This document shows positions 1 through 64,000 of a stretch of 64,000 bases of DNA, piece by piece; position 1 is the stretch's first letter; each line of letters starts with the position of its first letter. The position numbers were made by a program, and so were the translations under genes. A model generated the notes under the pieces. It was not told where the DNA came from and did no database searches. It saw only the letters and a list, made by a program, of their open reading frames with translations. The stretch is from Romboutsia sp. CE17. GTDB taxonomy: Bacteria; Bacillota; Clostridia; Peptostreptococcales; Peptostreptococcaceae. The DNA lies in NCBI RefSeq assembly GCF_012317385.1, contig NZ_CP051144.1, forward strand, positions 62,001 through 126,000, written 5' to 3'.

Positions 1-2
1 TG

Positions 3-62
3 GTCTTTTCTTTTGTTGAGGATAAAGTAAATTATAATATACAGTGTATTCTACATAGATGA
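3..62 (+). pseudogene. 3' end of a large serine recombinase gene (partial)
   Basis: The window opens inside a reading frame that stays open from base 3 to a TGA at 60-62. Its residues begin VFSFVED, which matches the tail of the recombinase-like remnant at 58708-58908 (VVFSFYED). In clostridial large serine recombinases this stretch lies at the extreme C-terminus. Only about 19 residues are visible, so the call rests on that short internal match and is an inference. Whether the upstream gene is intact cannot be seen. Confidence 0.35.
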
Positions 63-118
63 TAAATATATGGTATAATTATACATATTATAACAAAAAC
101 GTAAAAAGGAGTATAAAT

Positions 119-1033
119 ATGCCATATAGTAATAGCTTAGATAGATTGAAAAATGAGTTGAATGAAATTAATGATGGACTATGTCTATTTTTGAAAACGA
201 ATACAAATATATATTCATTTAGAAGTGAATTAACAGAAGAACAGCAGATAGAAATATTAAATCCAATAAGTACATGCTTAGATGGAAAAGAATATGCTCA
301 ATACGATTCATTAGAGAGAAGGGTTAATACAGTATATTACATTATAGATGGTATGGAAGAATTTCATGCATTCAGTAATATTATAGATCTAAATAATCAA
401 ATAATAAATAATGATGTAGCAATTGCTACAATTAGAACTATTGACACTGAGAAGATAAAAATTATTATATTTAAAAAAGGTGATTTTATATTTTTATATA
501 GATACAATTCTAGCAAATTATTTAAACAAGGGTGGAAAGCTAGATTTAATAATGAAGAAGCTGTGGTTGAAAAAGAAAATGATAGTATATTAGTATTATC
601 TAAGGCTATACCTGACATAATATTAGATACTAGAGAAAATTGTTCATTTATACTAAATATAACTCAAGCAGAGTATATTTTAGAAATAGATGAATTATTT
701 AGGGGGACTATGAATAATGTAGAAACAAACTTAAGAAGGTTTAACCTAATGCAAGAAGATACCATTATAGATTTTTTGAATGAAGTATCTGGAAAGAACA
801 CTTACATGAGAAAACTTCATAAAATACAAACAACACAATCATATCAATATTTTTATAATAATATTGAAAGAGTTCCAGAAGTTTTAAGACAATATAACTT
901 AAATGTTAATTTTGATGAGATAAATGGTCAAATTATATTTGATGAAGATACAGATGTAGGAGATGTATTACATTTGTTTGCAGATGATTATGTTAGAAGA
1001 TATATAAGTGAAAGAGATGATGTTATTAAATAG
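119..1033 (+). CDS. KwaB-like (DUF4868) protein, probable Kiwa anti-phage component
   Basis: The product is a soluble protein of 304 residues with no signal peptide or membrane segment. Its middle and C-terminal parts have the layout of the DUF4868/KwaB-like domain: a KKGDFIFLYRY strand at about 111-130, a segment around LFKQGWKAR, an IPDIILD turn, and an acidic C-terminus with DVLHLFADDY. In the Kiwa system KwaB is the cytosolic partner of the membrane protein KwaA. I chose the ATG at 119 because AAGGAG at 106-111 sits 7 bases upstream; a start at 59 has no ribosome site. A -10-like TATAAT lies at about 73. The gene is followed after 19 bases by a small membrane protein, which fits Kiwa although the usual order is kwaA then kwaB. 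The assignment is by recalled family pattern. Confidence 0.55.
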   Translation: MPYSNSLDRLKNELNEINDGLCLFLKTNTNIYSFRSELTEEQQIEILNPISTCLDGKEYAQYDSLERRVNTVYYIIDGMEEFHAFSNIIDLNNQIINNDVAIATIRTIDTEKIKIIIFKKGDFIFLYRYNSSKLFKQGWKARFNNEEAVVEKENDSILVLSKAIPDIILDTRENCSFILNITQAEYILEIDELFRGTMNNVETNLRRFNLMQEDTIIDFLNEVSGKNTYMRKLHKIQTTQSYQYFYNNIERVPEVLRQYNLNVNFDEINGQIIFDEDTDVGDVLHLFADDYVRRYISERDDVIK

Positions 1034-1052
1034 TTAAAAAGGAGGAAGACAT

Positions 1053-1634
1053 ATGCTTCCGAAGTTAGCTCTGTCCTTAACAGGCTTTTTACCTCTATAT
1101 TTAGTAATGATTTTTATGTATTCATATGTATATTTATGCATAGAACAAAGTAAGAATATTAAAAACTATATACTATGTACAATAACGATTGTATTAATAA
1201 TACAATTTATTTGTATTATAATTGTAAATAAGTATATAAAAAGTAAAGAGTCGTTAAGAATTACTGAAAATGAAATTATATTTAGTAATATTAAAGAAGA
1301 TAAAAAGGCTCATATGGATTATATGATGACATACTTGCTTCCTTTATTAACCTTTGACATAGATAAAGTTGATATTTTTTATATAGTATATACAAATATA
1401 TTTATAATTATATTTGTGTTATTAAATGCAAAATCAGAAAATCTAAATATAAATATTTTATTATGGTTTAAAGGATATTCTGTTTATACAGGAATTAACA
1501 ATGAAGGTGAGGAGAAAGTATTATTAATCAAGAAGAAAAGATTTTATAATATTAGAGCTAAACATGATAAATATAGATTTGTATCTTTTGGAGGTAGCAA
1601 TGATATTTATTTATGTAAAAGATATATAGAATAG
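1053..1634 (+). CDS. KwaA-like four-helix membrane protein
   Basis: This 193-residue protein has about four hydrophobic helices, at roughly 3-28, 37-61, 86-100 and 105-125, followed by a basic soluble tail of about 60 residues. The sequence YMMTYLLPLLTFD opens the third segment. The length and topology match KwaA, the membrane sensor of Kiwa. GGAGGA at 1041-1046 sets the start, and the gap to the DUF4868 gene is only 19 bases, so the two are surely co-transcribed. A terminator and a dispersed repeat follow directly. Without its neighbour I would call it only a small integral membrane protein; the KwaA call is an inference from the pair. Confidence 0.45.
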   Translation: MLPKLALSLTGFLPLYLVMIFMYSYVYLCIEQSKNIKNYILCTITIVLIIQFICIIIVNKYIKSKESLRITENEIIFSNIKEDKKAHMDYMMTYLLPLLTFDIDKVDIFYIVYTNIFIIIFVLLNAKSENLNINILLWFKGYSVYTGINNEGEEKVLLIKKKRFYNIRAKHDKYRFVSFGGSNDIYLCKRYIE

Positions 1635-1637
1635 TGT

Positions 1638-1679
1638 ATCGTGGGTATTATTCCTGCGATTCGTCTCCACCATTGAAAT
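1638..1679 (+). repeat. Dispersed ~50-bp repeat, copy 1
   Basis: This is copy 1 of the nine-copy repeat family with the consensus core GTGGATATGATT...CTCCACCATTGAAAT. It lies between the end of the KwaA-like gene and its terminator. It keeps the 5' GTGG and the CTCCACCATTGAAAT block but lacks the 3' CCACG, since the terminator stem begins inside ATTGAAAT. Confidence 0.8.
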
Positions 1680-1724
1680 AAAAAAAGGTATTGTTTTTTA
1701 ATCAATACCTTTTTTTATTTCAAT
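1672..1724 (+). terminator. Intrinsic terminator after the Kiwa-like pair
   Basis: A perfect 22-bp stem (1672-1693 with 1703-1724) surrounds a 9-base loop. A-rich and T-rich runs on both arms would make it work in either direction. It shares its inner GGTATTG/CAATACC stem with the hairpin after citF. Confidence 0.85.
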
Positions 1725-1943
1725 TACTATAATAAATAATATATATATTATTTTTATTTAAATAAGAAATGGATAATAAAAAATATCGGACTTATTCATA
1801 TAATAGAGCGAAATATTTATAAACAAAACTTTATAATTATTATATAGTGTGGAGAAGATTATTTATATCGAATCAAAGATAAGTATGTACTCTTATCAAT
1901 ATAATAATTACTTCCGATTAAAAAGGAAATAAGCTGCACTTTC

Positions 1944-1957
1944 GGAAAACGTTAACT
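1944..1957 (+). promoter_or_regulatory. cre-like site (CcpA operator) upstream of the PTS operon
   Basis: GGAAAACGTTAACT matches the cre consensus TGWAANCGNTNWCA at 12 of 14 positions, with mismatches only at the two ends. It overlaps the expected -35 of the promoter whose -10 is at 1966-1971. This would allow repression by CcpA when a preferred sugar is present. Confidence 0.5.
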
Positions 1958-2000
1958 TAAACTACTATAAAGATATAGAAAGCAATAGGGGGGATAAAAT

Positions 2001-2711
2001 ATGAATAATTTAAAAGTTAAAATATATGCAGATGGTGCAGATTTAAATTCAATGCTAGAAGAATATGGTAAAGGGTTAGTAAAGGGGTTTACTACAAATC
2101 CTTCATTAATGAAAAAAGCAGGAGTAAAAGATTACAAAAAATTTGGAAAAGAAGTAGTATCTAAAATAACAGATATGCCAATATCATTTGAAGTATTTGC
2201 AGATGACGAAGAGTTAATGATAAAAGAAGCTAGAGAGATAGCTACATGGTCAGAAAATATATATGTAAAAATTCCAGTAGTAAATACAAAGGGAGAATTT
2301 AATAAAAATGTAATAAATACATTAGCAAAGGAAAATGTTAAATTAAACATAACTGCAGTATTCACAATTGATCAAGTAAAAGATATACTAGAGAATTTGG
2401 AAAAAGATAGCCATGCAATAATTTCTATATTTGCAGGTAGAATAGCAGACACTGGTGTTGACCCAATGGATTTAGTAAAGGAATCGGTTGAGTTAGCTAA
2501 AGAATATAAAAATGTTGAGATTTTATGGGCTAGTTGTAGAGAATTATACAATATATTCCAAGCAGAAGATTCAGGCTGCCATATAATTACTGTTCAAAAT
2601 AGTATATTGGATAAACTAGATAATGTAGGAAAAGATTTAACTAAATACTCAGTAGAAACAGTTCAAGATTTCTTTGAAGATGCTAATAGTTTAGGTTTCT
2701 CAATAATTTAA
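2001..2711 (+). CDS. Transaldolase-family aldolase (TalC/FSA-like)
   Basis: The 236-residue protein belongs to the short transaldolase / fructose-6-phosphate aldolase group, which forms a Schiff base between a lysine and a keto sugar. The motif GFTTNPSL at 29-36 and the lysine in NIYVKIP (Lys90) are present, as is the barrel strand motif NITAVFT. It is the first gene of an operon with PTS EIIA, EIIB and EIIC, so it probably acts on the phosphorylated product of that PTS or in the pentose phosphate steps that follow. The ribosome site GGGGGG lies just before the ATG. Transaldolase and F6P aldolase cannot be told apart by eye. Confidence 0.85.
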   Translation: MNNLKVKIYADGADLNSMLEEYGKGLVKGFTTNPSLMKKAGVKDYKKFGKEVVSKITDMPISFEVFADDEELMIKEAREIATWSENIYVKIPVVNTKGEFNKNVINTLAKENVKLNITAVFTIDQVKDILENLEKDSHAIISIFAGRIADTGVDPMDLVKESVELAKEYKNVEILWASCRELYNIFQAEDSGCHIITVQNSILDKLDNVGKDLTKYSVETVQDFFEDANSLGFSII

Positions 2712-2726
2712 ATTAGGAGTAGTAAG

Positions 2727-3185
2727 ATGATTAATAATTTATTAAATGAAGAAAATGTTGATATAAATGTAGATGCAAAATCATGGCAAGAAGCTATTGA
2801 GAAAGTTGGATATTTATTATTAGCTAACAATAAAATAGAAAAAAGATATATAGACTCTATGATAGATACAGTAAATAATATGGGTCCATATATAGTAATG
2901 GCAAAGGGAATTGCAATGCCTCATTCTAGACCAGAGCATGGAGCTAAAGAAACTTCATTATCAATAATAACATTAAAAGAGCCAGTCGAATTTGGTAATG
3001 AAGATTTTGATCCAGTTACAATGGTTATAGGATTATCATCAGTAGATAGTAAATCTCATTTAGAGCTATTATCTGACTTAAGTAATATTATAGATGATGA
3101 AGAACTAATAGAAAAAGCTAAATGTTGTAAAAGTAAAAGTGAATTAATTACATTAATAAATGAAGTATATTCAGAAAATATATAA
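2727..3185 (+). CDS. PTS EIIA component (fructose/mannitol fold, Ula type)
   Basis: This 152-residue soluble protein has the EIIA-type 2 fold. The phosphorylated histidine is His66 in AMPHSRPEHGA, and the following motif DSKSHLELLSDLS is typical. It takes phosphate from HPr and passes it to the EIIB encoded next. It starts 15 bases after the aldolase gene. With the EIIB and EIIC it makes a split-subunit system like UlaC-UlaB-UlaA for ascorbate. The true substrate is not known. Confidence 0.9.
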   Translation: MINNLLNEENVDINVDAKSWQEAIEKVGYLLLANNKIEKRYIDSMIDTVNNMGPYIVMAKGIAMPHSRPEHGAKETSLSIITLKEPVEFGNEDFDPVTMVIGLSSVDSKSHLELLSDLSNIIDDEELIEKAKCCKSKSELITLINEVYSENI

Positions 3186-3203
3186 ATAAATAGGGGGATT
3201 ATT

Positions 3204-3491
3204 ATGAAGATAATAACAGTATGTGGAAATGGAATAGGAAGTAGCTTAATGTTAGCTATGAAGATACAAGAATTATGTGATGCAGAAGGAATAACAGCAG
3301 ATGTAGAATCTTGTGATGCAAATTCAGCTCCAGGAAAAACTTGTGATTTATATGTAACAGTAAAAGAATTAGCTCCAAACTTAGATCAAAGCAAAACTTT
3401 AATAGTAAGAAGTTACACAAATAAGAAAAAGATAAAAGAAGATGTATTAGAATTATTAAAAAGCAAGTCACTAGAATTAAATAATAATTAA
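3204..3491 (+). CDS. PTS EIIB component (ascorbate/lactose type)
   Basis: The protein of 95 residues starts MKIITVCGNGIGSS, the phosphocysteine loop of UlaB/SgaB-type EIIB, with Cys7 as the acceptor. It relays phosphate from the EIIA to the sugar bound by the EIIC. A GGGGGA ribosome site lies before the ATG, and the gene sits 18 bases after EIIA and 28 bases before EIIC in one operon. Confidence 0.9.
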   Translation: MKIITVCGNGIGSSLMLAMKIQELCDAEGITADVESCDANSAPGKTCDLYVTVKELAPNLDQSKTLIVRSYTNKKKIKEDVLELLKSKSLELNNN

Positions 3492-3519
3492 TAATTAATA
3501 ATTAATAGGGGATGATTTT

Positions 3520-4905
3520 ATGAGTAGTGTATTAGGCTTTTTCAATGACTTTTTAACTCAACCAGCTTTACTTATGGGATTAATGTCATTTGTAGGATTA
3601 GTAGCACTAAAAAGACCAGGACATAAAATTATGTCAGGAACATTAAAACCTATACTAGGGTACTTAATGTTAGGTGCAGGTGCTGATTTCATAACAGCAA
3701 ATTTAAATCCACTAGGGGAAATGATACAGGCAGGATTTAATATAAACGGAATTATACCAAATAATGAGGCTATAACTTCTTTAGCACAAACTATATTAGG
3801 CGTAGAAACGATGTCTATCTTAATAGTTGGACTTTTAGTAAACTTAATAGTAGCAAGATTTACAAAGTTTAAGTATATATTCTTAACAGGTCATCATAGT
3901 TTATTTATGGCTTGTTTACTATCAGCAGTTTTACAAACAGCAGGATTCAATGGTGTATCATTAATAGCTATAGGAGGTATTTTCTTAGGAGTAATAAGTG
4001 CTATACTTCCAGCTATAGGGCAAAAATACACTCTTAAAGTTACTGATGGTGATGACATAGCAATGGGACACTTTGGTAGTTTAGCATACTACATATCTGC
4101 ATGGATAGGCTCTAAAGTAGGTAAGCCAGAAGATAGTACTGAAAATATAGAAATACCAGAAAAATGGAGTTTCTTAAGAGATACAACTATATCAACAGCA
4201 TTAACAATGATGGTATTTTACTTAATAGCAGCAATAGCAGCTGGACCAGAATTTGTAGCAGAGTTATCAGATGGAACAAATATGATATTATTTGCATTAA
4301 TGAGTGCAATGAAGTTCGCAGTTGGAGTTACAATAGTATACTCTGGTGTTAGAATGATACTAGGTGATTTACTTCCAGCATTCCAAGGTATAGCAATGAA
4401 AGTAATACCAAATGCAATACCAGCCGTAGACTGTGCAGTATTCTTTACTTATGCTCAAACAGCAGTTGTTATAGGATTTGTATCAAGTTTTATAGGTGGA
4501 ATAATAGGAATGTTAATACTAGGAGCTGTAGGTGGAGTTTTAATAATACCAGGATTAGTACCACACTTCTTCTGTGGTGCAACAGCAGGAATATACGGTA
4601 ACTCAACAGGTGGTAAAAAAGGAGCAATAGTAGGATCATTTATAAATGGATTATTAATAACATTTATACCAGCATTATTACTTCCAGTACTAGGAAACTT
4701 AGGATTCCAAAATACAACATTTGGAGATTTTGACTTTGGTATAGTAGGTATCTTAATAGGAAAATTATATGAATACCTTGGTTCTGTAGGTGTAATAGTA
4801 TTATTAGTAGTATTAGTTGGATGTGTTTTAGTTCCTAACTTTATGAAAACTAAGACTAATGTAATAAATAACTATTATGAAGACGAAGAAAGTGAAACTA
4901 TATAA
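3520..4905 (+). CDS. PTS EIIC component, ascorbate (UlaA/SgaT) family permease
   Basis: This 461-residue polytopic membrane protein has about ten to twelve hydrophobic segments and matches the UlaA family in length. Recognisable stretches are GLVALKRPGHKIMSGTLKP near the N-terminus and LTGHHSLFMACLL near 125. It forms the transport channel of the PTS encoded by this operon. The family is best known for L-ascorbate, but members with a transaldolase-type aldolase beside them may import other sugars or sugar acids; the substrate is open. A hairpin follows, which would separate it partly from the regulator gene. Confidence 0.85.
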   Translation: MSSVLGFFNDFLTQPALLMGLMSFVGLVALKRPGHKIMSGTLKPILGYLMLGAGADFITANLNPLGEMIQAGFNINGIIPNNEAITSLAQTILGVETMSILIVGLLVNLIVARFTKFKYIFLTGHHSLFMACLLSAVLQTAGFNGVSLIAIGGIFLGVISAILPAIGQKYTLKVTDGDDIAMGHFGSLAYYISAWIGSKVGKPEDSTENIEIPEKWSFLRDTTISTALTMMVFYLIAAIAAGPEFVAELSDGTNMILFALMSAMKFAVGVTIVYSGVRMILGDLLPAFQGIAMKVIPNAIPAVDCAVFFTYAQTAVVIGFVSSFIGGIIGMLILGAVGGVLIIPGLVPHFFCGATAGIYGNSTGGKKGAIVGSFINGLLITFIPALLLPVLGNLGFQNTTFGDFDFGIVGILIGKLYEYLGSVGVIVLLVVLVGCVLVPNFMKTKTNVINNYYEDEESETI

Positions 4906-4926
4906 TTAATATAATACTTATTTTAA

Positions 4927-4946
4927 GCAAGGCCTTAGGGCCTTGC
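4927..4946 (+). terminator. Hairpin between EIIC and the regulator gene
   Basis: GCAAGGCC and GGCCTTGC form a perfect 8-bp stem with loop TTAG, followed after a few bases by a short T run (4956-4959). It may be a partial terminator that lowers expression of the downstream activator gene. Confidence 0.55.
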
Positions 4947-4972
4947 ATTAAGTGTTTTTGGGGGAGAGCATA

Positions 4973-7057
4973 ATGTTAAACTCAAGATGTATAAAAATTT
5001 TAGAAATGCTATCTAGAGATGATAACACATACAGTGTAGACTATATAGCAAATAAATTTAATGTATCAAATAGAATGATTAGATATGATATAGACGCTAT
5101 AAATAACTATTTAAGAAAATATAATATTAATGAAATAGAAAAAAAGCCTAATTCTCCAATTAAGTTAAATATAACTAAAGAAGAAAAAGAAAGTATAGAA
5201 AACCTAATAAAAAATCTTAATATTCAAACCTATATACTATCTAATAACGAAAGATGTGGAATCTTATTATATGAACTTTTAAGTTTGAATAACGAATGTA
5301 CGTACTCTTATCTTCAAGAAAAATTATTAGTAAGTAAAAGTACGATAGTATCTGATTTAAAAAAGGCCAAAGAATGGTTAAAACAGTATGATATAAGTAT
5401 AGTTAAATCAAGTAATAAGGGGATTTTAATTGAAGGTTTAGAAGTAAATATAAGAAGAGCTATGGCAGACTTATTAATAACAAATAATGAGTACAATATA
5501 ATGATAACTCTAGAAAAATTATATACAAAAGAAAATTCGGATACAATAAAAAACTTTAGAAAAATACAACTATCATCGAGTAATATAGAATATATAAAAG
5601 GATTAGTAAGGGAATTAGAATCAAGCTTTGGCACATTTTCAGATAATGACTTTATGAATATAGTAATATACATATATATAATCGTTAATAGAAACATAGA
5701 TAAAAGGTTTATAGATGATAATATATACAAATCAATAGAAGTTGAATATACAAAAGAGCACATAGAGGTGTGTAAACTTATAGAGAAGCTGAATGATAAG
5801 TTTTCTTTGAACATAAATAAACAAGAAATATGCTATTTATCCTCAATTATATTATCTTCAAGTAAAAATAATAAAAATATATTTGAATCTAAAGATTACT
5901 TAGAAGCAAGTAGCTTAGCAAATTCAATAATACTTCAAATAAGAAAGCAATATATAAAAGATTTTAGTATGGATTCAAAGTTATATAAATCCTTTATAAA
6001 TCATATAAATAATTTAATTTTTAGAATACGATTTAATATACTAACTTATAATCCAGTATGCAGCTTAATAATGAAAAATTACAAAGAAGAGTTTTTAATA
6101 TCAAAAGATATTTCACAAATTTTTGAAGAAAAATTTAATTGGAAAGCAAATGATGATGAACTAAGTTATATGACAATGTATATATACACAGCAAAAGAAA
6201 ATATGAAAACAAGGCTAAAAGAAGATAAAAAGAATATAATAATAGCCTGTAATTCCGGATTTGCAACAGCTAGATTATTAGAATATAGAATCAATAATAT
6301 ATTTAATGTTAATATAGTGGCAATAACATCAATACACGATATAAATACATATAAAGATTATGAAGATATAGATTATATAATATCAACAACAGATATAAAT
6401 AATTGTTACTTTGCACCAGTTATAACAGTTCCAGCTATATTTAATGAAAGTGATGTAGATAATTTAAAACAATACTTAAACTATAAGGTTAATAAAGAAA
6501 AAACATATACTGCAAATGATTTAATAAAAATTATAGAAAGTAGTTGTACTATAGAAAATAAAGATAAATTAATTTCAGATATAGAAAAGTACTTAAAGAC
6601 AGGTAGTAGGAATTTAAAAAGTTTAAAACATTGTATAAGTAAATCTAATATACAGTTAAATGTTGATGCAGATAGCTGGGAAGATGGAGTAAGAATAAGT
6701 GCTAAACCACTAATTGATGAAAAAATAATTGAAGAAGGATACGTAGATGCAATTATTGATAATATAAATAAGTTGGGATCTTATATTGTTGTAGATGATA
6801 TGATAGCTATGCCACATGCAAGGCCTGGAAATTATGTAAATGATTTTGGAATATCGATAACTACTTTTAAGAATCCAATTAAGATTGGGTCTTATGATGA
6901 TATAAAGATATTTATAACGATATCAAGTCCAGATGATGATAGTCATATAGATTTCATTACTCAGATTATGAAGCTTATAGATAATGAAGAGTTTATAAAT
7001 TTATTAGAAAATGCATCTTCGAGTGATGACATTTTGGATTATATTAATTATATATAA
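4973..7057 (+). CDS. PRD-domain transcriptional activator (BglG/MtlR type) with EIIB and EIIA domains
   Basis: The 694-residue protein begins with a DNA-binding region: one HTH at about 15-50 and a second (Mga-like) at about 100-145. Two PTS regulation domains follow at about 170-390. Then come an EIIB-like domain with its cysteine in IIIACNSGFATARLL (around 425) and an EIIA-like domain with its histidine in MIAMPHARPG (around 620). Such proteins activate the neighbouring PTS operon according to phosphorylation by HPr and the cognate EIIB. The ATG at 4973 is preceded by GGGGGAG at 4960-4966; a GTG at 4952 in the same frame is less likely because the hairpin and the ribosome site would lie around it. 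Confidence 0.88.
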   Translation: MLNSRCIKILEMLSRDDNTYSVDYIANKFNVSNRMIRYDIDAINNYLRKYNINEIEKKPNSPIKLNITKEEKESIENLIKNLNIQTYILSNNERCGILLYELLSLNNECTYSYLQEKLLVSKSTIVSDLKKAKEWLKQYDISIVKSSNKGILIEGLEVNIRRAMADLLITNNEYNIMITLEKLYTKENSDTIKNFRKIQLSSSNIEYIKGLVRELESSFGTFSDNDFMNIVIYIYIIVNRNIDKRFIDDNIYKSIEVEYTKEHIEVCKLIEKLNDKFSLNINKQEICYLSSIILSSSKNNKNIFESKDYLEASSLANSIILQIRKQYIKDFSMDSKLYKSFINHINNLIFRIRFNILTYNPVCSLIMKNYKEEFLISKDISQIFEEKFNWKANDDELSYMTMYIYTAKENMKTRLKEDKKNIIIACNSGFATARLLEYRINNIFNVNIVAITSIHDINTYKDYEDIDYIISTTDINNCYFAPVITVPAIFNESDVDNLKQYLNYKVNKEKTYTANDLIKIIESSCTIENKDKLISDIEKYLKTGSRNLKSLKHCISKSNIQLNVDADSWEDGVRISAKPLIDEKIIEEGYVDAIIDNINKLGSYIVVDDMIAMPHARPGNYVNDFGISITTFKNPIKIGSYDDIKIFITISSPDDDSHIDFITQIMKLIDNEEFINLLENASSSDDILDYINYI

Positions 7058-7626
7058 TATTCATTATATATTTTAAGACAAAATTATTTGTACTCATGAT
7101 AAAATTCTATAAAGTAACATTCAATAATATATTATGATTTTATATATATGTTTCATAATATATTATTAAAACTGGGAGTATATTTATGATATATATTAAA
7201 TAGATAGACTACTAGATAAGATATAAAAACTACTACAAGGAGATGTTGGTAGAGATACTAATGTCTCTTTTTTATGCAAAAATTAAAGGAGGAAGTAAAT
7301 ATAATGAATTTATGAAAGAATATTTAAAATTATTATCACAATATCCATAAGTTATTTTATATTTATAAAATTTAATTAAAAATTAGAACATTCAAAAGTT
7401 TAAATCCTAAATAATGGTAGCTATTATTTAAGTATGGTAAAATAAATTATAATAAATGAAACAAAAAGTAGAATAATTATTTTGATTATTATATAAAGTT
7501 ACATTATAGGGAATAAAGGGGAATCAAACATATAAAGATTTAAATTTTATATAATACGAAGAAAAATAATAAACCTTACTTTATCTACTTATCAGTTTTA
7601 TAATTTATTTAAGGGGTGTGGTTGAT
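7058..7626. other. Non-coding region with a hairpin and two tiny overlapping ORFs
   Basis: Within this 569-base gap a 7-bp hairpin with one G-U pair (7251-7268) and a T run looks like a small terminator. After it a very strong ribosome site (AAAGGAGGA, 7285-7293) precedes ATG at 7304, but that frame is only MNL and stops at 7315. A second ATG overlaps this stop (7312) and encodes MKEYLKLLSQYP. This could be a leader-peptide arrangement for the ABC operon or simply a decayed gene. The rest is AT-rich with no gene that I can support. Confidence 0.3.
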
Positions 7627-8391
7627 TTGCTTAATCTAATCAAATTAGAAATTAATAAAATATTTAAACCAGTTCTTATTTCATTAATAATTACGACTCT
7701 GGTAACTATGGGTAGTTTAATTAATGTAGTATATACATATTCGGTTCCACATACTTTCGAATTTTGGAATATTTCACTTGATTACATATCTTTATTATTT
7801 CCAGTTTTTGTTGTATGTCCTATATGTTGGGTTATGTATGATGAAAGAAAAAATAATTTTATAAAATATACTTTTCCTAGAGTTTCAAAGAAAGAATATT
7901 TGCTTTCAAAGTGGATTGTTTGTATATTAAGTTCATTCGTGATTATATTTATACCTATGCTACTAAGTGGAGCGGCTTCTTTCTTATTTTCTAATTACGT
8001 TGTTCAACCAAAGTCTTACGAACCTAGTTTTTATACAAATTTATTTATGCCGGATTTTATGGTGAATCATACTTTTCTATACATATTTTTTCATTGTATT
8101 TGGGATGGAATTTTGGCAATGATAATAGGAACAATGGGATTTGTATTTTCTCTTTACCTAGATAATATTCTTGTAATACTTACAGCTCCTTTTATTTACT
8201 CTATATTGGAGAATTTTATAATGTGTACATTCGGAATGCCGAAAAAGAGATTTGTGGCATCATTTTATATAAATACTATGACAGATACGAATACTTTGAA
8301 TTTATTAGTTGGACCTACTTTAGCTATTTTATTTATTTTTATCTTTTTAATGTATTTTAAAATATCTAAGAAAAAGATATATGATATTTAG
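7627..8391 (+). CDS. ABC-2 type transporter permease subunit
   Basis: This protein of about 254 residues has six hydrophobic segments and no other domain, as in lantibiotic-immunity or NatB-like ABC-2 permeases. It is the first of three genes: permease, larger permease and ATPase. I prefer the TTG at 7627 because GGGG at 7613-7616 is correctly spaced; a GTG at 7618 in frame is nearly on top of that site. The substrate is unknown; such three-gene sets often export peptides or give resistance to antimicrobials. The spacing to the next gene is 8 bases. Confidence 0.7.
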   Translation: MLNLIKLEINKIFKPVLISLIITTLVTMGSLINVVYTYSVPHTFEFWNISLDYISLLFPVFVVCPICWVMYDERKNNFIKYTFPRVSKKEYLLSKWIVCILSSFVIIFIPMLLSGAASFLFSNYVVQPKSYEPSFYTNLFMPDFMVNHTFLYIFFHCIWDGILAMIIGTMGFVFSLYLDNILVILTAPFIYSILENFIMCTFGMPKKRFVASFYINTMTDTNTLNLLVGPTLAILFIFIFLMYFKISKKKIYDI

Positions 8392-8399
8392 GTGATACC

Positions 8400-9935
8400 A
8401 TGAAGTACTTATATAAATTTAAAATGACTAAAATATTATCTAAAAAACTTATTTTTGTATGGTTTGTATTAATTATTTTTAATTTAGATAATAGAATAAA
8501 TGGAAGTCTTACGCCATTACAATTTATAGTAGAGTCTTTGTCTAATCAGCATTATATAATATATTTTATGATACCAATGTTTTTGCTAATTACTATTTAT
8601 GATTTAGGCGAAGAAAATGAATATGAATTAATCAGAAGCAAAACATATTGGAATTATTTTAAATCTAAGATATTCATCAGTTGTATATATTCTATTGTAT
8701 TTGTTTTTTCACAATGTTTAATAATTATTTGTATGTCGATTGGTTTAAAAGGTAATGGATATTATACAAATCTATCTCAGTATGAAGTCCTACAGTTTTA
8801 CGATAGTAAATTTTCTAATTTAATTATACCTATAGTATATATAGTGTCTTATATGACTTTAGGCTTTATCATGATGAGTCTATTTATTTATACTATTAAT
8901 CATTTTTTCAAAAAAAATACTGTTGTAAAAATACTTATTGTTACTTGTTTGATGTTTCTTATAAGTATAAATATAGATAGTTTGCCACTAATTTCTCTTT
9001 TATTTATTAATACGTACATAATATTACATCATGGTATTATATTTGGGTTTGGTATTTATATAAATATAATAATAGAATTATTATTTATTTTATTGCTTTG
9101 CATAGTTAATAAAAAATATTGGAATGTATCTCTTGATTTAAGTTTTGAAAAATTAGCTATAAATAGATATAAAGAACTTTTTTATAGTAAATATGATATT
9201 AATAAATACTTTGCAAAAAAATTATTTAGTAAATATAATATGCTATCCATTATATTTGTATTGATTATAATGTGTATGTGGAAATTTATATCTTCAAATG
9301 AAAGTCTTTCACTTAATCAATATATAATAAATGTTTTTTCTGGAACATTGATAGGAGAAAAGAACCCAATAGTTATATTAGAAATGTTAGTACTTAATTT
9401 AACGCCTATATATTTATCAAGTGTATTTATAGAAGAAGAAAGTAGTTTTAGAACTAGCTATGTTAATATAAGATTGAAAACTAGTTCGAGATGGTTTAGT
9501 TCAATTATAAGTGTAGCGTTTAGTTTTTTATTTATATATACAATCATAAATATATTAGTGCCTATTTTACTGGGTACAATACTAAATTTAAGCTATGATA
9601 CTAGTATGTATCAATTATTATTAATATTTGTAATAAAGCTAATGAATTTAATATTTGAGTTTCTTGTTCTTTTTTCAACTTATAGTATTAGTAAAAATAT
9701 AACTGTTTCATTTTTCAGTATAATAATTTTAAATCTTATCACCATGTTTGATTTTAAGTTTATTTATTATATACCGTTTGGAATATCAAGTTTACATAGG
9801 TACTCATTTATATTAAATCAATATGGAATAAATGATGGTCTACGCTTTAATCATGTGATTATAGAATTACTTGCATTAAATATTATAGTTTTTATTTATT
9901 TGAAGCGTACACATAAAAAACTTATAGTACATTAA
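8400..9935 (+). CDS. ABC transporter permease, large multispan membrane protein
   Basis: The product has 511 residues and about twelve predicted membrane helices, in two halves joined by a soluble stretch around 240-280 rich in Lys, Tyr and Asn. It lies between the smaller permease and the ATPase, so it is very probably a transport subunit of the same complex. AGGTGATACC before the ATG at 8400 serves as ribosome site and overlaps the end of the first gene. I do not recognise a named family. Confidence 0.6.
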   Translation: MKYLYKFKMTKILSKKLIFVWFVLIIFNLDNRINGSLTPLQFIVESLSNQHYIIYFMIPMFLLITIYDLGEENEYELIRSKTYWNYFKSKIFISCIYSIVFVFSQCLIIICMSIGLKGNGYYTNLSQYEVLQFYDSKFSNLIIPIVYIVSYMTLGFIMMSLFIYTINHFFKKNTVVKILIVTCLMFLISINIDSLPLISLLFINTYIILHHGIIFGFGIYINIIIELLFILLLCIVNKKYWNVSLDLSFEKLAINRYKELFYSKYDINKYFAKKLFSKYNMLSIIFVLIIMCMWKFISSNESLSLNQYIINVFSGTLIGEKNPIVILEMLVLNLTPIYLSSVFIEEESSFRTSYVNIRLKTSSRWFSSIISVAFSFLFIYTIINILVPILLGTILNLSYDTSMYQLLLIFVIKLMNLIFEFLVLFSTYSISKNITVSFFSIIILNLITMFDFKFIYYIPFGISSLHRYSFILNQYGINDGLRFNHVIIELLALNIIVFIYLKRTHKKLIVH

Positions 9936-9957
9936 ATTAGGGGGAGAGCAATATATT

Positions 9958-10638
9958 ATGAGCGTTGTAATAAAATTAAAAAATATAAATAAATCATATA
10001 AAGGGATTAAAGTTTTAAATAATATAAACCTTGAAATAAATTCTGGTAAAATTATTGGGATTATTGGAGCTAATGGTAGTGGTAAATCAGTACTATTTAA
10101 AACTATTTGTGGTTTTATAGCTCCAGATACTGGGGATGTATATATAAGGGGGTTAAAACTTGGAGATAAGATAGATTTTCCTGAAGATGTAGGGATTTTT
10201 ATCAATGAACCTGGGTATATGAGTTTATTTACTGGATTTATGAATTTGAAATTTCTTGCTGATATAAATAAAAAAATTGATATAAATAAAATACGTAGTA
10301 CTATGATAAAAGTAGGTCTGGATCCAGATAATGATGTAAAGGTGAAAGACTATTCTCTTGGAATGAAACAAAAATTAGGAATAGCTCAAGCTATAATGGA
10401 GGAACAAGATATATTAATCTTGGATGAACCATTTAATGCATTAGATTATAAGACATATGATGATATAAAAAGTATTATTAAATCTTTACAAGATGAAGGA
10501 AAGACTATATTATTGACGAGTCATAATTTTAATGATATTGATCAGCTTTGTGATGATATCTATATAATTAATAATGGAGAATTAAGTCTTGCAACAGATG
10601 AAATAATTGATAAGTATAGATATAAAAATAGAGGATAG
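9958..10638 (+). CDS. ABC transporter ATP-binding protein
   Basis: The protein of 226 residues is a compact ABC ATPase. It shows Walker A GANGSGKS at about 38-45, the signature YSLGMKQK at about 133-140, Walker B ILILDEPF at about 153-160 and the switch histidine in LTSHNF near 183. It would power the two permeases encoded just upstream. GGGGGAG lies before the ATG. Repeat copy 2 and a terminator end the operon. Confidence 0.88.
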   Translation: MSVVIKLKNINKSYKGIKVLNNINLEINSGKIIGIIGANGSGKSVLFKTICGFIAPDTGDVYIRGLKLGDKIDFPEDVGIFINEPGYMSLFTGFMNLKFLADINKKIDINKIRSTMIKVGLDPDNDVKVKDYSLGMKQKLGIAQAIMEEQDILILDEPFNALDYKTYDDIKSIIKSLQDEGKTILLTSHNFNDIDQLCDDIYIINNGELSLATDEIIDKYRYKNRG

Positions 10639-10660
10639 AATTTATATAAAAATTTAATAT

Positions 10661-10712
10661 AAAATAGTGGATATGATTGCTGTGATTCGTCTCCACCATT
10701 GAAACCAACGAA
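10661..10712 (+). repeat. Dispersed ~50-bp repeat, copy 2
   Basis: This copy carries GTGGATATGATTGCTGTG and CTCCACCATTGAAA, then CCAACG where other copies have TCCACG. It starts 22 bases after the ATPase gene and runs directly into the terminator. Confidence 0.8.
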
Positions 10713-10732
10713 AAGATACTAGTATCTTTTTT
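10711..10732 (+). terminator. Intrinsic terminator of the ABC operon
   Basis: A 20-base perfect palindrome (10711-10730, AAAAGATACT and its complement) is followed by more T residues. Confidence 0.75.
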
Positions 10733-11006
10733 AATAATTAAAGCAAACTAAAATAATATAATATAAAAAGTAAGCCTATATTATAATATGATGAAGTATA
10801 TGAAGAAGCAAAAGTAGTATCATAATGGAAAAATGTAGATAATATATAAAGTTTGAAGAAATAGAAAAATTATATTTCTTGGAAGTTATGCAGAAATTAA
10901 AATTAGTTGTTAGTCAAATATTAAATAATAAAATTTGATGATATCAGATAATATAAAGTAAAATGTATATAAACGAAAATAATTATTTTGAGAAATAGGT
11001 GTACGT
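10733..11006. other. Decayed coding DNA, unidentified
   Basis: Short open stretches occur in this region but none forms a gene. The clearest, 10843-10938 on the plus strand, reads IKFEEIEKLYFLEVMQKL and ends VVSQILNNKI before a stop. A second frame before it reads EVYEEAKVV and then meets stops. It looks like the remains of one or more genes broken by frameshifts. I cannot name the parent. Confidence 0.3.
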
Positions 11007-11138
11007 ATGGAAGAAAGCTTTATAATTTATCAAAGTAAATTTGGAACTATAGAAGTTAAATATAAAGATGACAAAATTATTTTGATAAAAAAGTACCTAA
11101 AGAAAAACAAAAGTAAGTATAGCAAGTCAAGTCATTGA
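11007..11138 (+). pseudogene. Truncated fragment, possibly the N-terminus of a methylguanine-DNA methyltransferase
   Basis: A short frame of 43 codons starts MEESFIIYQSKFGTIEVKY and resembles the first strands of Ogt-type O6-methylguanine-DNA methyltransferases (short strand, then Gly, then hydrophobic strands). After residue 30 the sequence becomes low-complexity Lys and runs into an inverted repeat, so everything with the catalytic cysteine is missing. The identification is weak; the truncation is clear. Confidence 0.3.
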
Positions 11139-11150
11139 AATGACTTGACT
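11125..11150. terminator. Hairpin downstream of the response regulator gene
   Basis: AGTCAAGTCATT and its complement form a perfect 12-bp stem with a 2-base loop. A second hairpin, CTTGAC/GTCAAG at 11170-11188, lies between it and the end of the minus-strand regulator gene. Together they probably end that transcript, although the T run is poor. Confidence 0.45.
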
Positions 11151-11218
11151 AACATGCCCAGAGTGGGAACTTGACGCTTTCTGTCAAGCTTGTGTTACTA
11201 GTTCTTATATTAATTATT

Positions 11219-11905
11219 TCAATTTGGAAGAAAACGATATCCGCTACCACGTACAGTAACAATATACTTTGGGTTTTGAATATCTTCTTCAATTTTATTT
11301 CTTAAACGATTAATATATACCATTATAGTATTGTCATCTACAGCAATTGTATGTCCCCAAACATGATTGTAAATCATTTCCTTAGTAAAAACTTTATTTG
11401 GATTTTTCATGAATAAAAGAATAAAGTTACTTTCCTTAGCCGTAAGAGTTATCTCTTTATTGTTTTTATAAAAACGAAGGGTTGAAGTATCGTATTTAAA
11501 ACAACCACATTCAATAATGTGATTATTATTTACAATTTGTTTTTTGGTGCGTCTAATAAGAGCTTTAATTTTAGCACCGATAATTAAAGGTCGAAACGGC
11601 TTTGTAACGTAATCATCAGCACCAATAGATAGGCCGTATAGTGCATCATAATCCTCGCAAGTGCCACTAATTATGATAATAGGTGATAATATATTGCTAT
11701 TACGTAATTTTTTAATAACATCAAATCCTTCCATATCACCCAAATTAATGTCCATTAAAATAACATCATATTCTGTGTTCATAGCTAAGCTTAAAGCTTC
11801 TGTGCCACTATTAGCAATATCAGAGTATAGTTCGTTGCTATCAACTACTTTTTTTAATAGTTTACATATAGCAATATCATCATCAACAATTAAAACTTTA
11901 TCCAT
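11219..11905 (-). CDS. OmpR-family response regulator
   Basis: The 228-residue protein has a receiver domain at 1-115 with acidic residues in VDDD (8-10), phosphoacceptor Asp52 in LMDINLGD and the Lys in VTKPF near 100. A winged-helix DNA-binding domain follows at about 130-228, ending RGSGYRFLPN. I place the start at 11905 because GGAGG is ideally spaced for it; an ATG five codons upstream overlaps that ribosome site. It is divergent from a hybrid histidine kinase and probably works with it to control citrate uptake and fermentation genes nearby. That target is inferred from position. Confidence 0.88.
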   Translation of the reverse strand: MDKVLIVDDDIAICKLLKKVVDSNELYSDIANSGTEALSLAMNTEYDVILMDINLGDMEGFDVIKKLRNSNILSPIIIISGTCEDYDALYGLSIGADDYVTKPFRPLIIGAKIKALIRRTKKQIVNNNHIIECGCFKYDTSTLRFYKNNKEITLTAKESNFILLFMKNPNKVFTKEMIYNHVWGHTIAVDDNTIMVYINRLRNKIEEDIQNPKYIVTVRGSGYRFLPN

Positions 11906-12043
11906 TGAATAATCCTCCATACAATTCGCTTTTAAAATATAAAAATAATTTAGAAAATTTTATATTTAATAAATAGCCAATATTTATTATAATTGATTTA
12001 AATACATATGTCTAGTTAAGAAAATTATTTAAAGGTGAGTATT

Positions 12044-14119
12044 GTGAAAGAGAAAAAAATTATACATATTATTGTTATTATTATTTTAACAATAATTTCG
12101 GCAGGGGTTATTAATACGGGATTATCAACATTGACAAAATATAAGACAGAAAGCGTTAATATGCAAAAGGAGCAATTACAGATTATTGCACAAACATTAT
12201 CAGAATATATTAAAGAAATTATATTGCATAAAGCACAAATACTAGATGTAAAATGTGAAAATATTGAATTTAGCAATAGTAATGAAAATTTTATTTTGAT
12301 AGGTGAAGATGATAATACAATAGATAATGGAAAATACATTAATATATTTAAAGAACAGTATGGATATACACAAGTAACTAATGATATTAAGTTGGTTGCA
12401 TATGACGATAATGGAAAAATTTCTTGTGTATTAATAAGGCAGTTAGATAGTAATATTTCTGTTGGTATGATAATAGATTTACAATTATATTATAAAAAAT
12501 TTATATCAAAAATTAAGGTAGGTAAAAATGGGTATATTGTGGTTAAGAATTCGGATGGAATTATTTTAATGCATCCAGAAGATACCCAATTAGGAATTAA
12601 AGTGATTGAGGGAAGAGAAGAACTTTATCCAGATTTAGACTTAACAAGTTTAAAGGAATTATTTAATTTTCAATCTATAAATGAAAGTGGAGTAAAAGAG
12701 TATAACTCTTACTGGTGGACGAAAGAAGAAATTACAGATGTGAAAAAAATAGCAGCACATTCACAAGTGAATTTTGCATCAGATTATATCATTGTTTCTG
12801 CAGTTACAGATTATGATGATATATATAAGCCTTTAGAAGAGGGATATAAAAGTATATTTAATATGATTTTTACGGTAACTGTGATAATACTGGTATTCTT
12901 GATATATATAGCATATCTTATTATTAAAGGCAATAAAAATAGGGAGGAAATTTTATACTTAAGAGAATTAAATGATATTTTAGAAGAAACTAGAAGAAAA
13001 GAAGAAACTATGTTACATCAACAAAGATTACAAATAATGGGAAAAATGACTGGTAGTATAGCTCACGAGTTTAATAATTTATTAACACCAATAATAGGTT
13101 ATGCAGAGTTACTAAAGTGTAGTTTATTGAATGATTCAGAAGAATTTGAGTACTCTCAAGAAATATTAAAATCAGCGGATAGTGCGCAACAAATTATTAA
13201 GAATATTTCTAAATTAAGTAGGAAAAATATAGAAACGGTTTTCAAATTTATTCATTGTAGGTACTTATTTGAAAATATGATTAAAATGCTTATTCCATTA
13301 ATACCATCTAATATTAGATTAATAGAAATATATAATATAGAACCTGATAAAGGAATTCTTTGCAATGAAACTCAAATGTATCAGGCAATTCTAAATCTAT
13401 GTGTAAATGCATTTGATGCAATAGGAGATAAAGATGATGGGGTAGTAGAGTTCTGTTGGGAGATTGAAAATGAACAAATTACAATTAAAATTAAAGATAA
13501 TGGATGTGGTATGGAAAAGCTTATCCAAGAGCAAATATTTGATCCATTTTTTACAACTAAAATAAATGGACAAGGTACAGGGCTTGGACTTTCAATGGTA
13601 GACCAAATTGTACATAGTCATAAAGGTAGAATAGAAATAGATAGTAAAGTTAATATAGGAACAACTTTTACTTTATGTTTTCCATTAGCAATAGAATCAA
13701 AAATAAGAATAGGAGATAGTAAAAAACTTAATAGAAGTAAAATTGAAGTTTTAATTTTAGATGATAACAAAAAAGTAATGAGCTTGTTAAAAAGAGGTTT
13801 AGAAGAATATGAAATAAATGCTGATACTTGCAGTGGAGTAGAAGAAGCATTAATTTTAATAGAAGAAAATTCATATGACATTGTATTGATAGATCAGCAA
13901 TTATCAAATTTAAAGACAAATAAGGATGGGCTTAATATAGCAGAATTAATAGCTATAAAATTTCCGCATATAAATAAAATAATTATGGTTGATCAAATTA
14001 AAAAAGAAATTGTAGAAGCTAAGCGAAATGGATTTATAGATGAGTTTATAGAAAAACCTGTATCTGTAAATACAATTATTGATATGATTTATCGAAGATA
14101 TAATCTTAAAAAAAATTAA
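12044..14119 (+). CDS. Hybrid sensor histidine kinase with extracellular sensor and C-terminal receiver
   Basis: The product is 691 residues. A membrane helix at about 5-25 and another near 275-298 enclose an extracellular sensor of about 250 residues with a Cache/PAS-like pattern (NGYIVVKNSDGIILMHPED). The phosphoacceptor histidine is in SIAHEFNNLLTPIIGYAE (around 345), and the ATPase boxes are NAFDAIG, DNGCGMEK and GTGLGLSMV. A receiver domain ends the protein with Asp in IVLIDQQL. I start at GTG 12044 because AAAGGTGAG is well placed; GTG 12035 lies inside it. It is divergent from the OmpR regulator and 92 bases before a citrate-type transporter, so it probably senses citrate or a related acid. 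Confidence 0.85.
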   Translation: MKEKKIIHIIVIIILTIISAGVINTGLSTLTKYKTESVNMQKEQLQIIAQTLSEYIKEIILHKAQILDVKCENIEFSNSNENFILIGEDDNTIDNGKYINIFKEQYGYTQVTNDIKLVAYDDNGKISCVLIRQLDSNISVGMIIDLQLYYKKFISKIKVGKNGYIVVKNSDGIILMHPEDTQLGIKVIEGREELYPDLDLTSLKELFNFQSINESGVKEYNSYWWTKEEITDVKKIAAHSQVNFASDYIIVSAVTDYDDIYKPLEEGYKSIFNMIFTVTVIILVFLIYIAYLIIKGNKNREEILYLRELNDILEETRRKEETMLHQQRLQIMGKMTGSIAHEFNNLLTPIIGYAELLKCSLLNDSEEFEYSQEILKSADSAQQIIKNISKLSRKNIETVFKFIHCRYLFENMIKMLIPLIPSNIRLIEIYNIEPDKGILCNETQMYQAILNLCVNAFDAIGDKDDGVVEFCWEIENEQITIKIKDNGCGMEKLIQEQIFDPFFTTKINGQGTGLGLSMVDQIVHSHKGRIEIDSKVNIGTTFTLCFPLAIESKIRIGDSKKLNRSKIEVLILDDNKKVMSLLKRGLEEYEINADTCSGVEEALILIEENSYDIVLIDQQLSNLKTNKDGLNIAELIAIKFPHINKIIMVDQIKKEIVEAKRNGFIDEFIEKPVSVNTIIDMIYRRYNLKKN

Positions 14120-14123
14120 GGTA

Positions 14124-14167
14124 AATCTTACATTTTTTTAAGTAGAAAACGATATCCCTGTAAGATT
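14124..14167 (+). promoter_or_regulatory. Inverted repeat between kinase and transporter genes
   Basis: AATCTTACA (14124-14132) and TGTAAGATT (14159-14167) are perfect 9-base complements separated by 26 bases. This could be a weak terminator, an attenuator or an operator for the two-component regulator upstream of the transporter gene. Confidence 0.35.
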
Positions 14168-14211
14168 AAGATGATATTATGTAGATAACAACTTAAATGG
14201 AGGGGATTAAA

Positions 14212-15564
14212 ATGAGTGAAACAATGCTTGGAATCGTTGGTTTTTTAACAATTGGTATGGTAATATTCTTATTATTAAGAAATATAGCAATACCATCATT
14301 AGCTTTTATAACAGCGTCAACAATAACATCAGTTATATTAGTGTTGACAGGAACTTTCAAACTTAATGAAGTAGGAGAGTTTATAAAATTAGGTGTAGGG
14401 GGAACATCGCCAACAGCATGTCTATTCTTATTCTCAGTATTATTCTTTGGAATTATGACAGATGCAGGAATGTTTGATAGAATCATAAATGCACTTGTTA
14501 AGAAAGTTGGAGATAATGTTGTTGGTGTTGCAGTTATGACATGTATTATTGCAATTATAGGTCACTTAGATGGTTCAGGAGCATCGACATTTTTAATTAC
14601 AATACCAGCTATGTTACCAATATATAAAAAATTAAATATGAGACCAACAACTCTTATGTTAATATGTGTAACAGCAATGGGTGTTATGAACTTAATGCCG
14701 TGGGGTGGGCCAACAATGAGAGCCGCTTCAGTAGTTGGGATAGATGCAAATGTATTATGGTCAAAATTAATGCCAATGCAAGGTGTAGGATTAGTTGTAG
14801 CATTATTAACAGCAGTTATATGGGGAAAAATAGAAGTTCGCCGTGGAGCTGGCGCTCATGCAAAGTTATCAACAAATATAGGAAATGGATATAGTGAAGA
14901 TTTAGATCAAGAATTTAATAAAGAAGATAAAAATAACGAATTTGCAAGACCTAAGAACTTTTTAGTTAATATTATATTAACTCTAGTATTAATTATATCA
15001 CTTGTATTCTTACCAGTACCTACATACTTAATATTTATGGTTGGTTGTTCTTTAGCTATATTTATAAACTATCCAAATGTAAAGTTACAAAGTAAGATAA
15101 TAAAGAGACATTCAGAAGCAGCAATAATGATGTCATCGACATTATTTTCAGCAGGTGTGTTCCTTGGAATACTTGAAGAATCTGGATTAATGGAACATAT
15201 GGCAAATATTTTAGCAAGTATATTACCAGAAGTATTAGGGCCATATTTACCAATATTAATAGGTGTATTATCAGTACCATTAACACTTCTATTCTGTACA
15301 GATGCATATTTCTATGGATTATTACCAGTATTAATAAGTTTAGGAAATGCTTTTGGTGTAGATCCTGTGCAAACAGCTATATCAATGGTAGTATGTAGAA
15401 ACTGTGCAACATTTATAAGTCCGGTTGTACCAGCAACATTCTTAGGTACTGGATTAGCAGGGGTAGAAATTAAAGACCATATTAAAAGCTCATTCCTATG
15501 GATTTGGGGAGTTAGTGGAATATGTCTGTTAGCAGGACTTATATTCGGAATTATACAATTCTAG
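14212..15564 (+). CDS. Citrate transporter, CitMHS family
   Basis: The 450-residue protein has about eleven to twelve membrane helices. It resembles the CitM/CitH metal-citrate symporters, with the conserved GHLDGSGASTFLITIPAMLP near 123-142 and LMPWGGPTMRAASV near 160. These carriers bring in citrate complexed with divalent metal. The ATG at 14212 follows GGAGGGG at 14199-14205; an ATG at 14197 overlaps that site. The position between a sensor kinase and citrate lyase genes strongly supports citrate as substrate. Confidence 0.85.
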   Translation: MSETMLGIVGFLTIGMVIFLLLRNIAIPSLAFITASTITSVILVLTGTFKLNEVGEFIKLGVGGTSPTACLFLFSVLFFGIMTDAGMFDRIINALVKKVGDNVVGVAVMTCIIAIIGHLDGSGASTFLITIPAMLPIYKKLNMRPTTLMLICVTAMGVMNLMPWGGPTMRAASVVGIDANVLWSKLMPMQGVGLVVALLTAVIWGKIEVRRGAGAHAKLSTNIGNGYSEDLDQEFNKEDKNNEFARPKNFLVNIILTLVLIISLVFLPVPTYLIFMVGCSLAIFINYPNVKLQSKIIKRHSEAAIMMSSTLFSAGVFLGILEESGLMEHMANILASILPEVLGPYLPILIGVLSVPLTLLFCTDAYFYGLLPVLISLGNAFGVDPVQTAISMVVCRNCATFISPVVPATFLGTGLAGVEIKDHIKSSFLWIWGVSGICLLAGLIFGIIQF

Positions 15565-15645
15565 GTAATAGTAAGATTAAGAAAAATTTATATAGTTTTA
15601 GTTAGTAGAACTTAATAACTTACTTAAATAAAATGCTACAATTAG

Positions 15646-15675
15646 AAACTGACATCTTTTTAAAGATGTCAGTTT
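15646..15675 (+). terminator. Intrinsic terminator after the citrate transporter
   Basis: AAACTGACATCTTT pairs with AAAGATGTCAGTTT, a 14-bp stem with a 2-base loop, followed by TATTTT. Confidence 0.85.
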
Positions 15676-15783
15676 TATTTTAACATTACTTAATTGATAA
15701 TTGTAAATTAATGTAATCATTAATGAAACATTTAACGTTTATAAATATTTGAAATTTAATATATCATAAAAAGGGAGATATAA

Positions 15784-16347
15784 ATGAAAAAATTAGATAG
15801 CATATTACAATACAATTATGAATTTGTTAAAGATGAAAAGTATAAGGTATTTGAAACATCAAAACATCCGGAAAAGAAAATTCTAATATTAGGATGTATG
15901 GATACTAGACTGATAGAGTTATTACCTAAAGCAATGAACATTAAGAATGGAGATGCTAAAATCATAAAGAATGCAGGCGGTATAATAACTGATTCATTTG
16001 GTCATGAAATGAGAAGTATTATTATTTCTGTATATGAATTTAATATAGATGAGATATATATAGTAGGTCATCATAAATGTGGGGTATGTAAATTAGAATC
16101 AGATTATATATTAGATAAAGCTGTAGAAAGAGGAATATCTAAAGATACTATAAATATGATAAAAGCTTCAAGCGTAGATCTAGAAAAATGGCTTACAGGA
16201 TTTGAAACAGTAGAAATGTCAGTTGCGAATAGTGTAAATATAGTTAAAAATCATCCTTTACTACCTAAAGAATTAATAGTACATGGCATGGTAATATGTC
16301 CTGAAACAGGCAAACTAGATGTTATTATAAATGGATACAATAATTAG
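15784..16347 (+). CDS. Beta-class carbonic anhydrase
   Basis: This 187-residue protein interconverts CO2 and bicarbonate. The zinc ligands are visible as Cys38 with Asp40 and Arg42 in GCMDTRL, and His96 with Cys99 in GHHKCG. Length is typical of the short plant/bacterial-type beta enzymes. A decarboxylating citrate pathway releases CO2, so its place next to citrate genes makes sense. It has its own ribosome site (AGGGAG) and terminator and appears to be a single-gene unit. Confidence 0.88.
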   Translation: MKKLDSILQYNYEFVKDEKYKVFETSKHPEKKILILGCMDTRLIELLPKAMNIKNGDAKIIKNAGGIITDSFGHEMRSIIISVYEFNIDEIYIVGHHKCGVCKLESDYILDKAVERGISKDTINMIKASSVDLEKWLTGFETVEMSVANSVNIVKNHPLLPKELIVHGMVICPETGKLDVIINGYNN

Positions 16348-16395
16348 TATAAAAATAAAATAATGAATTAACATTATGTAAGTGTACTAAAATAG

Positions 16396-16426
16396 GCAAT
16401 ATCAACGGGTGATATTGCTTGTTTTT
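16396..16426 (+). terminator. Intrinsic terminator after carbonic anhydrase
   Basis: GCAATATCA pairs with TGATATTGC around a 5-base loop, followed by TTGTTTTT. Confidence 0.85.
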
Positions 16427-16742
16427 GGTGTGCTTAGAATGAACAATAACTTGATAGTGAAAGTGGGTTGCAGATTTGATAATAATAACTGGTAGTTAAA
16501 AATTATTTAACTATAAGCGCAGAAAATAATGAACCTAATTAGAAAAGCACTAAAAAAACAATTGATATAAAGTTTGATAAATATTGAAATATTAACGTTT
16601 AGAGATATATATATAAATAGACACATTAAAAGAACAATTCAATATATTGAACAAAGAAAACATTATATATATAATGAACATTGAATTTGCTATTAAATTT
16701 ATTAAAGTAACATATACATACCGAATAGTAGGAGGAAAACTT
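16427..16742. promoter_or_regulatory. Leader and promoter region of the citrate lyase operon
   Basis: These 316 bases hold no gene. An inverted repeat TAGTTAAA-5-TTTAACTA lies at 16493-16513 and could be an operator or a small hairpin. The citD ribosome site is GGAGGA at about 16731. I see no established riboswitch. Confidence 0.35.
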
Positions 16743-17027
16743 ATGGAACTTAAAGTAATTGCTAGTGCTGGAACATTAGAATCCAGTGATATACAAATCA
16801 TAATAGAACCAAGTAATGATGGAATATCTATAGAATTAGAAAGTGCAGTGAAAGTTCAATTTGGGGAGCAAATTGAAAATGTTATAAAAGAAACATTGAA
16901 ATCCCTTAATGTAGAAAATGCAAAGATATTTGCAAACGATAAAGGTGCAATAGATTCAGTAATAAAAAGTAGAGTTCAAACTGCAGTATACCGTTCTGCA
17001 GAGTGTAACGAATACAAGTGGATATAA
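16743..17027 (+). CDS. citD: Citrate lyase acyl carrier protein (gamma subunit)
   Basis: The 94-residue protein is the carrier of citrate lyase, which bears the phosphoribosyl-dephospho-CoA group through which acetyl and citryl units pass. The start MELKVIASAGTLESSD matches the family, with Ser14 as the expected attachment residue. GGAGGA precedes the ATG at 16743; a longer frame starting at 16647 lacks a ribosome site. citE follows after 11 bases. Confidence 0.93.
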   Translation: MELKVIASAGTLESSDIQIIIEPSNDGISIELESAVKVQFGEQIENVIKETLKSLNVENAKIFANDKGAIDSVIKSRVQTAVYRSAECNEYKWI

Positions 17028-17038
17028 GGAGGGATTAT

Positions 17039-17947
17039 ATGAAATTAAGACGTTCGATGCTATTTGTTCCAGGTAATAACCCAGGAGTAATAAGAGATGT
17101 TCACATATATAAGCCAGACTCAGTTATGTTTGACTTAGAAGATGCGGTTGCAATAACAGAAAAGGATTCTGCTAGATTTTTAGTGCATAATATGATAAAA
17201 AATCTAGGAGATATATATAAAGAATTAGAAATAGAAACTGTAGTTAGAATAAACGGATTAGCTACTGAGTTTTGGAAAGAAGATTTAAACGCAGTTGTAA
17301 CAGCAGGTGTAGAAGTTGTAAGAATACCTATGACAGAATCACCAGAAGATGTTATGGTAGTAGATGCCGAAATAGAAAGAATAGAAAAAGAATGTGGTAG
17401 GGAAGTTGGATCTACAAAGATAATGGTAGCTGTAGAAACTGCTTTAGGTGTAATGAATAGCTTTGCAATAGCAAAAGCACCTACTAAAAGATTAATAGCT
17501 ATGGCATTAAGTGGAGAAGATTTCGTAACTAGTATGAAGACTACTAGAACACCAGAAGGAGATGAGTTATACGTTGCTAGAGGTATGGTAGCTATGGCAG
17601 CTAGAGCTTGTGGATTAGAAGTATTAGATACAGTTTATGCTGACGTTAACAATGACGAAGGATTCTTAAAAGAAGCTAATTTAATAAAGAGAATGGGATT
17701 CGGTGGTAAATCATTAATACATCCAAGACAAATAGAGCTTATACATGATGTTTATACACCAACTGAAAAAGAAATAGCCAAGGCTCAAAAAATAGTTGAT
17801 GCTACAGCAGAAGCTTTAAAGCAAAACTTAGGAGTATTTACAGTTGATGGGAAAATGGTAGATAAGCCAATCATAGAAAGAGCTCAAAGAGTATTACAAC
17901 TTGCTGAAGCTGCAGGAGTTTTAATTGGAGGTAACTATAATGAATAA
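17039..17947 (+). CDS. citE: Citrate lyase beta subunit (citryl-ACP lyase)
   Basis: The protein of 302 residues cleaves citryl-ACP to oxaloacetate and acetyl-ACP. It starts with MKLRRSMLFVPGNNPG and has the DSVMFDLEDAV metal-binding region and the ALSGEDF and GKSLIHPRQI motifs of the CitE barrel. AAGGAGG before 17039 fixes the start. Its last 8 bases overlap citF. Confidence 0.95.
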   Translation: MKLRRSMLFVPGNNPGVIRDVHIYKPDSVMFDLEDAVAITEKDSARFLVHNMIKNLGDIYKELEIETVVRINGLATEFWKEDLNAVVTAGVEVVRIPMTESPEDVMVVDAEIERIEKECGREVGSTKIMVAVETALGVMNSFAIAKAPTKRLIAMALSGEDFVTSMKTTRTPEGDELYVARGMVAMAARACGLEVLDTVYADVNNDEGFLKEANLIKRMGFGGKSLIHPRQIELIHDVYTPTEKEIAKAQKIVDATAEALKQNLGVFTVDGKMVDKPIIERAQRVLQLAEAAGVLIGGNYNE

Positions 17948-19493
17948 TAAAAGAGTAGATTTAAATACTTTAAAAAATATAAAAGGTTATGAAAATAGAT
18001 TAGCATATGAATCCCCTTTTACAAGTCTTTCTTCGGATAGAAAAGTTAAGTCTGATAATGAAAACATAAAAGACCAAGTTAGAAGAAATAAAATAGTAGA
18101 TTCATTAAGAGAAGCTATAGAAAAATGTGAAATTAAAGACGGAATGACAATATCTTTTCATCATCACTTCAGAGCTGGTGACAAGTTATTAATGCAAGTT
18201 GTTGATATATTAGCTGAAATGGGAATAAAAAAACTAAGAATAGCTGCAAGTTCATTAACTAGTGCACATGATGGTTTAGTTGCACATATAGAAAATGGGG
18301 TAGTTAACAGACTTGAAACAAGTGGAATAAGAGGAAAATTAGCAACAGCAGTATCAGAGGGAATATTAGGAGAAAATCCAGCAGTTATAAGGTCCCATGG
18401 AGGAAGAGCTAGAGCTATATCATCAGGAGATCTTAAAATAGATGTTGCATTCTTAGCAGTATCATCATCTGACTGTATGGGTAACGGAAATGGTGTAGTA
18501 GGAAAATCTATATGTGGAGCTATGGGATACGCTAAAGTTGATGCAGAGCATGCTGAAAAAGTTGTTCTTGTTACAGATACATTAGTTGCATACCCTAACT
18601 TCCCACAAAGTATACCTCAAACACAAGTTGACTACGTAGTAGTTGTTGATGAAATTGGAGATTCAAACGGAATAATGTCTGGAGCTACTAGATTTACAAG
18701 TAACCCAAAAGAATTATTAATGGCTAAGAGAGCTTTAGATGTTATGAAAGCATCTGGATTATTTGTAGATGGATTCTCTATGCAAACAGGTTCTGGAGGA
18801 GCTACATTAGCTGTTACAAGATTTGTTAAAGAAGAAGTAATGAAGAGAAACATAAAGTTAAGTTACGCATTAGGTGGAATAACAGCACCTATGGTAGAAT
18901 TATTAGAAGAAGGATTAGTAAGTCAATTGTTTGATACTCAAAGTTTTGACTTAATAGCTGCTGAGTCTTGCGGTAAAAATGAAAGACACGTTGAAGTAAG
19001 TGCAGATTTCTATGCATCTATAGGAAATAAGTCTGCAGCTGTTAATAAGTTAGATTTTGTATTATTATCAGCTCTTGAAATAGATACAGATTTTAATGTT
19101 AATGTTATTTCTGGTTCTGACGGAGTTATAAGAGCTGCCTCAGGTGGACATAGTGATACTGCTGCTATGGCTAAAATATCTATTATAGTTGCACCTCTTA
19201 CAAGAGGAAGACTTGCAACTATAATAGATAAGGTGACTACAGTTGTTACACCAGGAAGTACAGTTGATGTTGTTGTAACTGATTATGGAGTAATAGTTAA
19301 TCCAAGAAGACAAGACTTAGTAGAGAAATTTACTCAAGCTGGAATAAAGATGATAACTATGGAAAAAGCTAGAGAGATAGCTATAAAATTAGTTGGAATA
19401 CCAAAAGAAATAGAATTTGATGAAGACGTTGTAGCTGTAGTTGAATACAGAGATGGTAGTATAATAGATGTTATAAAGAAAACTAAAAAATAG
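17940..19493 (+). CDS. citF: Citrate lyase alpha subunit (citrate:acetyl-ACP transferase)
   Basis: The 517-residue protein exchanges acetyl on the carrier for citrate. It has the CoA-transferase-like fold, with ISFHHHFRAGD near 78 and the glycine-rich AASGGHSDTAAM near 400. GGAGG at 17928-17932 points to the ATG at 17940, inside the end of citE, so the two are translationally coupled. A hairpin lies between it and citC. Confidence 0.95.
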   Translation: MNNKRVDLNTLKNIKGYENRLAYESPFTSLSSDRKVKSDNENIKDQVRRNKIVDSLREAIEKCEIKDGMTISFHHHFRAGDKLLMQVVDILAEMGIKKLRIAASSLTSAHDGLVAHIENGVVNRLETSGIRGKLATAVSEGILGENPAVIRSHGGRARAISSGDLKIDVAFLAVSSSDCMGNGNGVVGKSICGAMGYAKVDAEHAEKVVLVTDTLVAYPNFPQSIPQTQVDYVVVVDEIGDSNGIMSGATRFTSNPKELLMAKRALDVMKASGLFVDGFSMQTGSGGATLAVTRFVKEEVMKRNIKLSYALGGITAPMVELLEEGLVSQLFDTQSFDLIAAESCGKNERHVEVSADFYASIGNKSAAVNKLDFVLLSALEIDTDFNVNVISGSDGVIRAASGGHSDTAAMAKISIIVAPLTRGRLATIIDKVTTVVTPGSTVDVVVTDYGVIVNPRRQDLVEKFTQAGIKMITMEKAREIAIKLVGIPKEIEFDEDVVAVVEYRDGSIIDVIKKTKK

Positions 19494-19498
19494 TATTT

Positions 19499-19529
19499 AA
19501 AAAGGTATTGTATTTAACAATACCTTTTT
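19499..19529 (+). terminator. Hairpin after citF
   Basis: AAAAAGGTATTG pairs with CAATACCTTTTT in a 12-bp stem with a 7-base loop and ends in T5. Since citC lies just 27 bases further, it may act as a partial terminator that makes less of the maturation enzymes than of lyase subunits. Confidence 0.75.
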
Positions 19530-19556
19530 AAAAATATAAAATAAAAGGAAGAAAAA

Positions 19557-20573
19557 ATGTATTATAATGTGGATAGTATAAATTTAAACTCTAGCTATGA
19601 CAAAAATGAAGTAAAATCATTTCTAAAGAGGTTTGAACTAAATTATGAAGATGTAGACTATAGTGTTGTTATAAGAGAAAATAATGAAATAATTGCGACT
19701 TGTTCAAAAAAAGAAAACGTAATAAAATGTTTTGCAATAGATGAAAACTATCAAGGCTTAGGACTATCTAACACATTGATATCTAAAATTACAGAAAAAT
19801 TATTTTTAGAGAAAAGGTACCATAGTTTTATATTCACTAAGCCAGAAAACCAATATTTATTTGAAGGATTAAATTACAAAAACATATTTACAACTAATAA
19901 AGTTAGTTTATTAGAATCAGGAAATAAAAACATAAATAACTCATTAGAGAAGTTAAAACAAGAATATAATATAAGCTCAGATAAAGAATATGCAACTATA
20001 GTAATGAATTGTAATCCATTTACTCTAGGTCATAGATATTTAATTGAACGAGCAAGTGAAGAAAATGAAAATGTAATAATTTTTGTGGTAGAAGAAGATA
20101 AGTCTGTATTTCCTTTTAACATTAGATATGAAATGGTTAAAAAAGGAACTGAAGATTTAAAGAATGTTATAGTTGTCCCAGCTGGAGAGTATATAATATC
20201 ATCAGCCACATTTCCAACTTATTTTTTTAAGAAAAATGATAATACTTTAAAAGAATACACAAAATTAGATTGTAATATATTTGGGAAGTATTTTGTACCT
20301 AAATTTAATATAATAAAAAGGTATATAGGAAGTGAGCCGAGTTGTGAGGTTACAAATATATACAATGAAACTCTAAATGAAGTTTTACCTAAATATAATG
20401 TAAAAGTGAATGTTGTTGAAAGAAAAGAAATAAATTATAAACCAATCAGTGCATCTAGAGTAAGACAACTATTAAAAGATAGTAATATTGAAGAAGTAAA
20501 GAAACTAGTTCCTAAAACAACTATAGAAATTTTAAATAGTGAGGATGGTGAAACAGCTATAAGTAAGCTATAG
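19557..20573 (+). CDS. citC: [Citrate (pro-3S)-lyase] ligase
   Basis: The 338-residue enzyme acetylates the thiol of the lyase prosthetic group using ATP and acetate and so activates citrate lyase. The N-terminal ~120 residues form a GNAT-like domain (AIDENYQGLGLSNTL), and the rest is a nucleotidyltransferase domain with NCNPFTLGHRYLIE. The final SASRVRQLL motif is also typical. AAAGGAAG lies before the ATG at 19557. Unlike many operons, citC here follows citDEF. Confidence 0.92.
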   Translation: MYYNVDSINLNSSYDKNEVKSFLKRFELNYEDVDYSVVIRENNEIIATCSKKENVIKCFAIDENYQGLGLSNTLISKITEKLFLEKRYHSFIFTKPENQYLFEGLNYKNIFTTNKVSLLESGNKNINNSLEKLKQEYNISSDKEYATIVMNCNPFTLGHRYLIERASEENENVIIFVVEEDKSVFPFNIRYEMVKKGTEDLKNVIVVPAGEYIISSATFPTYFFKKNDNTLKEYTKLDCNIFGKYFVPKFNIIKRYIGSEPSCEVTNIYNETLNEVLPKYNVKVNVVERKEINYKPISASRVRQLLKDSNIEEVKKLVPKTTIEILNSEDGETAISKL

Positions 20574-20593
20574 CAGTTTATTTGTGCTTAATA

Positions 20594-21961
20594 ATGATAG
20601 ATACCAAAGCAATTGAAGAATTTTTATATGACAGAGAATTAAGAGTTAAATATCAAGAAAATTTGATAAAACAATATGAAAACAAAACACTGGTAACAGT
20701 AAGAATAAATTATCCTGGAGTAGAAAAATCAAATTATATAACAGATGACATTGTAAATATAATTTATGAAGAAATAAACACATACTATAGGAAGTATATT
20801 GTGTATGATAGAAAATATAAAAATAAAGAAGGTATAATTGGACACTTTTTATTTAATATAGATTTTATAACTGTAAAAAGAATTATGATAGAAATCGAAG
20901 AAAGTCATATACTAGGTAGATGTGTAGATATAGATGTATATACTTATAAAGATGGAGAAGTTATAGGAATTTCAAGAAGTGATTTATATAAAAAATCTAG
21001 AAAATGTTTTATATGCGATTTAGAGGCTAAAATCTGCTCAAGAGCTCAAAGTCATACAATAGAAGAGATAAAAAAATATTTTGAAGAGATGTATAAGCTT
21101 TATAAGAAAAAAGATCATGAAGCAGAGCAACTATCATATGGAATATCTCAATTAGCTCTTAAAGCTATGATAAGTGAAGTATCAACTCATCCATCTTTTG
21201 GACTAGTCTCACCAGTAAGCAATGGATCTCATAAAGATATGGACTATTATACTTTTTTAGATAGTGCTGTAGCGATAGCACCTTTCATCAAAACAATGGC
21301 AAAGATAGGATATACATATCATAAACCTATTTTAATATTTGAATCAATAAGAAAAGTAGGTATACAATGCGAAAAGGGCATGTTTGAAGCTACAAATAAT
21401 ATAAATACTCATAAGGGCATGATATTTTTAATGGGAATTTGTGCAAGTGCAGTAGCTAAAGTATTATACGAAGAAAAAAGTTTTGATGATATAAAAGACA
21501 CTATAAAAGAAATGGTAGTAAATATATTGGACGACTTTAAAAATATTCATTTGAAAAATAATCTAACTCATGGAGAAAAACTTTATTTAAATTATGGATT
21601 TACTGGCATAAGAGGTGAAGTAAAAAATGGTTTAGAATTAGTATTTGACAAAATCCTTAAAGAATATGAAAATACTACTGTAAAAAGGAATAGTTTTTAT
21701 ACACAAATACTAATACATTTAATGTCTGAAGTTGAAGATAGTACAATTGTATATCGAAAAGATATAGATACACTTAGATGGGTACAAAACAGTGCAAAGG
21801 AATTGCTTTTAATTGGAGGAGTAAATACTACTGAAGGGCAAATTAAAATAAAAGAGTTAGAGGATGAATATATAAAAAATAATATTAGTCCAGGGGGATG
21901 TGCAGATTTACTTGCTGTAAGTATATTTTTAATGGAAATAAAAGATAAATATTATAATTAG
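20594..21961 (+). CDS. citXG: CitX-CitG fusion: prosthetic-group transferase and synthase for citrate lyase
   Basis: The 455-residue protein joins two maturation activities. Residues about 1-170 resemble CitX, apo-citrate lyase phosphoribosyl-dephospho-CoA transferase, with the GRCVDIDVYT motif. Residues about 175-455 resemble CitG, triphosphoribosyl-dephospho-CoA synthase, with STHPSFGLVSPVSNGSHKDM. Fusions of this order are known in other bacteria. I use the ATG at 20594; a TTG lies four codons before it and no good ribosome site is seen for either, so it may depend on coupling to citC 20 bases upstream. Confidence 0.88.
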   Translation: MIDTKAIEEFLYDRELRVKYQENLIKQYENKTLVTVRINYPGVEKSNYITDDIVNIIYEEINTYYRKYIVYDRKYKNKEGIIGHFLFNIDFITVKRIMIEIEESHILGRCVDIDVYTYKDGEVIGISRSDLYKKSRKCFICDLEAKICSRAQSHTIEEIKKYFEEMYKLYKKKDHEAEQLSYGISQLALKAMISEVSTHPSFGLVSPVSNGSHKDMDYYTFLDSAVAIAPFIKTMAKIGYTYHKPILIFESIRKVGIQCEKGMFEATNNINTHKGMIFLMGICASAVAKVLYEEKSFDDIKDTIKEMVVNILDDFKNIHLKNNLTHGEKLYLNYGFTGIRGEVKNGLELVFDKILKEYENTTVKRNSFYTQILIHLMSEVEDSTIVYRKDIDTLRWVQNSAKELLLIGGVNTTEGQIKIKELEDEYIKNNISPGGCADLLAVSIFLMEIKDKYYN

Positions 21962-21997
21962 TAGCTATACTCATATTTTTTATATGAGTATAGCTAC
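21961..21997 (+). terminator. Hairpin after the citrate lyase operon
   Basis: A perfect 16-bp stem (21961-21976 with 21982-21997) starts at the last base of the citXG stop codon. The loop is five T residues; the following T run is weak. Confidence 0.75.
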
Positions 21998-22175
21998 TAA
22001 TTATTTCTAAATATACGAACAAAATGTTAAATTAATACCATGATAAGTAAGTATTTTAGCTGTTTCGAAAATTTTTTCTGTTAATTCAATAATTGGGTCA
22101 AAACTTGTTTTATCAAGTATAGAAAAGAATAATTAATATGTTTTAAATCGAATATAAAATAAGGAGTGTATGGTT

Positions 22176-24470
22176 ATGGTAACATTATATGATAATGGTG
22201 TTTATGTAATAAATGGAACAGAGATAATTGATGAAAATAAAAAAGAACTACTTATAGATAAGGTTGGTAATATACTGACAAAAGAAGAAGCTAAAAAAGG
22301 AACTATCACATATTCAATATTAGAAAAACATAATACATCTAATAATATGCAAAAGCTTAAAATAAAATTTGATGCAATGGCATCTCATGATATAACTTTT
22401 GTAGGTATAATACAAACGGCTAAAGCAAGTGGCCTTAAGAAATTTCCGATACCTTATGTATTGACTAATTGTCATAATAGTTTAAATGCAGTTGGAGGAA
22501 CAATAAACGAAGATGATCATATGTTTGGGCTATCTGCAGCTAAAAAATATGGAGGTATATATGTTCCACCACATATGGCAGTTATACATCAATATATGAG
22601 AGAAATGATGGCTGGATGTGGAAAGATGATATTAGGATCAGATAGCCATACTAGATACGGATCACTTGGAACTATGGCAATAGGAGAAGGTGGTGGAGAG
22701 CTTGTCAAACAGCTACTATGTGATACTTATGATATAGATTATCCAGAAGTAGTAGGTGTATATCTAACAGGAAAGCCGCATCCTGCAGTAGGTCCACAAG
22801 ATATAGCATTAGCTATAATAGGAAAAGTATTCAAAAATGGATATGTTAAAAATAAAGTTATGGAATTTATAGGACCAGGTGTGTCTAATATGACAACTGA
22901 CTATAGAAATGGAATAGATGTTATGACAACAGAGACAACATGCTTATCATCTATATGGAGAACTGATGAAGATACTAAAGCATACTTAAGTGCTCATGGT
23001 AGAGAAAATGATTATAAAGAATTAAATCCTAGGGAAGTAGCTTATTATGATGGGATGGTATATATAGATTTAAGTACAGTAAAGCCAATGATAGCCTTAC
23101 CATTCCATCCAAGTAATGTGTATGAAATAGAATATTTAAACAATAACCTAGAAATAGTATTAAAAGAGATAGAAGAAGAGGGAAAGAAAATAATAGATAA
23201 TCCTAATATAGAATTTAATTTAAGAAATAAAATAGTTGATGGTAAGTTAAAAGTAGATCAAGGTATAATAGCAGGATGTGCTGGAGGAACTTATAGTAGT
23301 ATAATGGAAGCAGCTAAAATATTAAAAGGAAAGAGTTGTGGAAATGATGAGTTTTCGTTATCAATATATCCATCATCTCAACCAGTTATGATGGAGTTAG
23401 TTAAAAATGGAGCAATATCAGATTGTATGGCAGCAGGTGCTACTATAAGAACTGCATTTTGCGGACCATGCTTTGGAGCAGGTGATACACCAGCAAATGG
23501 AGCATTATCAATAAGACATACAACTAGAAATTTCCCTAATAGAGAAGGTTCAAAGCCAGGCAATGGTCAAATATCTTCAGTAGCATTAATGGATGCTAGA
23601 AGCATAGCAGCAACTGCATCAAATGGTGGAATATTAACTCCTGCAACTGATTTTGAAATGGATTATTCATCTTTTGATAATTATAACTTTGATACTAGTT
23701 CATATGATAGTAGAATATATAATGGATATGTAGCACCACAAGAAGAAGCAGAGTTAAAGTATGGACCAAATATAAAAGATTGGCCAGAAATGAGTAGCTT
23801 AACAAATAATATATTGATGCAAGTTGCATCTGTAATAACAGACCCTATCACTACAACTGATGAATTAATACCATCAGGAGAGACATCATCATATCGTTCT
23901 AATCCTTTAGGACTTGCTGAATTTACATTATCTAGAAGAGATCCTGATTATGTAAATAGAGCAAAAGCTGTTAATAAATTAGAAAAAGCAAGAATGAAAA
24001 ATATAGATCCAACAACTTTAGATAGTGAATTAACAGAAGTGTTTAACAAAATAAAAACTATAGGCTTTCAAGTTAAACCTTTAGAAACAGGGATTGGAAG
24101 TGTTATTTATGCTAACAAACCGGGAGATGGATCTGCGAGAGAACAAGCAGCATCTTGCCAAAGAGTATTAGGTGGTATAGCTAATATAGCAAAAGAATAT
24201 GCTACAAAACGTTATCGTTCAAACTTAATGAATTGGGGAATGATACCATTTTTAACTAATGAAGATATTAAGTTTAATGTTGGAGATTATATATTTGTTC
24301 CTAGTATAAAAGAAATATTAAGCAGTGGAGATATGTCTGATATAAAAGCATATGTAATAAATGATAAAATAGAAGAAATAAATTTATATATAGCAGATAT
24401 GACACTTGATGAAAAGAAAATAGTAAGTGCAGGTTCTTTAATAAATCACAATAGAAATAAAGTGAGATAA
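22176..24470 (+). CDS. Aconitase-family hydratase
   Basis: The product has 764 residues and the aconitase/isopropylmalate isomerase fold. Iron-sulphur ligands are visible in [11 protein letters not shown] and FCGPCFGAG, together with [12 protein letters not shown] and the C-terminal substrate-binding stretch [10 protein letters not shown]. It would interconvert citrate and isocitrate. I start at the second ATG (22176), 9 bases after GGAG; the first ATG (22170) is too close. It stands alone between the lyase operon and a GntR gene. With the dehydrogenase at 30305 it could send citrate towards 2-oxoglutarate. The exact substrate is not proven by sequence. Confidence 0.85.
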
Positions 24471-24784
24471 TAGATAAAAATAAACATTACTTTATATAAA
24501 AATATTTAATACAAATATAAGATTAACTTAAATAATAAGATAGACTTCTATTTGTTTTTAAAGATATGCTCTGTTTATGAAAATAGCATTAACTTAATAA
24601 TAAACAGAGCATATTGTTTTATTAAAATATATATTTACTAATATTAAAATACAGCTAAATATATTACACTATATAAGTGAAGATAAGTATAAAAACGTGT
24701 AAATTTTTAAAATGGAAAAGTGTATATTATTTAGTTGAAATAATATACACTAGGTAACATACACTTTATAAATTGTAAAGATAT
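24471..24784. other. Convergent intergenic region, aconitase and GntR genes
   Basis: Besides the aconitase terminator, these 314 bases hold a perfect 13-bp hairpin at 24720-24750 (stem GTGTATATTATTT, loop AGTTG), 34 bases beyond the end of the minus-strand GntR gene. It is probably that gene's terminator. No gene is visible. Confidence 0.55.
24564..24620 (+). terminator. Terminator after the aconitase gene
   Basis: A perfect 15-bp stem (24564-24578 with 24600-24614, ATATGCTCTG type) is followed by TGTTTT. Confidence 0.75.
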
Positions 24785-25462
24785 TTATATCTTCTTAGAC
24801 ACTACGTTGATAGAAACATTAAGGTGTTTTTTTATAGTTTCAATACCTAGATCTCTATCTTTATTGACAATACATTCTAAAATTAAAGCATGTTCATTTA
24901 TAGCTTCGATGCGTCTAGTTTTATCCTGAATTGATATTGTTCTAAATCTTTGAAGATAGCTATTTAGATTAGCTATTAAAGAAGGTAATATTTGCATTTT
25001 ACTAGATTTATAAATTAACCAGTTAAATTCTTCAAATAATTTAACTATTTCATCAACATTATCCTCTTCATGCATCCTTTGTGATTCTAAAATATTTTTA
25101 TTTATTAAAACGATTTCCTCATCTGTTATATTAGTGATTGCTGTTTCTAAAATTAATATCTCCAAAGCTTCCCTTATTTTATATATTTCAAACACATTGT
25201 CTTTAGTAATGGATTTTGTAACAACGCCAACTCTAGGTATATACTCAACTAAATTTTCAGCTTCTAATTGCTTCAAAGCATCTCTTACTGGAGTTCTACT
25301 TATATTTAATCTAGAAGCATATTCTTTTTCTATAATTCGCTCTCCAACAGGAATTGTTCCACTTATTAAGACATTTTTTAAGCTTTCATAGACAACTTCA
25401 CGGATTGGTCTATTTTGAGTTAAATCCGTATTATTCACAAATTCGTCAAGCCAATTAGTCAT
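24785..25462 (-). CDS. GntR-family (FadR subgroup) transcriptional regulator
   Basis: The 225-residue protein has an N-terminal winged helix at about 20-85 (VYESLKNVLISGTIPVGERI, then SRLNISRTPVRDALKQLE) and an all-helical FCD effector domain to the end. It is divergent from the oxaloacetate decarboxylase operon and probably controls it in response to an organic acid. The start at 25462 has AAAGGGG upstream; an ATG six codons earlier overlaps this site. Confidence 0.87.
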   Translation of the reverse strand: MTNWLDEFVNNTDLTQNRPIREVVYESLKNVLISGTIPVGERIIEKEYASRLNISRTPVRDALKQLEAENLVEYIPRVGVVTKSITKDNVFEIYKIREALEILILETAITNITDEEIVLINKNILESQRMHEEDNVDEIVKLFEEFNWLIYKSSKMQILPSLIANLNSYLQRFRTISIQDKTRRIEAINEHALILECIVNKDRDLGIETIKKHLNVSINVVSKKI

Positions 25463-25766
25463 ATAAAATACCCCTTTCATATAATGATTTATTATATATA
25501 TTACAACAAAAGATGATGAAATTCTACTAAATAAAAGTTATTTTACATAGGAAATTGAGTAATTTTGGTAGCTGAAAAACATCAAAAAAACATGAAATAC
25601 AGTAAAAAAACTTGGGGCATATATACTAAAAATATATAATATAAATTGTTACAATTGAATATAAAATAATTTATTTATCTCAAATTGTAATATTAATAAT
25701 ATTAATAAATTTGATAAATTTAGTTAGTGGAAAATATATGAGATATACGAAGGAGATTGATAATAA
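25463..25766. promoter_or_regulatory. Divergent promoter region of GntR gene and oad operon
   Basis: The 304-base AT-rich spacer contains the imperfect inverted motif TTACAATT (25650) and AATTGTAA (about 25684), a candidate site for the GntR protein. No gene is seen. The ribosome site GAAGGAG lies before the GTG of oadA. Confidence 0.35.
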
Positions 25767-27230
25767 GTGAATGAATTAAAAATAACTGAAACTGCGTTAA
25801 GAGATGGGCATCAATCTTTAATAGCAACAAGGTTAAAAACAGATGAAATAGTACCTATTCTTAAGAAGATGGATGAAGTAGGATATCATGCAATGGAAGT
25901 ATGGGGTGGAGCAACATTTGATGCATGTATACGTTTTTTAGATGAAGATCCATGGGAAAGGTTAAGAGTAATTAGAAAGAATGTAAAAAATACTAAATTA
26001 CAAATGCTTTTAAGAGGTCAAAATTTGCTAGGATACAGACATTATGCAGATGATATTGTTGACAAATTTATAGAGTTATCTATAAAAAATGGTATAGATA
26101 TAATAAGAGTATTTGATGCATTAAATGATGTGAAGAACTTAGAAGCTTCTATGAAGGCTATAAAGAAGTATAATGGTCATTGTCAATGTGCTATATCTTA
26201 TACAACAAGTCCAATACATACAACAGAGTACTATTTAGAATTAGTACAAACTGTAGAAAAAATGGGTGCGGATTCTATATGTATAAAAGATATGGCCGGA
26301 GTACTTACACCATACAACGCTTATGATTTAGTAAAGCGTATGAAAGAAATAACTAAATTACCAATAGAATTACATACACACTGTACAGGTGGAATAGCTG
26401 AAATGACTTATATGAAAGCTGTAGAAGCAGGTGTAGATATAATAGACTGTGCAATTTCACCATTTAGTGGAGGAACTTCTCAACCACCAACAGAATCGCT
26501 TGCGGTAACATTTAGTGAAATTGATAGAAATCCAAAACTTAACATGGAAAGCTTATTAGAAGTTGCAGAGTACTTTAAGCCTATAAGAGATAAGTATATG
26601 CAAGAAGGAATATTAAATACTAAAGTATTGCTAACAGATCCTCAAACTTTAAAATATCAAGTTCCAGGAGGAATGTTATCTAACTTATTATCTCAGTTAG
26701 CACAACAAAATGCATCTGGTAAATATGAAGATGTATTAAAAGAAGTTCCTAGAGTTAGAAAAGATTTAGGATATCCGCCATTAGTTACTCCGCTTAGTCA
26801 AATGGTTGGAACACAGGCATTATTCAACGTATTAACAGGAGAAAGATATAAGCTAGTACCAAAAGAAATAAAAGATTACGTAAAAGGATTATATGGAACA
26901 GCTCCAGCATCCACAGAACAAATTTTCTATAAAAAAATATTTATGGTAAAAGGATTATATGGAACAGCTCCAGCTCCTATAGATAAGAAAATAAAACAAA
27001 AGATAATAGGTGATGAAGAGATAATAACAGTAAGACCAGCAGATTTAATAGAAGCAGAATTTGAAGCTATGAAAAAAGCAATAGGTGAACTTGCTAAGAA
27101 TGATGAAGATGTTTTAGCATATGCTTTATTCCCACAAGTAGCTCCAAATTTCTTAAACAATAAATATAATCCAAAAGCTAAAATAGAAGAAAATGAAGAT
27201 AGTATACAATATATAACTGTAACTATGTAG
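25767..27230 (+). CDS. oadA: Oxaloacetate decarboxylase alpha subunit (carboxyltransferase)
   Basis: The 487-residue enzyme moves the carboxyl group of oxaloacetate to biotin on a separate carrier. It has the HMGL-like barrel starting ETALRDGHQSL, metal-binding HTHC near 210 and the catalytic lysine in CIKDMAG near 175, then the conserved PYC_OADA domain. There is no biotin domain in this chain; it is encoded by the third gene. Residues about 372-404 hold a 22-residue in-frame insertion with a repeated VKGLYGTAPA, making it that much longer than usual relatives (about 465). The start is GTG with GGAG 11 bases upstream. Confidence 0.93.
   Translation: MNELKITETALRDGHQSLIATRLKTDEIVPILKKMDEVGYHAMEVWGGATFDACIRFLDEDPWERLRVIRKNVKNTKLQMLLRGQNLLGYRHYADDIVDKFIELSIKNGIDIIRVFDALNDVKNLEASMKAIKKYNGHCQCAISYTTSPIHTTEYYLELVQTVEKMGADSICIKDMAGVLTPYNAYDLVKRMKEITKLPIELHTHCTGGIAEMTYMKAVEAGVDIIDCAISPFSGGTSQPPTESLAVTFSEIDRNPKLNMESLLEVAEYFKPIRDKYMQEGILNTKVLLTDPQTLKYQVPGGMLSNLLSQLAQQNASGKYEDVLKEVPRVRKDLGYPPLVTPLSQMVGTQALFNVLTGERYKLVPKEIKDYVKGLYGTAPASTEQIFYKKIFMVKGLYGTAPAPIDKKIKQKIIGDEEIITVRPADLIEAEFEAMKKAIGELAKNDEDVLAYALFPQVAPNFLNNKYNPKAKIEENEDSIQYITVTM
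26880..26974 (+). repeat. Direct repeat inside oadA
   Basis: A 29-bp sequence (GTAAAAGGATTATATGGAAC and nine more bases) occurs at 26880-26908 and again, identical, at 26946-26974. The period is 66 bp, so the frame is kept and 22 residues are added. The 37 bases between the copies (26909-26945) encode STEQIFYKKIFM and are not a copy of flanking sequence. Confidence 0.95.
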
Positions 27231-27248
27231 AGAATAGGTGATAAAATT

Positions 27249-27533
27249 ATGAATTTAATGGAAGCATTATCAATAGCAGTATCAAGTATGGCAATAGTGT
27301 TTTTAACATTACTAGTAATTTCACTTGTACTTGAATCATTTAAGATAATATTTAAAGAAAAAACAAGTACAAAAGACAATAATAAAGCTAATGATGAAAT
27401 GATATTAACTAGAGATATTGACGCAATAGATGAAGAAGAAAAAGTTGTAGTAGCATTAGCTGCATCAATAATGGCAGGAGAAGGAAAAGTAAACCCAAAT
27501 CTTCATGTAAAAAAGATATCAAGAATAAAATAA
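27249..27533 (+). CDS. oadG: Oxaloacetate decarboxylase gamma subunit
   Basis: A 94-residue protein with a single N-terminal membrane helix (about 10-33) and a charged cytoplasmic part, ending in a tail (VVALAASIMAGEG) of the sodium-pump decarboxylase gamma family. It anchors and assembles the alpha and beta subunits. It lies 18 bases after oadA. Confidence 0.85.
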   Translation: MNLMEALSIAVSSMAIVFLTLLVISLVLESFKIIFKEKTSTKDNNKANDEMILTRDIDAIDEEEKVVVALAASIMAGEGKVNPNLHVKKISRIK

Positions 27534-27603
27534 GTAAAATATAGATATCAGAGAAATTAATATTTATAAAATATAATAGTATATAAAATAAGGAGAAATG
27601 AAA

Positions 27604-27957
27604 ATGAGTGCAAAAACATATCATATAAAGTTAAATGGAAAAGTATACGAAGTTGAAATAGAAGAAGTAAAGCAAGGAACAGTGGTAAAGCAACAAGTTA
27701 CTAACACAGCAGCTCCAAAAGCTACATCTAAAACATCAGGAACTGGAGAAAAAGTAAGTGCACCAATGCCAGGAACTATACTTAATGTACTAGTTAAAGA
27801 AGGAGAAACAGTTAAAAAGGGACAAGTATTAGTAATTCTTGAAGCGATGAAGATGGAAAATGAAATAGTAGCGCCTGTAGATGGTCAGATAGTATCAGTA
27901 AGTGTCGAAAAAGGACAAAACGTAAACCTTGGAGACAGCTTATTACAAATAGCTTAA
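27604..27957 (+). CDS. Biotin carboxyl carrier protein of the decarboxylase
   Basis: The 117-residue protein has a linker rich in Ala, Thr and Lys (about 28-50) and a C-terminal biotinyl domain with EAMKMENE, Lys83 being the biotin site. It carries CO2 from OadA to the membrane beta subunit. I use the ATG at 27604, 8 bases after AGGAG; the ATG at 27598 is too close. The gene lies between gamma and beta subunit genes. Confidence 0.92.
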
Positions 27958-27984
27958 TAAGCTAAATTTAAGGAGGAAGTTTAA

Positions 27985-29115
27985 ATGTTAGAAACAATGA
28001 TTCAATTTTTTGCTGATTCAGGATTTGCGATGATGACGCCAAAAAATCTTATAGTAATAATGATATCTTGTATATTCTTATACTTAGCAATAGGAAAAGG
28101 GTACGAGCCATATTTATTAATACCAATATCAGTAGGTATGTTACTTGCTAATATGCCAGGTGTTGATTTAATGAATCCACCGTCAGAAGGTAAAATAGGT
28201 GGATTATTCTACTACTTATATCAAGGGGTTAAGTTAGGTATATTCCCACCATTAATATTCTTGTGTATAGGGGCAAGTACAGATTTCGGACCTATGATAG
28301 CTAATCCTAAAACGATGTTATTAGGAGCTGCAGCACAATTTGGCATATTCTTTGCATTCATAGGAGCAATACTCTTAGGATTTACAGGACTACAAGCAGC
28401 ATCTATAGGTATAATAGGTGGAGCAGATGGACCAACAGCAATACAATTAACAGGTCAATTAGCACCTGAATTATTAGGTACAATAGCTCTTGCAGCATAC
28501 TCATATATGGCATTAATTCCAGTTATACAGCCACCAATAATAAGAGCGTTAACAACTGAAAAAGAACGTAACGTAAAGATGGAGCAGTTGAGAGTAGTAT
28601 CTAAAAAAGAGAAAATAATATTCCCAGTGGTAGTTATGATAGTAGTTATAGGATTACTTCCAACAACAGCAGGACTTATAGGAATGCTTATGTTTGGTAA
28701 TATATTAAAGGAATCAGGAATTGTTCCTAAATTAGTAGAAACAGCTCAAAATTCTTTAATGTATATAGTAACTATATTATTAGGATTAACAGTTGGAGCA
28801 ACTGCAAATGCAGAAACACTACTTTCAGGACAAACCTTAGGAATAATGGCTATGGGACTTGCAGCATTTTCTGTAGGTACAGCATCAGGAGTGCTATTTG
28901 GTAAATTAATGTGTAAGTTAAGTGGAGGAAAGATAAATCCAATGATAGGGGCTGCAGGAGTATCAGCAGTACCTATGGCAGCAAGAGTTGTTCAAAAAAT
29001 TGGACAAGCAGAAAATCCTTCCAATTTCTTATTGATGCATGCAATGGGACCAAACGTATCAGGAGTTATAGGTTCAGCAGTAGTTGCAGGTATACTATTA
29101 AAGTTCTTTGCATAA
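27985..29115 (+). CDS. oadB: Oxaloacetate decarboxylase beta subunit (Na+ pump)
   Basis: The 376-residue membrane protein decarboxylates carboxybiotin and exports Na+. It has about nine to eleven helices and conserved stretches GASTDFGPM, GIIGGADGPTAI (near 150, with the sodium-site aspartate) and NVSGVIGSAV near the end. The AAGGAGG ribosome site lies before the ATG. It is the last gene of the operon, followed by a terminator. Confidence 0.93.
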   Translation: MLETMIQFFADSGFAMMTPKNLIVIMISCIFLYLAIGKGYEPYLLIPISVGMLLANMPGVDLMNPPSEGKIGGLFYYLYQGVKLGIFPPLIFLCIGASTDFGPMIANPKTMLLGAAAQFGIFFAFIGAILLGFTGLQAASIGIIGGADGPTAIQLTGQLAPELLGTIALAAYSYMALIPVIQPPIIRALTTEKERNVKMEQLRVVSKKEKIIFPVVVMIVVIGLLPTTAGLIGMLMFGNILKESGIVPKLVETAQNSLMYIVTILLGLTVGATANAETLLSGQTLGIMAMGLAAFSVGTASGVLFGKLMCKLSGGKINPMIGAAGVSAVPMAARVVQKIGQAENPSNFLLMHAMGPNVSGVIGSAVVAGILLKFFA

Positions 29116-29159
29116 AAATAGCACTAAATCATAAAATAGTGTAAAATATAATAAAAAAT

Positions 29160-29191
29160 AAAGTCTTACCCAAATAAGGCTTTATTTTTTA
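29160..29191 (+). terminator. Terminator after oadB
   Basis: AAAGTCTTA pairs with TAAGGCTTT (one G-U pair), followed by ATTTTTTA. The gene beyond is convergent. Confidence 0.8.
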
Positions 29192-29206
29192 TGTTTACAT
29201 TAATAC

Positions 29207-30136
29207 TTATCTATTAAATAATATACGAGGACATGAAGTAAGGGTATCTTTTAATAAATTTATAAAATCTCTTTCAACAGTACTTAAATAAGTGTTTTTT
29301 AAATACAATATAGCAATATCCCACTTTATAGGTGAATTTTCAATATCAAACAAATCAAAATCATTAATAGGTTTAGTTGTACTTAATATCATTTCTGAGA
29401 CAAAGCATACACCAAGCCCCGATGTAGCAAGTCTAAAAGCAGTAGCAGTATTAGAAGTCTGAAATACTACTTTGGGCTTAAAATCATGTGCGTCAAATAA
29501 CATTTCAGATAAATCTCTAATCCTATGACTTTTTTGAGTAAGTATAAAATCGATGTTAGATAATTGATTAAGAGAAATAATATTAGGATTATTAGGAGTT
29601 ATACCCATAGATTGTAAGTAACCAGATTTACAAGCTAAACGTATCTTTTCTTCATATAATATTTCACAAATTATTTTTTTATTATCACTAGGCAAAGAAG
29701 TCACAACTAAGTCTATTTTTCCAGATAAAAGATAATCCTCTAAAAGATTGGAGTTACCTTCAATAACATCTACCTCAATTCCAGGATACTTATCCTTAAA
29801 TTTAGGCAAAATAAGAGGTAATATATGGGTACCTCTTACAGAAGGTATGCCAAGTATAATTTTTCCTTTTTTCATATTATTTATATCACTAAATTCTTTT
29901 TTTAGATTATTTTCTAAACTAAGTATTTTTTTTGCTGTTTCTATATATATTTCACCAGCATATGTAAGAGATAAAGGATTAGTAGTTCTATCAAATAATT
30001 GAATACCTAAATCTTTTTCAATGTTAGATAGTATATTACTTAAAGATGGTTGAGATATAAAAAGATGATTGGATGCTTTTGATATACTTTTAAATTCAGC
30101 TATAGCTAAGATATATTTTAATTTTTTTGAGTTCAT
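29207..30136 (-). CDS. LysR-family transcriptional regulator
   Basis: The 309-residue protein has the LysR HTH at 1-60 (SISKASNHLFISQPSLSNIL) and a periplasmic-binding-like effector domain. Its start has AAGGAGG upstream. It is divergent from the dehydrogenase gene at 30305 and so probably controls it, perhaps with the citrate genes. The effector is unknown. Confidence 0.88.
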   Translation of the reverse strand: MNSKKLKYILAIAEFKSISKASNHLFISQPSLSNILSNIEKDLGIQLFDRTTNPLSLTYAGEIYIETAKKILSLENNLKKEFSDINNMKKGKIILGIPSVRGTHILPLILPKFKDKYPGIEVDVIEGNSNLLEDYLLSGKIDLVVTSLPSDNKKIICEILYEEKIRLACKSGYLQSMGITPNNPNIISLNQLSNIDFILTQKSHRIRDLSEMLFDAHDFKPKVVFQTSNTATAFRLATSGLGVCFVSEMILSTTKPINDFDLFDIENSPIKWDIAILYLKNTYLSTVERDFINLLKDTLTSCPRILFNR

Positions 30137-30304
30137 AAATCCTCCTTAAAATTGAAAAATAATTAACTATACTTATAGTGTAAAATATATAACTATTATA
30201 ATAAATTATATATTTTACACTATAACCATATAAGAGTATCATATAATATATAATATCATTTATAAATGGTTTATGAAACATCATAAATGTCATAGGAGGA
30301 AGAG

Positions 30305-31417
30305 ATGGAATATAATATAGCCTTAATAAAAGGTGATGGAATAGGACCAGAAATAAGCGATGAAACTGTAAAAATATTAAAAACTATAGGAAAACTATAT
30401 AATCATAGATTTAATATAAAAGAAGTAATAGGTGCAGGAGAAGCAGTAGATAAATATGGAGAGCCTTTACCGGAAAATAGTTTAAAAACATGTTTAGAAA
30501 GCGATGCAATAATAATCGGGAATATAGGAGGAAAAAAATGGGCTAGTGTATCTATAGATAAAAATCCAGTAAAATCTCTTTTGGATTTAAGGAAAGCGCT
30601 TAACCTTTCCACAAATTTAAGACCAATAACAGTAAATAAAAATTTAATGGAGTTATCACCTTTAAAGGAAAATATAATTTCAGAAGGTATAGATATACTT
30701 GTAGTTAGAGATTTACTAGGAAGTGTTATTTGTGGAGAAAAGAAATATGAGTTAGGTTTATATGGAAGAGAAGCTAGTGATTTAGAATATTATAATGAAG
30801 AAATTATAAAGAAATCAGGAAAGATTGCATTTGAATTAGCACTAAAAAGAAGAAGTAAAGTTGCATGTATAGATAAATCAAATGTGTTATCTAGTTCAAG
30901 ACTTTGGAAAGAAATAATAAAGGAAGAAAGTATAAATTATCCTAAAGTTATATTAACTAACCATTTAGTAGATGCAGCAGCAATGGAAGTTATATCAGCT
31001 CCTTATTTATTTGATGTTATAGTAACTTCTAATATGTTTGGAGATATATTAGCAGATGAACTTAGCCAAATAACAGGAACGGCGTGTATGCTTCCTTCAG
31101 CAGAAATAAATGAAGATGGAAAAGGTATATTCACACCAAATCAACTACATAATCCAGATGAAACTATAATAGGAAAAAACAAAGCTAATCCAATAGGATT
31201 GATCTCTTCTGCTGCATTAATGCTAAAGTATTCATTTGATCTAGAAGAAGAATCTCAATTAATAGAAAAGGCAATAGATAAAGTGATTGAAAAGGGGTAT
31301 AGAACAGAGGATATATATACAGAAGGAAATACAATAATTAAAACAGATGAAATGGGTAATTTAATAAGTGATTATATTATAGAGATATTTGAACAAAATA
31401 AAAGATTAAAAAAATAA
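30305..31417 (+). CDS. Isocitrate/isopropylmalate dehydrogenase family protein (LeuB-like)
   Basis: The 370-residue NAD-dependent beta-decarboxylating dehydrogenase has IKGDGIGPEIS at 9-19, the arginines of NLRPITV near 101, the lysine region CIDKSNVLSSSRLW near 190 and the metal aspartates in SNMFGDILADE near 240. Overall it looks like LeuB, yet the usual R-x-L-TGG-YFG loop reads VRDLLGSVICGE here, and no leuA, leuC or leuD is near. An aconitase-family gene and citrate genes are. It may therefore act on isocitrate or a related acid. GGAGGA precedes the ATG. Confidence 0.8.
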   Translation: MEYNIALIKGDGIGPEISDETVKILKTIGKLYNHRFNIKEVIGAGEAVDKYGEPLPENSLKTCLESDAIIIGNIGGKKWASVSIDKNPVKSLLDLRKALNLSTNLRPITVNKNLMELSPLKENIISEGIDILVVRDLLGSVICGEKKYELGLYGREASDLEYYNEEIIKKSGKIAFELALKRRSKVACIDKSNVLSSSRLWKEIIKEESINYPKVILTNHLVDAAAMEVISAPYLFDVIVTSNMFGDILADELSQITGTACMLPSAEINEDGKGIFTPNQLHNPDETIIGKNKANPIGLISSAALMLKYSFDLEEESQLIEKAIDKVIEKGYRTEDIYTEGNTIIKTDEMGNLISDYIIEIFEQNKRLKK

Positions 31418-31448
31418 TAAGTTAGATGGGGAAAAATGTATAAAATTT

Positions 31449-31497
31449 AATCGTGGCTATGATTATTGTGATTAGTCTCCACCATTGAAATCCACGA
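31449..31497 (+). repeat. Dispersed ~50-bp repeat, copy 3
   Basis: A well-kept copy: TCGTGG near its 5' end can pair with CCACGA at its 3' end (31491-31497), and CTCCACCATTGAAATCC is intact. It follows the dehydrogenase gene by 31 bases and abuts a terminator. Confidence 0.85.
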
Positions 31498-31530
31498 AAA
31501 AAGTATTGACTATTTAGCCAATACTTTTTT
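31497..31530 (+). terminator. Terminator next to repeat copy 3
   Basis: A 12-bp stem (AAAAAAGTATTG with its complement at 31519-31530) and a 10-base loop; the right arm ends in T6. Confidence 0.8.
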
Positions 31531-31568
31531 ATATGTTAAGGTATTATAGAAAATGAGCTTGTGGATAA

Positions 31569-31628
31569 ATTTTTATATGCCCTAATTGTGATTCAGATTT
31601 TTACTACAAAGATGATGATAAGAAATAA
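31569..31628 (+). pseudogene. C-terminal zinc-ribbon remnant
   Basis: A short open stretch reads IFICPNCDSDFYYKDDDKK before a TAA at 31626. CPNC is half of a zinc ribbon. It looks like the tail of a lost gene; the parent is unknown. Confidence 0.3.
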
Positions 31629-31672
31629 GAGTGGCGTTAGCCACTCAAGGTCCCCTTTAGGGGATTTTTTTT
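31629..31672 (+). terminator. Tandem hairpins with T run
   Basis: GAGTGGC-GTTA-GCCACTC (31629-31646) is followed by TCCCC-TTTA-GGGGA (31651-31664) and eight T residues. The second is a good intrinsic terminator and would end whatever transcript carried the zinc-ribbon remnant. Confidence 0.7.
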
Positions 31673-31804
31673 AGTATAGTTGGATTAATTAATGCAGATA
31701 GTACCATTATAAAAGTTTGTTCATATATAACATTTGCATCTCCAATGACAATGATAGTAAGAGTTGCTACAGGAGCTATTACATCAGTTGAATTTATAAT
31801 ATAA
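31672..31804 (+). pseudogene. C-terminal remnant of an ABC-2 (NatB-like) permease
   Basis: A frame without a start reads SIVGLINADSTIIKV, then SYITFASPMTMIVRVATG and ends SVEFII before the TAA at 31802. This matches the last helix region of NatB/YhaP-type ABC-2 permeases (F-SPM-M-VR-A-G). The rest of the gene is gone. A hairpin with arms AAAGCATGATA and TATCATGCTTT (about 31803-31843) follows as its old terminator. Confidence 0.5.
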
Positions 31805-31926
31805 AGCATGATATTACTATTTATTTAATTTTATCATGCTTTATACTTTTAGATTAAGACTTAAGAAAATAATTTGACAAATTGAAGTAAAATATATTAA
31901 AATTTAGTTGACAAAGTAAACTTATT

Positions 31927-32118
31927 TTATTTTTTACGCTTCAGGAAATTATATTATCTAAATGACTGGGAATAAAACACAAGATGTAGTTACATCAAGG
32001 CACTGATTTTGAGCGTAAAAAATAATTTTGAGTAACGGACGAAGTCGTTGGCGACATGAGCAAAGCAAATTTTATTATAAAAATATAATTTAAATAAATA
32101 TTAGAAAGGATTAGAATA
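31927..32118 (+). ncRNA. Candidate structured 5' leader of the marR operon
   Basis: A 14-bp perfect stem (31927-31940 with 32012-32025, core TTTTTTACGCT) closes a 71-base interior that contains the hairpin GATGTA-GT-TACATC (31983-31996). After it come overlapping hairpins GAC-GAA-GTC and GTCG-TTGG-CGAC in a noticeably GC-richer stretch (32033-32060), about 60 bases before the marR start. It resembles a cis-regulatory RNA, but I could not match it to a riboswitch class. A DNA operator region is the alternative. Confidence 0.4.
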
Positions 32119-32568
32119 TTGGGAGTATCTGATTGGATTTATATGATGGAAAAGATGCATGATATAAAGCTATTTTCTAGATTATTGATAAGTAGATCAA
32201 TAAAGGAAAATGAAATACCTTCTCAACATTTAGAATTATTATCATGCCTTGCAATTAGAGATGAAAAAATGACATCCATGAAATTAAGTAAAGTCATGGG
32301 ATTAGACAAGACAGTCATAAGTAGAATAATAGATACACTAAGCAAAAGTGGATACTTAACAAAAACAAAAGATGAAAATGACAAAAGGAGTTACTTTATA
32401 TCTATAACAAAAGAAGGTAGGGAAAAATTGGATAGTACGTATGCACATTATTTAGGTCCAATTTATGAACTTAGGAGAAAGTTAGGAGAAGAAGAGTTTA
32501 TTAAAATGATGTCATACATAGAAAAATCGAATATAGAAATGTTGGATAAAGGAAAGGGGATGAAGTAG
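32119..32568 (+). CDS. MarR-family transcriptional regulator
   Basis: The 149-residue protein has the MarR winged helix: KLSKVMGLDKTVISRIIDTL at about 55-75 and the wing DENDKRSYFISITKEGR at about 85-101. TTG at 32119 is the start, with AGAAAGGA 8 bases before it. The stop overlaps the GTG of the next gene by one base, so it probably controls that membrane protein and itself. Confidence 0.85.
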   Translation: MGVSDWIYMMEKMHDIKLFSRLLISRSIKENEIPSQHLELLSCLAIRDEKMTSMKLSKVMGLDKTVISRIIDTLSKSGYLTKTKDENDKRSYFISITKEGREKLDSTYAHYLGPIYELRRKLGEEEFIKMMSYIEKSNIEMLDKGKGMK

Positions 32569-33641
32569 TGAGTTTTTATCAAGCTATGCAATTAGGAGCT
32601 GTTAGTTTAAAACCTATGATCAAGGAATGCAGTGACAAAACTTTAAAAAGAAAGTATATAACAGCACTTATAGTTAAGGATATTTTATGTCTTTTACTTT
32701 GTATGATAATTGTTACATCATTTAGTATTGTATTTGGTGAAGAAAACAGTATTGTAGGTGTGGTTACTGTTTTAGCATTGCTTACTTTTAGGTTTTCAAA
32801 TTTAGATTTTAATATTGGTCAGTCGGCACTTACGATATTTAGTATATTTGGTATATGTATGGTAGGGCCATTCTTTGCATCATTATCAAGCACGATTGTA
32901 TGTTTTATTATAAACTTTATATGTATATTTGTGATTGTTATCTTATCTTGTCACAATATGATATTATCAAATCAATCGACATTTGTTTTATCATATTTAC
33001 TATTATATGGATATGAAGTTAGTAGTATAGAAGGATATTTAAGTCGTATAATTGGATTAGCTATTGGAGGTACAATAGTATGTTTAGTATTTTACTTTAA
33101 ACAAAGAAAATTAAAGTTAGAGAATACTATTTTAGATATAGTAAAAGATGTAAATTTAGAAAATGAACATACTAAGTGGCAATTAAAACTTACATTAGGA
33201 GTATGTAGTGCGATGTTAATAGGACAATATCTAAATTTACCTCGTACAATGTGGATTGGTTTTTCTTGTTTATCAATACTTCAACCATATAAAGATAAAC
33301 TAGAGTTTAGATATGAGAAAAGAGTTCTATTTGTAATAATAGGATGTTTATTATTTGGAGCTATTTATATAATTTTACCAGAAAGTTATTATGGATATAT
33401 AGGTATTATTGGAGGTTTAATGGTTGGACTATCAGCTACTTATCAGTGGCAAACTGTATTTAATTGCTTTGGTGCATTAACTACTGCAGTGCCAGTGTTT
33501 GGATTAGGTGGTGCAATAATACTTAGAATTTTAAATAATGCTTTTGGAGCTATTTATAGTAAATTATATGACAAATACTTTGAAGTTATTTACAATAAAA
33601 TTTTAGGGAGAAATTCTATTGATGAGTTAATGGAAGGATAA
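32568..33641 (+). CDS. FUSC-like membrane protein, probable efflux component
   Basis: A 357-residue protein with two sets of hydrophobic segments (about 40-165 and 205-330) separated by a charged stretch, the layout of FUSC/aromatic-acid exporter-like proteins. The second half has LNLPRTMWIGFSCLSILQPY, typical of the family. GGAAAGGGGA lies before the GTG. Pairing with a MarR repressor suggests export of a toxic or phenolic compound; the substrate is unknown. Confidence 0.65.
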   Translation: MSFYQAMQLGAVSLKPMIKECSDKTLKRKYITALIVKDILCLLLCMIIVTSFSIVFGEENSIVGVVTVLALLTFRFSNLDFNIGQSALTIFSIFGICMVGPFFASLSSTIVCFIINFICIFVIVILSCHNMILSNQSTFVLSYLLLYGYEVSSIEGYLSRIIGLAIGGTIVCLVFYFKQRKLKLENTILDIVKDVNLENEHTKWQLKLTLGVCSAMLIGQYLNLPRTMWIGFSCLSILQPYKDKLEFRYEKRVLFVIIGCLLFGAIYIILPESYYGYIGIIGGLMVGLSATYQWQTVFNCFGALTTAVPVFGLGGAIILRILNNAFGAIYSKLYDKYFEVIYNKILGRNSIDELMEG

Positions 33642-33663
33642 CATATGTTATCCTTCTTATTTT
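33633..33663 (+). terminator. Terminator overlapping the end of the FUSC-like gene
   Basis: A perfect 24-base palindrome (33633-33656, GAAGGATAACAT and its complement) includes the stop codon, followed by TTATTTTTTT. Confidence 0.85.
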
Positions 33664-33807
33664 TTTGATAGATATCGTCGGATGTAATATTAATTCTAAT
33701 AATGAAACTGGGTTTTATATAGTTATGAAAACAAATACAGAAATAAAAGAACTAAATGAAATTTATTATAGATAAAAAGTTTAGATTTATAGATATTTTA
33801 ATTTGAC

Positions 33808-33851
33808 AATCGTGGGTATTATTGCTGTGATTTGTCCCCATCAATAATTAC
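33808..33851 (+). repeat. Dispersed ~50-bp repeat, copy 4 (degenerate)
   Basis: The 5' part (ATCGTGGGTATTATTGCTGT) is well kept and nearly identical to copy 1; the 3' part reads GTCCCCATCAATAATTA and has lost the CCACCATTGAAAT block. It begins 167 bases after the preceding gene. Confidence 0.65.
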
Positions 33852-33880
33852 TTTTATTTAACATATTATGAAGCAAAGGT

Positions 33881-33907
33881 ATAGGAGCACAGGCTCCTAT
33901 TTTTTTA
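33881..33907 (+). terminator. Intrinsic terminator after repeat copy 4
   Basis: ATAGGAGC-ACAG-GCTCCTAT followed by a run of T residues. Confidence 0.85.
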
Positions 33908-33931
33908 TAAATAAAATAAAAAACTTTATAG

Positions 33932-33981
33932 TTGACAAAAAAATCATACAAGAGTACTATTGTATTAAGTGATTAGTACAA
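33932..33981 (+). promoter_or_regulatory. Promoter and operator of the GntR-ABC operon
   Basis: TTGACA at 33932-33937 and TACTAT at 33955-33960 are 17 bases apart. Starting at the -10, the inverted repeat TTGTATTAAG...TTAGTACAA (33960-33981) is a likely operator. YtrA-type GntR proteins repress their own operon, so the gene at 34000 is the probable ligand. Confidence 0.65.
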
Positions 33982-33999
33982 TAATACGGAGGTGTCAAA

Positions 34000-34368
34000 A
34001 TGACATTTGAGTTTAATAATAATAAGCCTATATATCTCCAAATAGTAGATGTTCTAAAACTAAAAATCATCTCAGGAGAATTAGAAGTAGGATCTAAGTT
34101 AAAATCTGTAAGAGATTTAGCTTTAGATTTTGAGGTAAATCCAAATACAATGCAAAGAGCTTTAACTGAGCTAGAAAGAGAAAACTTAGTATATAGTCGA
34201 AGAACTAGCGGCAGATTTGTAACAGATGATATAGATACAATAGCACATCTTAGAGAAGAAATAGCAAGAATAGAAATAGCTGAGTTATATAGTATCCTTA
34301 TTCGATTAGGATATAAAAAAGAAGAATTAACAGAAATTATATTAAGAAATTTAAAGGAGATGGAGTAA
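34000..34368 (+). CDS. GntR-family regulator, YtrA subfamily
   Basis: This short protein (122 residues) has the GntR winged helix PIYLQIVDVLKLKI, then SVRDLALDFEVNPNTMQRAL and SRRTSGRFV, followed by only a short helical tail as in YtrA. Such regulators repress the ABC transporter operon they precede and often respond to cell-wall-active compounds. The ATG follows GGAGG, and the stop overlaps the ATPase start by one base. Confidence 0.9.
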   Translation: MTFEFNNNKPIYLQIVDVLKLKIISGELEVGSKLKSVRDLALDFEVNPNTMQRALTELERENLVYSRRTSGRFVTDDIDTIAHLREEIARIEIAELYSILIRLGYKKEELTEIILRNLKEME

Positions 34369-35066
34369 TGGAAAATATCGTAGAAATAAAAGACTTAAAT
34401 AAAAGCTACGGAAAAAAAGAAGTTATAAAAAATATGAATTTAAATATTCCAAAAGGAAAAATAGTAGGTTTGCTTGGGCCTAATGGAAGTGGGAAAAGTA
34501 CACTAATAAAATTAATAAATGGATTATTGCATGCAAATAGTGGGGAGATATTAATAAATGGTATTAATCCATCAATAGGAACTAAAAAAATAGTTTCTTA
34601 CTTGCCTGAAAGAACTTACTTAAACGATTGGATGAAGGTATCTGACTTATTAAATTTCTTTAAAGATTTTTATGATGACTTTGATATGGATAAAGCTAAT
34701 AATATGATAGATAGCCTCAAGATAGATGTAAATGAAAAATTAAAAACTATGTCAAAAGGAACTAAAGAAAAGGTTCAATTAATATTAGTTATGTCTAGAA
34801 AGGCTAGTTTATATATACTTGATGAGCCTATTGGAGGTGTTGACCCTGCAGCTAGAAGTTATATATTAAAGACTATACTTTCAAATTACTGTGAAGATAG
34901 CACATTGCTTATTGCAACTCATTTAATAAGTGAAATAGAAAATATATGTGATGATGTAATATTTATATCTAAAGGCAATATTGTATTACAAGGAAATGTA
35001 GAAGAGATAAGAGAAGAAAAAGGAAAATCTATAGATGCTTTATTTAGGGAGGAGTTCAGATGTTAG
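34368..35066 (+). CDS. ABC transporter ATP-binding protein (YtrB-like)
   Basis: The 232-residue ATPase has Walker A GPNGSGKST at about 36-44, a signature region MSKGTKEKVQL near 128, Walker B LYILDEPIGGVDP near 149 and the switch histidine in IATHL. It lies between the YtrA-type regulator and a permease with overlaps on both sides, forming a three-gene unit. Confidence 0.9.
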   Translation: MENIVEIKDLNKSYGKKEVIKNMNLNIPKGKIVGLLGPNGSGKSTLIKLINGLLHANSGEILINGINPSIGTKKIVSYLPERTYLNDWMKVSDLLNFFKDFYDDFDMDKANNMIDSLKIDVNEKLKTMSKGTKEKVQLILVMSRKASLYILDEPIGGVDPAARSYILKTILSNYCEDSTLLIATHLISEIENICDDVIFISKGNIVLQGNVEEIREEKGKSIDALFREEFRC

Positions 35067-35872
35067 GTAAATTATTTAAATATGAGTTTAAATCAACTGC
35101 TAAGGTATTTTTACCACTTTATGTAACTTTATTAGTGGTTGCGATTATAAATGGATTTTTTTTAAATTCTGAAATATTTAACGTACAAGGGTTACTAATG
35201 ATGGTATTTGGAGCCTTGCTTATAGCTTTATTTGTTATAACTGTAGTAGTTTTAATTCAAAGATTTAGTAAAAATTTATTAGGCGATGAAGGATACTTAA
35301 TGTTTACACTTCCTGTAAAATCCTCGTCTATAATTTTATCTAAGTACTTAGTTGCTATTTTATGGACATTGCTTAGTGGTATAGTTTCAGTAGTTGCATT
35401 TTTCTTAATAGCGCTTATACCTTTAGTTATGGATGGTGCAATTAATTTATCAGAGTATTTTGGAATATTTGCGGAAGGCTTAAAAATTGTATTTCAAAGT
35501 GATTATATAACTTTTGTAATAAACATTATGTTACTTGTGTTTATTAGTTACTCTATGTTTATATTTACTGTATACTTAGCTCTTTCTATGGGGCAGTTAC
35601 CAGTGTTTAATAATCATAGAAATTTAGCATCTTTCATTAGTTTTATAGGTATAAATGTTTTACTTTCTTCCATAAGAAATTTACTTATGACGATGTTTTT
35701 TAAGGTTTCTGGAGAACAAATGTTATCGAATATTGAGATTAATTCATTAAATGATGCAACTACTTTAATTAATAGTGGATTTATTTTCGGCATAGTGGTT
35801 AATTTAGTATTATTAGTTGGATTATTCTTTGGAACTAAGTTTATATTAGATAAGAAATTAAACTTAGAGTAG
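35060..35872 (+). CDS. ABC transporter permease
   Basis: The 270-residue membrane protein has six hydrophobic segments. Its start overlaps the ATPase gene by 7 bases. The N-terminal MLGKLFKYEFKSTAK and the GDEGYLMFTLPVKSSSII region are common in clostridial ABC-2 permeases next to YtrA regulators. The substrate is unknown; membrane stress or peptide antibiotic export is likely by analogy. Confidence 0.78.
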   Translation: MLGKLFKYEFKSTAKVFLPLYVTLLVVAIINGFFLNSEIFNVQGLLMMVFGALLIALFVITVVVLIQRFSKNLLGDEGYLMFTLPVKSSSIILSKYLVAILWTLLSGIVSVVAFFLIALIPLVMDGAINLSEYFGIFAEGLKIVFQSDYITFVINIMLLVFISYSMFIFTVYLALSMGQLPVFNNHRNLASFISFIGINVLLSSIRNLLMTMFFKVSGEQMLSNIEINSLNDATTLINSGFIFGIVVNLVLLVGLFFGTKFILDKKLNLE

Positions 35873-36239
35873 ATTAGGGTAGCTATAGTAAGATAGTTAA
35901 TGACCCAGTAGTATTGTTAATTTATATTTATTTTCAAGAAAGGGTACACGAAAGGAAAATGGCCCCTTGCTTTTCAATGTAAACTACTATATACTATACT
36001 TAAATTATAAATAAAAAAGAACCGTCTTTAAAGAAGGGCTTTTGGTATGCGCTTATTGCGTTGTATGAAGAGCCCTTCTTTTTTTTATTATGGTTCGAAA
36101 AACAACAGTGCATTGTATAAAGAAAATGGTAGGTAAGCTGTTATAAAAGAAATAAAAGCCTTATTTATATTGCTTGTTTCTTTGAAATGCACGAAGCTGC
36201 AATTGAGCAGATATTATAAAATAATTAGGAGGAAACAAA
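35873..36239. other. Intergenic region upstream of the L25/Ctc gene
   Basis: The 367-base gap includes a strong terminator (36030-36087) and about 150 bases of leader for the L25/Ctc gene with AGGAGG before its ATG. No other gene is seen. Confidence 0.5.
36030..36087 (+). terminator. Long-loop terminator
   Basis: AAGAAGGGCT (36031-36040) pairs with AGCCCTTCTT (36071-36080), followed by seven T. The 30-base loop contains TGCGCTTATTGCG, which may form an inner stem. Confidence 0.8.
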
Positions 36240-36806
36240 ATGGAAACTATTAATGTTCAAAAACGAGATTTTAATGTAAAGGCAAAAAAGATGAGACGAC
36301 TCGGGATGGTTCCTGGAGATGTGTTTGGTAAATCTTTGCCAGAATCAATATCAATTCAAATGGAAGAAGCCGTTGCACGCAGATTGATTCGCCTCAACCG
36401 TGAAGGTAGTAAATTGGTGATGAATATTGATGGGCAAATATTACCGGTACAAATCAAGGAAAAATCTTTGAATACAGTTAATGATGAAATTTTACACATA
36501 AGTTTTCAAGCATTAACTGCAGGTGAAAAAGTCAACAGTGTAATTCATATCATTATTGACAATGATGAGAAAATAGCAGGTATACTAGAGAGAATGCAGC
36601 TTGAAATTCCATATACTTCTTTACCTGAAGATATGATTGATACGATAACTATTGATGTTGATGGAATGAAGCCAGGTACTGTTTTAACTGTTGGAGAAAT
36701 TCCTGAACTAAAGAGCGATAAAATTGAACTACATGTTGATTCAGAGAGTATCGTACTGCGTGTAAGTGAAAAAAAGAATTATAATCCAATAGCCGTTGAA
36801 GGGTAA
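36240..36806 (+). CDS. 50S ribosomal protein L25 / general stress protein Ctc family
   Basis: The 188-residue protein has the two L25-CTC domains: an N-terminal 5S-rRNA-binding part (MRRLGMVPGDVFGKSLPES) and a C-terminal TL5-like domain with DMIDTITIDVDGMKPG and LTVGEIPEL. It binds 5S rRNA and is often a stress protein. Arginine codons CGC, CGT and CGA are common in its first third, unlike its AGA-rich neighbours, which hints at transfer from another lineage. It is flanked by terminators and is a single-gene unit. Whether it is the main L25 or an extra copy cannot be seen. Confidence 0.85.
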   Translation: METINVQKRDFNVKAKKMRRLGMVPGDVFGKSLPESISIQMEEAVARRLIRLNREGSKLVMNIDGQILPVQIKEKSLNTVNDEILHISFQALTAGEKVNSVIHIIIDNDEKIAGILERMQLEIPYTSLPEDMIDTITIDVDGMKPGTVLTVGEIPELKSDKIELHVDSESIVLRVSEKKNYNPIAVEG

Positions 36807-36901
36807 ATATTTAGCCCACATATGGCTCAAGCAACGGGTAAAGTTTTTGGTTCATTAGCCACGAGTATTTTTTATTATTTGTAAGAATGCTTATTTTTTA
36901 A

Positions 36902-36943
36902 TAGTAAAAGGTGTAGCAAAAAACTTAGCTACACCTTTTACTA
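36902..36943. terminator. Terminator after the L25/Ctc gene
   Basis: A perfect 16-bp stem (TAGTAAAAGGTGTAGC with its complement at 36928-36943); T and A runs on the arms. Confidence 0.85.
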
Positions 36944-36984
36944 TAGAACAAATTTGTAGAATATAATTTTAAAGAGGTATTTAT

Positions 36985-37482
36985 ATGATGTTTAATGTTG
37001 ACGATTATATAATGTATGGTAAGACAGGAGTATGTAAAGTTGTAGATATAACTAACGAGAAATTTATAAATGGAGAGAAAAGAAAATATTATATATTAAG
37101 TCCTATTTATAATAATGACACAGTAATAAAAATCCCTTTAGACAATGACAAAGTTCCAATGAGAAAGGTAATTTCTAAAGGTGATATGACTGCATTAATA
37201 AATGATATACCAAATATGGAAATATTATGGATAGATGATGAAAAAAAGAGAATTGCTCAATTTGAAACAATGCTTAAAAGTGGTCAATGTGAGGAACTAA
37301 TTAAATTAATAAAAAGTATAAAATTTAGTAAAAAATATGCACGGTCTATTGGTAAAAAATTAGAAAAAACAGACAGAGATATTATGAAAGAAGCAGAAAG
37401 ATTGCTAACAGAAGAGTTTGCAATTATTTTAAATGTTTATCCTAATGAAGCAAGTTCATATATATTAAGTCAAATAGATTAA
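36985..37482 (+). CDS. CarD-like RNA polymerase-binding regulator, first paralogue
   Basis: The 165-residue protein begins with a CarD/TRCF RNA-polymerase-interacting domain: FNVDDYIMYGKTGVCKVVDI, then a YYILSPIY strand. The rest is helical and basic, as in CarD DNA-binding parts (DRDIMKEAERLLTEEFAI). CarD-type proteins stabilise open complexes or alter promoter use. Two adjacent ATGs (36985, 36988) could start it. It is followed by a second paralogue after 145 bases. Confidence 0.82.
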   Translation: MMFNVDDYIMYGKTGVCKVVDITNEKFINGEKRKYYILSPIYNNDTVIKIPLDNDKVPMRKVISKGDMTALINDIPNMEILWIDDEKKRIAQFETMLKSGQCEELIKLIKSIKFSKKYARSIGKKLEKTDRDIMKEAERLLTEEFAIILNVYPNEASSYILSQID

Positions 37483-37627
37483 TAATTTAAACTTAAGATC
37501 TACATTACTAGTAAACTATTAAGATAAAATACTATATTAGTATACAGTACAGCTTTAAAAAGATAAATCTATTTAAATAGGCTAAGTTTTATTTTCATAT
37601 ATAAAATAAAATAGGAGTGATAAGAGC

Positions 37628-38143
37628 ATGTACAAAATTGGAGAATTTATTATTTATGGTAATTGTGGACTATGTAAAGTAGAGGATATAGGTCCAATTG
37701 ATATTTCAGGTATTAACAATGAAAAGGATTATTACACGTTAAAACCAGTATATGAAGATGGAAAAATATTCACACCAATAGATACAGATGTATTTATGCG
37801 AGCGATTTCTACGTATGAAGAAGCTCAACAATTGATAGAACGTATTCCTTACATGGAAGAAATGGACTGTAGTGAGAAAAGTATAAATATATTACAATCT
37901 AAATATAAAAGTTTTATTAAAACGTATGATTGTGAAGATTTATTATCTGTAATATTAGGTATTTATAAGAAGGAATATAATGCAATAAATAAAGGGAAAA
38001 AACTAGGTCAAATAGATGAAAAATTCATGAAATTGGCTCAAGGATTGATTAATGATGAATTTTCAATTGTTTTAGGAATATCTAGAGAAGAAGTAGAAAA
38101 ATATATTAAAGAAAAAGTTAGAGATAGACAATATAATAACTAA
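37628..38143 (+). CDS. CarD-like RNA polymerase-binding regulator, second paralogue
   Basis: At 171 residues it has the same plan as the preceding protein: YKIGEFIIYGNCGLCKVEDI, a YTLKPVY strand, then a helical C-terminus with DEKFMKLAQGLINDEFSIVLG. The two differ at most positions, so the duplication is old or they arrived separately. AGGAGTG lies before the ATG. Repeat copy 5 and a terminator follow. Confidence 0.8.
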   Translation: MYKIGEFIIYGNCGLCKVEDIGPIDISGINNEKDYYTLKPVYEDGKIFTPIDTDVFMRAISTYEEAQQLIERIPYMEEMDCSEKSINILQSKYKSFIKTYDCEDLLSVILGIYKKEYNAINKGKKLGQIDEKFMKLAQGLINDEFSIVLGISREEVEKYIKEKVRDRQYNN

Positions 38144-38162
38144 AAACTATCTTTAGCGATAC

Positions 38163-38215
38163 AATCGTGGATATGATTTGCGTGAATCATCTCAACCATT
38201 TAAATCCTAGAAAAG
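38163..38215 (+). repeat. Dispersed ~50-bp repeat, copy 5
   Basis: ATCGTGGATATGATTTGCGTG followed by ATCTCAACCATTTAAATCCTAG. Several changes weaken both possible stems (CTCAACC for CTCCACC, CCTAG for CCACG). Confidence 0.7.
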
Positions 38216-38225
38216 AGTATGAAGG

Positions 38226-38256
38226 ACTACTAAGTTTATAGCTTAGTAGTTTTTTA
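38226..38256 (+). terminator. Terminator next to repeat copy 5
   Basis: ACTACTAAG-7-CTTAGTAGT followed by T6. The same stem with one loop change occurs next to repeat copy 8 (54641-54670). Confidence 0.8.
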
Positions 38257-38353
38257 TATATAATAATTTGTTATGCAAAGTATTTAGAAAATTAACAGTA
38301 TATCCTAAATATACATGAACCATATGTCAAATAAATAAGATTTTTAATAAATA

Positions 38354-38386
38354 AAAACGGCTTAAACTTTAAGCTCAAGCCGTTTT
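38354..38386. terminator. Bidirectional terminator at the end of the minus-strand OFA transporter gene
   Basis: AAAACGGCTT pairs with AAGCCGTTTT. It lies 20 bases beyond the stop of the minus-strand gene at 38407. Confidence 0.8.
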
Positions 38387-38406
38387 ATAAATTTAGTTTT
38401 AAAGAT

Positions 38407-39708
38407 TTATGCTATTTTCTTAGTTTCAATTACATTATTATCTTTATTCATTTTTATAATTGAACTAGTAGAGTATAATAATCCTGCATAAGCTATTACA
38501 GCATAAATTATTGTAGATATCCATGCATTTGTAAATCCAGACTTATCAACTATTAATCCAAATATTGTAGAACCTGAACCAAATCCAACAGCAAAGAATA
38601 TTTGTACAATACCTAATATAGTACCAAATTCTTTGTTACCAAATAAAGCACCCGTCATATAAGAAGGACCTATTATATATGAGAACATAGATATACCTAA
38701 ACAAATTGCAAATACAAATCCAAGTGCATTTATTTGACCTACAAAAATTAAAGATAAACCACAAGTTATAACTAAAAGACCTGCTAGTAAAAGAGATTTT
38801 ATTATACCAAGTTTATCAAATAGAACACCACCGCAAAGGTTTCCGAATATTGAAGCTAACCCGAATAGAGAAGCAACTAAAGCTGATCCTAGAGTGAATA
38901 CCTGATTTTGTTCTAATGTTTGTAAGTATGGTATAAATTGTAATGCCATTCCACCAACATATAATCCCACAAATACAAATGATATTGAGAAAATCCAGAA
39001 GTATTTAATTTTACTAACTTCTGCAAAAGTATATCCCCAATCAGAACTTTGTGATGAAGTCTTTTTAGATTTCTTTGATTTATTCATTTCTAATTCAGAT
39101 TTTGATTTTGGCAATCTCATTATAAATAGTGCTATTGGTAATGATACTATTATAGCTAATAATCCGAATCTTAAATAAGCACCTTTATATCCAATTGCTG
39201 GATTAGATAGCCATTTACCTGCAAATTGTTGAAGAATCATATTACCAAGTCCTCCACCAGAAAAAGCAAGTCCCATTGCAATACCTTTATTTTCTGTAAA
39301 CCAACTATTTATAAGTGTAGGAACACCTATAGCTGATATTATAGCAGATCCTATTTGAACTAATATAGATAGTGCATAATAAGCGAATATATTTCCTCCA
39401 GCTAAAGACATAGCTGCAAATCCAACTCCTACTAAAACTACACCTAATACATATAGTAATTTTATATTTGCTTTAGGATGAGAATATAACTTTCCTATAA
39501 AAGGAGAACATATAGCAGATACTATAGTACCAATTGTGAATATTAGTGAAAATTGAGTATAAGTAAAGCCTTCTCCTGAAGTTACATAATTTGTAAATGC
39601 AGGTTGGATATTAGCTGCTAATGAATATGGTACAGCTTGAATAAGCATACAACCTATAACTATTAACCAACCATAAAAAAATGTACTTTTTTGTTTTGTG
39701 TTTTCCAT
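38407..39708 (-). CDS. MFS transporter, OFA (oxalate/formate antiporter) family
   Basis: The 433-residue protein has twelve membrane helices. Near the N-terminus it has GWLIVIGCMLIQAVPYSLAA and AICSPFIGKL, and the middle segment GIAMGLAFSGGGLGNM is typical of the OxlT-like OFA family. These carriers exchange small carboxylates or sulfonates. A second OFA protein is encoded at 41066, with a YeiH-type exporter between, so all three may serve one anion. The substrate is not visible from sequence. Confidence 0.8.
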   Translation of the reverse strand: MENTKQKSTFFYGWLIVIGCMLIQAVPYSLAANIQPAFTNYVTSGEGFTYTQFSLIFTIGTIVSAICSPFIGKLYSHPKANIKLLYVLGVVLVGVGFAAMSLAGGNIFAYYALSILVQIGSAIISAIGVPTLINSWFTENKGIAMGLAFSGGGLGNMILQQFAGKWLSNPAIGYKGAYLRFGLLAIIVSLPIALFIMRLPKSKSELEMNKSKKSKKTSSQSSDWGYTFAEVSKIKYFWIFSISFVFVGLYVGGMALQFIPYLQTLEQNQVFTLGSALVASLFGLASIFGNLCGGVLFDKLGIIKSLLLAGLLVITCGLSLIFVGQINALGFVFAICLGISMFSYIIGPSYMTGALFGNKEFGTILGIVQIFFAVGFGSGSTIFGLIVDKSGFTNAWISTIIYAVIAYAGLLYSTSSIIKMNKDNNVIETKKIA

Positions 39709-39820
39709 AATGAATACCTTCTTTACTTTTATATTTAGAAAAATTTAATGATCTTATAAAACTCTTTAGTTAATCTGTTGTACCAGTTATTTTTAACTAG
39801 CACAACAAGCTAAATTTTAC

Positions 39821-40849
39821 TTATAATAATATTCCGATTAAAGTTATTGCAGAAACTATTTGTAATAGCCCTATAAATAATCCATATAGAGATACTGATT
39901 TTCCTTGTTTAATTAAATCTTTTACATTAACTCTTAATCCGATAGCGGCTAAAGCGATTATTTCAAATTTATTGCTTATTTCTTTGCAAAGAATTGAAAC
40001 ATCATTGCTTATTATATTTAGAGAGAATAAGGCACAAGTTATAAAGAATCCTATTACATACCATGGAACTTTTATTTTTCCTTTTTCTATATCTTGTACT
40101 TCTTCTTTTATAATTTCTTTATTTGATTTATGTTTTAGATGACCTAATACAAATACAACAACAACTAAAAATATAATACGTACAATTTTAAATATTGTAG
40201 ATAAATCTTTTACATGTTCATTTACCATCGCACCACTAGCGACAACTTGTCCTACAGATTGTAATATACCTCCAATCATGGCAGATGTTTGAGTAATCTC
40301 ATTATTATATAAGAATTGAGATATCATAGGTAATAAGAACATAAGGACTATACCAGTTACATTGACAATAGTTATTGATATTCCTTTTTCCTTATCATCA
40401 GCTCCGATTACAGGTGATGTTGCTGCTATTGCAGAAGATCCACATACTGCATTACCACTTGCCATCATATATCTGAAGTTATCTGAAAAACCTAATTTTT
40501 TTCCGATATATAAAGCTCCTATTATTGTAATTGTCATTTGTAATACTATAAATATTACTCCAGAAAATCCAATTTCAGATATAGTAGATATACTTAATGT
40601 TGCACCTAATAATACTATTGAGTACGACAGCAAGTCAGTTTCTGAAAATTTATATCCCTTTTGGAATATATCGTGATTTAAAAATACATTACCTACAAAC
40701 ATACCTAAGAATATAGCTATAGATGCAGCTCCAAGTTTTGGAACAAATTTTGCAATAAGCATACTTAAATATGCTACTAATACAGAAACTATAAGTCCAG
40801 GTAATATATCTTTTATATTTTTTAGAAAATTATTATTGTTTCTTTTCAT
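39821..40849 (-). CDS. YeiH-family (UPF0324) putative anion exporter
   Basis: The 342-residue membrane protein belongs to the putative sulfate exporter (PSE/YeiH) family. It has ten or so helices and motifs GAASIAIFLGMFVGN, SGNAVCGSSAIAATSPVIGA and the C-terminal FEIIALAAIGLRVNVKDL. It is divergent from the OFA transporter at 41066 and near a LysR gene. In enterobacteria yeiH is paired with the LysR gene yeiE, which responds to sulfite; a similar link is possible here. Confidence 0.82.
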   Translation of the reverse strand: MKRNNNNFLKNIKDILPGLIVSVLVAYLSMLIAKFVPKLGAASIAIFLGMFVGNVFLNHDIFQKGYKFSETDLLSYSIVLLGATLSISTISEIGFSGVIFIVLQMTITIIGALYIGKKLGFSDNFRYMMASGNAVCGSSAIAATSPVIGADDKEKGISITIVNVTGIVLMFLLPMISQFLYNNEITQTSAMIGGILQSVGQVVASGAMVNEHVKDLSTIFKIVRIIFLVVVVFVLGHLKHKSNKEIIKEEVQDIEKGKIKVPWYVIGFFITCALFSLNIISNDVSILCKEISNKFEIIALAAIGLRVNVKDLIKQGKSVSLYGLFIGLLQIVSAITLIGILL

Positions 40850-40946
40850 TATGACGCTCCTTTAATGTGATATATATTTTATTTTAAATTCATATTTACA
40901 ATTTGTTAAATATGTTTTTTTTATAATATATATAACCATTTACCTA

Positions 40947-40982
40947 TATATCGCTTATAAGTATTTAATTATATGTGATATA
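40947..40982. promoter_or_regulatory. Candidate LysR operator between divergent transporter genes
   Basis: TATATCGCTTATA (40947-40959) and TATATGTGATATA (40970-40982) are complementary at 11 of 13 positions with a 10-base spacer. The site lies between the YeiH-type and OFA genes, where an activator could control both. Confidence 0.35.
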
Positions 40983-41065
40983 AAATTTACGTATTTAACA
41001 AAATGAATAAAAATATTTATAATAAAATTGCAAAATTTATTTTAGAAAAGGAACGTGAGAGTATT

Positions 41066-42328
41066 ATGAAAGATGAAGCATTACAAAGTAATAGCAATAA
41101 TAAGAAAAAATATTTAATAGTATTTATATGTATGTTCATGCAAGCCATACCATTTGGAGTTGCACAAAATATTCAACCATTATTCATACCATATGTAATT
41201 AATGATTTTGGATTTTCACTAGCAGCTTTCTCTTTAATTTTTACATTTGGGGCTATGGCCTCTGCAGCATTTTCTCCATTTTTAGGGAAATTATTTGGTA
41301 AGATAAATATAAAAATATTATTTATAATAGGTACAGTATTATCATCATTAGGATTTTTAGGATTTGGTTTTGCTAAGACTTTACCTCAATTCTATATATT
41401 ATCAGCAGTATCTCAAGTAGGATGTGTTTTATTCTCTGGACTAGGAGTTCCATATGTGATAAACAACTGGTTCCCTAAAAAAGGTAGAGGTAAAGCTTTA
41501 GGTATAGCATTCTCTGGTGGTTCTATAGGAAATGTATTTTTACAACAAATTACATCACAAATGTTAGCATCAAATGGTGCTAGTTATAGTTACATAGTAT
41601 TTGGATTAATATCATTATTATGTAGTTTACCAGCAATTTTATTATTCATAAGAATGCCTAAAGATAATGAAGTAGAAGTAGCTGAAGAAAATATAAATGA
41701 ATTAAATGAAGTGGATAAAGGATTTGAAGGTTTAGGAGCAAAAGCAACAACTAAGAATAAATATTTTTGGATATTTTCAATAGGATATGCAATAATAGCA
41801 ATTGCTATATCAGCATTAAGTACTCAATATGCAACATATTTTACAGGAGAGCTTGGAATGAGTGCAACACTAGTTGGGACATTAGGTTCAGTATTTGCAC
41901 TATTCTGCCTAATAGGAAATGTAACTGGAGGAGCTTTATTTGATAAAATAGGTACGTTAAAAACAATGTCTATATCATTAGTACTTTCAATTATAGCTAT
42001 AATAGGATTAATGATGTCAAGTAAATTTCATAGTTTAGCATTTTTATTCTCTGTAGCATATGGTTTAAATGTTTACTCATATATGTCAGCACCAGCATTT
42101 ATGGCTACAGATGTATTTGGTAAAAAAGAATCTAGTGTAATATTAGGTATTATAAGTCTTCTATTTGCATTAGGATTTGCATTCGGTTCAACATTATTTG
42201 GTATGATAGTAGATAATTTTGGATTTAATGCAGGATGGATAGTAATGTTAGTATGTGTACTTTTAGGATATGCTTTATTACTTACATCAATAAAAAAAGT
42301 CAAAGATCAAAATGAAAAATTAGCATAA
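41066..42328 (+). CDS. MFS transporter, OFA family, second copy
   Basis: The 420-residue protein has twelve membrane helices and the same family features as the one at 38407: MFMQAIPFGVAQNIQPLF, SAAFSPFLGKLFG and GKALGIAFSGGSIGN. I start at ATG 41066; the frame extends upstream to 41003 but that part is charged and AT-rich and does not match the family. A terminator follows. Confidence 0.8.
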   Translation: MKDEALQSNSNNKKKYLIVFICMFMQAIPFGVAQNIQPLFIPYVINDFGFSLAAFSLIFTFGAMASAAFSPFLGKLFGKINIKILFIIGTVLSSLGFLGFGFAKTLPQFYILSAVSQVGCVLFSGLGVPYVINNWFPKKGRGKALGIAFSGGSIGNVFLQQITSQMLASNGASYSYIVFGLISLLCSLPAILLFIRMPKDNEVEVAEENINELNEVDKGFEGLGAKATTKNKYFWIFSIGYAIIAIAISALSTQYATYFTGELGMSATLVGTLGSVFALFCLIGNVTGGALFDKIGTLKTMSISLVLSIIAIIGLMMSSKFHSLAFLFSVAYGLNVYSYMSAPAFMATDVFGKKESSVILGIISLLFALGFAFGSTLFGMIVDNFGFNAGWIVMLVCVLLGYALLLTSIKKVKDQNEKLA

Positions 42329-42407
42329 AATATATATTACTTTAAGAAATAAAAGTATTGAAACAATAAAAGAAGGTAATATAATATATAAAAATATTGA
42401 TATTAAG

Positions 42408-42440
42408 AAAGAGGTGAGGTTTTATTTCACCTCTTTTTGT
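42408..42440 (+). terminator. Terminator after the second OFA gene
   Basis: AAAGAGGTGA pairs with TCACCTCTTT with a 9-base loop, then TT. Confidence 0.8.
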
Positions 42441-42481
42441 TGAATATAGTAATATATATATATATGAGGAGTGATATACTT

Positions 42482-43375
42482 ATGAATATTAGAAAATTAG
42501 AGATTTTTTATAGAACAGCTAAGTGTTTAAATATGAGTCAAGTAGCAAAGGATATGTATATTAGCCAACCATCAATAAGTCAATGTATATCTGAAATTGA
42601 GTCAGAAATTGATACAAAATTGTTTGATAGAATAGGTAAGAAGCTGTATTTGACACATGAAGGTCAAATTTTTTATGAATATACAAGAAGAATATTAAAT
42701 ATTTATGAAGAAGGAATAAATGTAGTACGTTCATCTAAGTCTAATAAAGGAAAATTAGTTATTGGTGCAAGTACAACTATAGGTACATATATAATGCCTT
42801 ATATAATACATAAATTTAATCAAAAAGAAAAAGATATTGAAATATCTATGATTATAGATAACAAGCAGAATATAGAAGAACTTATACTGAATAATAAAGT
42901 AGACATTGGATTTATAGAAGGTACGGTAAATTCAAAAGAGATAATATTAAAAGATATATGGATGGATGAGCTTGTATTTATAAGCTCAGTAGACCATGAA
43001 TGGAATGGAAAAAAATACTTAGATATAGAGGATTTAAAAAATAATAAATTTATTATAAGAGAAGATGGTAGCGGAACAAGAGAACGATTTGAAGATTTTT
43101 TAGAAAATAAAGATATTAAATTTGATTCATATATAGAATTAAGTAATTTAGAGGCTATTTTAAATTATGTTAAATTAAATATAGGAGTAAGTTGTTTACC
43201 TTATATGTCTGTTTTATCTGAAGAAAATTCAAAATCAATAAATGTATATAGGTTGAAAGATCATAATATTAATAGATCTTTATATAGTGCTATACACAAA
43301 GATAAGTATATTTCTAAACCTATAGAATGCTTTATGGAATTTTGTGAAAAAACGGATATTTTAAATAATAAATGA
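42482..43375 (+). CDS. LysR-family regulator (CysL/YeiE-like)
   Basis: The 297-residue protein has the LysR HTH at 1-60 (LNMSQVAKDMYISQPSISQC) and a substrate-binding domain with FIIREDGSGTRERFE, a stretch seen in CysL/YeiE-type members. GAGGAG before ATG 42482 fixes the start; a longer frame from 42437 would begin inside the terminator. It probably controls the adjacent OFA and YeiH-type transporters. The effector may be a sulfur oxyanion, which is an inference from the yeiE-yeiH pairing. Confidence 0.85.
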   Translation: MNIRKLEIFYRTAKCLNMSQVAKDMYISQPSISQCISEIESEIDTKLFDRIGKKLYLTHEGQIFYEYTRRILNIYEEGINVVRSSKSNKGKLVIGASTTIGTYIMPYIIHKFNQKEKDIEISMIIDNKQNIEELILNNKVDIGFIEGTVNSKEIILKDIWMDELVFISSVDHEWNGKKYLDIEDLKNNKFIIREDGSGTRERFEDFLENKDIKFDSYIELSNLEAILNYVKLNIGVSCLPYMSVLSEENSKSINVYRLKDHNINRSLYSAIHKDKYISKPIECFMEFCEKTDILNNK

Positions 43376-43452
43376 TTATACATGAAAAAGTAGAATTGAT
43401 ATGTTAATTATTGCATTACAATTTATTATAAAATGATGAGTTTGTATTATAA

Positions 43453-43506
43453 AAAAGTCCCTTAATGTGTAAGTTCAAATAAATCGCAACATAGCAAGGG
43501 ACTTTT
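43453..43506. terminator. Terminator between convergent genes
   Basis: AAAAGTCCCTT (43453-43463) pairs with AAGGGACTTTT (43496-43506) around a 32-base loop; it can serve both the LysR gene and the minus-strand gene beyond it. Confidence 0.7.
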
Positions 43507-43524
43507 ATAACTATAAAGTTGTAT

Positions 43525-44562
43525 TTATACGTTTATATCTCTATCCTTATAAGCCTTGTAGTTAGTTAGAAAAGTTCTAGTATTAAATATATATTTTCCA
43601 CCTATTTGAGTATAGTATGAACCTGTAGTATCATATATCTCTCTTAATTTTTGGCTTAAGTTCTTGTTATAATATCTAAGTTCTTTAAATTCTTTTTTTA
43701 ACTTTTCAGCAGTCATCCATACTTTGTTAGCACCTATATCGGAAAGTTTAATGTTTTCAAATTTAACATTATTCTTCTGAGAGTAAACATAAATTTCTGC
43801 TAATAATTCTTGTAGATTTTCATTTGAAAGTTCATAATTAAGCTTTTTATATAATATAGCTCCCATAGAATCAATTCCTTTTTCTCTTAATCTTTCTTGA
43901 TGTATAAGAGCATTTAGAGGTTGTCTTTTTATATATACATAAGCATTATCATCTAGTATATATGATACCCTATGATATTTAGCAGGTCTATGAATCACAA
44001 GAATAGGAGCATATCTTCCGTTAATCTCTTCCTCATTGAAGTCAACTATATCATCCATATTTTTTAAGTTATAATCGGTAGACATAGTACCGTATTTGGA
44101 TTTTGTATTTAGTGAATACATGTCCTCACTTTTTATATAATTTATTATTTCATTTGCATAATTTTCATCAATTATATCTTCAATAGAATGCTCTGTTCGT
44201 ATAAAGTTTTGAACTAATTCATCTCTCGTAGCAATTACATGTTCTGTATCTACTCCTAAAGCAGAGCATACATTTATCAATCTATCTTCTATATTAGATA
44301 AATCAATTTCTAAAAAAGGTAATATCTCATTTATAGATTCTATTTTTTTTATTTGCACTATTTTATTTATGATATCTAAAGGATTTATAGTGCTATTTTT
44401 ATAGAATAAATATTTATTTATATTTTCTTTTAAAACTTCTATTTCTGTGTATATTTTTATATAATCTGAGACAATATCGCTACCTTTGGCTAATATTTCA
44501 TTAGGTATATTTATGTAAGTGTTATTATCTTTAATGTATAAGTTTAAGTCTACATTTTTCAT
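43525..44562 (-). CDS. Hypothetical protein, 345 residues
   Basis: I do not recognise this soluble protein. It is rich in Ile, Asn, Lys and Tyr with no signal peptide or membrane helix. A possible strand-rich centre (APILVIHRPAKYHRVSYILD at about 190-210) is followed by helices and a basic C-terminus. It is divergent from the PLD-helicase gene at 44897, with a degenerate repeat copy between them, and may belong to the same accessory block. Its start has only a weak ribosome site. Confidence 0.6.
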   Translation of the reverse strand: MKNVDLNLYIKDNNTYINIPNEILAKGSDIVSDYIKIYTEIEVLKENINKYLFYKNSTINPLDIINKIVQIKKIESINEILPFLEIDLSNIEDRLINVCSALGVDTEHVIATRDELVQNFIRTEHSIEDIIDENYANEIINYIKSEDMYSLNTKSKYGTMSTDYNLKNMDDIVDFNEEEINGRYAPILVIHRPAKYHRVSYILDDNAYVYIKRQPLNALIHQERLREKGIDSMGAILYKKLNYELSNENLQELLAEIYVYSQKNNVKFENIKLSDIGANKVWMTAEKLKKEFKELRYYNKNLSQKLREIYDTTGSYYTQIGGKYIFNTRTFLTNYKAYKDRDINV

Positions 44563-44896
44563 GATACATTTTGCCTTTCTATATACTTTCGTTGAATGTT
44601 ACTTACTATTATATCATTAAAAGACAAAAGTCAAGTTTATTTTATATGTAAAATATATTTAAATTATAGGGAAAAGTGAAATAAAAAATAGTGGATATGA
44701 TATGTTCATATTTACCATTAAAATTCATGAAAAGATATTGATTAACTAGTTCAATATGTTTTTGTGTATATATTTATAAAAATGATTAAAACATATACAA
44801 ATATAATCTAGAAAATAGTAAGTTCAAAATAACACATTCAGAGCTAAATTATGAAGTGATATAATATTATTAAGAATAACAAAAATAGGAGGAGAA
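44563..44896. other. Divergent intergenic region with repeat copy 6
   Basis: This 334-base spacer separates the hypothetical minus-strand gene from the helicase gene. It contains a degenerate repeat copy in the plus orientation and AT-rich promoter-like DNA. No gene is seen. Confidence 0.5.
44686..44765 (+). repeat. Dispersed repeat, copy 6 (degenerate) with adjoining hairpin
   Basis: ATAGTGGATATGATATG is kept, but the middle is shortened and the 3' part reads TTTACCATTAAAATTCATGA. The next bases form AAAGATATTGA...TCAATATGTTTTT, a weak terminator-like hairpin. Unlike other copies it does not follow the end of a plus-strand gene. Confidence 0.55.
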
Positions 44897-47800
44897 ATGA
44901 ATCTTAAAAAAGGTATATATGAGCAAATTATTTCAGATAAAGTAAATGAAGAACTAGAAAAACGAAAAGATGAAATAGATATAAAAACTGAAGCAATAGA
45001 AAGAGAAGAAGCTAAAGAAGTACTATCAAAACATTTAGGTGATGTAGCTAAAAAAAGCCTAGAATTTATAAAAAATTTAGATATAGAAAAGCAAATCGAT
45101 ATATGCAATAACATAATAAGTTACTTATCAAAAGAAGTAGGAGACGAAGATATAAAAATAAATAACATACATAAAAAAGGTGAAATCCTATTATCAATAG
45201 ATGAAAAGAAGAATAACTCTAACCTAAAAAATAAAGTAAGACCATTAACACCAATATCACAAAGCTTTTTATTTACAAATAGTAATAATGAGCCAGACCT
45301 AGTAAGTGAGTTAAAAAGAGAGATACTAACTAGCGATAAAATAGATATCATAGTATCTTTCATTAGATGGACAGGTATAAGATTAATAAAAGATGAATTA
45401 ATAGAACATACAAAAACAAAGAAGTTAAGAATTATAACAACATCATATTTAGGTGCCAGCGAATTTAAAGCAATTAAATTTTTATCAACATTACCTAATA
45501 CAGAAATAAAAATATCATATGATACAGAGAGAACAAGACTTCATGCTAAAAGTTATATGTTCTACAGAGATACAGGTTTCACTACTGCATATATAGGTTC
45601 ATCTAACATATCAAAAGATGCAATGACAACAGGACTTGAATGGAATATGAAGGTAAGTGAAAAAGACTCAAAAAATATTATAGATAAATTCAAAGCTACT
45701 TTTGAAAGTTATTTTAATGATGATGAATTTAAATTATTCACAGAGAATGATGAGGATATGTTAAAGTCAGAGCTAGCAAAAGCAAGAAAGAAAGACATTA
45801 AAGTAAATATAGATGATATTGCTAATCTTGATGTAAGACCATATCATTATCAACAAGAAATATTAGAAACACTTCAAGCTGAAAGAGAAATTTTAAACCA
45901 TAATAAAAATTTAGTAGTAGCAGCAACAGGAGTAGGTAAAACTGTAATATCAGCATTTGATTATAAAAACTTTGTTAGAGAAAATAAAGGAAAAGTAAAT
46001 AGACTTTTGTTTATCGCTCACAGAGAAGATATTTTGGTGCAAAGTATGAAAACTTTTAGAACTATTCTTAGAGATAGAAACTTTGGAGGGCTTTATACAG
46101 GAAATTATACTCCAGATAATATTGATCATGTATTTATGACTATACAAACATTCAATTCTAAGAAGTTTGATGAAATAACAACTAGTGATTTTTATGATTT
46201 TATTATCGTTGATGAATTTCACCATGCCAGTGCAAAATCTTATCAAAAGTTATTAATGCATTATCATCCTAAAATATTATTAGGACTAACGGCTACACCT
46301 GAAAGAATGGATGGGAAAGATGTACTAGAGTATTTTGATGGTAGAATAAGTACAGAGATGAGGCTAGGAGAGGCAATAGATCGAAAATTATTAACTCCAT
46401 TCCAATATTTCTGTGTAAGTGATGAACTAGATTTAAGTAAACTTAAATGGTCAAGGGGTGGATATGATACTAACGAACTTACTAATATACTTACTTTAGA
46501 TAAAGTAAATGCAAATAGAAGGGCAGACTTAGTAATTAGAAGTTTACATGACTATATATCAGATTTAGATGAAGTAATCGGATTAGGTTTCTGTGTGAGC
46601 ATAGAACATGCAGAGTTTATGGCAAATTATTTTAACGAAAAAAATATACCATCAGTTGCAATAAGTTCTAAATGTAGTGTTGAGGAAAGAGAAAGTGCTA
46701 GATTAGGTCTTGTTAATGGTATATATAAGTTTGCTTTTGTAGTAGACCTTTACAATGAAGGAGTAGATATTCCAGAAATTAATACTATATTATTCTTAAG
46801 ACCTACTGATAGTATTACAGTATTTTTACAACAATTAGGTAGAGGACTTAGATTAAGTGAAAATAAAGAATGTTTAACTGTATTGGATTACGTTGGACAA
46901 GCTCATAAGAATTATAATTTTTACGAGAAATTTAGTACTATTTCCAAATCAAAAGGTAAAGTATTAGAAAGTGAGATCAAAAGTGGATTTATAACTTTAC
47001 CTAAAGGTTGCCACATACATATGGAGAAGCAAGCTAAAGAATATATTTTAAAAAATATTAACTCATTTATATACAATAAAAATACTATTACTAATAAAAT
47101 AAAGTCATTTAGTATAGAGAGTGATAAAGAGTTAAACTTACTTAACTTTATAGAATTTTACAATATAACTTTAAAAGATATATACAAGACTAAAAATACA
47201 TTTGCTAGACTTTGTGTGAATGCAAATATAAAAGAAGATTTTGTTTGTGATGACGAAAAAATGTTAAGTACAGCAATGATAAGATTAAACAATGTAGATT
47301 CACCAAGACTTCTTAGATTTTGGAAAAACACATTAGAGAATTTTAAGGAACATAATACTATATCTAAATTTAATAACGAGGAAGAAAAGATGATATTGAT
47401 GTTGCATTATACTTTATTCACTAAAGCACCTATTGATTTAGGTATAAATAGTATACATCAATTTTTAGAAAGAATATATTCAAATAAGGAAATATATGAA
47501 GAGATCCTTGATGTAATAAAGTATAATCTGACTCATATTAAAATAAAGCCATTAAAAGATAGGCTAGAGTATGATAGTCTAATGGAGGCCCATTGTACTT
47601 ATACTAAAGAGCAAATACTTTGTGCTTTAGGAAAAAATACTATAGAAAAGCAATATCCTTTAAGAGAAGGAGTATTGTATATAGATGAATTAAAGACAGA
47701 TGTGTTTTTAATTACCCTTAATAAGGTAGAAAAACATTTTTCACCATCAACTATGTATGAAGATTATGCAATCAATGATGAACTATTTAATTGGCAAAGT

Positions 47801-48043
47801 CAAAGTAGAACTAGTGATGAGTCTCCGACTGGAGTTAGATATATTAACCATAGAAATACCAATAATAAAATACTTTTATTTGTTAGAGAAAACAGTAAAG
47901 AGGAAGGCATCACTAGTCCATATATTTATTTAGGACAGGCTGATATTGTTAGTCATAGAGGTAGTAAACCTATAACTATAGTGTGGAAACTAAAAAATAA
48001 GTTACCTGCAAGAATTGCTGTTAAAGCAGAGAAGGCTCTATAA
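44897..48043 (+). CDS. PLD-nuclease / superfamily II helicase / DUF3427 protein
   Basis: This 1048-residue protein has three parts. Residues about 95-290 form a phospholipase D-like domain with the HAKSYMFYR motif and GSSNISKDAM. Residues about 310-700 form a helicase with Walker A ATGVGKT, box IVDEFHHA, motif LTATPERMDG and the arginine-finger region QLGRGLRL. The C-terminal part from about 700 is the DUF3427-type domain. It probably acts on DNA; relatives are widespread and often sit near accessory or defence genes. AGGAGGAG precedes the ATG. It is a single-gene unit. Confidence 0.85.
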   Translation: MNLKKGIYEQIISDKVNEELEKRKDEIDIKTEAIEREEAKEVLSKHLGDVAKKSLEFIKNLDIEKQIDICNNIISYLSKEVGDEDIKINNIHKKGEILLSIDEKKNNSNLKNKVRPLTPISQSFLFTNSNNEPDLVSELKREILTSDKIDIIVSFIRWTGIRLIKDELIEHTKTKKLRIITTSYLGASEFKAIKFLSTLPNTEIKISYDTERTRLHAKSYMFYRDTGFTTAYIGSSNISKDAMTTGLEWNMKVSEKDSKNIIDKFKATFESYFNDDEFKLFTENDEDMLKSELAKARKKDIKVNIDDIANLDVRPYHYQQEILETLQAEREILNHNKNLVVAATGVGKTVISAFDYKNFVRENKGKVNRLLFIAHREDILVQSMKTFRTILRDRNFGGLYTGNYTPDNIDHVFMTIQTFNSKKFDEITTSDFYDFIIVDEFHHASAKSYQKLLMHYHPKILLGLTATPERMDGKDVLEYFDGRISTEMRLGEAIDRKLLTPFQYFCVSDELDLSKLKWSRGGYDTNELTNILTLDKVNANRRADLVIRSLHDYISDLDEVIGLGFCVSIEHAEFMANYFNEKNIPSVAISSKCSVEERESARLGLVNGIYKFAFVVDLYNEGVDIPEINTILFLRPTDSITVFLQQLGRGLRLSENKECLTVLDYVGQAHKNYNFYEKFSTISKSKGKVLESEIKSGFITLPKGCHIHMEKQAKEYILKNINSFIYNKNTITNKIKSFSIESDKELNLLNFIEFYNITLKDIYKTKNTFARLCVNANIKEDFVCDDEKMLSTAMIRLNNVDSPRLLRFWKNTLENFKEHNTISKFNNEEEKMILMLHYTLFTKAPIDLGINSIHQFLERIYSNKEIYEEILDVIKYNLTHIKIKPLKDRLEYDSLMEAHCTYTKEQILCALGKNTIEKQYPLREGVLYIDELKTDVFLITLNKVEKHFSPSTMYEDYAINDELFNWQSQSRTSDESPTGVRYINHRNTNNKILLFVRENSKEEGITSPYIYLGQADIVSHRGSKPITIVWKLKNKLPARIAVKAEKAL

Positions 48044-48065
48044 ATAATGAGAGTATTTGGGTGAG

Positions 48066-48098
48066 AACACATTGATAATTTTATCAATGTGTTTTTTG
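48066..48098 (+). terminator. Terminator after the helicase gene
   Basis: AACACATTGATA pairs with TATCAATGTGTT, a 12-bp stem followed by TTTT. Confidence 0.85.
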
Positions 48099-48208
48099 CA
48101 TGTTAATAGAATAGATAATAAAATAATTATAAAAGCTTATTTAAAAATCCCTATCAAAATAAATAACAAATTAAAATGTAAAAATAAAGTTCAAAAAAGG
48201 AGACTATT

Positions 48209-48382
48209 ATGGCAAATTATTTTACAATAGGAGAAATATCAAAGCTATCTAATGTTTCATTAAAAACACTTAGATACTACGATGAAATTGGGATATTGAA
48301 GCCTAAATATGTAAATAAAGAAAATAAATATAGATATTATTCTATAGAGCAATTAACAACAATAGATTTAATAAAATTATTT
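48209..48382 (+). pseudogene. MerR-family regulator, 5' part, interrupted by IS
   Basis: The first 58 codons encode a MerR DNA-binding domain (MANYFTIGEISKLSNVSLKT, then YYDEIGILKP and YYSIEQL). The frame is cut at 48382/48383 by an insertion sequence and ends four codons later inside it. Joining 48382 to 50271, which removes the element and one target copy, restores a continuous frame LIKLF-KSTGMSLELIKQ of 267 codons. An AAAAGGAG ribosome site precedes the ATG. The gene was recently functional. Confidence 0.92.
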
Positions 48383-48406
48383 GGCTATGTTAGCTAACTT
48401 CGTGAT
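48383..48406 (+). repeat. Left terminal inverted repeat of the IS
   Basis: 24-bp end of the element; matches the right end (50239-50262, opposite strand) at 21 positions. Confidence 0.9.
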
Positions 48407-48482
48407 TAATTATATATAACATAGGCTATAATATAGATATAAACTATATTTCAACTAATTTACAGGAAGGATACCTAATATT

Positions 48483-49529
48483 ATGTCAAAAATAGATATA
48501 AAAGCTATGATAAAAGATTTAAAAAAGAATGAACTTACAGAGTTAATTTCAGTAGCACAAGAAGTATTAAGTACTTTATTTAATTCTTCTGAAATTAGAG
48601 ATAATGTTAAAGAAAGTAGATTTTCCAAGGGATACGAATGTCCAAAATGTCAATGTAAAGATGTAAATAAAAATGGGAAATCTAACGGAAGACAAAGATA
48701 TATTTGTAAACGTTGTCGCACAAGTTTTGATGAGTTTACTATGTCTCCATTCTCTAATACAAAATTAGGCTTAGATAAATGGTTAAAATACTGTGAATTA
48801 ATGATATTAGGACTTTCTATAAGAAAATGTGCTGAAGAAGTCGGAGTAGGTGTTAAAACGTCTTTTTACATGCGTCATAGGATACTTGATGTAATCAATC
48901 TATCATTAAAAAATGATAAGGTTGAAGGTATAGTTGAAGTAGATGAATGCTTTATTAAAGAGTCTTTTAAAGGCAATCATTCTAAAAGTACTACATTTGT
49001 AATGCCTAGAAACCCTAGAAAAAGAGGTAAAGGTAAAAATGATAAGAAGAAAAGAGGAATATCAAAAGAGCAGATTTGTATAGAGACAGCAATTGATAGA
49101 AAAGGAAATATCCTTATGAGTGCTGTTTGTAACGGTAGAATTACAACAAATCAAATAGTTAACTTCTTTGACAATAAAATATGTGAAGAGACTACTTTTT
49201 GCGTAGATTCACATAAATCATATATAGGAATAAAGGACAAGTTGAACATAGAATTAAAGCAAGTTCCTAGAGGAAAATCAATGATAGATAGTGTTTATCA
49301 TTTACAGCATATAAATGCTCTTCACAGTAGTTTTAAGAGATGGTTAATGCCTTTTAATGGTGTATCCACAAAATATATCAACAATTATTTGGCTTGGTTT
49401 AAATTTCTCCAACTAAGTAAGAAGAATAAAAAGGGTGACCGAATTAAAGATATGCTAGTGAATGTAGCTACTAAGGATACATATGTAACTAGAGAAACTA
49501 TTAGAAATAGATTCATTGAGTTAACCTAA
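48483..49529 (+). CDS. IS1595-family transposase
   Basis: The 348-residue protein has an N-terminal zinc ribbon with Cys53, Cys56, Cys75 and Cys78 (CPKC...CKRC), a helix-turn-helix (LSIRKCAEEVGVGVKTSFYM) and a DDE-type catalytic region with VEVDECF, CVDSHKSY and HINALHSSFKRW. These match the DDE_Tnp_IS1595 (ISXO2-like) fold. The frame is intact. AGGAAGG lies before the ATG. Confidence 0.93.
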   Translation: MSKIDIKAMIKDLKKNELTELISVAQEVLSTLFNSSEIRDNVKESRFSKGYECPKCQCKDVNKNGKSNGRQRYICKRCRTSFDEFTMSPFSNTKLGLDKWLKYCELMILGLSIRKCAEEVGVGVKTSFYMRHRILDVINLSLKNDKVEGIVEVDECFIKESFKGNHSKSTTFVMPRNPRKRGKGKNDKKKRGISKEQICIETAIDRKGNILMSAVCNGRITTNQIVNFFDNKICEETTFCVDSHKSYIGIKDKLNIELKQVPRGKSMIDSVYHLQHINALHSSFKRWLMPFNGVSTKYINNYLAWFKFLQLSKKNKKGDRIKDMLVNVATKDTYVTRETIRNRFIELT

Positions 49530-49659
49530 AATAAGGAACTTTACTTCAAATTAATGAAACCATTTTGTAATTGGAAAATAATTGAATATTTTGTATAATA
49601 TAATCAAGTTCGCAATTGTTATAAAGTGTGAATTAGAAAATAAAAATAGGAGATATTTT

Positions 49660-50127
49660 ATGAGAAAGTATATTTTAATATCATGTATTTGTGCGTGTAT
49701 ATTATCATTAATAGTAGGTTTGGAAAATATTGATTCTAATAAATCAGATGTAGATGAATCAACCAAAGTAGAAGCACAGAATGAGAATGTAATTGATTTT
49801 TATGAAAATCCAGTTTTAGTTGATAATGAAGATTTAAAAATAAGTGCTGTAAATCTTCATTATAAGGACAATGCTGGTATGATTGAACTAATCATAGAAA
49901 ATAAATCTGATGAATTGATTTCTGTAAATTTAGATAAACTATTTTTTAGCGATAAAGAAAGAGATGCACACCTTTCATGCAATATAAATTCAAACTCTAG
50001 TGCTAATGAATACATATATATAGAAAGTATTACTTCAATAAATGATTTTCATGACAAAATAGAAGGAACTTTAAATGTTTTAATGAATAAAAATAATAAC
50101 CAGTATGAGTTTATGTTTAAAGGATAA
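49660..50127 (+). CDS. IS passenger gene: small exported or lipoprotein-like protein
   Basis: The 155-residue protein starts with a signal sequence (MRKYILISCICACILSLIVG); the cysteines at 9, 11 and 13 leave a lipoprotein form possible. The remainder is acidic and strand-rich (DLKISAVNLHYKDNAGMIEL), like small DUF-type extracellular beta-sandwich domains. AGGAG is well placed for ATG 49660. It sits inside the IS after the transposase, so it moves with the element. IS1595 elements are known to carry passenger genes. Its function is unknown. Confidence 0.7.
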   Translation: MRKYILISCICACILSLIVGLENIDSNKSDVDESTKVEAQNENVIDFYENPVLVDNEDLKISAVNLHYKDNAGMIELIIENKSDELISVNLDKLFFSDKERDAHLSCNINSNSSANEYIYIESITSINDFHDKIEGTLNVLMNKNNNQYEFMFKG

Positions 50128-50175
50128 TTTACAATTTTAATCTATTACGAATAATTTATAGTAAGTTATAGAAGC

Positions 50176-50226
50176 AACCACATCTTAGAATTCAATGTAT
50201 TGAAAAGTCTAAGGTGTGGTTCTTTT
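50176..50226 (+). terminator. Terminator inside the IS
   Basis: AACCACATCTTAGA pairs with TCTAAGGTGTGGTT (one G-U), with an inner TTCAAT-GT-ATTGAA stem, then CTTTTT. Confidence 0.85.
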
Positions 50227-50238
50227 TATGCAATATTT

Positions 50239-50262
50239 ATCACGAAGAGGGCTAACATAGCC
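50239..50262 (-). repeat. Right terminal inverted repeat of the IS
   Basis: 24-bp end of the element, followed directly by the second AATTATTT target copy at 50263-50270. Confidence 0.9.
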
Positions 50263-50270
50263 AATTATTT

Positions 50271-50900
50271 AAATCTACAGGTATGTCACTAGAATTAATA
50301 AAGCAAATTTTAAGCTCACAGACTAATTTAGAGTTTATGGTAGAGAACATAAGGAATCAATCAAAAGTAGTTGAAGAAAAAATGAAAGAATTATCAGCTA
50401 TAAAAGAATACCTAGATTATTTAGATAGAGAAATATCTCAAAATATTGAATATGGACTTAATAAAGTATTTATAAAACATAATGAAAAGCGGAGATATCT
50501 AAATTATGATGTTATATCGCATAGCCCACAAGAACTAGATTTAAATTTAAGAGATGTAATGTTGGATTTAGATAAAAATATAAAGGAATTTACTGGGACA
50601 TTAGGGGCAACAGTATCATACAAAGAATTAAAAGAAGAAGATAATATTATATATAAAGGATTTAAAGTTTTTGTCAATGAAGACAAAGATACAAGATATT
50701 TAGAAGAAGGTGAGTATGTAACCATAATATATGAGGGTGGACCAAGAGATTCAATTATATATTATAGAAAGTTGTTAGATTACATAAATGAAAATAATAT
50801 TGAGGTAGTTGGAGACTTTAATGAGACATGGATTATTGGAAAAATGGATGAAAACTTGGAAGAAAAAAGTTTAATAAAATTAGATATATTAAAAAAGTAA
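50271..50900 (+). pseudogene. MerR-family regulator, 3' part, displaced by IS
   Basis: The 209 codons continue the merR frame after the insertion (KSTGMSLELIKQILSSQTNL). They encode the dimerisation helix and a GyrI/BmrR-like effector-binding domain (about 110-205, with EEGEYVTIIYEGGPRDS). An internal ATG at 50283 could allow production of a headless fragment. The intact protein would have been a multidrug-sensing type regulator of 267 residues. Confidence 0.9.
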
Positions 50901-51053
50901 ATAAATGGTATTGACCCTAACCTAACTGGAAGGTTTATTATTTTGTAAGCAAGGGACTTAAGAATGAAATATCAGGGTGAAAAAATTTTATTCAAATAGA
51001 TAAAGTAAATAGTAATCTAGCTACAAAATATATAGAAATTAAAGGAGATTTAT

Positions 51054-52028
51054 ATGAAAAAAGAAACAGTTATGGTAAAAAGTGAGTTTGCACCTTTAAA
51101 GAAAGTTGTTTTAACGCAATCTGAATTTATATTTCCTATGAATACTATCGGTAAAGATCCAGCAGAAGTATTAGATGAAGAAATTTTAGAAATGTATAAA
51201 GATGTAGATGGAAAAAGTTATGAAGAGGCATTTCCAGAAAGACAAATTAAATGGGAACAAGAAAGAGAAAATTTAAAACAAGTACTAGAGAAGTATGGGG
51301 TCGAAGTTGTCAGACCTCGTTTATTAACAGACTATGAAAAAGAAACTGGCAAGGAATATGGATGTAGCAACTTTTTTGTTAGAGACCCATTTTTTACAAT
51401 AGGAAATAATATAATAGAAGGATCACTACGATATCATCATAGAAGAAAAGAAATTTTACCTATACGTAGTATTTTAGAAACTATTGCATATTCTAGTAAT
51501 GCCATGTATGTATCAGTACCTATGGTAGATACTTCAGAAGGGTTAGATTCAGAATTAGGACCGTATTTAGAAGGTGGAGATGTTTTAGTTCTTGATAAAA
51601 CAGTTTTTGTAGGAAATTCAGGACAAGCATCAAATGACAATGGATATAAATGGTTAAAATCTTTTTTAGGGCATTTTGGATATAATGTAGTGCAAGTACA
51701 ATTAAAAAGTAATGTATTACATTTAGATTGTGCATTAAGTTTAGTAAGAGATGGACTAATGATTGTATGTGAGGAAGCTTTAATAAATGGCATTCCAGAT
51801 GAGCTAAAGAGTTGGGAGAAAATATTAGTACCTTACAGTGATGTATCAAGATTAGCTGTAAATGGATTACCGGTTAATGATTCAGTATATATTTTAGACC
51901 CGGAGTTTGAATATATAGGAAAACAATTAATTAGTAAGGGTATAACTGTTGAATATATTGATTTTGAAATTTCAAGAAGTTTAGGTGGCTCATTTAGATG
52001 TAGTACACAGCCATTATTAAGATATTAA
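51054..52028 (+). CDS. Amidinotransferase / arginine deiminase-superfamily enzyme
   Basis: The 324-residue protein belongs to the guanidino-group-modifying superfamily. It shows NFFVRDPFFTIGN near 104, YLEGGDVLVLD near 171 (Glu-Gly-Gly-Asp), the catalytic histidine in VLHLDCALS near 223 and the catalytic cysteine in GGSFRCSTQP near the end. It could be an arginine deiminase-like, amidinotransferase or dimethylargininase-like enzyme; the substrate is not fixed by these motifs. AAAGGAGA precedes the ATG. It lies just after the split merR gene, which may once have controlled it. Confidence 0.82.
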   Translation: MKKETVMVKSEFAPLKKVVLTQSEFIFPMNTIGKDPAEVLDEEILEMYKDVDGKSYEEAFPERQIKWEQERENLKQVLEKYGVEVVRPRLLTDYEKETGKEYGCSNFFVRDPFFTIGNNIIEGSLRYHHRRKEILPIRSILETIAYSSNAMYVSVPMVDTSEGLDSELGPYLEGGDVLVLDKTVFVGNSGQASNDNGYKWLKSFLGHFGYNVVQVQLKSNVLHLDCALSLVRDGLMIVCEEALINGIPDELKSWEKILVPYSDVSRLAVNGLPVNDSVYILDPEFEYIGKQLISKGITVEYIDFEISRSLGGSFRCSTQPLLRY

Positions 52029-52325
52029 ATAATGGTACAATTAATATTTTAGATAAAGATATTTATAAAAATTTAATGGTGGATATGATTGCAGTGATTC
52101 ATATCCACCATTGAAATCCACAAAACACATTGATAAATTATCCATGTGATTTTTTTATAAAAACAATATAATCTATAATACATATATACTAAAAATTTTA
52201 TAGTAGATATTCAAAATAACAATAGAGTAGATAATTCGGTAAGATTTGTTGTTAATACATTGGGTTGTAAACTTAATTATCTTCAGTTAAAATAAGTTTA
52301 TTAATTTAACAGGGGGATACAAATT
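52029..52325. other. Intergenic region with repeat copy 7
   Basis: About 300 bases between the amidinotransferase gene and the LysR pseudogene. Apart from the repeat and its terminator I see only AT-rich DNA and AGGGGGA before the pseudogene ATG. Confidence 0.5.
52075..52155 (+). repeat. Dispersed ~50-bp repeat, copy 7, with a perfect 14-bp hairpin
   Basis: This copy forms AATGGTGGATATGA-10-TCATATCCACCATT without mismatch (52075-52088 with 52099-52112). The second partner ATCCAC (52116-52122) is also present, so the 5' arm could pair in two ways. A weak terminator-like stem and T7 follow to 52155. Confidence 0.85.
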
Positions 52326-53221
52326 ATGACATTATAACAATTGAAATATGTAGTAACTATAGCTGAAAAAGGAAGTATAAGTGAAGCTGCAAAAGAATTA
52401 TTTTTATAACAACCAAGTTTGCTAACGCTATAAAAGAATTAGAAAGAGAGATTCAAATTACGATATTTCATAGAAATAATAAGGGAATTATAATATCTAA
52501 CGAAGGGGATGAATTTTTAGGTTATGCAAGGCAAGTTCTACAACAGATGAATCTTTTAGAAGAAAAATATATGACAAAAAGAGAGCATAAGCAAAGATTT
52601 TCTGTATCTACTCAACACTACTCATTTGCGGTAAATGCATTTGTAGATATTATAAAATATTATGGAAATAAAAATTTCGATTTTACACTTAGAGAAACAC
52701 AGACTTATGAAATTATTGAAGATGTTAGTCGTATGAAAAGTGAAGTTGGAGTACTTTATATGTCAAATGAAAATGAAACTATTTTAAAAAGAATAATAAA
52801 TCAAAGTAATTTAAACTTTGAGCAAATCTTTATTACAAAACTACATATATTTATAAGTTCTGATCACCCTTTAGCAGATAAAGAAATAATTACATTAGAA
52901 GATTTAGAAGAATATCCTTATCTCTGCTTTGAACAAGGAAATTATAACTCTTTTTATTTTTCAGAAGAGATATTAAGTACAATGCAAAGAGAGCAACAAA
53001 TAAAAGTTAGGGATAGGGCTACTTTATTTAACTTAGCAGTTGGATTAAATGGATATACAATAAGCACAGGTGTAATAAGTAAAGAATTAAATGGAGAAAA
53101 TATAATATCAAAAACTCTGGATGTAGATGAAACAATTAGGGTAGGTGTGATAACTCATAGAAATTCATCGTTAAGCAGATTAGCTATAGCTTATATAGAT
53201 GCTATTAAAAGACATGTTTGA
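52326..53221 (+). pseudogene. LysR-family regulator, disrupted
   Basis: The gene reads MTL-stop-QLKYVVTIAEKGSISEAAKELFL-stop-QPSL, then needs one extra base near 52420 to continue NAIKELEREIQITIFHRN and run in frame to 53221. The stops are TAA at 52335 and 52407. The effector domain (last 224 codons) is uninterrupted. This is a LysR HTH broken by two nonsense changes and one deletion. It precedes a MetE-like pseudogene and was probably its regulator. Confidence 0.88.
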
Positions 53222-53328
53222 TATAGTTTAAAACTATAGCAAACTATAAATCACAAGTATTATACAATAAATGCCTTTTACTATATACTTTTTTTAAGAT
53301 AAATAAAGAAAGGGATTGGGATATACGA

Positions 53329-54469
53329 GTGAATTGAGAGTTAGAAATGCACCTTTTCGTGCATATATCGTGGGGATTTTTTTAAGACCGGAGTATTAAA
53401 AAAAGGCAAGAGAAAATTATAATAAAGTTATAACTTTAGAAGAATTAAAATCTATAGAAGATAAAGCAATAATAGATTTAGTTGCTAAACAAAAAGAAGT
53501 CGGATTATCAGTTATCACTGATGGAGAGTTTAGACGTAGTTGGTGGAACTTAGATTTTATGTGGGACTAAAAGGAATTAAAAAGATAGAAGTTGAGGAAG
53601 GATATAAATTCCATGGAGAAACTACTCGCGCGGAATCAGCTACAGTATGTGGAAGAATATCTGGGGATCAGCATCCATTTGTTGAACATTTTAAATTTAT
53701 AAAAGAATTAGAAGACGATACGGTTATCGCAAGGCAGACTATACCAGCACCAGCTCAGTTACTTGCAGAGCTTCAAAGAGGATTAAACTTAGATGAAACA
53801 CGTAAATATTACAATGATGATGAAGAGTTATTTAGAGATATTTCTAATGCTTATAAAACTGCAATTTTAGATTTATATAATGCAGGTTGTAGAAATATAC
53901 AGTTAGATGATTGTACTTGGGGAATGTTCTGCGATAAAGAATATAGAGATGCTATAAAAGTACAAGGTATATCTTTAGATGATGTTGCAAGGTCTTATGT
54001 TAAATTAAATAACCTAGTTATTTAAGGTATTACAAAAGATTTATGTATAACTACTCATGTTTGTCTTGGAAATTACAATTATACATGGGCATCTTCTGGA
54101 GGATATGCTCCTATTGCACCGATATTATTTGGAGAAGAAAATGTATCAGCATACTATCTGGAATTTGACGATGAACGCTCTGGAGATTTTGAACCATTAA
54201 AATATATCAATGGAGATAAACAAGTTGTATTAGGATTAATTACGAGTAAAAATCCTAGATTAGAAGATAAAGAAACTATTATTTCAAGAATTAAAAAAGC
54301 AACGGAATACTTACCTATAGATAGAATATGTGTAAGTCCTCAATGTGGATTTGCATCTACAGAAGAAGGAAACAAATTATCTTAAGAAGAGCAATGGAAT
54401 AAAATTAAATTAGTATTAGAAATCGCAACTGAAGTTTGGGAAACTAATATGGAAATGGTTAAAGCTTAA
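53329..54469 (+). pseudogene. MetE-like (YxjG/YxjH type) methyltransferase, disrupted
   Basis: The translated pieces match the short cobalamin-independent methionine synthase-like family: RNAPFRAYIVGIFLRPEY, then VITDGEFRRSWWNLDFMW, IPAPAQLLAELQRG, CRNIQLDDCTWG and ICVSPQCGFAST, which holds a zinc cysteine. TAA codons interrupt the frame at 53397, 54023 and 54383, a base is missing near 53563-53566, and the start region near 53329-53336 is also out of register. Loss of function is clear. It ends with a terminator. Confidence 0.9.
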
Positions 54470-54502
54470 TTAAAAAATCGATTGATATTATATAATATAG
54501 AG

Positions 54503-54538
54503 AGATATTGACATAGTCTTATGTTAATATCTTTTTTG
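54503..54538 (+). terminator. Terminator after the MetE-like pseudogene
   Basis: AGATATTGACATA pairs with TATGTTAATATCT (one G-U pair), followed by T6. Confidence 0.85.
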
Positions 54539-54573
54539 ATTATATAATTAAATATGATGAAGAGATAGAAAAT

Positions 54574-54672
54574 AAAATACTGGATATGATAGCTACGATT
54601 CATCTCCACCATTCAAACCCTCGAAAATGAGGATAAAGAACTACTAAGTTTATGGCTTAGTAGATTTTTTAT
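54574..54672 (+). repeat. Dispersed ~50-bp repeat, copy 8, with terminator
   Basis: CTGGATATGATAGCTACG and CTCCACCATTCAAACCCTCG, then a terminator CTACTAAG-7-CTTAGTAG with T6 at 54641-54670. That terminator is nearly identical to the one at copy 5. Confidence 0.75.
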
Positions 54673-54850
54673 ATCATAATTTTAAATGTAAATTATTTTG
54701 ACATAGTAACTGTATAGAATTAATATTATTAAATTAAATAATAACAAAATTACTTTTAAAAATTTTTTTTTCTATTTAATTATGCAAAATTCGACAGATG
54801 GTATAAGTTATAATATTGCTGAAGAATTTTAAATTTGGAGGATATGGACT

Positions 54851-55282
54851 ATGAGTTATATGATGAAAAAAAGTAGAGTACTTCAAGCTTTAGAAGAAAT
54901 TGGACTAAGACAAATATTTGAAATAACAAATGAAACTTCTAATGGGGTTCTTATTCAATGTGAACAAACTATGGGAAATGGAAAATGTGTAATATCATTA
55001 GAACTAAATGATCGCCCATTTAGTTGTATTTACTATAGTTTAGGAAAATTAACTAATTTAGGTAAAAAAGATAATATGATAGAATTATTTAATTCATTTA
55101 ATGAAGACAATGTACTATTAAAATTTTATTTAGATAGCAATAACTGTATAATGGCGATGGTTACATATATAGCTACTGAAGATGAATTTAATGGAGATTC
55201 ATATTCTTCTCTTATAGTGCCAGCTTTTAAATCTATAGAAGATAATTATTATAGCAAGATAATGAGAGTTATGTGGTCATAA
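54851..55282 (+). CDS. YbjN-like small protein
   Basis: The 143-residue soluble protein has the mixed alpha/beta layout of YbjN/type III chaperone-like domains: an N-terminal helix (KKSRVLQALEEIGLRQ), paired strands (CVISLELNDRPFSCIYYSLG) and an acidic middle. GGAGG is 9 bases before the ATG. No catalytic motif is visible. It heads the accessory block before the helicase-DarT1 genes. The family call is tentative. Confidence 0.5.
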   Translation: MSYMMKKSRVLQALEEIGLRQIFEITNETSNGVLIQCEQTMGNGKCVISLELNDRPFSCIYYSLGKLTNLGKKDNMIELFNSFNEDNVLLKFYLDSNNCIMAMVTYIATEDEFNGDSYSSLIVPAFKSIEDNYYSKIMRVMWS

Positions 55283-55349
55283 TATTGACAATAAAAGTAG
55301 TATTAATAATTTAAAATATGGGGGATTTTATATATCACAAATTTATGTT

Positions 55350-55718
55350 ATGGAAAAAACAAATGAATTTCTTAAATCTATTGGGCATCAACCCACGGAT
55401 TTTCAACCATCAGGATACACGATGTTTACAGATGGTAAAAATGTAAAAGTTTTTTTATATCCATTGAAAGGTTTTTTAAATTTAGGGGTTATACCAATAG
55501 ATAGAAAGTATAATATAACTCAAGATATAAAATTTACTATACCTAGATTAAGGGTAGGACTAGATGAAGCTTTTATAAAATATCAACCGCATAAAACAAA
55601 TTCAGAATTAATGTATTGGATACCAAAAGAACAGCTTACAGTTCAAAATATAACGGAGGTATTTAATTACATACTAAACAATGTAAAAAAGATATTTGAA
55701 CAATTTGAAGAAAAGTAG
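55350..55718 (+). CDS. Hypothetical protein, 122 residues
   Basis: I do not recognise it. It is a strand-rich protein with GYTMFTDGKNVKVFLYPLKG near 22-41 and a C-terminal helix. The ATG at 55350 has no ribosome site, yet GGGGG lies at 55320-55324; a non-standard start (ATA at 55332 or ATT at 55341) is possible. It follows the YbjN-like gene by 67 bases and precedes a long palindrome. Confidence 0.5.
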   Translation: MEKTNEFLKSIGHQPTDFQPSGYTMFTDGKNVKVFLYPLKGFLNLGVIPIDRKYNITQDIKFTIPRLRVGLDEAFIKYQPHKTNSELMYWIPKEQLTVQNITEVFNYILNNVKKIFEQFEEK

Positions 55719-55721
55719 CAT

Positions 55722-55769
55722 AAATTTTTATTATTAATTATAAATATTTATAATTAATAATAAAAATTT
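55722..55769. repeat. Perfect 48-bp AT-only palindrome
   Basis: The sequence from AAATTTTTATTATT to its mirror complement is self-complementary over all 48 bases and has no G or C. It starts three bases after the stop of the 122-residue gene. It may act as a terminator or extrude as a cruciform. Confidence 0.9.
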
Positions 55770-55783
55770 TATAAATTAAGTAA

Positions 55784-55811
55784 AAAAGACATTCATTGAT
55801 GGGTGTCTTTT
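55784..55811 (+). terminator. Terminator before the helicase gene
   Basis: AAAAGACA pairs with TGTCTTTT around a 12-base loop. Confidence 0.7.
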
Positions 55812-55856
55812 CTATTTATTAAAAGGGATTATATAAATACATGGAGGATAAGTATA

Positions 55857-57248
55857 ATGTTTAAATTAAAAGGAAAACAACAAGAGGTTTTATATTTACC
55901 TCAAAGTGGTCATGGTGTAATTTGTGGAGTAGCAGGTAGTGGAAAAAGTGTATGTGCTGTGATGAGGGCAAAATATATACAAGAATTAACAAAAGGAAGA
56001 GTATTACTGTTAACATATAATAATTCATTAATAAACTATATAAAAGACATACATAATGATTTAGATAAAATAGATGTAACAACATATCATAAATTTGCAA
56101 CTAGGTGCATGAGAGATATTGGAATACTAGGATATAATGAAATACTTAGTAAGGATTGGGAAAAAAAGGAGTTAATAAAGAGGGCTATAAATAATGTTAA
56201 AAAGTTATATTCAAATATATCAGTTTTTAATAGGAATATAGATTTTTTTGTTGATGAAATTCAATGGATGCAAGGTTTTGGTATGTTGAATTCAAATGAG
56301 TATGAAAATGTTGAAAGAAGTGGTAGACGAAGTGCTAGGCTTTTAAAATCAGATAGAAAATATGTGTTTAAAGTATATGAAGAGTATGTCAAATTAAGAA
56401 ATCAAACAGGTAAAAAATATGATTGGGATGATTGTGCATTTTACTTAAATAAATATTTAGAGCATGAGGTAATTCCTACAGAATATGAATGTATAATTAT
56501 TGATGAAGGTCAAGATTTTACTCCTATGATGATACAATCATTAGTTAATTATATGAAGGAGAGTGGGAGTATTTTATATCTTGGAGATCAAGCTCAACAG
56601 ATATATGGAAAGGGAAGAATGCCTTGGAAACAACTTGGACTAAAAATTAGAAAGGTTTATACTTTGGATGAAAATCATAGGAATACAAAACAAATAGAGA
56701 AATTAGCTAATAGTATTAGGGTTACATTAGATTTGGAAAAAGATGATGGATTAATTTCTATGAATAGTTCTAAGGAAGGAAAAAAACCTATAATTGCATC
56801 TTTTAGCAATAGATACGCAGAAAATGCTTATATAATAGAGCAAATTATAGATTATTCAAAAAAAGGTAGCACTTGTATAGTTGTAAAAAAGGATGATTTA
56901 AAATATTATGAATCTCTATTAAGTGAGGAAGAAATATCATATACAACTATAGATCGAGAGGTTAAAGGAATTACAAGAACAAGGGGAGTTTTTATAAGTA
57001 ATTATCATGCAATAAAAGGATTAGAATTTGATAATGTCATAATGGCAGGATGTTCGAATGATATGTTTTCAAACTATTTACAAAATCTTAATGATGAAGA
57101 AAAGAAGGAAAAGGAATTAGAATTATCTAGAATTATATATGTAGGAATAAGTAGAGCTAAGGAAAATTTAATAATATCTCATTGTGGTGAATTGCTGAAT
57201 ATAATTCCTAAAGATAATAATATATGCAACTTTTATGTAGGAAAATAA
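55857..57248 (+). CDS. Superfamily I (UvrD/Rep-like) helicase, compact form
   Basis: The 463-residue protein has Walker A GVAGSGKS at 24-31, a Walker B/motif II IIIDEGQDF near 212, motif III LYLGDQAQQIYG, motif IV-like DENHRN, and motifs V and VI ISNYHAIKGLEFDNVIM and IIYVGISRAKENLI. It is shorter than UvrD or PcrA and lacks most of the 1B and 2B subdomains, as in helicases of defence and toxin-antitoxin loci. GGAGGA is 8 bases before ATG 55857; the frame extends upstream to 55803 but through a terminator. It is followed after 4 bases by a DarT1-like toxin gene. Confidence 0.87.
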   Translation: MFKLKGKQQEVLYLPQSGHGVICGVAGSGKSVCAVMRAKYIQELTKGRVLLLTYNNSLINYIKDIHNDLDKIDVTTYHKFATRCMRDIGILGYNEILSKDWEKKELIKRAINNVKKLYSNISVFNRNIDFFVDEIQWMQGFGMLNSNEYENVERSGRRSARLLKSDRKYVFKVYEEYVKLRNQTGKKYDWDDCAFYLNKYLEHEVIPTEYECIIIDEGQDFTPMMIQSLVNYMKESGSILYLGDQAQQIYGKGRMPWKQLGLKIRKVYTLDENHRNTKQIEKLANSIRVTLDLEKDDGLISMNSSKEGKKPIIASFSNRYAENAYIIEQIIDYSKKGSTCIVVKKDDLKYYESLLSEEEISYTTIDREVKGITRTRGVFISNYHAIKGLEFDNVIMAGCSNDMFSNYLQNLNDEEKKEKELELSRIIYVGISRAKENLIISHCGELLNIIPKDNNICNFYVGK

Positions 57249-57252
57249 AACT

Positions 57253-57933
57253 ATGAATAAAGAAATATTGGATGAGATGAATAAACGAGGGATTAGTAGG
57301 TTATGTCATTTTACAAAGGCTAAGAATATTCCTCATATACTAAATAATTTTAATGGTGTTTTATCTACTGATGATATACCAGAATATTATAGAGAGGTAA
57401 ATGATGAACATAGATTTGATGGGAAAAAAAATTACATATGTTGCTCTATAGAATATCCGAATGTATATTATCTAGATAGAATTAAGGATAATGATAAGTT
57501 ATTTAATGAATGGGTTATAATTTGTATAGATCCTAAAATAGTATTAGAAGGTAATATTTTATTTTCAAAAGTTAATGCAGCTACAGAAAGAGGAAAATAT
57601 ATAATGTCAGGTATAGATGGATTAAAGTCTATTTATAGTGAAGAAATAATTACGAATAAAAGAATTATAAGAAGAAGCAGTAATTTACCTATTTCTTGTG
57701 CTACTGATATTCAAGCAGAAGCTATGATTTTAGGAAGAATTGACAAAAAATATATAAAAGAGTTAATTTTCCCTAATGAGCAACAGGCTAGAATGGAATA
57801 TACTAGGATGAAGTTATTAGGTATAGGAAAAGAACTAAAATTAAAGATATGCCCAGATTTATTTAAAAGAGAATTAAGAAACTATTTAAACAAAGGGCGT
57901 ATACCAAAGGAGATAGAATACAATGGCGATTAG
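57253..57933 (+). CDS. DarT1-like DNA ADP-ribosyltransferase toxin (DUF4433)
   Basis: The 226-residue protein has the DarT fold marks: the NAD-binding H-F-T triad at 19-21 in LCHFTKAKNIPHIL, the YICCSIEYPN strand near 61-70, the SRS-like ERGKYIMSG region, and the catalytic glutamate E156 in IQAEAMIL. DarT enzymes put ADP-ribose on DNA bases and block replication, in phage defence or growth control. The start is 4 bases after the helicase stop, and its end overlaps the next gene by 11 bases. The next gene is a NADAR-type reversal enzyme, which identifies the DarT1 class. Confidence 0.78.
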   Translation: MNKEILDEMNKRGISRLCHFTKAKNIPHILNNFNGVLSTDDIPEYYREVNDEHRFDGKKNYICCSIEYPNVYYLDRIKDNDKLFNEWVIICIDPKIVLEGNILFSKVNAATERGKYIMSGIDGLKSIYSEEIITNKRIIRRSSNLPISCATDIQAEAMILGRIDKKYIKELIFPNEQQARMEYTRMKLLGIGKELKLKICPDLFKRELRNYLNKGRIPKEIEYNGD

Positions 57934-58624
57934 ACCAGTTTTTCAAGTTGGCAAAGATAAAGATACAAGCGTAAATGTTATAAACTATGAATTCAAATGG
58001 TATTCTGGATTTTCAAAATCTCAAAAGCAAAAAAGCATTTATGATTTGCATAAGTCTTATTTAGATAACAATAATAAGAATAGTAAAATTTTAGAAATAT
58101 CTACCAGTTCACCTGATGAATTAGGTATTAAGTTGAGTGCATTTAATTTAATGATAAAAAATCAAAATAATGAGGAAGTTTGTAGTGTAGAGAGTTTATT
58201 TCAATCTTGCAAAAAATTTGAAAATGGTGGACCATATAAAGATATTATTACAAAAAATTCGAGAGATGCTAAAAAAGATTTGAGACTTAAGAATTCAGGT
58301 GATTTGGTATGTTTTTATTACAAAGACCAAGAATGGCCATTAGAACCAAGAACGCTTTTTTATGATTGGATATATATGAATACTTTAAATCAGTACAAGG
58401 ATTTAAAAGAAGAAATAATTAAATATGATGCATTTACTGATATAGAGTTTAACCCTAAAAAATCCATAAATTGTCAGGCAAGATCAGCTGCACTATACGT
58501 TTGGCTTTTTAGAAATAATATGTTAGATAAGATATTGGGCTCTGACAAGGAGTATAAGAAGTTTTTTAAAGGCTATTCTAATATAAATGACACTCAATTA
58601 AAAATCGATTTATTTATTGACTAA
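57923..58624 (+). CDS. NADAR-type antitoxin associated with DarT1
   Basis: The 233-residue protein resembles the NADAR family found beside DarT1, whose members remove ADP-ribose from guanine bases. The conserved SVESLFQSCKKF (88-99, with E90, Q94 and K97) is the NADAR signature position, and the N-terminal FKWYSGFSKSQKQKSI is typical of the DarT1-associated subgroup. It overlaps the toxin gene by 11 bases, so the two are coupled. It is expected to neutralise the toxin. The assignment rests on pattern recall plus context. Confidence 0.7.
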   Translation: MAIRPVFQVGKDKDTSVNVINYEFKWYSGFSKSQKQKSIYDLHKSYLDNNNKNSKILEISTSSPDELGIKLSAFNLMIKNQNNEEVCSVESLFQSCKKFENGGPYKDIITKNSRDAKKDLRLKNSGDLVCFYYKDQEWPLEPRTLFYDWIYMNTLNQYKDLKEEIIKYDAFTDIEFNPKKSINCQARSAALYVWLFRNNMLDKILGSDKEYKKFFKGYSNINDTQLKIDLFID

Positions 58625-58707
58625 TTACAAGATTTGGATATCAAAATAAGTTAGTTATAAATAGAATTTATAAAGAATAAGACCTTGTAACAGAAGATTA
58701 AATTAGA

Positions 58708-58908
58708 ATGATGTTTGGGAAGTTTAAAGAATTTGTTTTAATAAGAAATTTACCAGAGTGTAAGAAGTTTATAGGAGATTATGTGAAAGAAGTGATAGTG
58801 TATAAAGACCACGTTGAGGCTATATTCAACGTGGTCTTTTCTTTTTATGAAGATAATATAATTCTCGATGCAATGATAACTGCTATAAGAAATGATATTA
58901 GATTATAA
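58708..58908 (+). pseudogene. C-terminal remnant of a large serine recombinase
   Basis: The 66 codons include ECKKFIGDYVKEVIVYKDHV and AIFNVVFSFYEDN, the end of clostridial serine recombinases (VIVYKDHVEV type). All catalytic parts are missing. It sits between the DarT1-NADAR operon and the next defence operon and suggests that one of them arrived on, or was cut by, a recombinase-bearing element. The bases for KDHVEAIFNVVF form a perfect hairpin. Confidence 0.6.
58804..58846 (+). terminator. Intrinsic terminator inside the recombinase tail
   Basis: AAAGACCACGTTG (58804-58816) and its complement (58827-58839) form a 13-bp stem with a 10-base loop, followed by TCTTTTT. The hairpin is part of the reading frame. 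Confidence 0.75.
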
Positions 58909-58980
58909 GAAATAGTATTATCATATATTTTTAAAATTAACAAATATAATAGAAAAAAATAAGTATAATATATGAATTAC

Positions 58981-59008
58981 TTGACAAAAATAGAAAATAT
59001 AGTAAAAT
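58981..59008 (+). promoter_or_regulatory. Promoter of the XRE-nucleotidyltransferase operon
   Basis: TTGACA (58981-58986) and TAAAAT (59003-59008) are 16 bases apart, 28 bases before the first gene. Confidence 0.6.
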
Positions 59009-59035
59009 TAATTTATAAATATAAATAATAAGGGT

Positions 59036-59746
59036 GTGATTATTATAAATTTGAATAGGAATGGAGATTTTAGAAGTATAATAGCTCAAGCTATAAAGGA
59101 TGCTTATACTGAAGATATAAGAGAATTAAAATATAATTATGAGTTAAAAACTTTTAGTAGTAGACATGCTTTGGCTAAAGATCTTTTGAATACATATGTT
59201 TTTAAGAGGTTAGAAAAAAATAGATTTATAATTGAAAAGTTTAATAGAGGAGCACATGAATTTATTTCTATATATGACAAGAAAGAAAAAAGCCTATATT
59301 CTTTAATGAAAATGAAAACATTTAAAGGCCTAGAAAAGTCAAAGAAAAAGAAAAATGTACATTATTTAGAATCCTTAGGACTACTTAATAATAATATAAT
59401 ACCAAAGGAATCTCAAATTGAATTTTTCGAGGATGAATATAGACAAAGTTTAATGAAAGAGTTATTAGTTAAAATTGTTAGTAAAGAAGTAGTTGATGAA
59501 GTTGAAGTACATAAATTAATAACTTTTGATATAAAAAATAATGAGTTAACTTCGATATCAGTATTCAAATTAAATTCACAGCTAGATATAATAGATGAGG
59601 AGAGTTGGAATGAATATATCGGAGTTAGCTATGATGATATAGGTACTAGAGAGTTAAATATGGATACGATTAAAGAGGACTATGCTTTAGAAGAAGAAAT
59701 CCCATTGGGTATAAAAGGTACGGATATACAAATAAAAGTTAAATAA
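59036..59746 (+). CDS. Uncharacterised protein, first gene of the nuclease operon (possibly DUF5986)
   Basis: The product of up to 236 residues has no membrane helix. It begins LNRNGDFRSIIAQAIKDAY, has a basic middle (KTFKGLEKSKKKK) and an acidic C-terminus ending in a short strand region. I have a faint recollection of DUF5986 for such proteins next to XRE-ImmA genes, but cannot confirm it. The start is unsure: GTG 59036 is nearly on the AGGG site; TTG 59051 is another choice. It is followed after a small hairpin by the XRE-ImmA gene. Confidence 0.55.
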   Translation: MIIINLNRNGDFRSIIAQAIKDAYTEDIRELKYNYELKTFSSRHALAKDLLNTYVFKRLEKNRFIIEKFNRGAHEFISIYDKKEKSLYSLMKMKTFKGLEKSKKKKNVHYLESLGLLNNNIIPKESQIEFFEDEYRQSLMKELLVKIVSKEVVDEVEVHKLITFDIKNNELTSISVFKLNSQLDIIDEESWNEYIGVSYDDIGTRELNMDTIKEDYALEEEIPLGIKGTDIQIKVK

Positions 59747-59749
59747 AAG

Positions 59750-59774
59750 AAGGAAGGGTTTAAGCCTTCCTTTT
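59750..59774 (+). terminator. Weak hairpin between first and second operon genes
   Basis: AAGGAAGG-7-CCTTCCTT with TT after it. Likely an attenuator rather than a full stop. Confidence 0.5.
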
Positions 59775-59791
59775 AGGAGGCTTAATAGATT

Positions 59792-60943
59792 ATGTTAAAA
59801 AATAGAAGTTTTAATGGAGTTAGGCTAAAATCCGCAAGAATATATAGAGGCAAAACAATTTCTCAATTAGCAGATGAAACGGGTGTTAGTAAGCAGGCCA
59901 TATCACAATTTGAGAATAATAAAACAACTCCTGGATTTGAAACGTTAATAAAACTCACTAATAGTCTAGAGTTTCCAAAGGACTATTTTTATGAAGAAGA
60001 TGATGTTTCTATAATAGTAGGAAATACTTATTTTAGAGCTCAGGCTTCTATAACAAAAAAAGAAGAGGCATCTTATGCAGAAAAGTTATCAATATTTGCA
60101 AAGCTATATACTTTTATAGAAGATTATATTAATTTTCCTAAGTTAAATATACTACAATTGGATCATAGTAATGATATTGATGATGTAGAGTTTATATCAG
60201 AAAAACTTAGAGCATACTGGGGACTAGATGATAAACCTATTGTTAATCTTGTAAATGTAATGGAGAGAAATGGATTTAAAATAACTTCTTTTGATACTGA
60301 AAATTCTAAGGTAGATGCTTTTACTCAAATGCAAAAAGTAAATAATGAAGTAAAATATTTTATTGCTTTGGGTAATGATAAAAATTCTGCTGTAAGAAGA
60401 CATTTTGACTTGGCTCATGAGCTAGGTCATATAATGCTACATGAATGGGTAGAAGATACCAGTACTATATCAAGAGAAGAGTACAAAAAAATAGAAAATC
60501 AAGCAAATGAGTTTGCAGGATCATTTTTACTACCTAGAAGAGGATTTTTAAATGATTTGATATATCCTAACAATTTAGACTTTTATGTAGAATTAAAACA
60601 AAAGTGGAAAGTTTCAATAGGAGCTATGCTTATTAGAGCATATAAGCTAAATGCTATAACATATAATCAATATCAATATATGATAAAACAAGCATCAAAA
60701 AGAGGATGGAGAACATGTGAACCTTTAGATGATAAGATACCATTACCAAAGCCAGTATTAGTTAAAAAAGCATTAGAAATGCTTATTGAAAATAATATTC
60801 TTACAAAGTCACAAGTAGTAGATAAGATACATAATAGTGGTATAAGTATAAGTAGAGAAGAGATAGAATTCCTTTTAGGCTTAGAAAGAGGAATGCTAAA
60901 AGTAAAAGATGAGTCGAATAATATTATAAGTATAAAACTTTAG
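59792..60943 (+). CDS. XRE HTH and ImmA/IrrE-type metalloprotease fusion
   Basis: The 383-residue protein has a Cro/CI HTH at about 8-62 (TISQLADETGVSKQAISQFE) and a zinc peptidase of the ImmA/IrrE type with HELGH at 209-213 and a downstream glutamate in NQANEFAGSFLLPR. Such proteins sense damage or phage and cleave a repressor, often themselves or a partner. Here it would control the operon or activate it. AGGAGG precedes the ATG. The gene downstream begins 18 bases later. Confidence 0.88.
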   Translation: MLKNRSFNGVRLKSARIYRGKTISQLADETGVSKQAISQFENNKTTPGFETLIKLTNSLEFPKDYFYEEDDVSIIVGNTYFRAQASITKKEEASYAEKLSIFAKLYTFIEDYINFPKLNILQLDHSNDIDDVEFISEKLRAYWGLDDKPIVNLVNVMERNGFKITSFDTENSKVDAFTQMQKVNNEVKYFIALGNDKNSAVRRHFDLAHELGHIMLHEWVEDTSTISREEYKKIENQANEFAGSFLLPRRGFLNDLIYPNNLDFYVELKQKWKVSIGAMLIRAYKLNAITYNQYQYMIKQASKRGWRTCEPLDDKIPLPKPVLVKKALEMLIENNILTKSQVVDKIHNSGISISREEIEFLLGLERGMLKVKDESNNIISIKL

Positions 60944-60961
60944 AATTAATAGGGGGATAAA

Positions 60962-61723
60962 ATGACGCAGTATGAATATGTAAGGAATATTTTAGAAAAG
61001 TACAAGCATTCCGATATAAAATCAACTAATGAAATTTATAATATTCAAAGATTAGAAAAAATGATAACTAATTGGGCAGGGAATAACTTAAATAGTATAA
61101 AGTTATCGGGCTCAAGAGCTAAAGGAACTGCATTAAAAGGGGGAGCAGATTTAGATTTATTTATATCTATAAATCAAAATACATTACTAACATTAAAAGA
61201 AATGTATACATCATTATATGACTATATGATAACTAATGGTATGAAATGTAGAAAACAAAATGTATCAATTGGGTTAGAAATAGATGGAATTAATATAGAT
61301 TTAGTTCCAGGTAAAAAAAGATTAGGGAATACAAATTATCATAGTCTATATTTAAATAAAAAAGATTCTTGGACACAAACTAATATAGATGAACATATAA
61401 CTTTAGTAAAGAATTCAGGTAGAATAAATGAAATAATTCTATTAAAAGTTTGGAGAATGTTGCATGAAATAGAATTTCCATCTATATATTTAGAATTAAT
61501 TACAATAAAAGCTTTAAAGTATAAAGATAAAAATAATTTAGCAGAAAACTTTTTATACCTACTAAAGTATTTATCAGATAATATTTTAGATATAACAATA
61601 GTAGATCCATCAAATACAAATAATGTGATTTCAGATGACTTGTATATATATGAGAAAAAAATAATTGCAGATAAGGCTAAAGAAAGTTTATGTAAAAAAA
61701 CATGGGGAGAAATTATATGGTAG
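60962..61723 (+). CDS. CD-NTase/OAS-like nucleotidyltransferase
   Basis: The 253-residue protein has a polymerase-beta fold with G-S at 50-51 (LSGSRAKGT), catalytic aspartates D63 and D65 in GADLDLF and a third D113 in NIDLVPGK. All three acids are present, so it should be active. The pattern is nearest to OAS-like / archaeal CCA-adding and CD-NTase enzymes, which can make nucleotide signals. With a nuclease encoded next it may form a CBASS-like pair. GGGGGA is before the ATG; the end overlaps the next gene by 7 bases. Confidence 0.78.
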   Translation: MTQYEYVRNILEKYKHSDIKSTNEIYNIQRLEKMITNWAGNNLNSIKLSGSRAKGTALKGGADLDLFISINQNTLLTLKEMYTSLYDYMITNGMKCRKQNVSIGLEIDGINIDLVPGKKRLGNTNYHSLYLNKKDSWTQTNIDEHITLVKNSGRINEIILLKVWRMLHEIEFPSIYLELITIKALKYKDKNNLAENFLYLLKYLSDNILDITIVDPSNTNNVISDDLYIYEKKIIADKAKESLCKKTWGEIIW

Positions 61724-62451
61724 ATAAAAGTAAAAAGATGGATATAAAAATATTATTTAATGGCCTTCAAGAGCAAATGAAATGTAAACTTACAACTAAT
61801 AGAAGTATAATTCAACATCCAGGAACTAAAGGGGATGCGAGTGAGCTTAATTGGATAGAAATATTACGTAAATATTTGCCCAAAAGATATAGTGTAGATA
61901 AAGCGTTTATTGTGGATTGTTATAATAATATAAGTGATCAAATAGATATTGTGATTTATGATAGACAATATTCTCCATTTGTATTTAATCAAGATGATGT
62001 TAAGTATATACCGGCTGAAAGTATATATGCTATATTTGAAGTAAAGCAGGAATTAAATAAAGATAATATATTGTATGCATCAGATAAAGCTAAAAGTGTA
62101 AGGAGATTACATAGAACATCAGCTAAAATATATCATGCAGGAGGATGTCACCCACCTAAAGCTCATAGTAAAATATTAGCTGGAATACTCACTTTATCAT
62201 GTTCATGGTCAGAAGGATTGGGTTCTACATTTAAGAAGAATATGAAAGAGTTATGTTCAAATGGAGAATTAAATTTAGGATGTATTTTAGAGTCAGGATC
62301 ATTTAAATATAATGATGATGTATTAGAAATAAAAGATGGAGATAATGCATTAATGTCATTCTTTTTAAATTTATTAATAGAGTTACAAAAGCTAGGAACA
62401 ATACCTGCTATGGATATAAATTATTATTTGGATGCATTAGATAGAGAATAA
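61717..62451 (+). CDS. DUF6602-like PD-(D/E)xK nuclease, probable effector
   Basis: The 244-residue protein has the order GTKGDASELNWIEILRKYLP (36-55), QIDIVIYD (76-82, with D77) and SIYAIFEVKQ (102-111, with E108 and K110). This is the arrangement of a PD-(D/E)xK nuclease core in the DUF6602 group. I start at 61717, 6 bases after GGGGAGA; the frame reaches back to 61702. It overlaps the nucleotidyltransferase gene and is probably the effector it controls. Repeat copy 9 and a terminator follow. Confidence 0.75.
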   Translation: MVDKSKKMDIKILFNGLQEQMKCKLTTNRSIIQHPGTKGDASELNWIEILRKYLPKRYSVDKAFIVDCYNNISDQIDIVIYDRQYSPFVFNQDDVKYIPAESIYAIFEVKQELNKDNILYASDKAKSVRRLHRTSAKIYHAGGCHPPKAHSKILAGILTLSCSWSEGLGSTFKKNMKELCSNGELNLGCILESGSFKYNDDVLEIKDGDNALMSFFLNLLIELQKLGTIPAMDINYYLDALDRE

Positions 62452-62506
62452 ATATTTTATACATAATAATATCACGAAGACATTATAGTTTTACAACTTT
62501 GATTAA

Positions 62507-62555
62507 AAATTGTGGATTTGATTTTTGCGATTCATCTCCACCATTGAAATTCACG
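62507..62555 (+). repeat. Dispersed ~50-bp repeat, copy 9
   Basis: TTGTGGATTTGATTTTTGCG and CTCCACCATTGAAATTCACG are well kept, and the outer GTGGAT/ATTCAC pairing is possible. It follows the last gene of the defence operon by 55 bases. Confidence 0.8.
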
Positions 62556-62643
62556 AAAAAGTATTATAAAAATTGATTCTGTAGATATATAATATACGAT
62601 ATCTACATTATATAATGCCACGAATAAAAAGTTAAGATTGAAT

Positions 62644-62679
62644 AAAAAAGGTGAACTTAGATTAAGTTCACCTTTTTTT
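62644..62679 (+). terminator. Terminator before kdp
   Basis: A perfect 16-bp stem (AAAAAAGGTGAACTTA with its complement at 62663-62678), 3-base loop, T-rich right end. Confidence 0.88.
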
Positions 62680-62778
62680 ATGCAATCTTAATACTATTTT
62701 AATACATTCCATATATGTCTTAACACAATTTTAAAAGTGCAAATTATATACTTGATTTATACAAAGGAGGATTTATAT

Positions 62779-62865
62779 ATGCAAGTATTAATTGGTATTA
62801 TCGGTTTAGTAGCCACAACTTTATTAATTTATTATTTTGTAATTCTTATGAGGGGGGACAAATAA
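62779..62865 (+). CDS. kdpF: K+-transporting ATPase KdpF subunit
   Basis: A 28-residue membrane peptide: one hydrophobic helix, then VILMRGDK at the end. It stabilises the KdpFABC potassium pump. AAAGGAGG lies 8 bases before the ATG. Its stop TAA overlaps the kdpA ATG by one base (62865), which confirms that it is real. Confidence 0.85.
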   Translation: MQVLIGIIGLVATTLLIYYFVILMRGDK

Positions 62866-64000
62866 TGACACATACAATTTTACAGTATGTATTTTACTTA
62901 GCTATTCTAGTTATTCTTGCAATACCATTTGGCGGATATATAGGAAGAGTAATGAATGGAGAAAAAGTATTTTTAACAAAGATAATATCTCCATGTGAAA
63001 AATTTTTATATAAAGTGATGAGAGTAAATGAACATGAAGAAATGAATTGGAAGAAATATTTATGCTCTATACTTTTATTTAATGTTATAGGTTTTATATT
63101 TCTCTTTTTATTGCAAATTCTTCAAGGAGTATTATTTGGAAATCCACAAAAGATACCTGGAGTATCTTGGGATTTAGCATTTAATACAGCAGTAAGTTTT
63201 ATTACGAATACAAACTGGCAAGCATACAGTGGGGAATCAGGATTAAGCTATTTAACTCAAACTCTTGGGCTTACAGTTCAAAACTTTGTATCGGCTGCAA
63301 CAGGAATTGCCGTATTATTTGCACTAATTCGTGGTTTTATAAAAGTAAAATCAAATGGACTTGGGAACTTCTGGGTTGATATGACCAAGACCATTTTATA
63401 TATATTAATACCTTTAAATATAGTAGTTTCTGTAGGTCTTGTATCTCAAGGTGTTGTACAAAATTTAAAACCAGCAGAAACAGTTCAATTACTTGAACCA
63501 ATTGCTATTGATAAAGAAGGTAATATTATTGAAAATGCTATTATAGATACTAATTCAAATACAGTCTCAGTAGATGGAAAAATTGTAGATGATGCAGAAA
63601 TAATAAAAGAAGAAATTATACCTTTAGGACCAGCAGCAAGTCAGGTTGCTATTAAACAAACAGGTACGAATGGTGGTGGTTTCTATGGTACAAATTCAGC
63701 ACATCCACTTGAAAACCCAACAATTATTTCGAATCTAATAGAGATGATTTCTATTTTACTTATACCAGCAGCTTTATGCTTTACATTTGGTAAGTGTGTT
63801 AATAATAAAAAGCAAGGTACAGCTATATTTATGGCTATGTTTATAGTATTAGTATTAGCACTTGGTACAGTTGCTGTTAATGAGCAATTAGCAACACCAC
63901 AAATTGCTCAAAATGGAATGGTTGATATATCTACTGTTAATCAAGCTGGTGGAAATATGGAAGGTAAAGAAGCACGCTTTGGTATAGTTGCTTCATCTAC
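62865..64000 (+). CDS. kdpA: K+-transporting ATPase KdpA subunit (partial, runs off the window)
   Basis: About 378 residues are visible. KdpA is the K+-channel-like subunit of the KdpFABC pump, made when potassium is scarce. Selectivity-filter stretches SFITNTNWQAYSG (near 112) and GTNGGGFYGTNSAHPLENP (near 270) are present, as is the first repeat GGYIGRVMNGEK. GGGGGG before the ATG lies inside kdpF. The rest of the operon should follow. Confidence 0.95.
   Translation, partial: MTHTILQYVFYLAILVILAIPFGGYIGRVMNGEKVFLTKIISPCEKFLYKVMRVNEHEEMNWKKYLCSILLFNVIGFIFLFLLQILQGVLFGNPQKIPGVSWDLAFNTAVSFITNTNWQAYSGESGLSYLTQTLGLTVQNFVSAATGIAVLFALIRGFIKVKSNGLGNFWVDMTKTILYILIPLNIVVSVGLVSQGVVQNLKPAETVQLLEPIAIDKEGNIIENAIIDTNSNTVSVDGKIVDDAEIIKEEIIPLGPAASQVAIKQTGTNGGGFYGTNSAHPLENPTIISNLIEMISILLIPAALCFTFGKCVNNKKQGTAIFMAMFIVLVLALGTVAVNEQLATPQIAQNGMVDISTVNQAGGNMEGKEARFGIVASS

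Follow-up and report, generated by a model that had tools for sequence, protein, structure and literature searches.

A Kiwa anti-phage system in kwaB-kwaA order as likely cargo of a serine-recombinase island at the 3' end of ssrA

The kwaB-kwaA pair and its gene order

The window, that is, the whole stretch of 64,000 nucleotides analysed here (G000:C1:62001-126000, where G000 labels its own genome), opens with the 3' end of a serine recombinase gene (positions 1-62, forward strand). On the same strand follow two intact open reading frames, kwaB (119-1033, 304 amino acids) and kwaA (1053-1634, 193 amino acids), the latter encoding a membrane protein. The two genes are separated by 19 bases and each is preceded by an AAGGAG-type ribosome-binding site. 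An ATG at position 59 would give kwaB an alternative start and a longer product of 324 amino acids. A promoter-like TCTACA-18-TATAAT with TG before the second hexamer (50-79, forward strand) lies upstream of kwaB and is a promoter candidate as a suggestion only, promoter-like sites near the gene being in no excess over shuffled sequences (29 compared with 28.2).

Profile searches bore out the preliminary description, which had taken the first protein as DUF4868/KwaB-like and the second as KwaA-like. KwaB matches Pfam PF16162 (E 4.2e-11, 43.6 bits, cut-off 26.3) and the PADLOC KwaB model over nearly its full length (E 4.8e-13, residues 4-300), with no match in NCBIfam. KwaA is matched by ten PADLOC KwaA models (best E 5.5e-14) and scores 35.7 bits against the NCBIfam KwaA model, below the cut-off of 100. 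Solved Kiwa structures are present in the PDB (9mrg, 9mrr, 9mrx, 9mtn, 9nyu, 9o0i), and family profiles built from both gene-order types find KwaB in 9mrx (E 5.1e-12) and KwaA in 9mrg (E 3.9e-16); the window KwaA as a single phmmer query matched no PDB chain. By PADLOC and the PDB profile, a KwaA-like small membrane protein is encoded beside kwaB.

AlphaFold models built from five-row alignments have mean pLDDT values of 51.6 (KwaB) and 52.4 (KwaA), a low confidence that is too weak for judging interfaces. Kiwa chains nevertheless rank first for both models in Foldseek, ranks 1-5 being all KwaB chains for KwaB (best 9mrx_D, E 5.5e-6) and all KwaA chains for KwaA (best 9mrx_A, E 2.5e-3), although these poor models superpose weakly on Kiwa chains (TM 0.53 and about 0.3). 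The four helices that the preliminary description gave to KwaA appear in its model, as four main helices with a strand-containing tail, but a hydropathy scan gives three membrane segments.

Kiwa (kwaA-kwaB) has reportedly been studied by Doron (2018) and Zhang (2025). The window proteins resemble it by profile and in the Foldseek rankings, and differ in their B-A order (kwaB before kwaA), their low identity to eight distant aligned loci (15-26%) and their NCBIfam KwaA score. The closest KwaBA relative is L055 (71% identity for KwaB), the single relative found in the genome_contigs scan; its contig is labelled Lutibacter sp. B2 (Bacteroidota) and may be mislabelled or contaminating, given the other relatives. 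Close relatives of the window KwaB were absent from the plasmids, phages and viral contigs searched, and those of KwaA from the viral contigs searched. By NG86 both genes have lower dN (0.20-0.24) than dS (0.95-1.16); comparing window kwaB and kwaA each with L055 and L043 gives four dN/dS values of ~0.19-0.22. Both genes are therefore under purifying selection. Judged by these profiles and reading frames, the pair is an intact, bona fide copy of the known anti-phage system Kiwa, and an ordinary one.

If the window pair acts as the family does in excerpts from PMC12904381, KwaA tetramers in the membrane would sense phage attachment and bring KwaB dimers, and KwaB would bind incoming DNA and stop its replication as well as late transcription. 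For Kiwa, DNA degradation is given instead in a table of PMC12322248.

The preliminary description had the B-A order right, but its view of this order as an unusual, divergent branch does not hold in a comparison of relatives. Among 35 loci classified, 21 are B-A, 10 are A-B and 4 are without a KwaA found, which makes B-A the commoner order in this sample (21 of the 31 loci with both genes), and its rarity was rejected on this count. Within the 21, L091 and L092 are identical, L047 has a broken kwaB and L123 has its KwaB by Pfam match only. Excluded from the 35 were L050 and L051, which score under the Pfam threshold and whose reading frames carry other genes, and L042, L046, L090, L128 and L130, which repeat other loci. 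KwaB matches occur in 12 of 358 genomes in the class around G580, 11 of the 12 being B-A, and in 11 of 351 genomes in the window's own class, with 3 B-A, 4 A-B and 4 without KwaA. At least for the Bacillota-type genomes sampled, this corrects the impression of kwaA-kwaB as the usual order.

Two named phages, Mammaliicoccus phage phi6223 and Clostridioides phage CD1801, carry B-A pairs. The A-B order is found in plasmid loci of Emticicia and Halobacterium. The Kiwa system of Streptococcus thermophilus 90730, for which an excerpt of PMC11514479 lists kwaB and kwaA with consecutive locus tags, is apparently also B-A and gave 4-5 log protection against the lactococcal phages c2 and sk1. It shares the listed order with the window pair and is active against phages (PMC11514479 and PMC12322248, both in excerpt), but it sits at a CRISPR3-linked defence island whereas the window pair sits at ssrA. 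The B-A pairs of L041/L054, L043/L053, L110 and L111 adjoin genes of phages (terminase, amidase and endolysin, some of them identified by eye), which suggests that phages spread this arrangement.

Trees were built from 28 KwaB and 28 KwaA sequences; gene order requires two changes on each, compared with shuffled means of 8.4 and 8.5, and none of 500 shuffles was as low. Both trees place the window, L043 and L055 together on a long branch, with 100/100 support. This trio could be taken to mean that the B-A order defines a divergent Kiwa branch which is itself the novelty, an idea to which we give almost no credence: several supported clades hold B-A pairs (the trio, seven loci from the G580-class sample, and a seven-member group with phage and viral contigs), and the S. 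thermophilus pair, given as kwaB, kwaA, has been tested (PMC11514479, in excerpt). The trees carry long-branch warnings and do not settle a single origin of B-A. What is distinctive in the window copy is its membership of the long-branch trio and its place in an ssrA-integrated element; as Kiwa it is one more copy, and the element matters more.

The island at ssrA and its recombinase

The tmRNA gene (ssrA) lies at G000:C1:43000-43351. A 19-bp sequence made up of its end and flank (G000:C1:43340-43358) is repeated exactly at G000:63661-63679 (window 1661-1679), starting 27 bases past kwaA, and forms with an element-side arm the attR at 1638-1679 (forward strand). Just after it, a GGTATTG/CAATACC inverted repeat followed by a T-run (1681-1717, forward strand) is terminator-like by eye and has too few G-C pairs for the terminator scan. 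The two 19-bp copies, one at ssrA itself and the other a direct repeat of the ssrA 3' end, delimit 20.3 kb in which a site-specific recombinase, a serine recombinase of 517 amino acids, is encoded and the Kiwa pair is cargo at the right-hand end. A chance repeat of the ssrA end was rejected, as six 22-mers of this kind were found in the window when none was expected.

We infer that the large serine recombinase inserted this island at the ssrA 3' end and mediates its excision and integration, and very likely the Kiwa pair, in kwaB-kwaA order, is cargo at the right end of such an island. The recombinase would join the att arm of the element to the ssrA end, so the ssrA end would be duplicated at every insertion and successive islands would accumulate in tandem.

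The preliminary description had read bases 3-62 as the end of a serine recombinase. This end is in frame, and the complete gene is present to the left (G000:C1:60509-62062, forward strand), mostly outside the window. Its product has the Pfam domains Resolvase, Recombinase and Zn_ribbon_recom. The nearest NCBIfam models are CcrB (167.9 bits, E 3.5e-49), XisF, CcrC (92.8 bits) and CcrA (83.5 bits), all below cut-off (900 for CcrB and CcrC, 700 for CcrA), so that the CcrA/B/C recombinase above family cut-off that marks an SCC element is not found. The SCC elements of staphylococci have CcrA/B/C large serine recombinases, att arrays and exchangeable cargo, and target rlmH. The window island is like them in recombinase family, att arrays and exchangeable cargo, and unlike them in its target, ssrA, and in having no CcrA-type partner among its reading frames.

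Islands specific for ssrA are described in Dehalococcoides (PMC3146451, in excerpt), with a CcrB-like recombinase, DsiB, and tandem islands within 100 kb of ssrA. They have in common with the window region the repeats of the ssrA 3' end, a CcrB-related serine recombinase, cargo apart from the integration module, and islands lacking a recombinase. The same excerpt places their recombinase module at attL, in the reverse strand, together with a small second recombinase, and gives reductive dehalogenase genes as their cargo, whereas the window island has one recombinase at the attR side, on the ssrA strand, followed by defence genes. The dsiB-dsiA type of module, with its second small recombinase and reverse-strand position at attL, was not encountered here: no second recombinase was seen in the island's list of reading frames, and the complete one is encoded on the same strand as ssrA, at the island's right end. 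Excision of another ssrA-borne element, the prophage CP4-57, can alter tmRNA (PMC10107115, in excerpt).

The island also encodes an undecaprenyl-diphosphate phosphatase (NCBIfam), a two-component pair and an ABC transporter (L008:632-6108; G000:C1:44632-50108), a set which we take to be of the kind linked with bacitracin-type resistance. Transposase genes are present as well, and a non-systematic look identified no relaxase or other transfer gene. Among more distant elements with recombinases of 40-45% identity (L104-L108), none has defence cargo like that described below, and in four of the five the recombinase reading frame lies directly against the tmRNA gene or overlaps it. In these four, L105-L108, the recombinase is on the opposite strand to the tmRNA gene, beside smpB (SmpB by eye).

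Cargo exchange and the chain of att-like sites

Two relatives, G814 and G816, were chosen for holding the recombinase, and G815, G817, G819 and G786 as further members of the family. G814 belongs to another genus of the same family. Its recombinase is 100% identical, and a 7.7-kb block (7697 columns) ending at attR is 99.5% identical, with 2 mismatches over the first 1660 bases of the window. That a second genus has the Kiwa-bearing end too, together with the ssrA-repeat ends, supports delivery by a mobile element as the preliminary description had suggested.

The pair might be a decaying passenger, carried by the island but no longer working. The transposase genes on the island and the recombinase remnants in the chain would fit this. 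We consider it very unlikely, given intact reading frames with ribosome-binding sites, dN/dS values (NG86) near 0.2 in the comparisons with L055 and L043, and a G814 copy that differs at just 2 positions in 1660 bases.

In G816 the island is matched at 99.7% over 18702 columns (18.7 kb), from the att core to G000:62041, and the match ends inside the recombinase gene, after an internal hairpin. Beyond it, a TrlF-family ATPase of 972 amino acids (NCBIfam TrlF 499.5, cut-off 350; PADLOC Ppl E 5.7e-21) stands in place of kwaBA and is followed by an att site. The alignment thus shows a cargo replaced at the 3' end of the recombinase gene while the 18.7 kb leading up to it are 99.7% identical, one ssrA island backbone bearing two different defence cargoes from the same junction. 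Such exchange may proceed when the recombinase gene of one island recombines, in its conserved end and ahead of the tail, with that of a neighbouring or incoming one.

The position directly downstream of the recombinase was surveyed at nine loci (G000, G814, L056, G816, G790, G931, G783, G830 and G905) of a clade whose recombinases have at least about 50% identity, or are closer but partial or broken. Known defence families occupy it in seven of the nine, a plain count for these loci and no measure of enrichment. They are Kiwa in G000 and G814, LmuA/LmuB (Lamassu) in L056, where the recombinase is split in two frames, TrlF/Ppl in G816, ThsB-TIR with a caspase in G790, GmrSD in G931, and HamA/HamB (Hachiman) in G783, where the recombinase is broken. 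G830 encodes in this position a protein of 452 amino acids (L068:13986-15344) that PADLOC, Pfam, NCBIfam and PHROGs all leave unmatched, which makes its gene a candidate for a new defence function. G905 has no evident cargo and an interrupted recombinase. An att site closes the slot in five of the nine (G000, G814, L056, G816 and G790).

The slot resembles those of P2 and P4, where a small variable locus by conserved element genes holds interchangeable anti-phage systems (PMC9122126, in excerpt), but the element is of another type and the slot lies between recombinase and attR. With a shared junction and several systems on sister recombinases, the recombinase-attR interval is therefore a simple place to seek unnamed systems. 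HamA- and HamB-like genes open the next segment in L056 (10532-13548), past the att site closing the Lamassu slot, so that defence segments stack there too. Two more recombinase remnants were found, one in G814 (226333-226898) and one in the window (58687-58860) with defence genes and an att site.

Six sites in the window match the att 22-mer with 3 mismatches or fewer; all six are on the forward strand, and none is expected. Beyond attR these are at 10684-10705 (1 mismatch), 31470-31491 (1), 52096-52117 (2), 54597-54618 (3) and 62529-62550 (1), the last closing a defence segment; a weaker forward-strand site with 4 mismatches lies at 38184-38205 (G000:C1:100184). With up to 6 mismatches, the 137.5 kb from the tmRNA gene onward hold nine att-like sites. 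In five of the six relatives att-like matches lie close to the tmRNA gene or downstream of it (in G815 more than half of this region is N), and G786 has none.

The window remnant (58687-58860, forward strand) encodes 58 C-terminal amino acids with 74% identity and has the same hairpin as the complete gene. Between it and the att-like site at 62529 lie, all on the forward strand, genes for RmrT (59036-59746), RmrA (59792-60943), a CD-NTase-like protein (60962-61723) and a NucC-like protein (61702-62451). Just before the remnant, DarT is followed by a DarT1-associated NADAR antitoxin (Pfam; 57253-58624). A protein of 1048 amino acids encoded at 44897-48043, within the att segment 38184-52096, matches the PADLOC type IV restriction enzymes (E 6e-221).

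The same segment includes a transporter/LysR piece (38389-43450; G000:C1:100389-105450) that is 97-98% identical to G816 and 91-93% to G819. In those two genomes it ends no more than 18 bp from att sites that occupy different places in the array. Its reading frames showed no recombinase, and mobilisation in trans is therefore possible. The chain of att-like sites could instead be a resident chromosomal region with dispersed repeats, in which there are no stacked islands and only the first 20 kb are mobile. In keeping with this, the intervening segments hold ordinary metabolic genes, mostly without a recombinase, and the six arrays share few blocks (at least 88% identity over at least 300 bp) with other genomes. 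We find it rather doubtful, however, as the six window sites share strand, element-side arm and ssrA core, the transporter/LysR piece stands at att sites of differing array position in G816 and G819 and also occurs in G000, and the site at 62529 comes after a remnant of a recombinase gene accompanied by defence genes.

The hairpin in the recombinase reading frame

A 15-bp terminator-like hairpin lies inside the recombinase reading frame at G000:C1:61973-62008 (forward strand), the last 8 bases of its right arm and its T-run forming window positions 1-16, and the cargo-change junction is just beyond it. A hairpin with T-run is present in 11 of 13 readable recombinase 3' ends, remnants included, and absent in the distant G910 and G925; in the 11 bearing it, the next in-frame stop is 51-108 nt away. 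The terminator scan also finds it, with 3 such sites against 0.2 expected in 3.2 kb, and among 253 genes of five arrays a score of 15.5 was passed by only three, all this recombinase.

That the hairpin is a by-product of the protein sequence was rejected, since none of 400 synonymous-codon shuffles reached the observed score in each of seven close recombinases. Over ten aligned hairpins, 98% of the pair cells are paired and both sides change in 4 of 15 pairs in a compensatory manner; the covariation score was reached by 1 of 500 shuffles, a control that does not remove relatedness and for which the G931 register was set by hand. The feature is not a general trait of such recombinases. Only G883a of 11 outgroup recombinases beat all shuffles, and among 64 distinct viral-contig relatives of 35-51% identity (from 79 loci, with L152 omitted as a repeat of L056, after removal of 10 running off the contig and 5 duplicates) two score 12 or more, L174 (20.1, 0 of 200 shuffles) and L181 (12.5, 1 of 200).

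We lean towards a plain terminator that would insulate the recombinase from the cargo, the frame running through because the cargo brings the downstream sequence, with no link to trans-translation. The hairpin is found in the clade with downstream cargo and not in recombinases directly abutting ssrA, and in L104 (G883a) a terminator-like hairpin stands in a long reading-frame tail that looks non-coding. Two features fit this account less well, namely the stop codon 51-108 nt past the hairpin in all 11 of the 3' ends that have one and the tails beyond the hairpin, which are recognisably similar by eye in G000, G816, L056 and the G814 remnant.

A terminator-like hairpin with T-run inside the reading frame before the stop is also the mark of tmRNA-controlled non-stop genes of the arfA/brfA type. 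In brfA of Bacillus subtilis, a Rho-independent terminator lies in the reading frame upstream of the stop and the non-stop mRNA is under tmRNA control, as shown by experiment (PMC6881298, in excerpt). The in-frame terminator is alike in the recombinase, which is another type of gene and whose case is known at the sequence level only. By this analogy the recombinase might be made from a non-stop mRNA and kept low by trans-translation, and thereby by the very RNA whose gene is its integration target, a proposal we hold to be improbable. Were it true, overwhelmed or lost tmRNA (stress, infection, damaged ssrA) would let the recombinase rise and the defence island move; a terminator working as in brfA would tie defence-island movement to the state of trans-translation. 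A limited search of open-licence literature brought to notice no description of tmRNA control of a recombinase or of a defence slot in ssrA islands. Strong terminator-like hairpins in the end of the reading frame are also seen in two recombinases outside the clade, L104:314-2131 (G883a) and L174.
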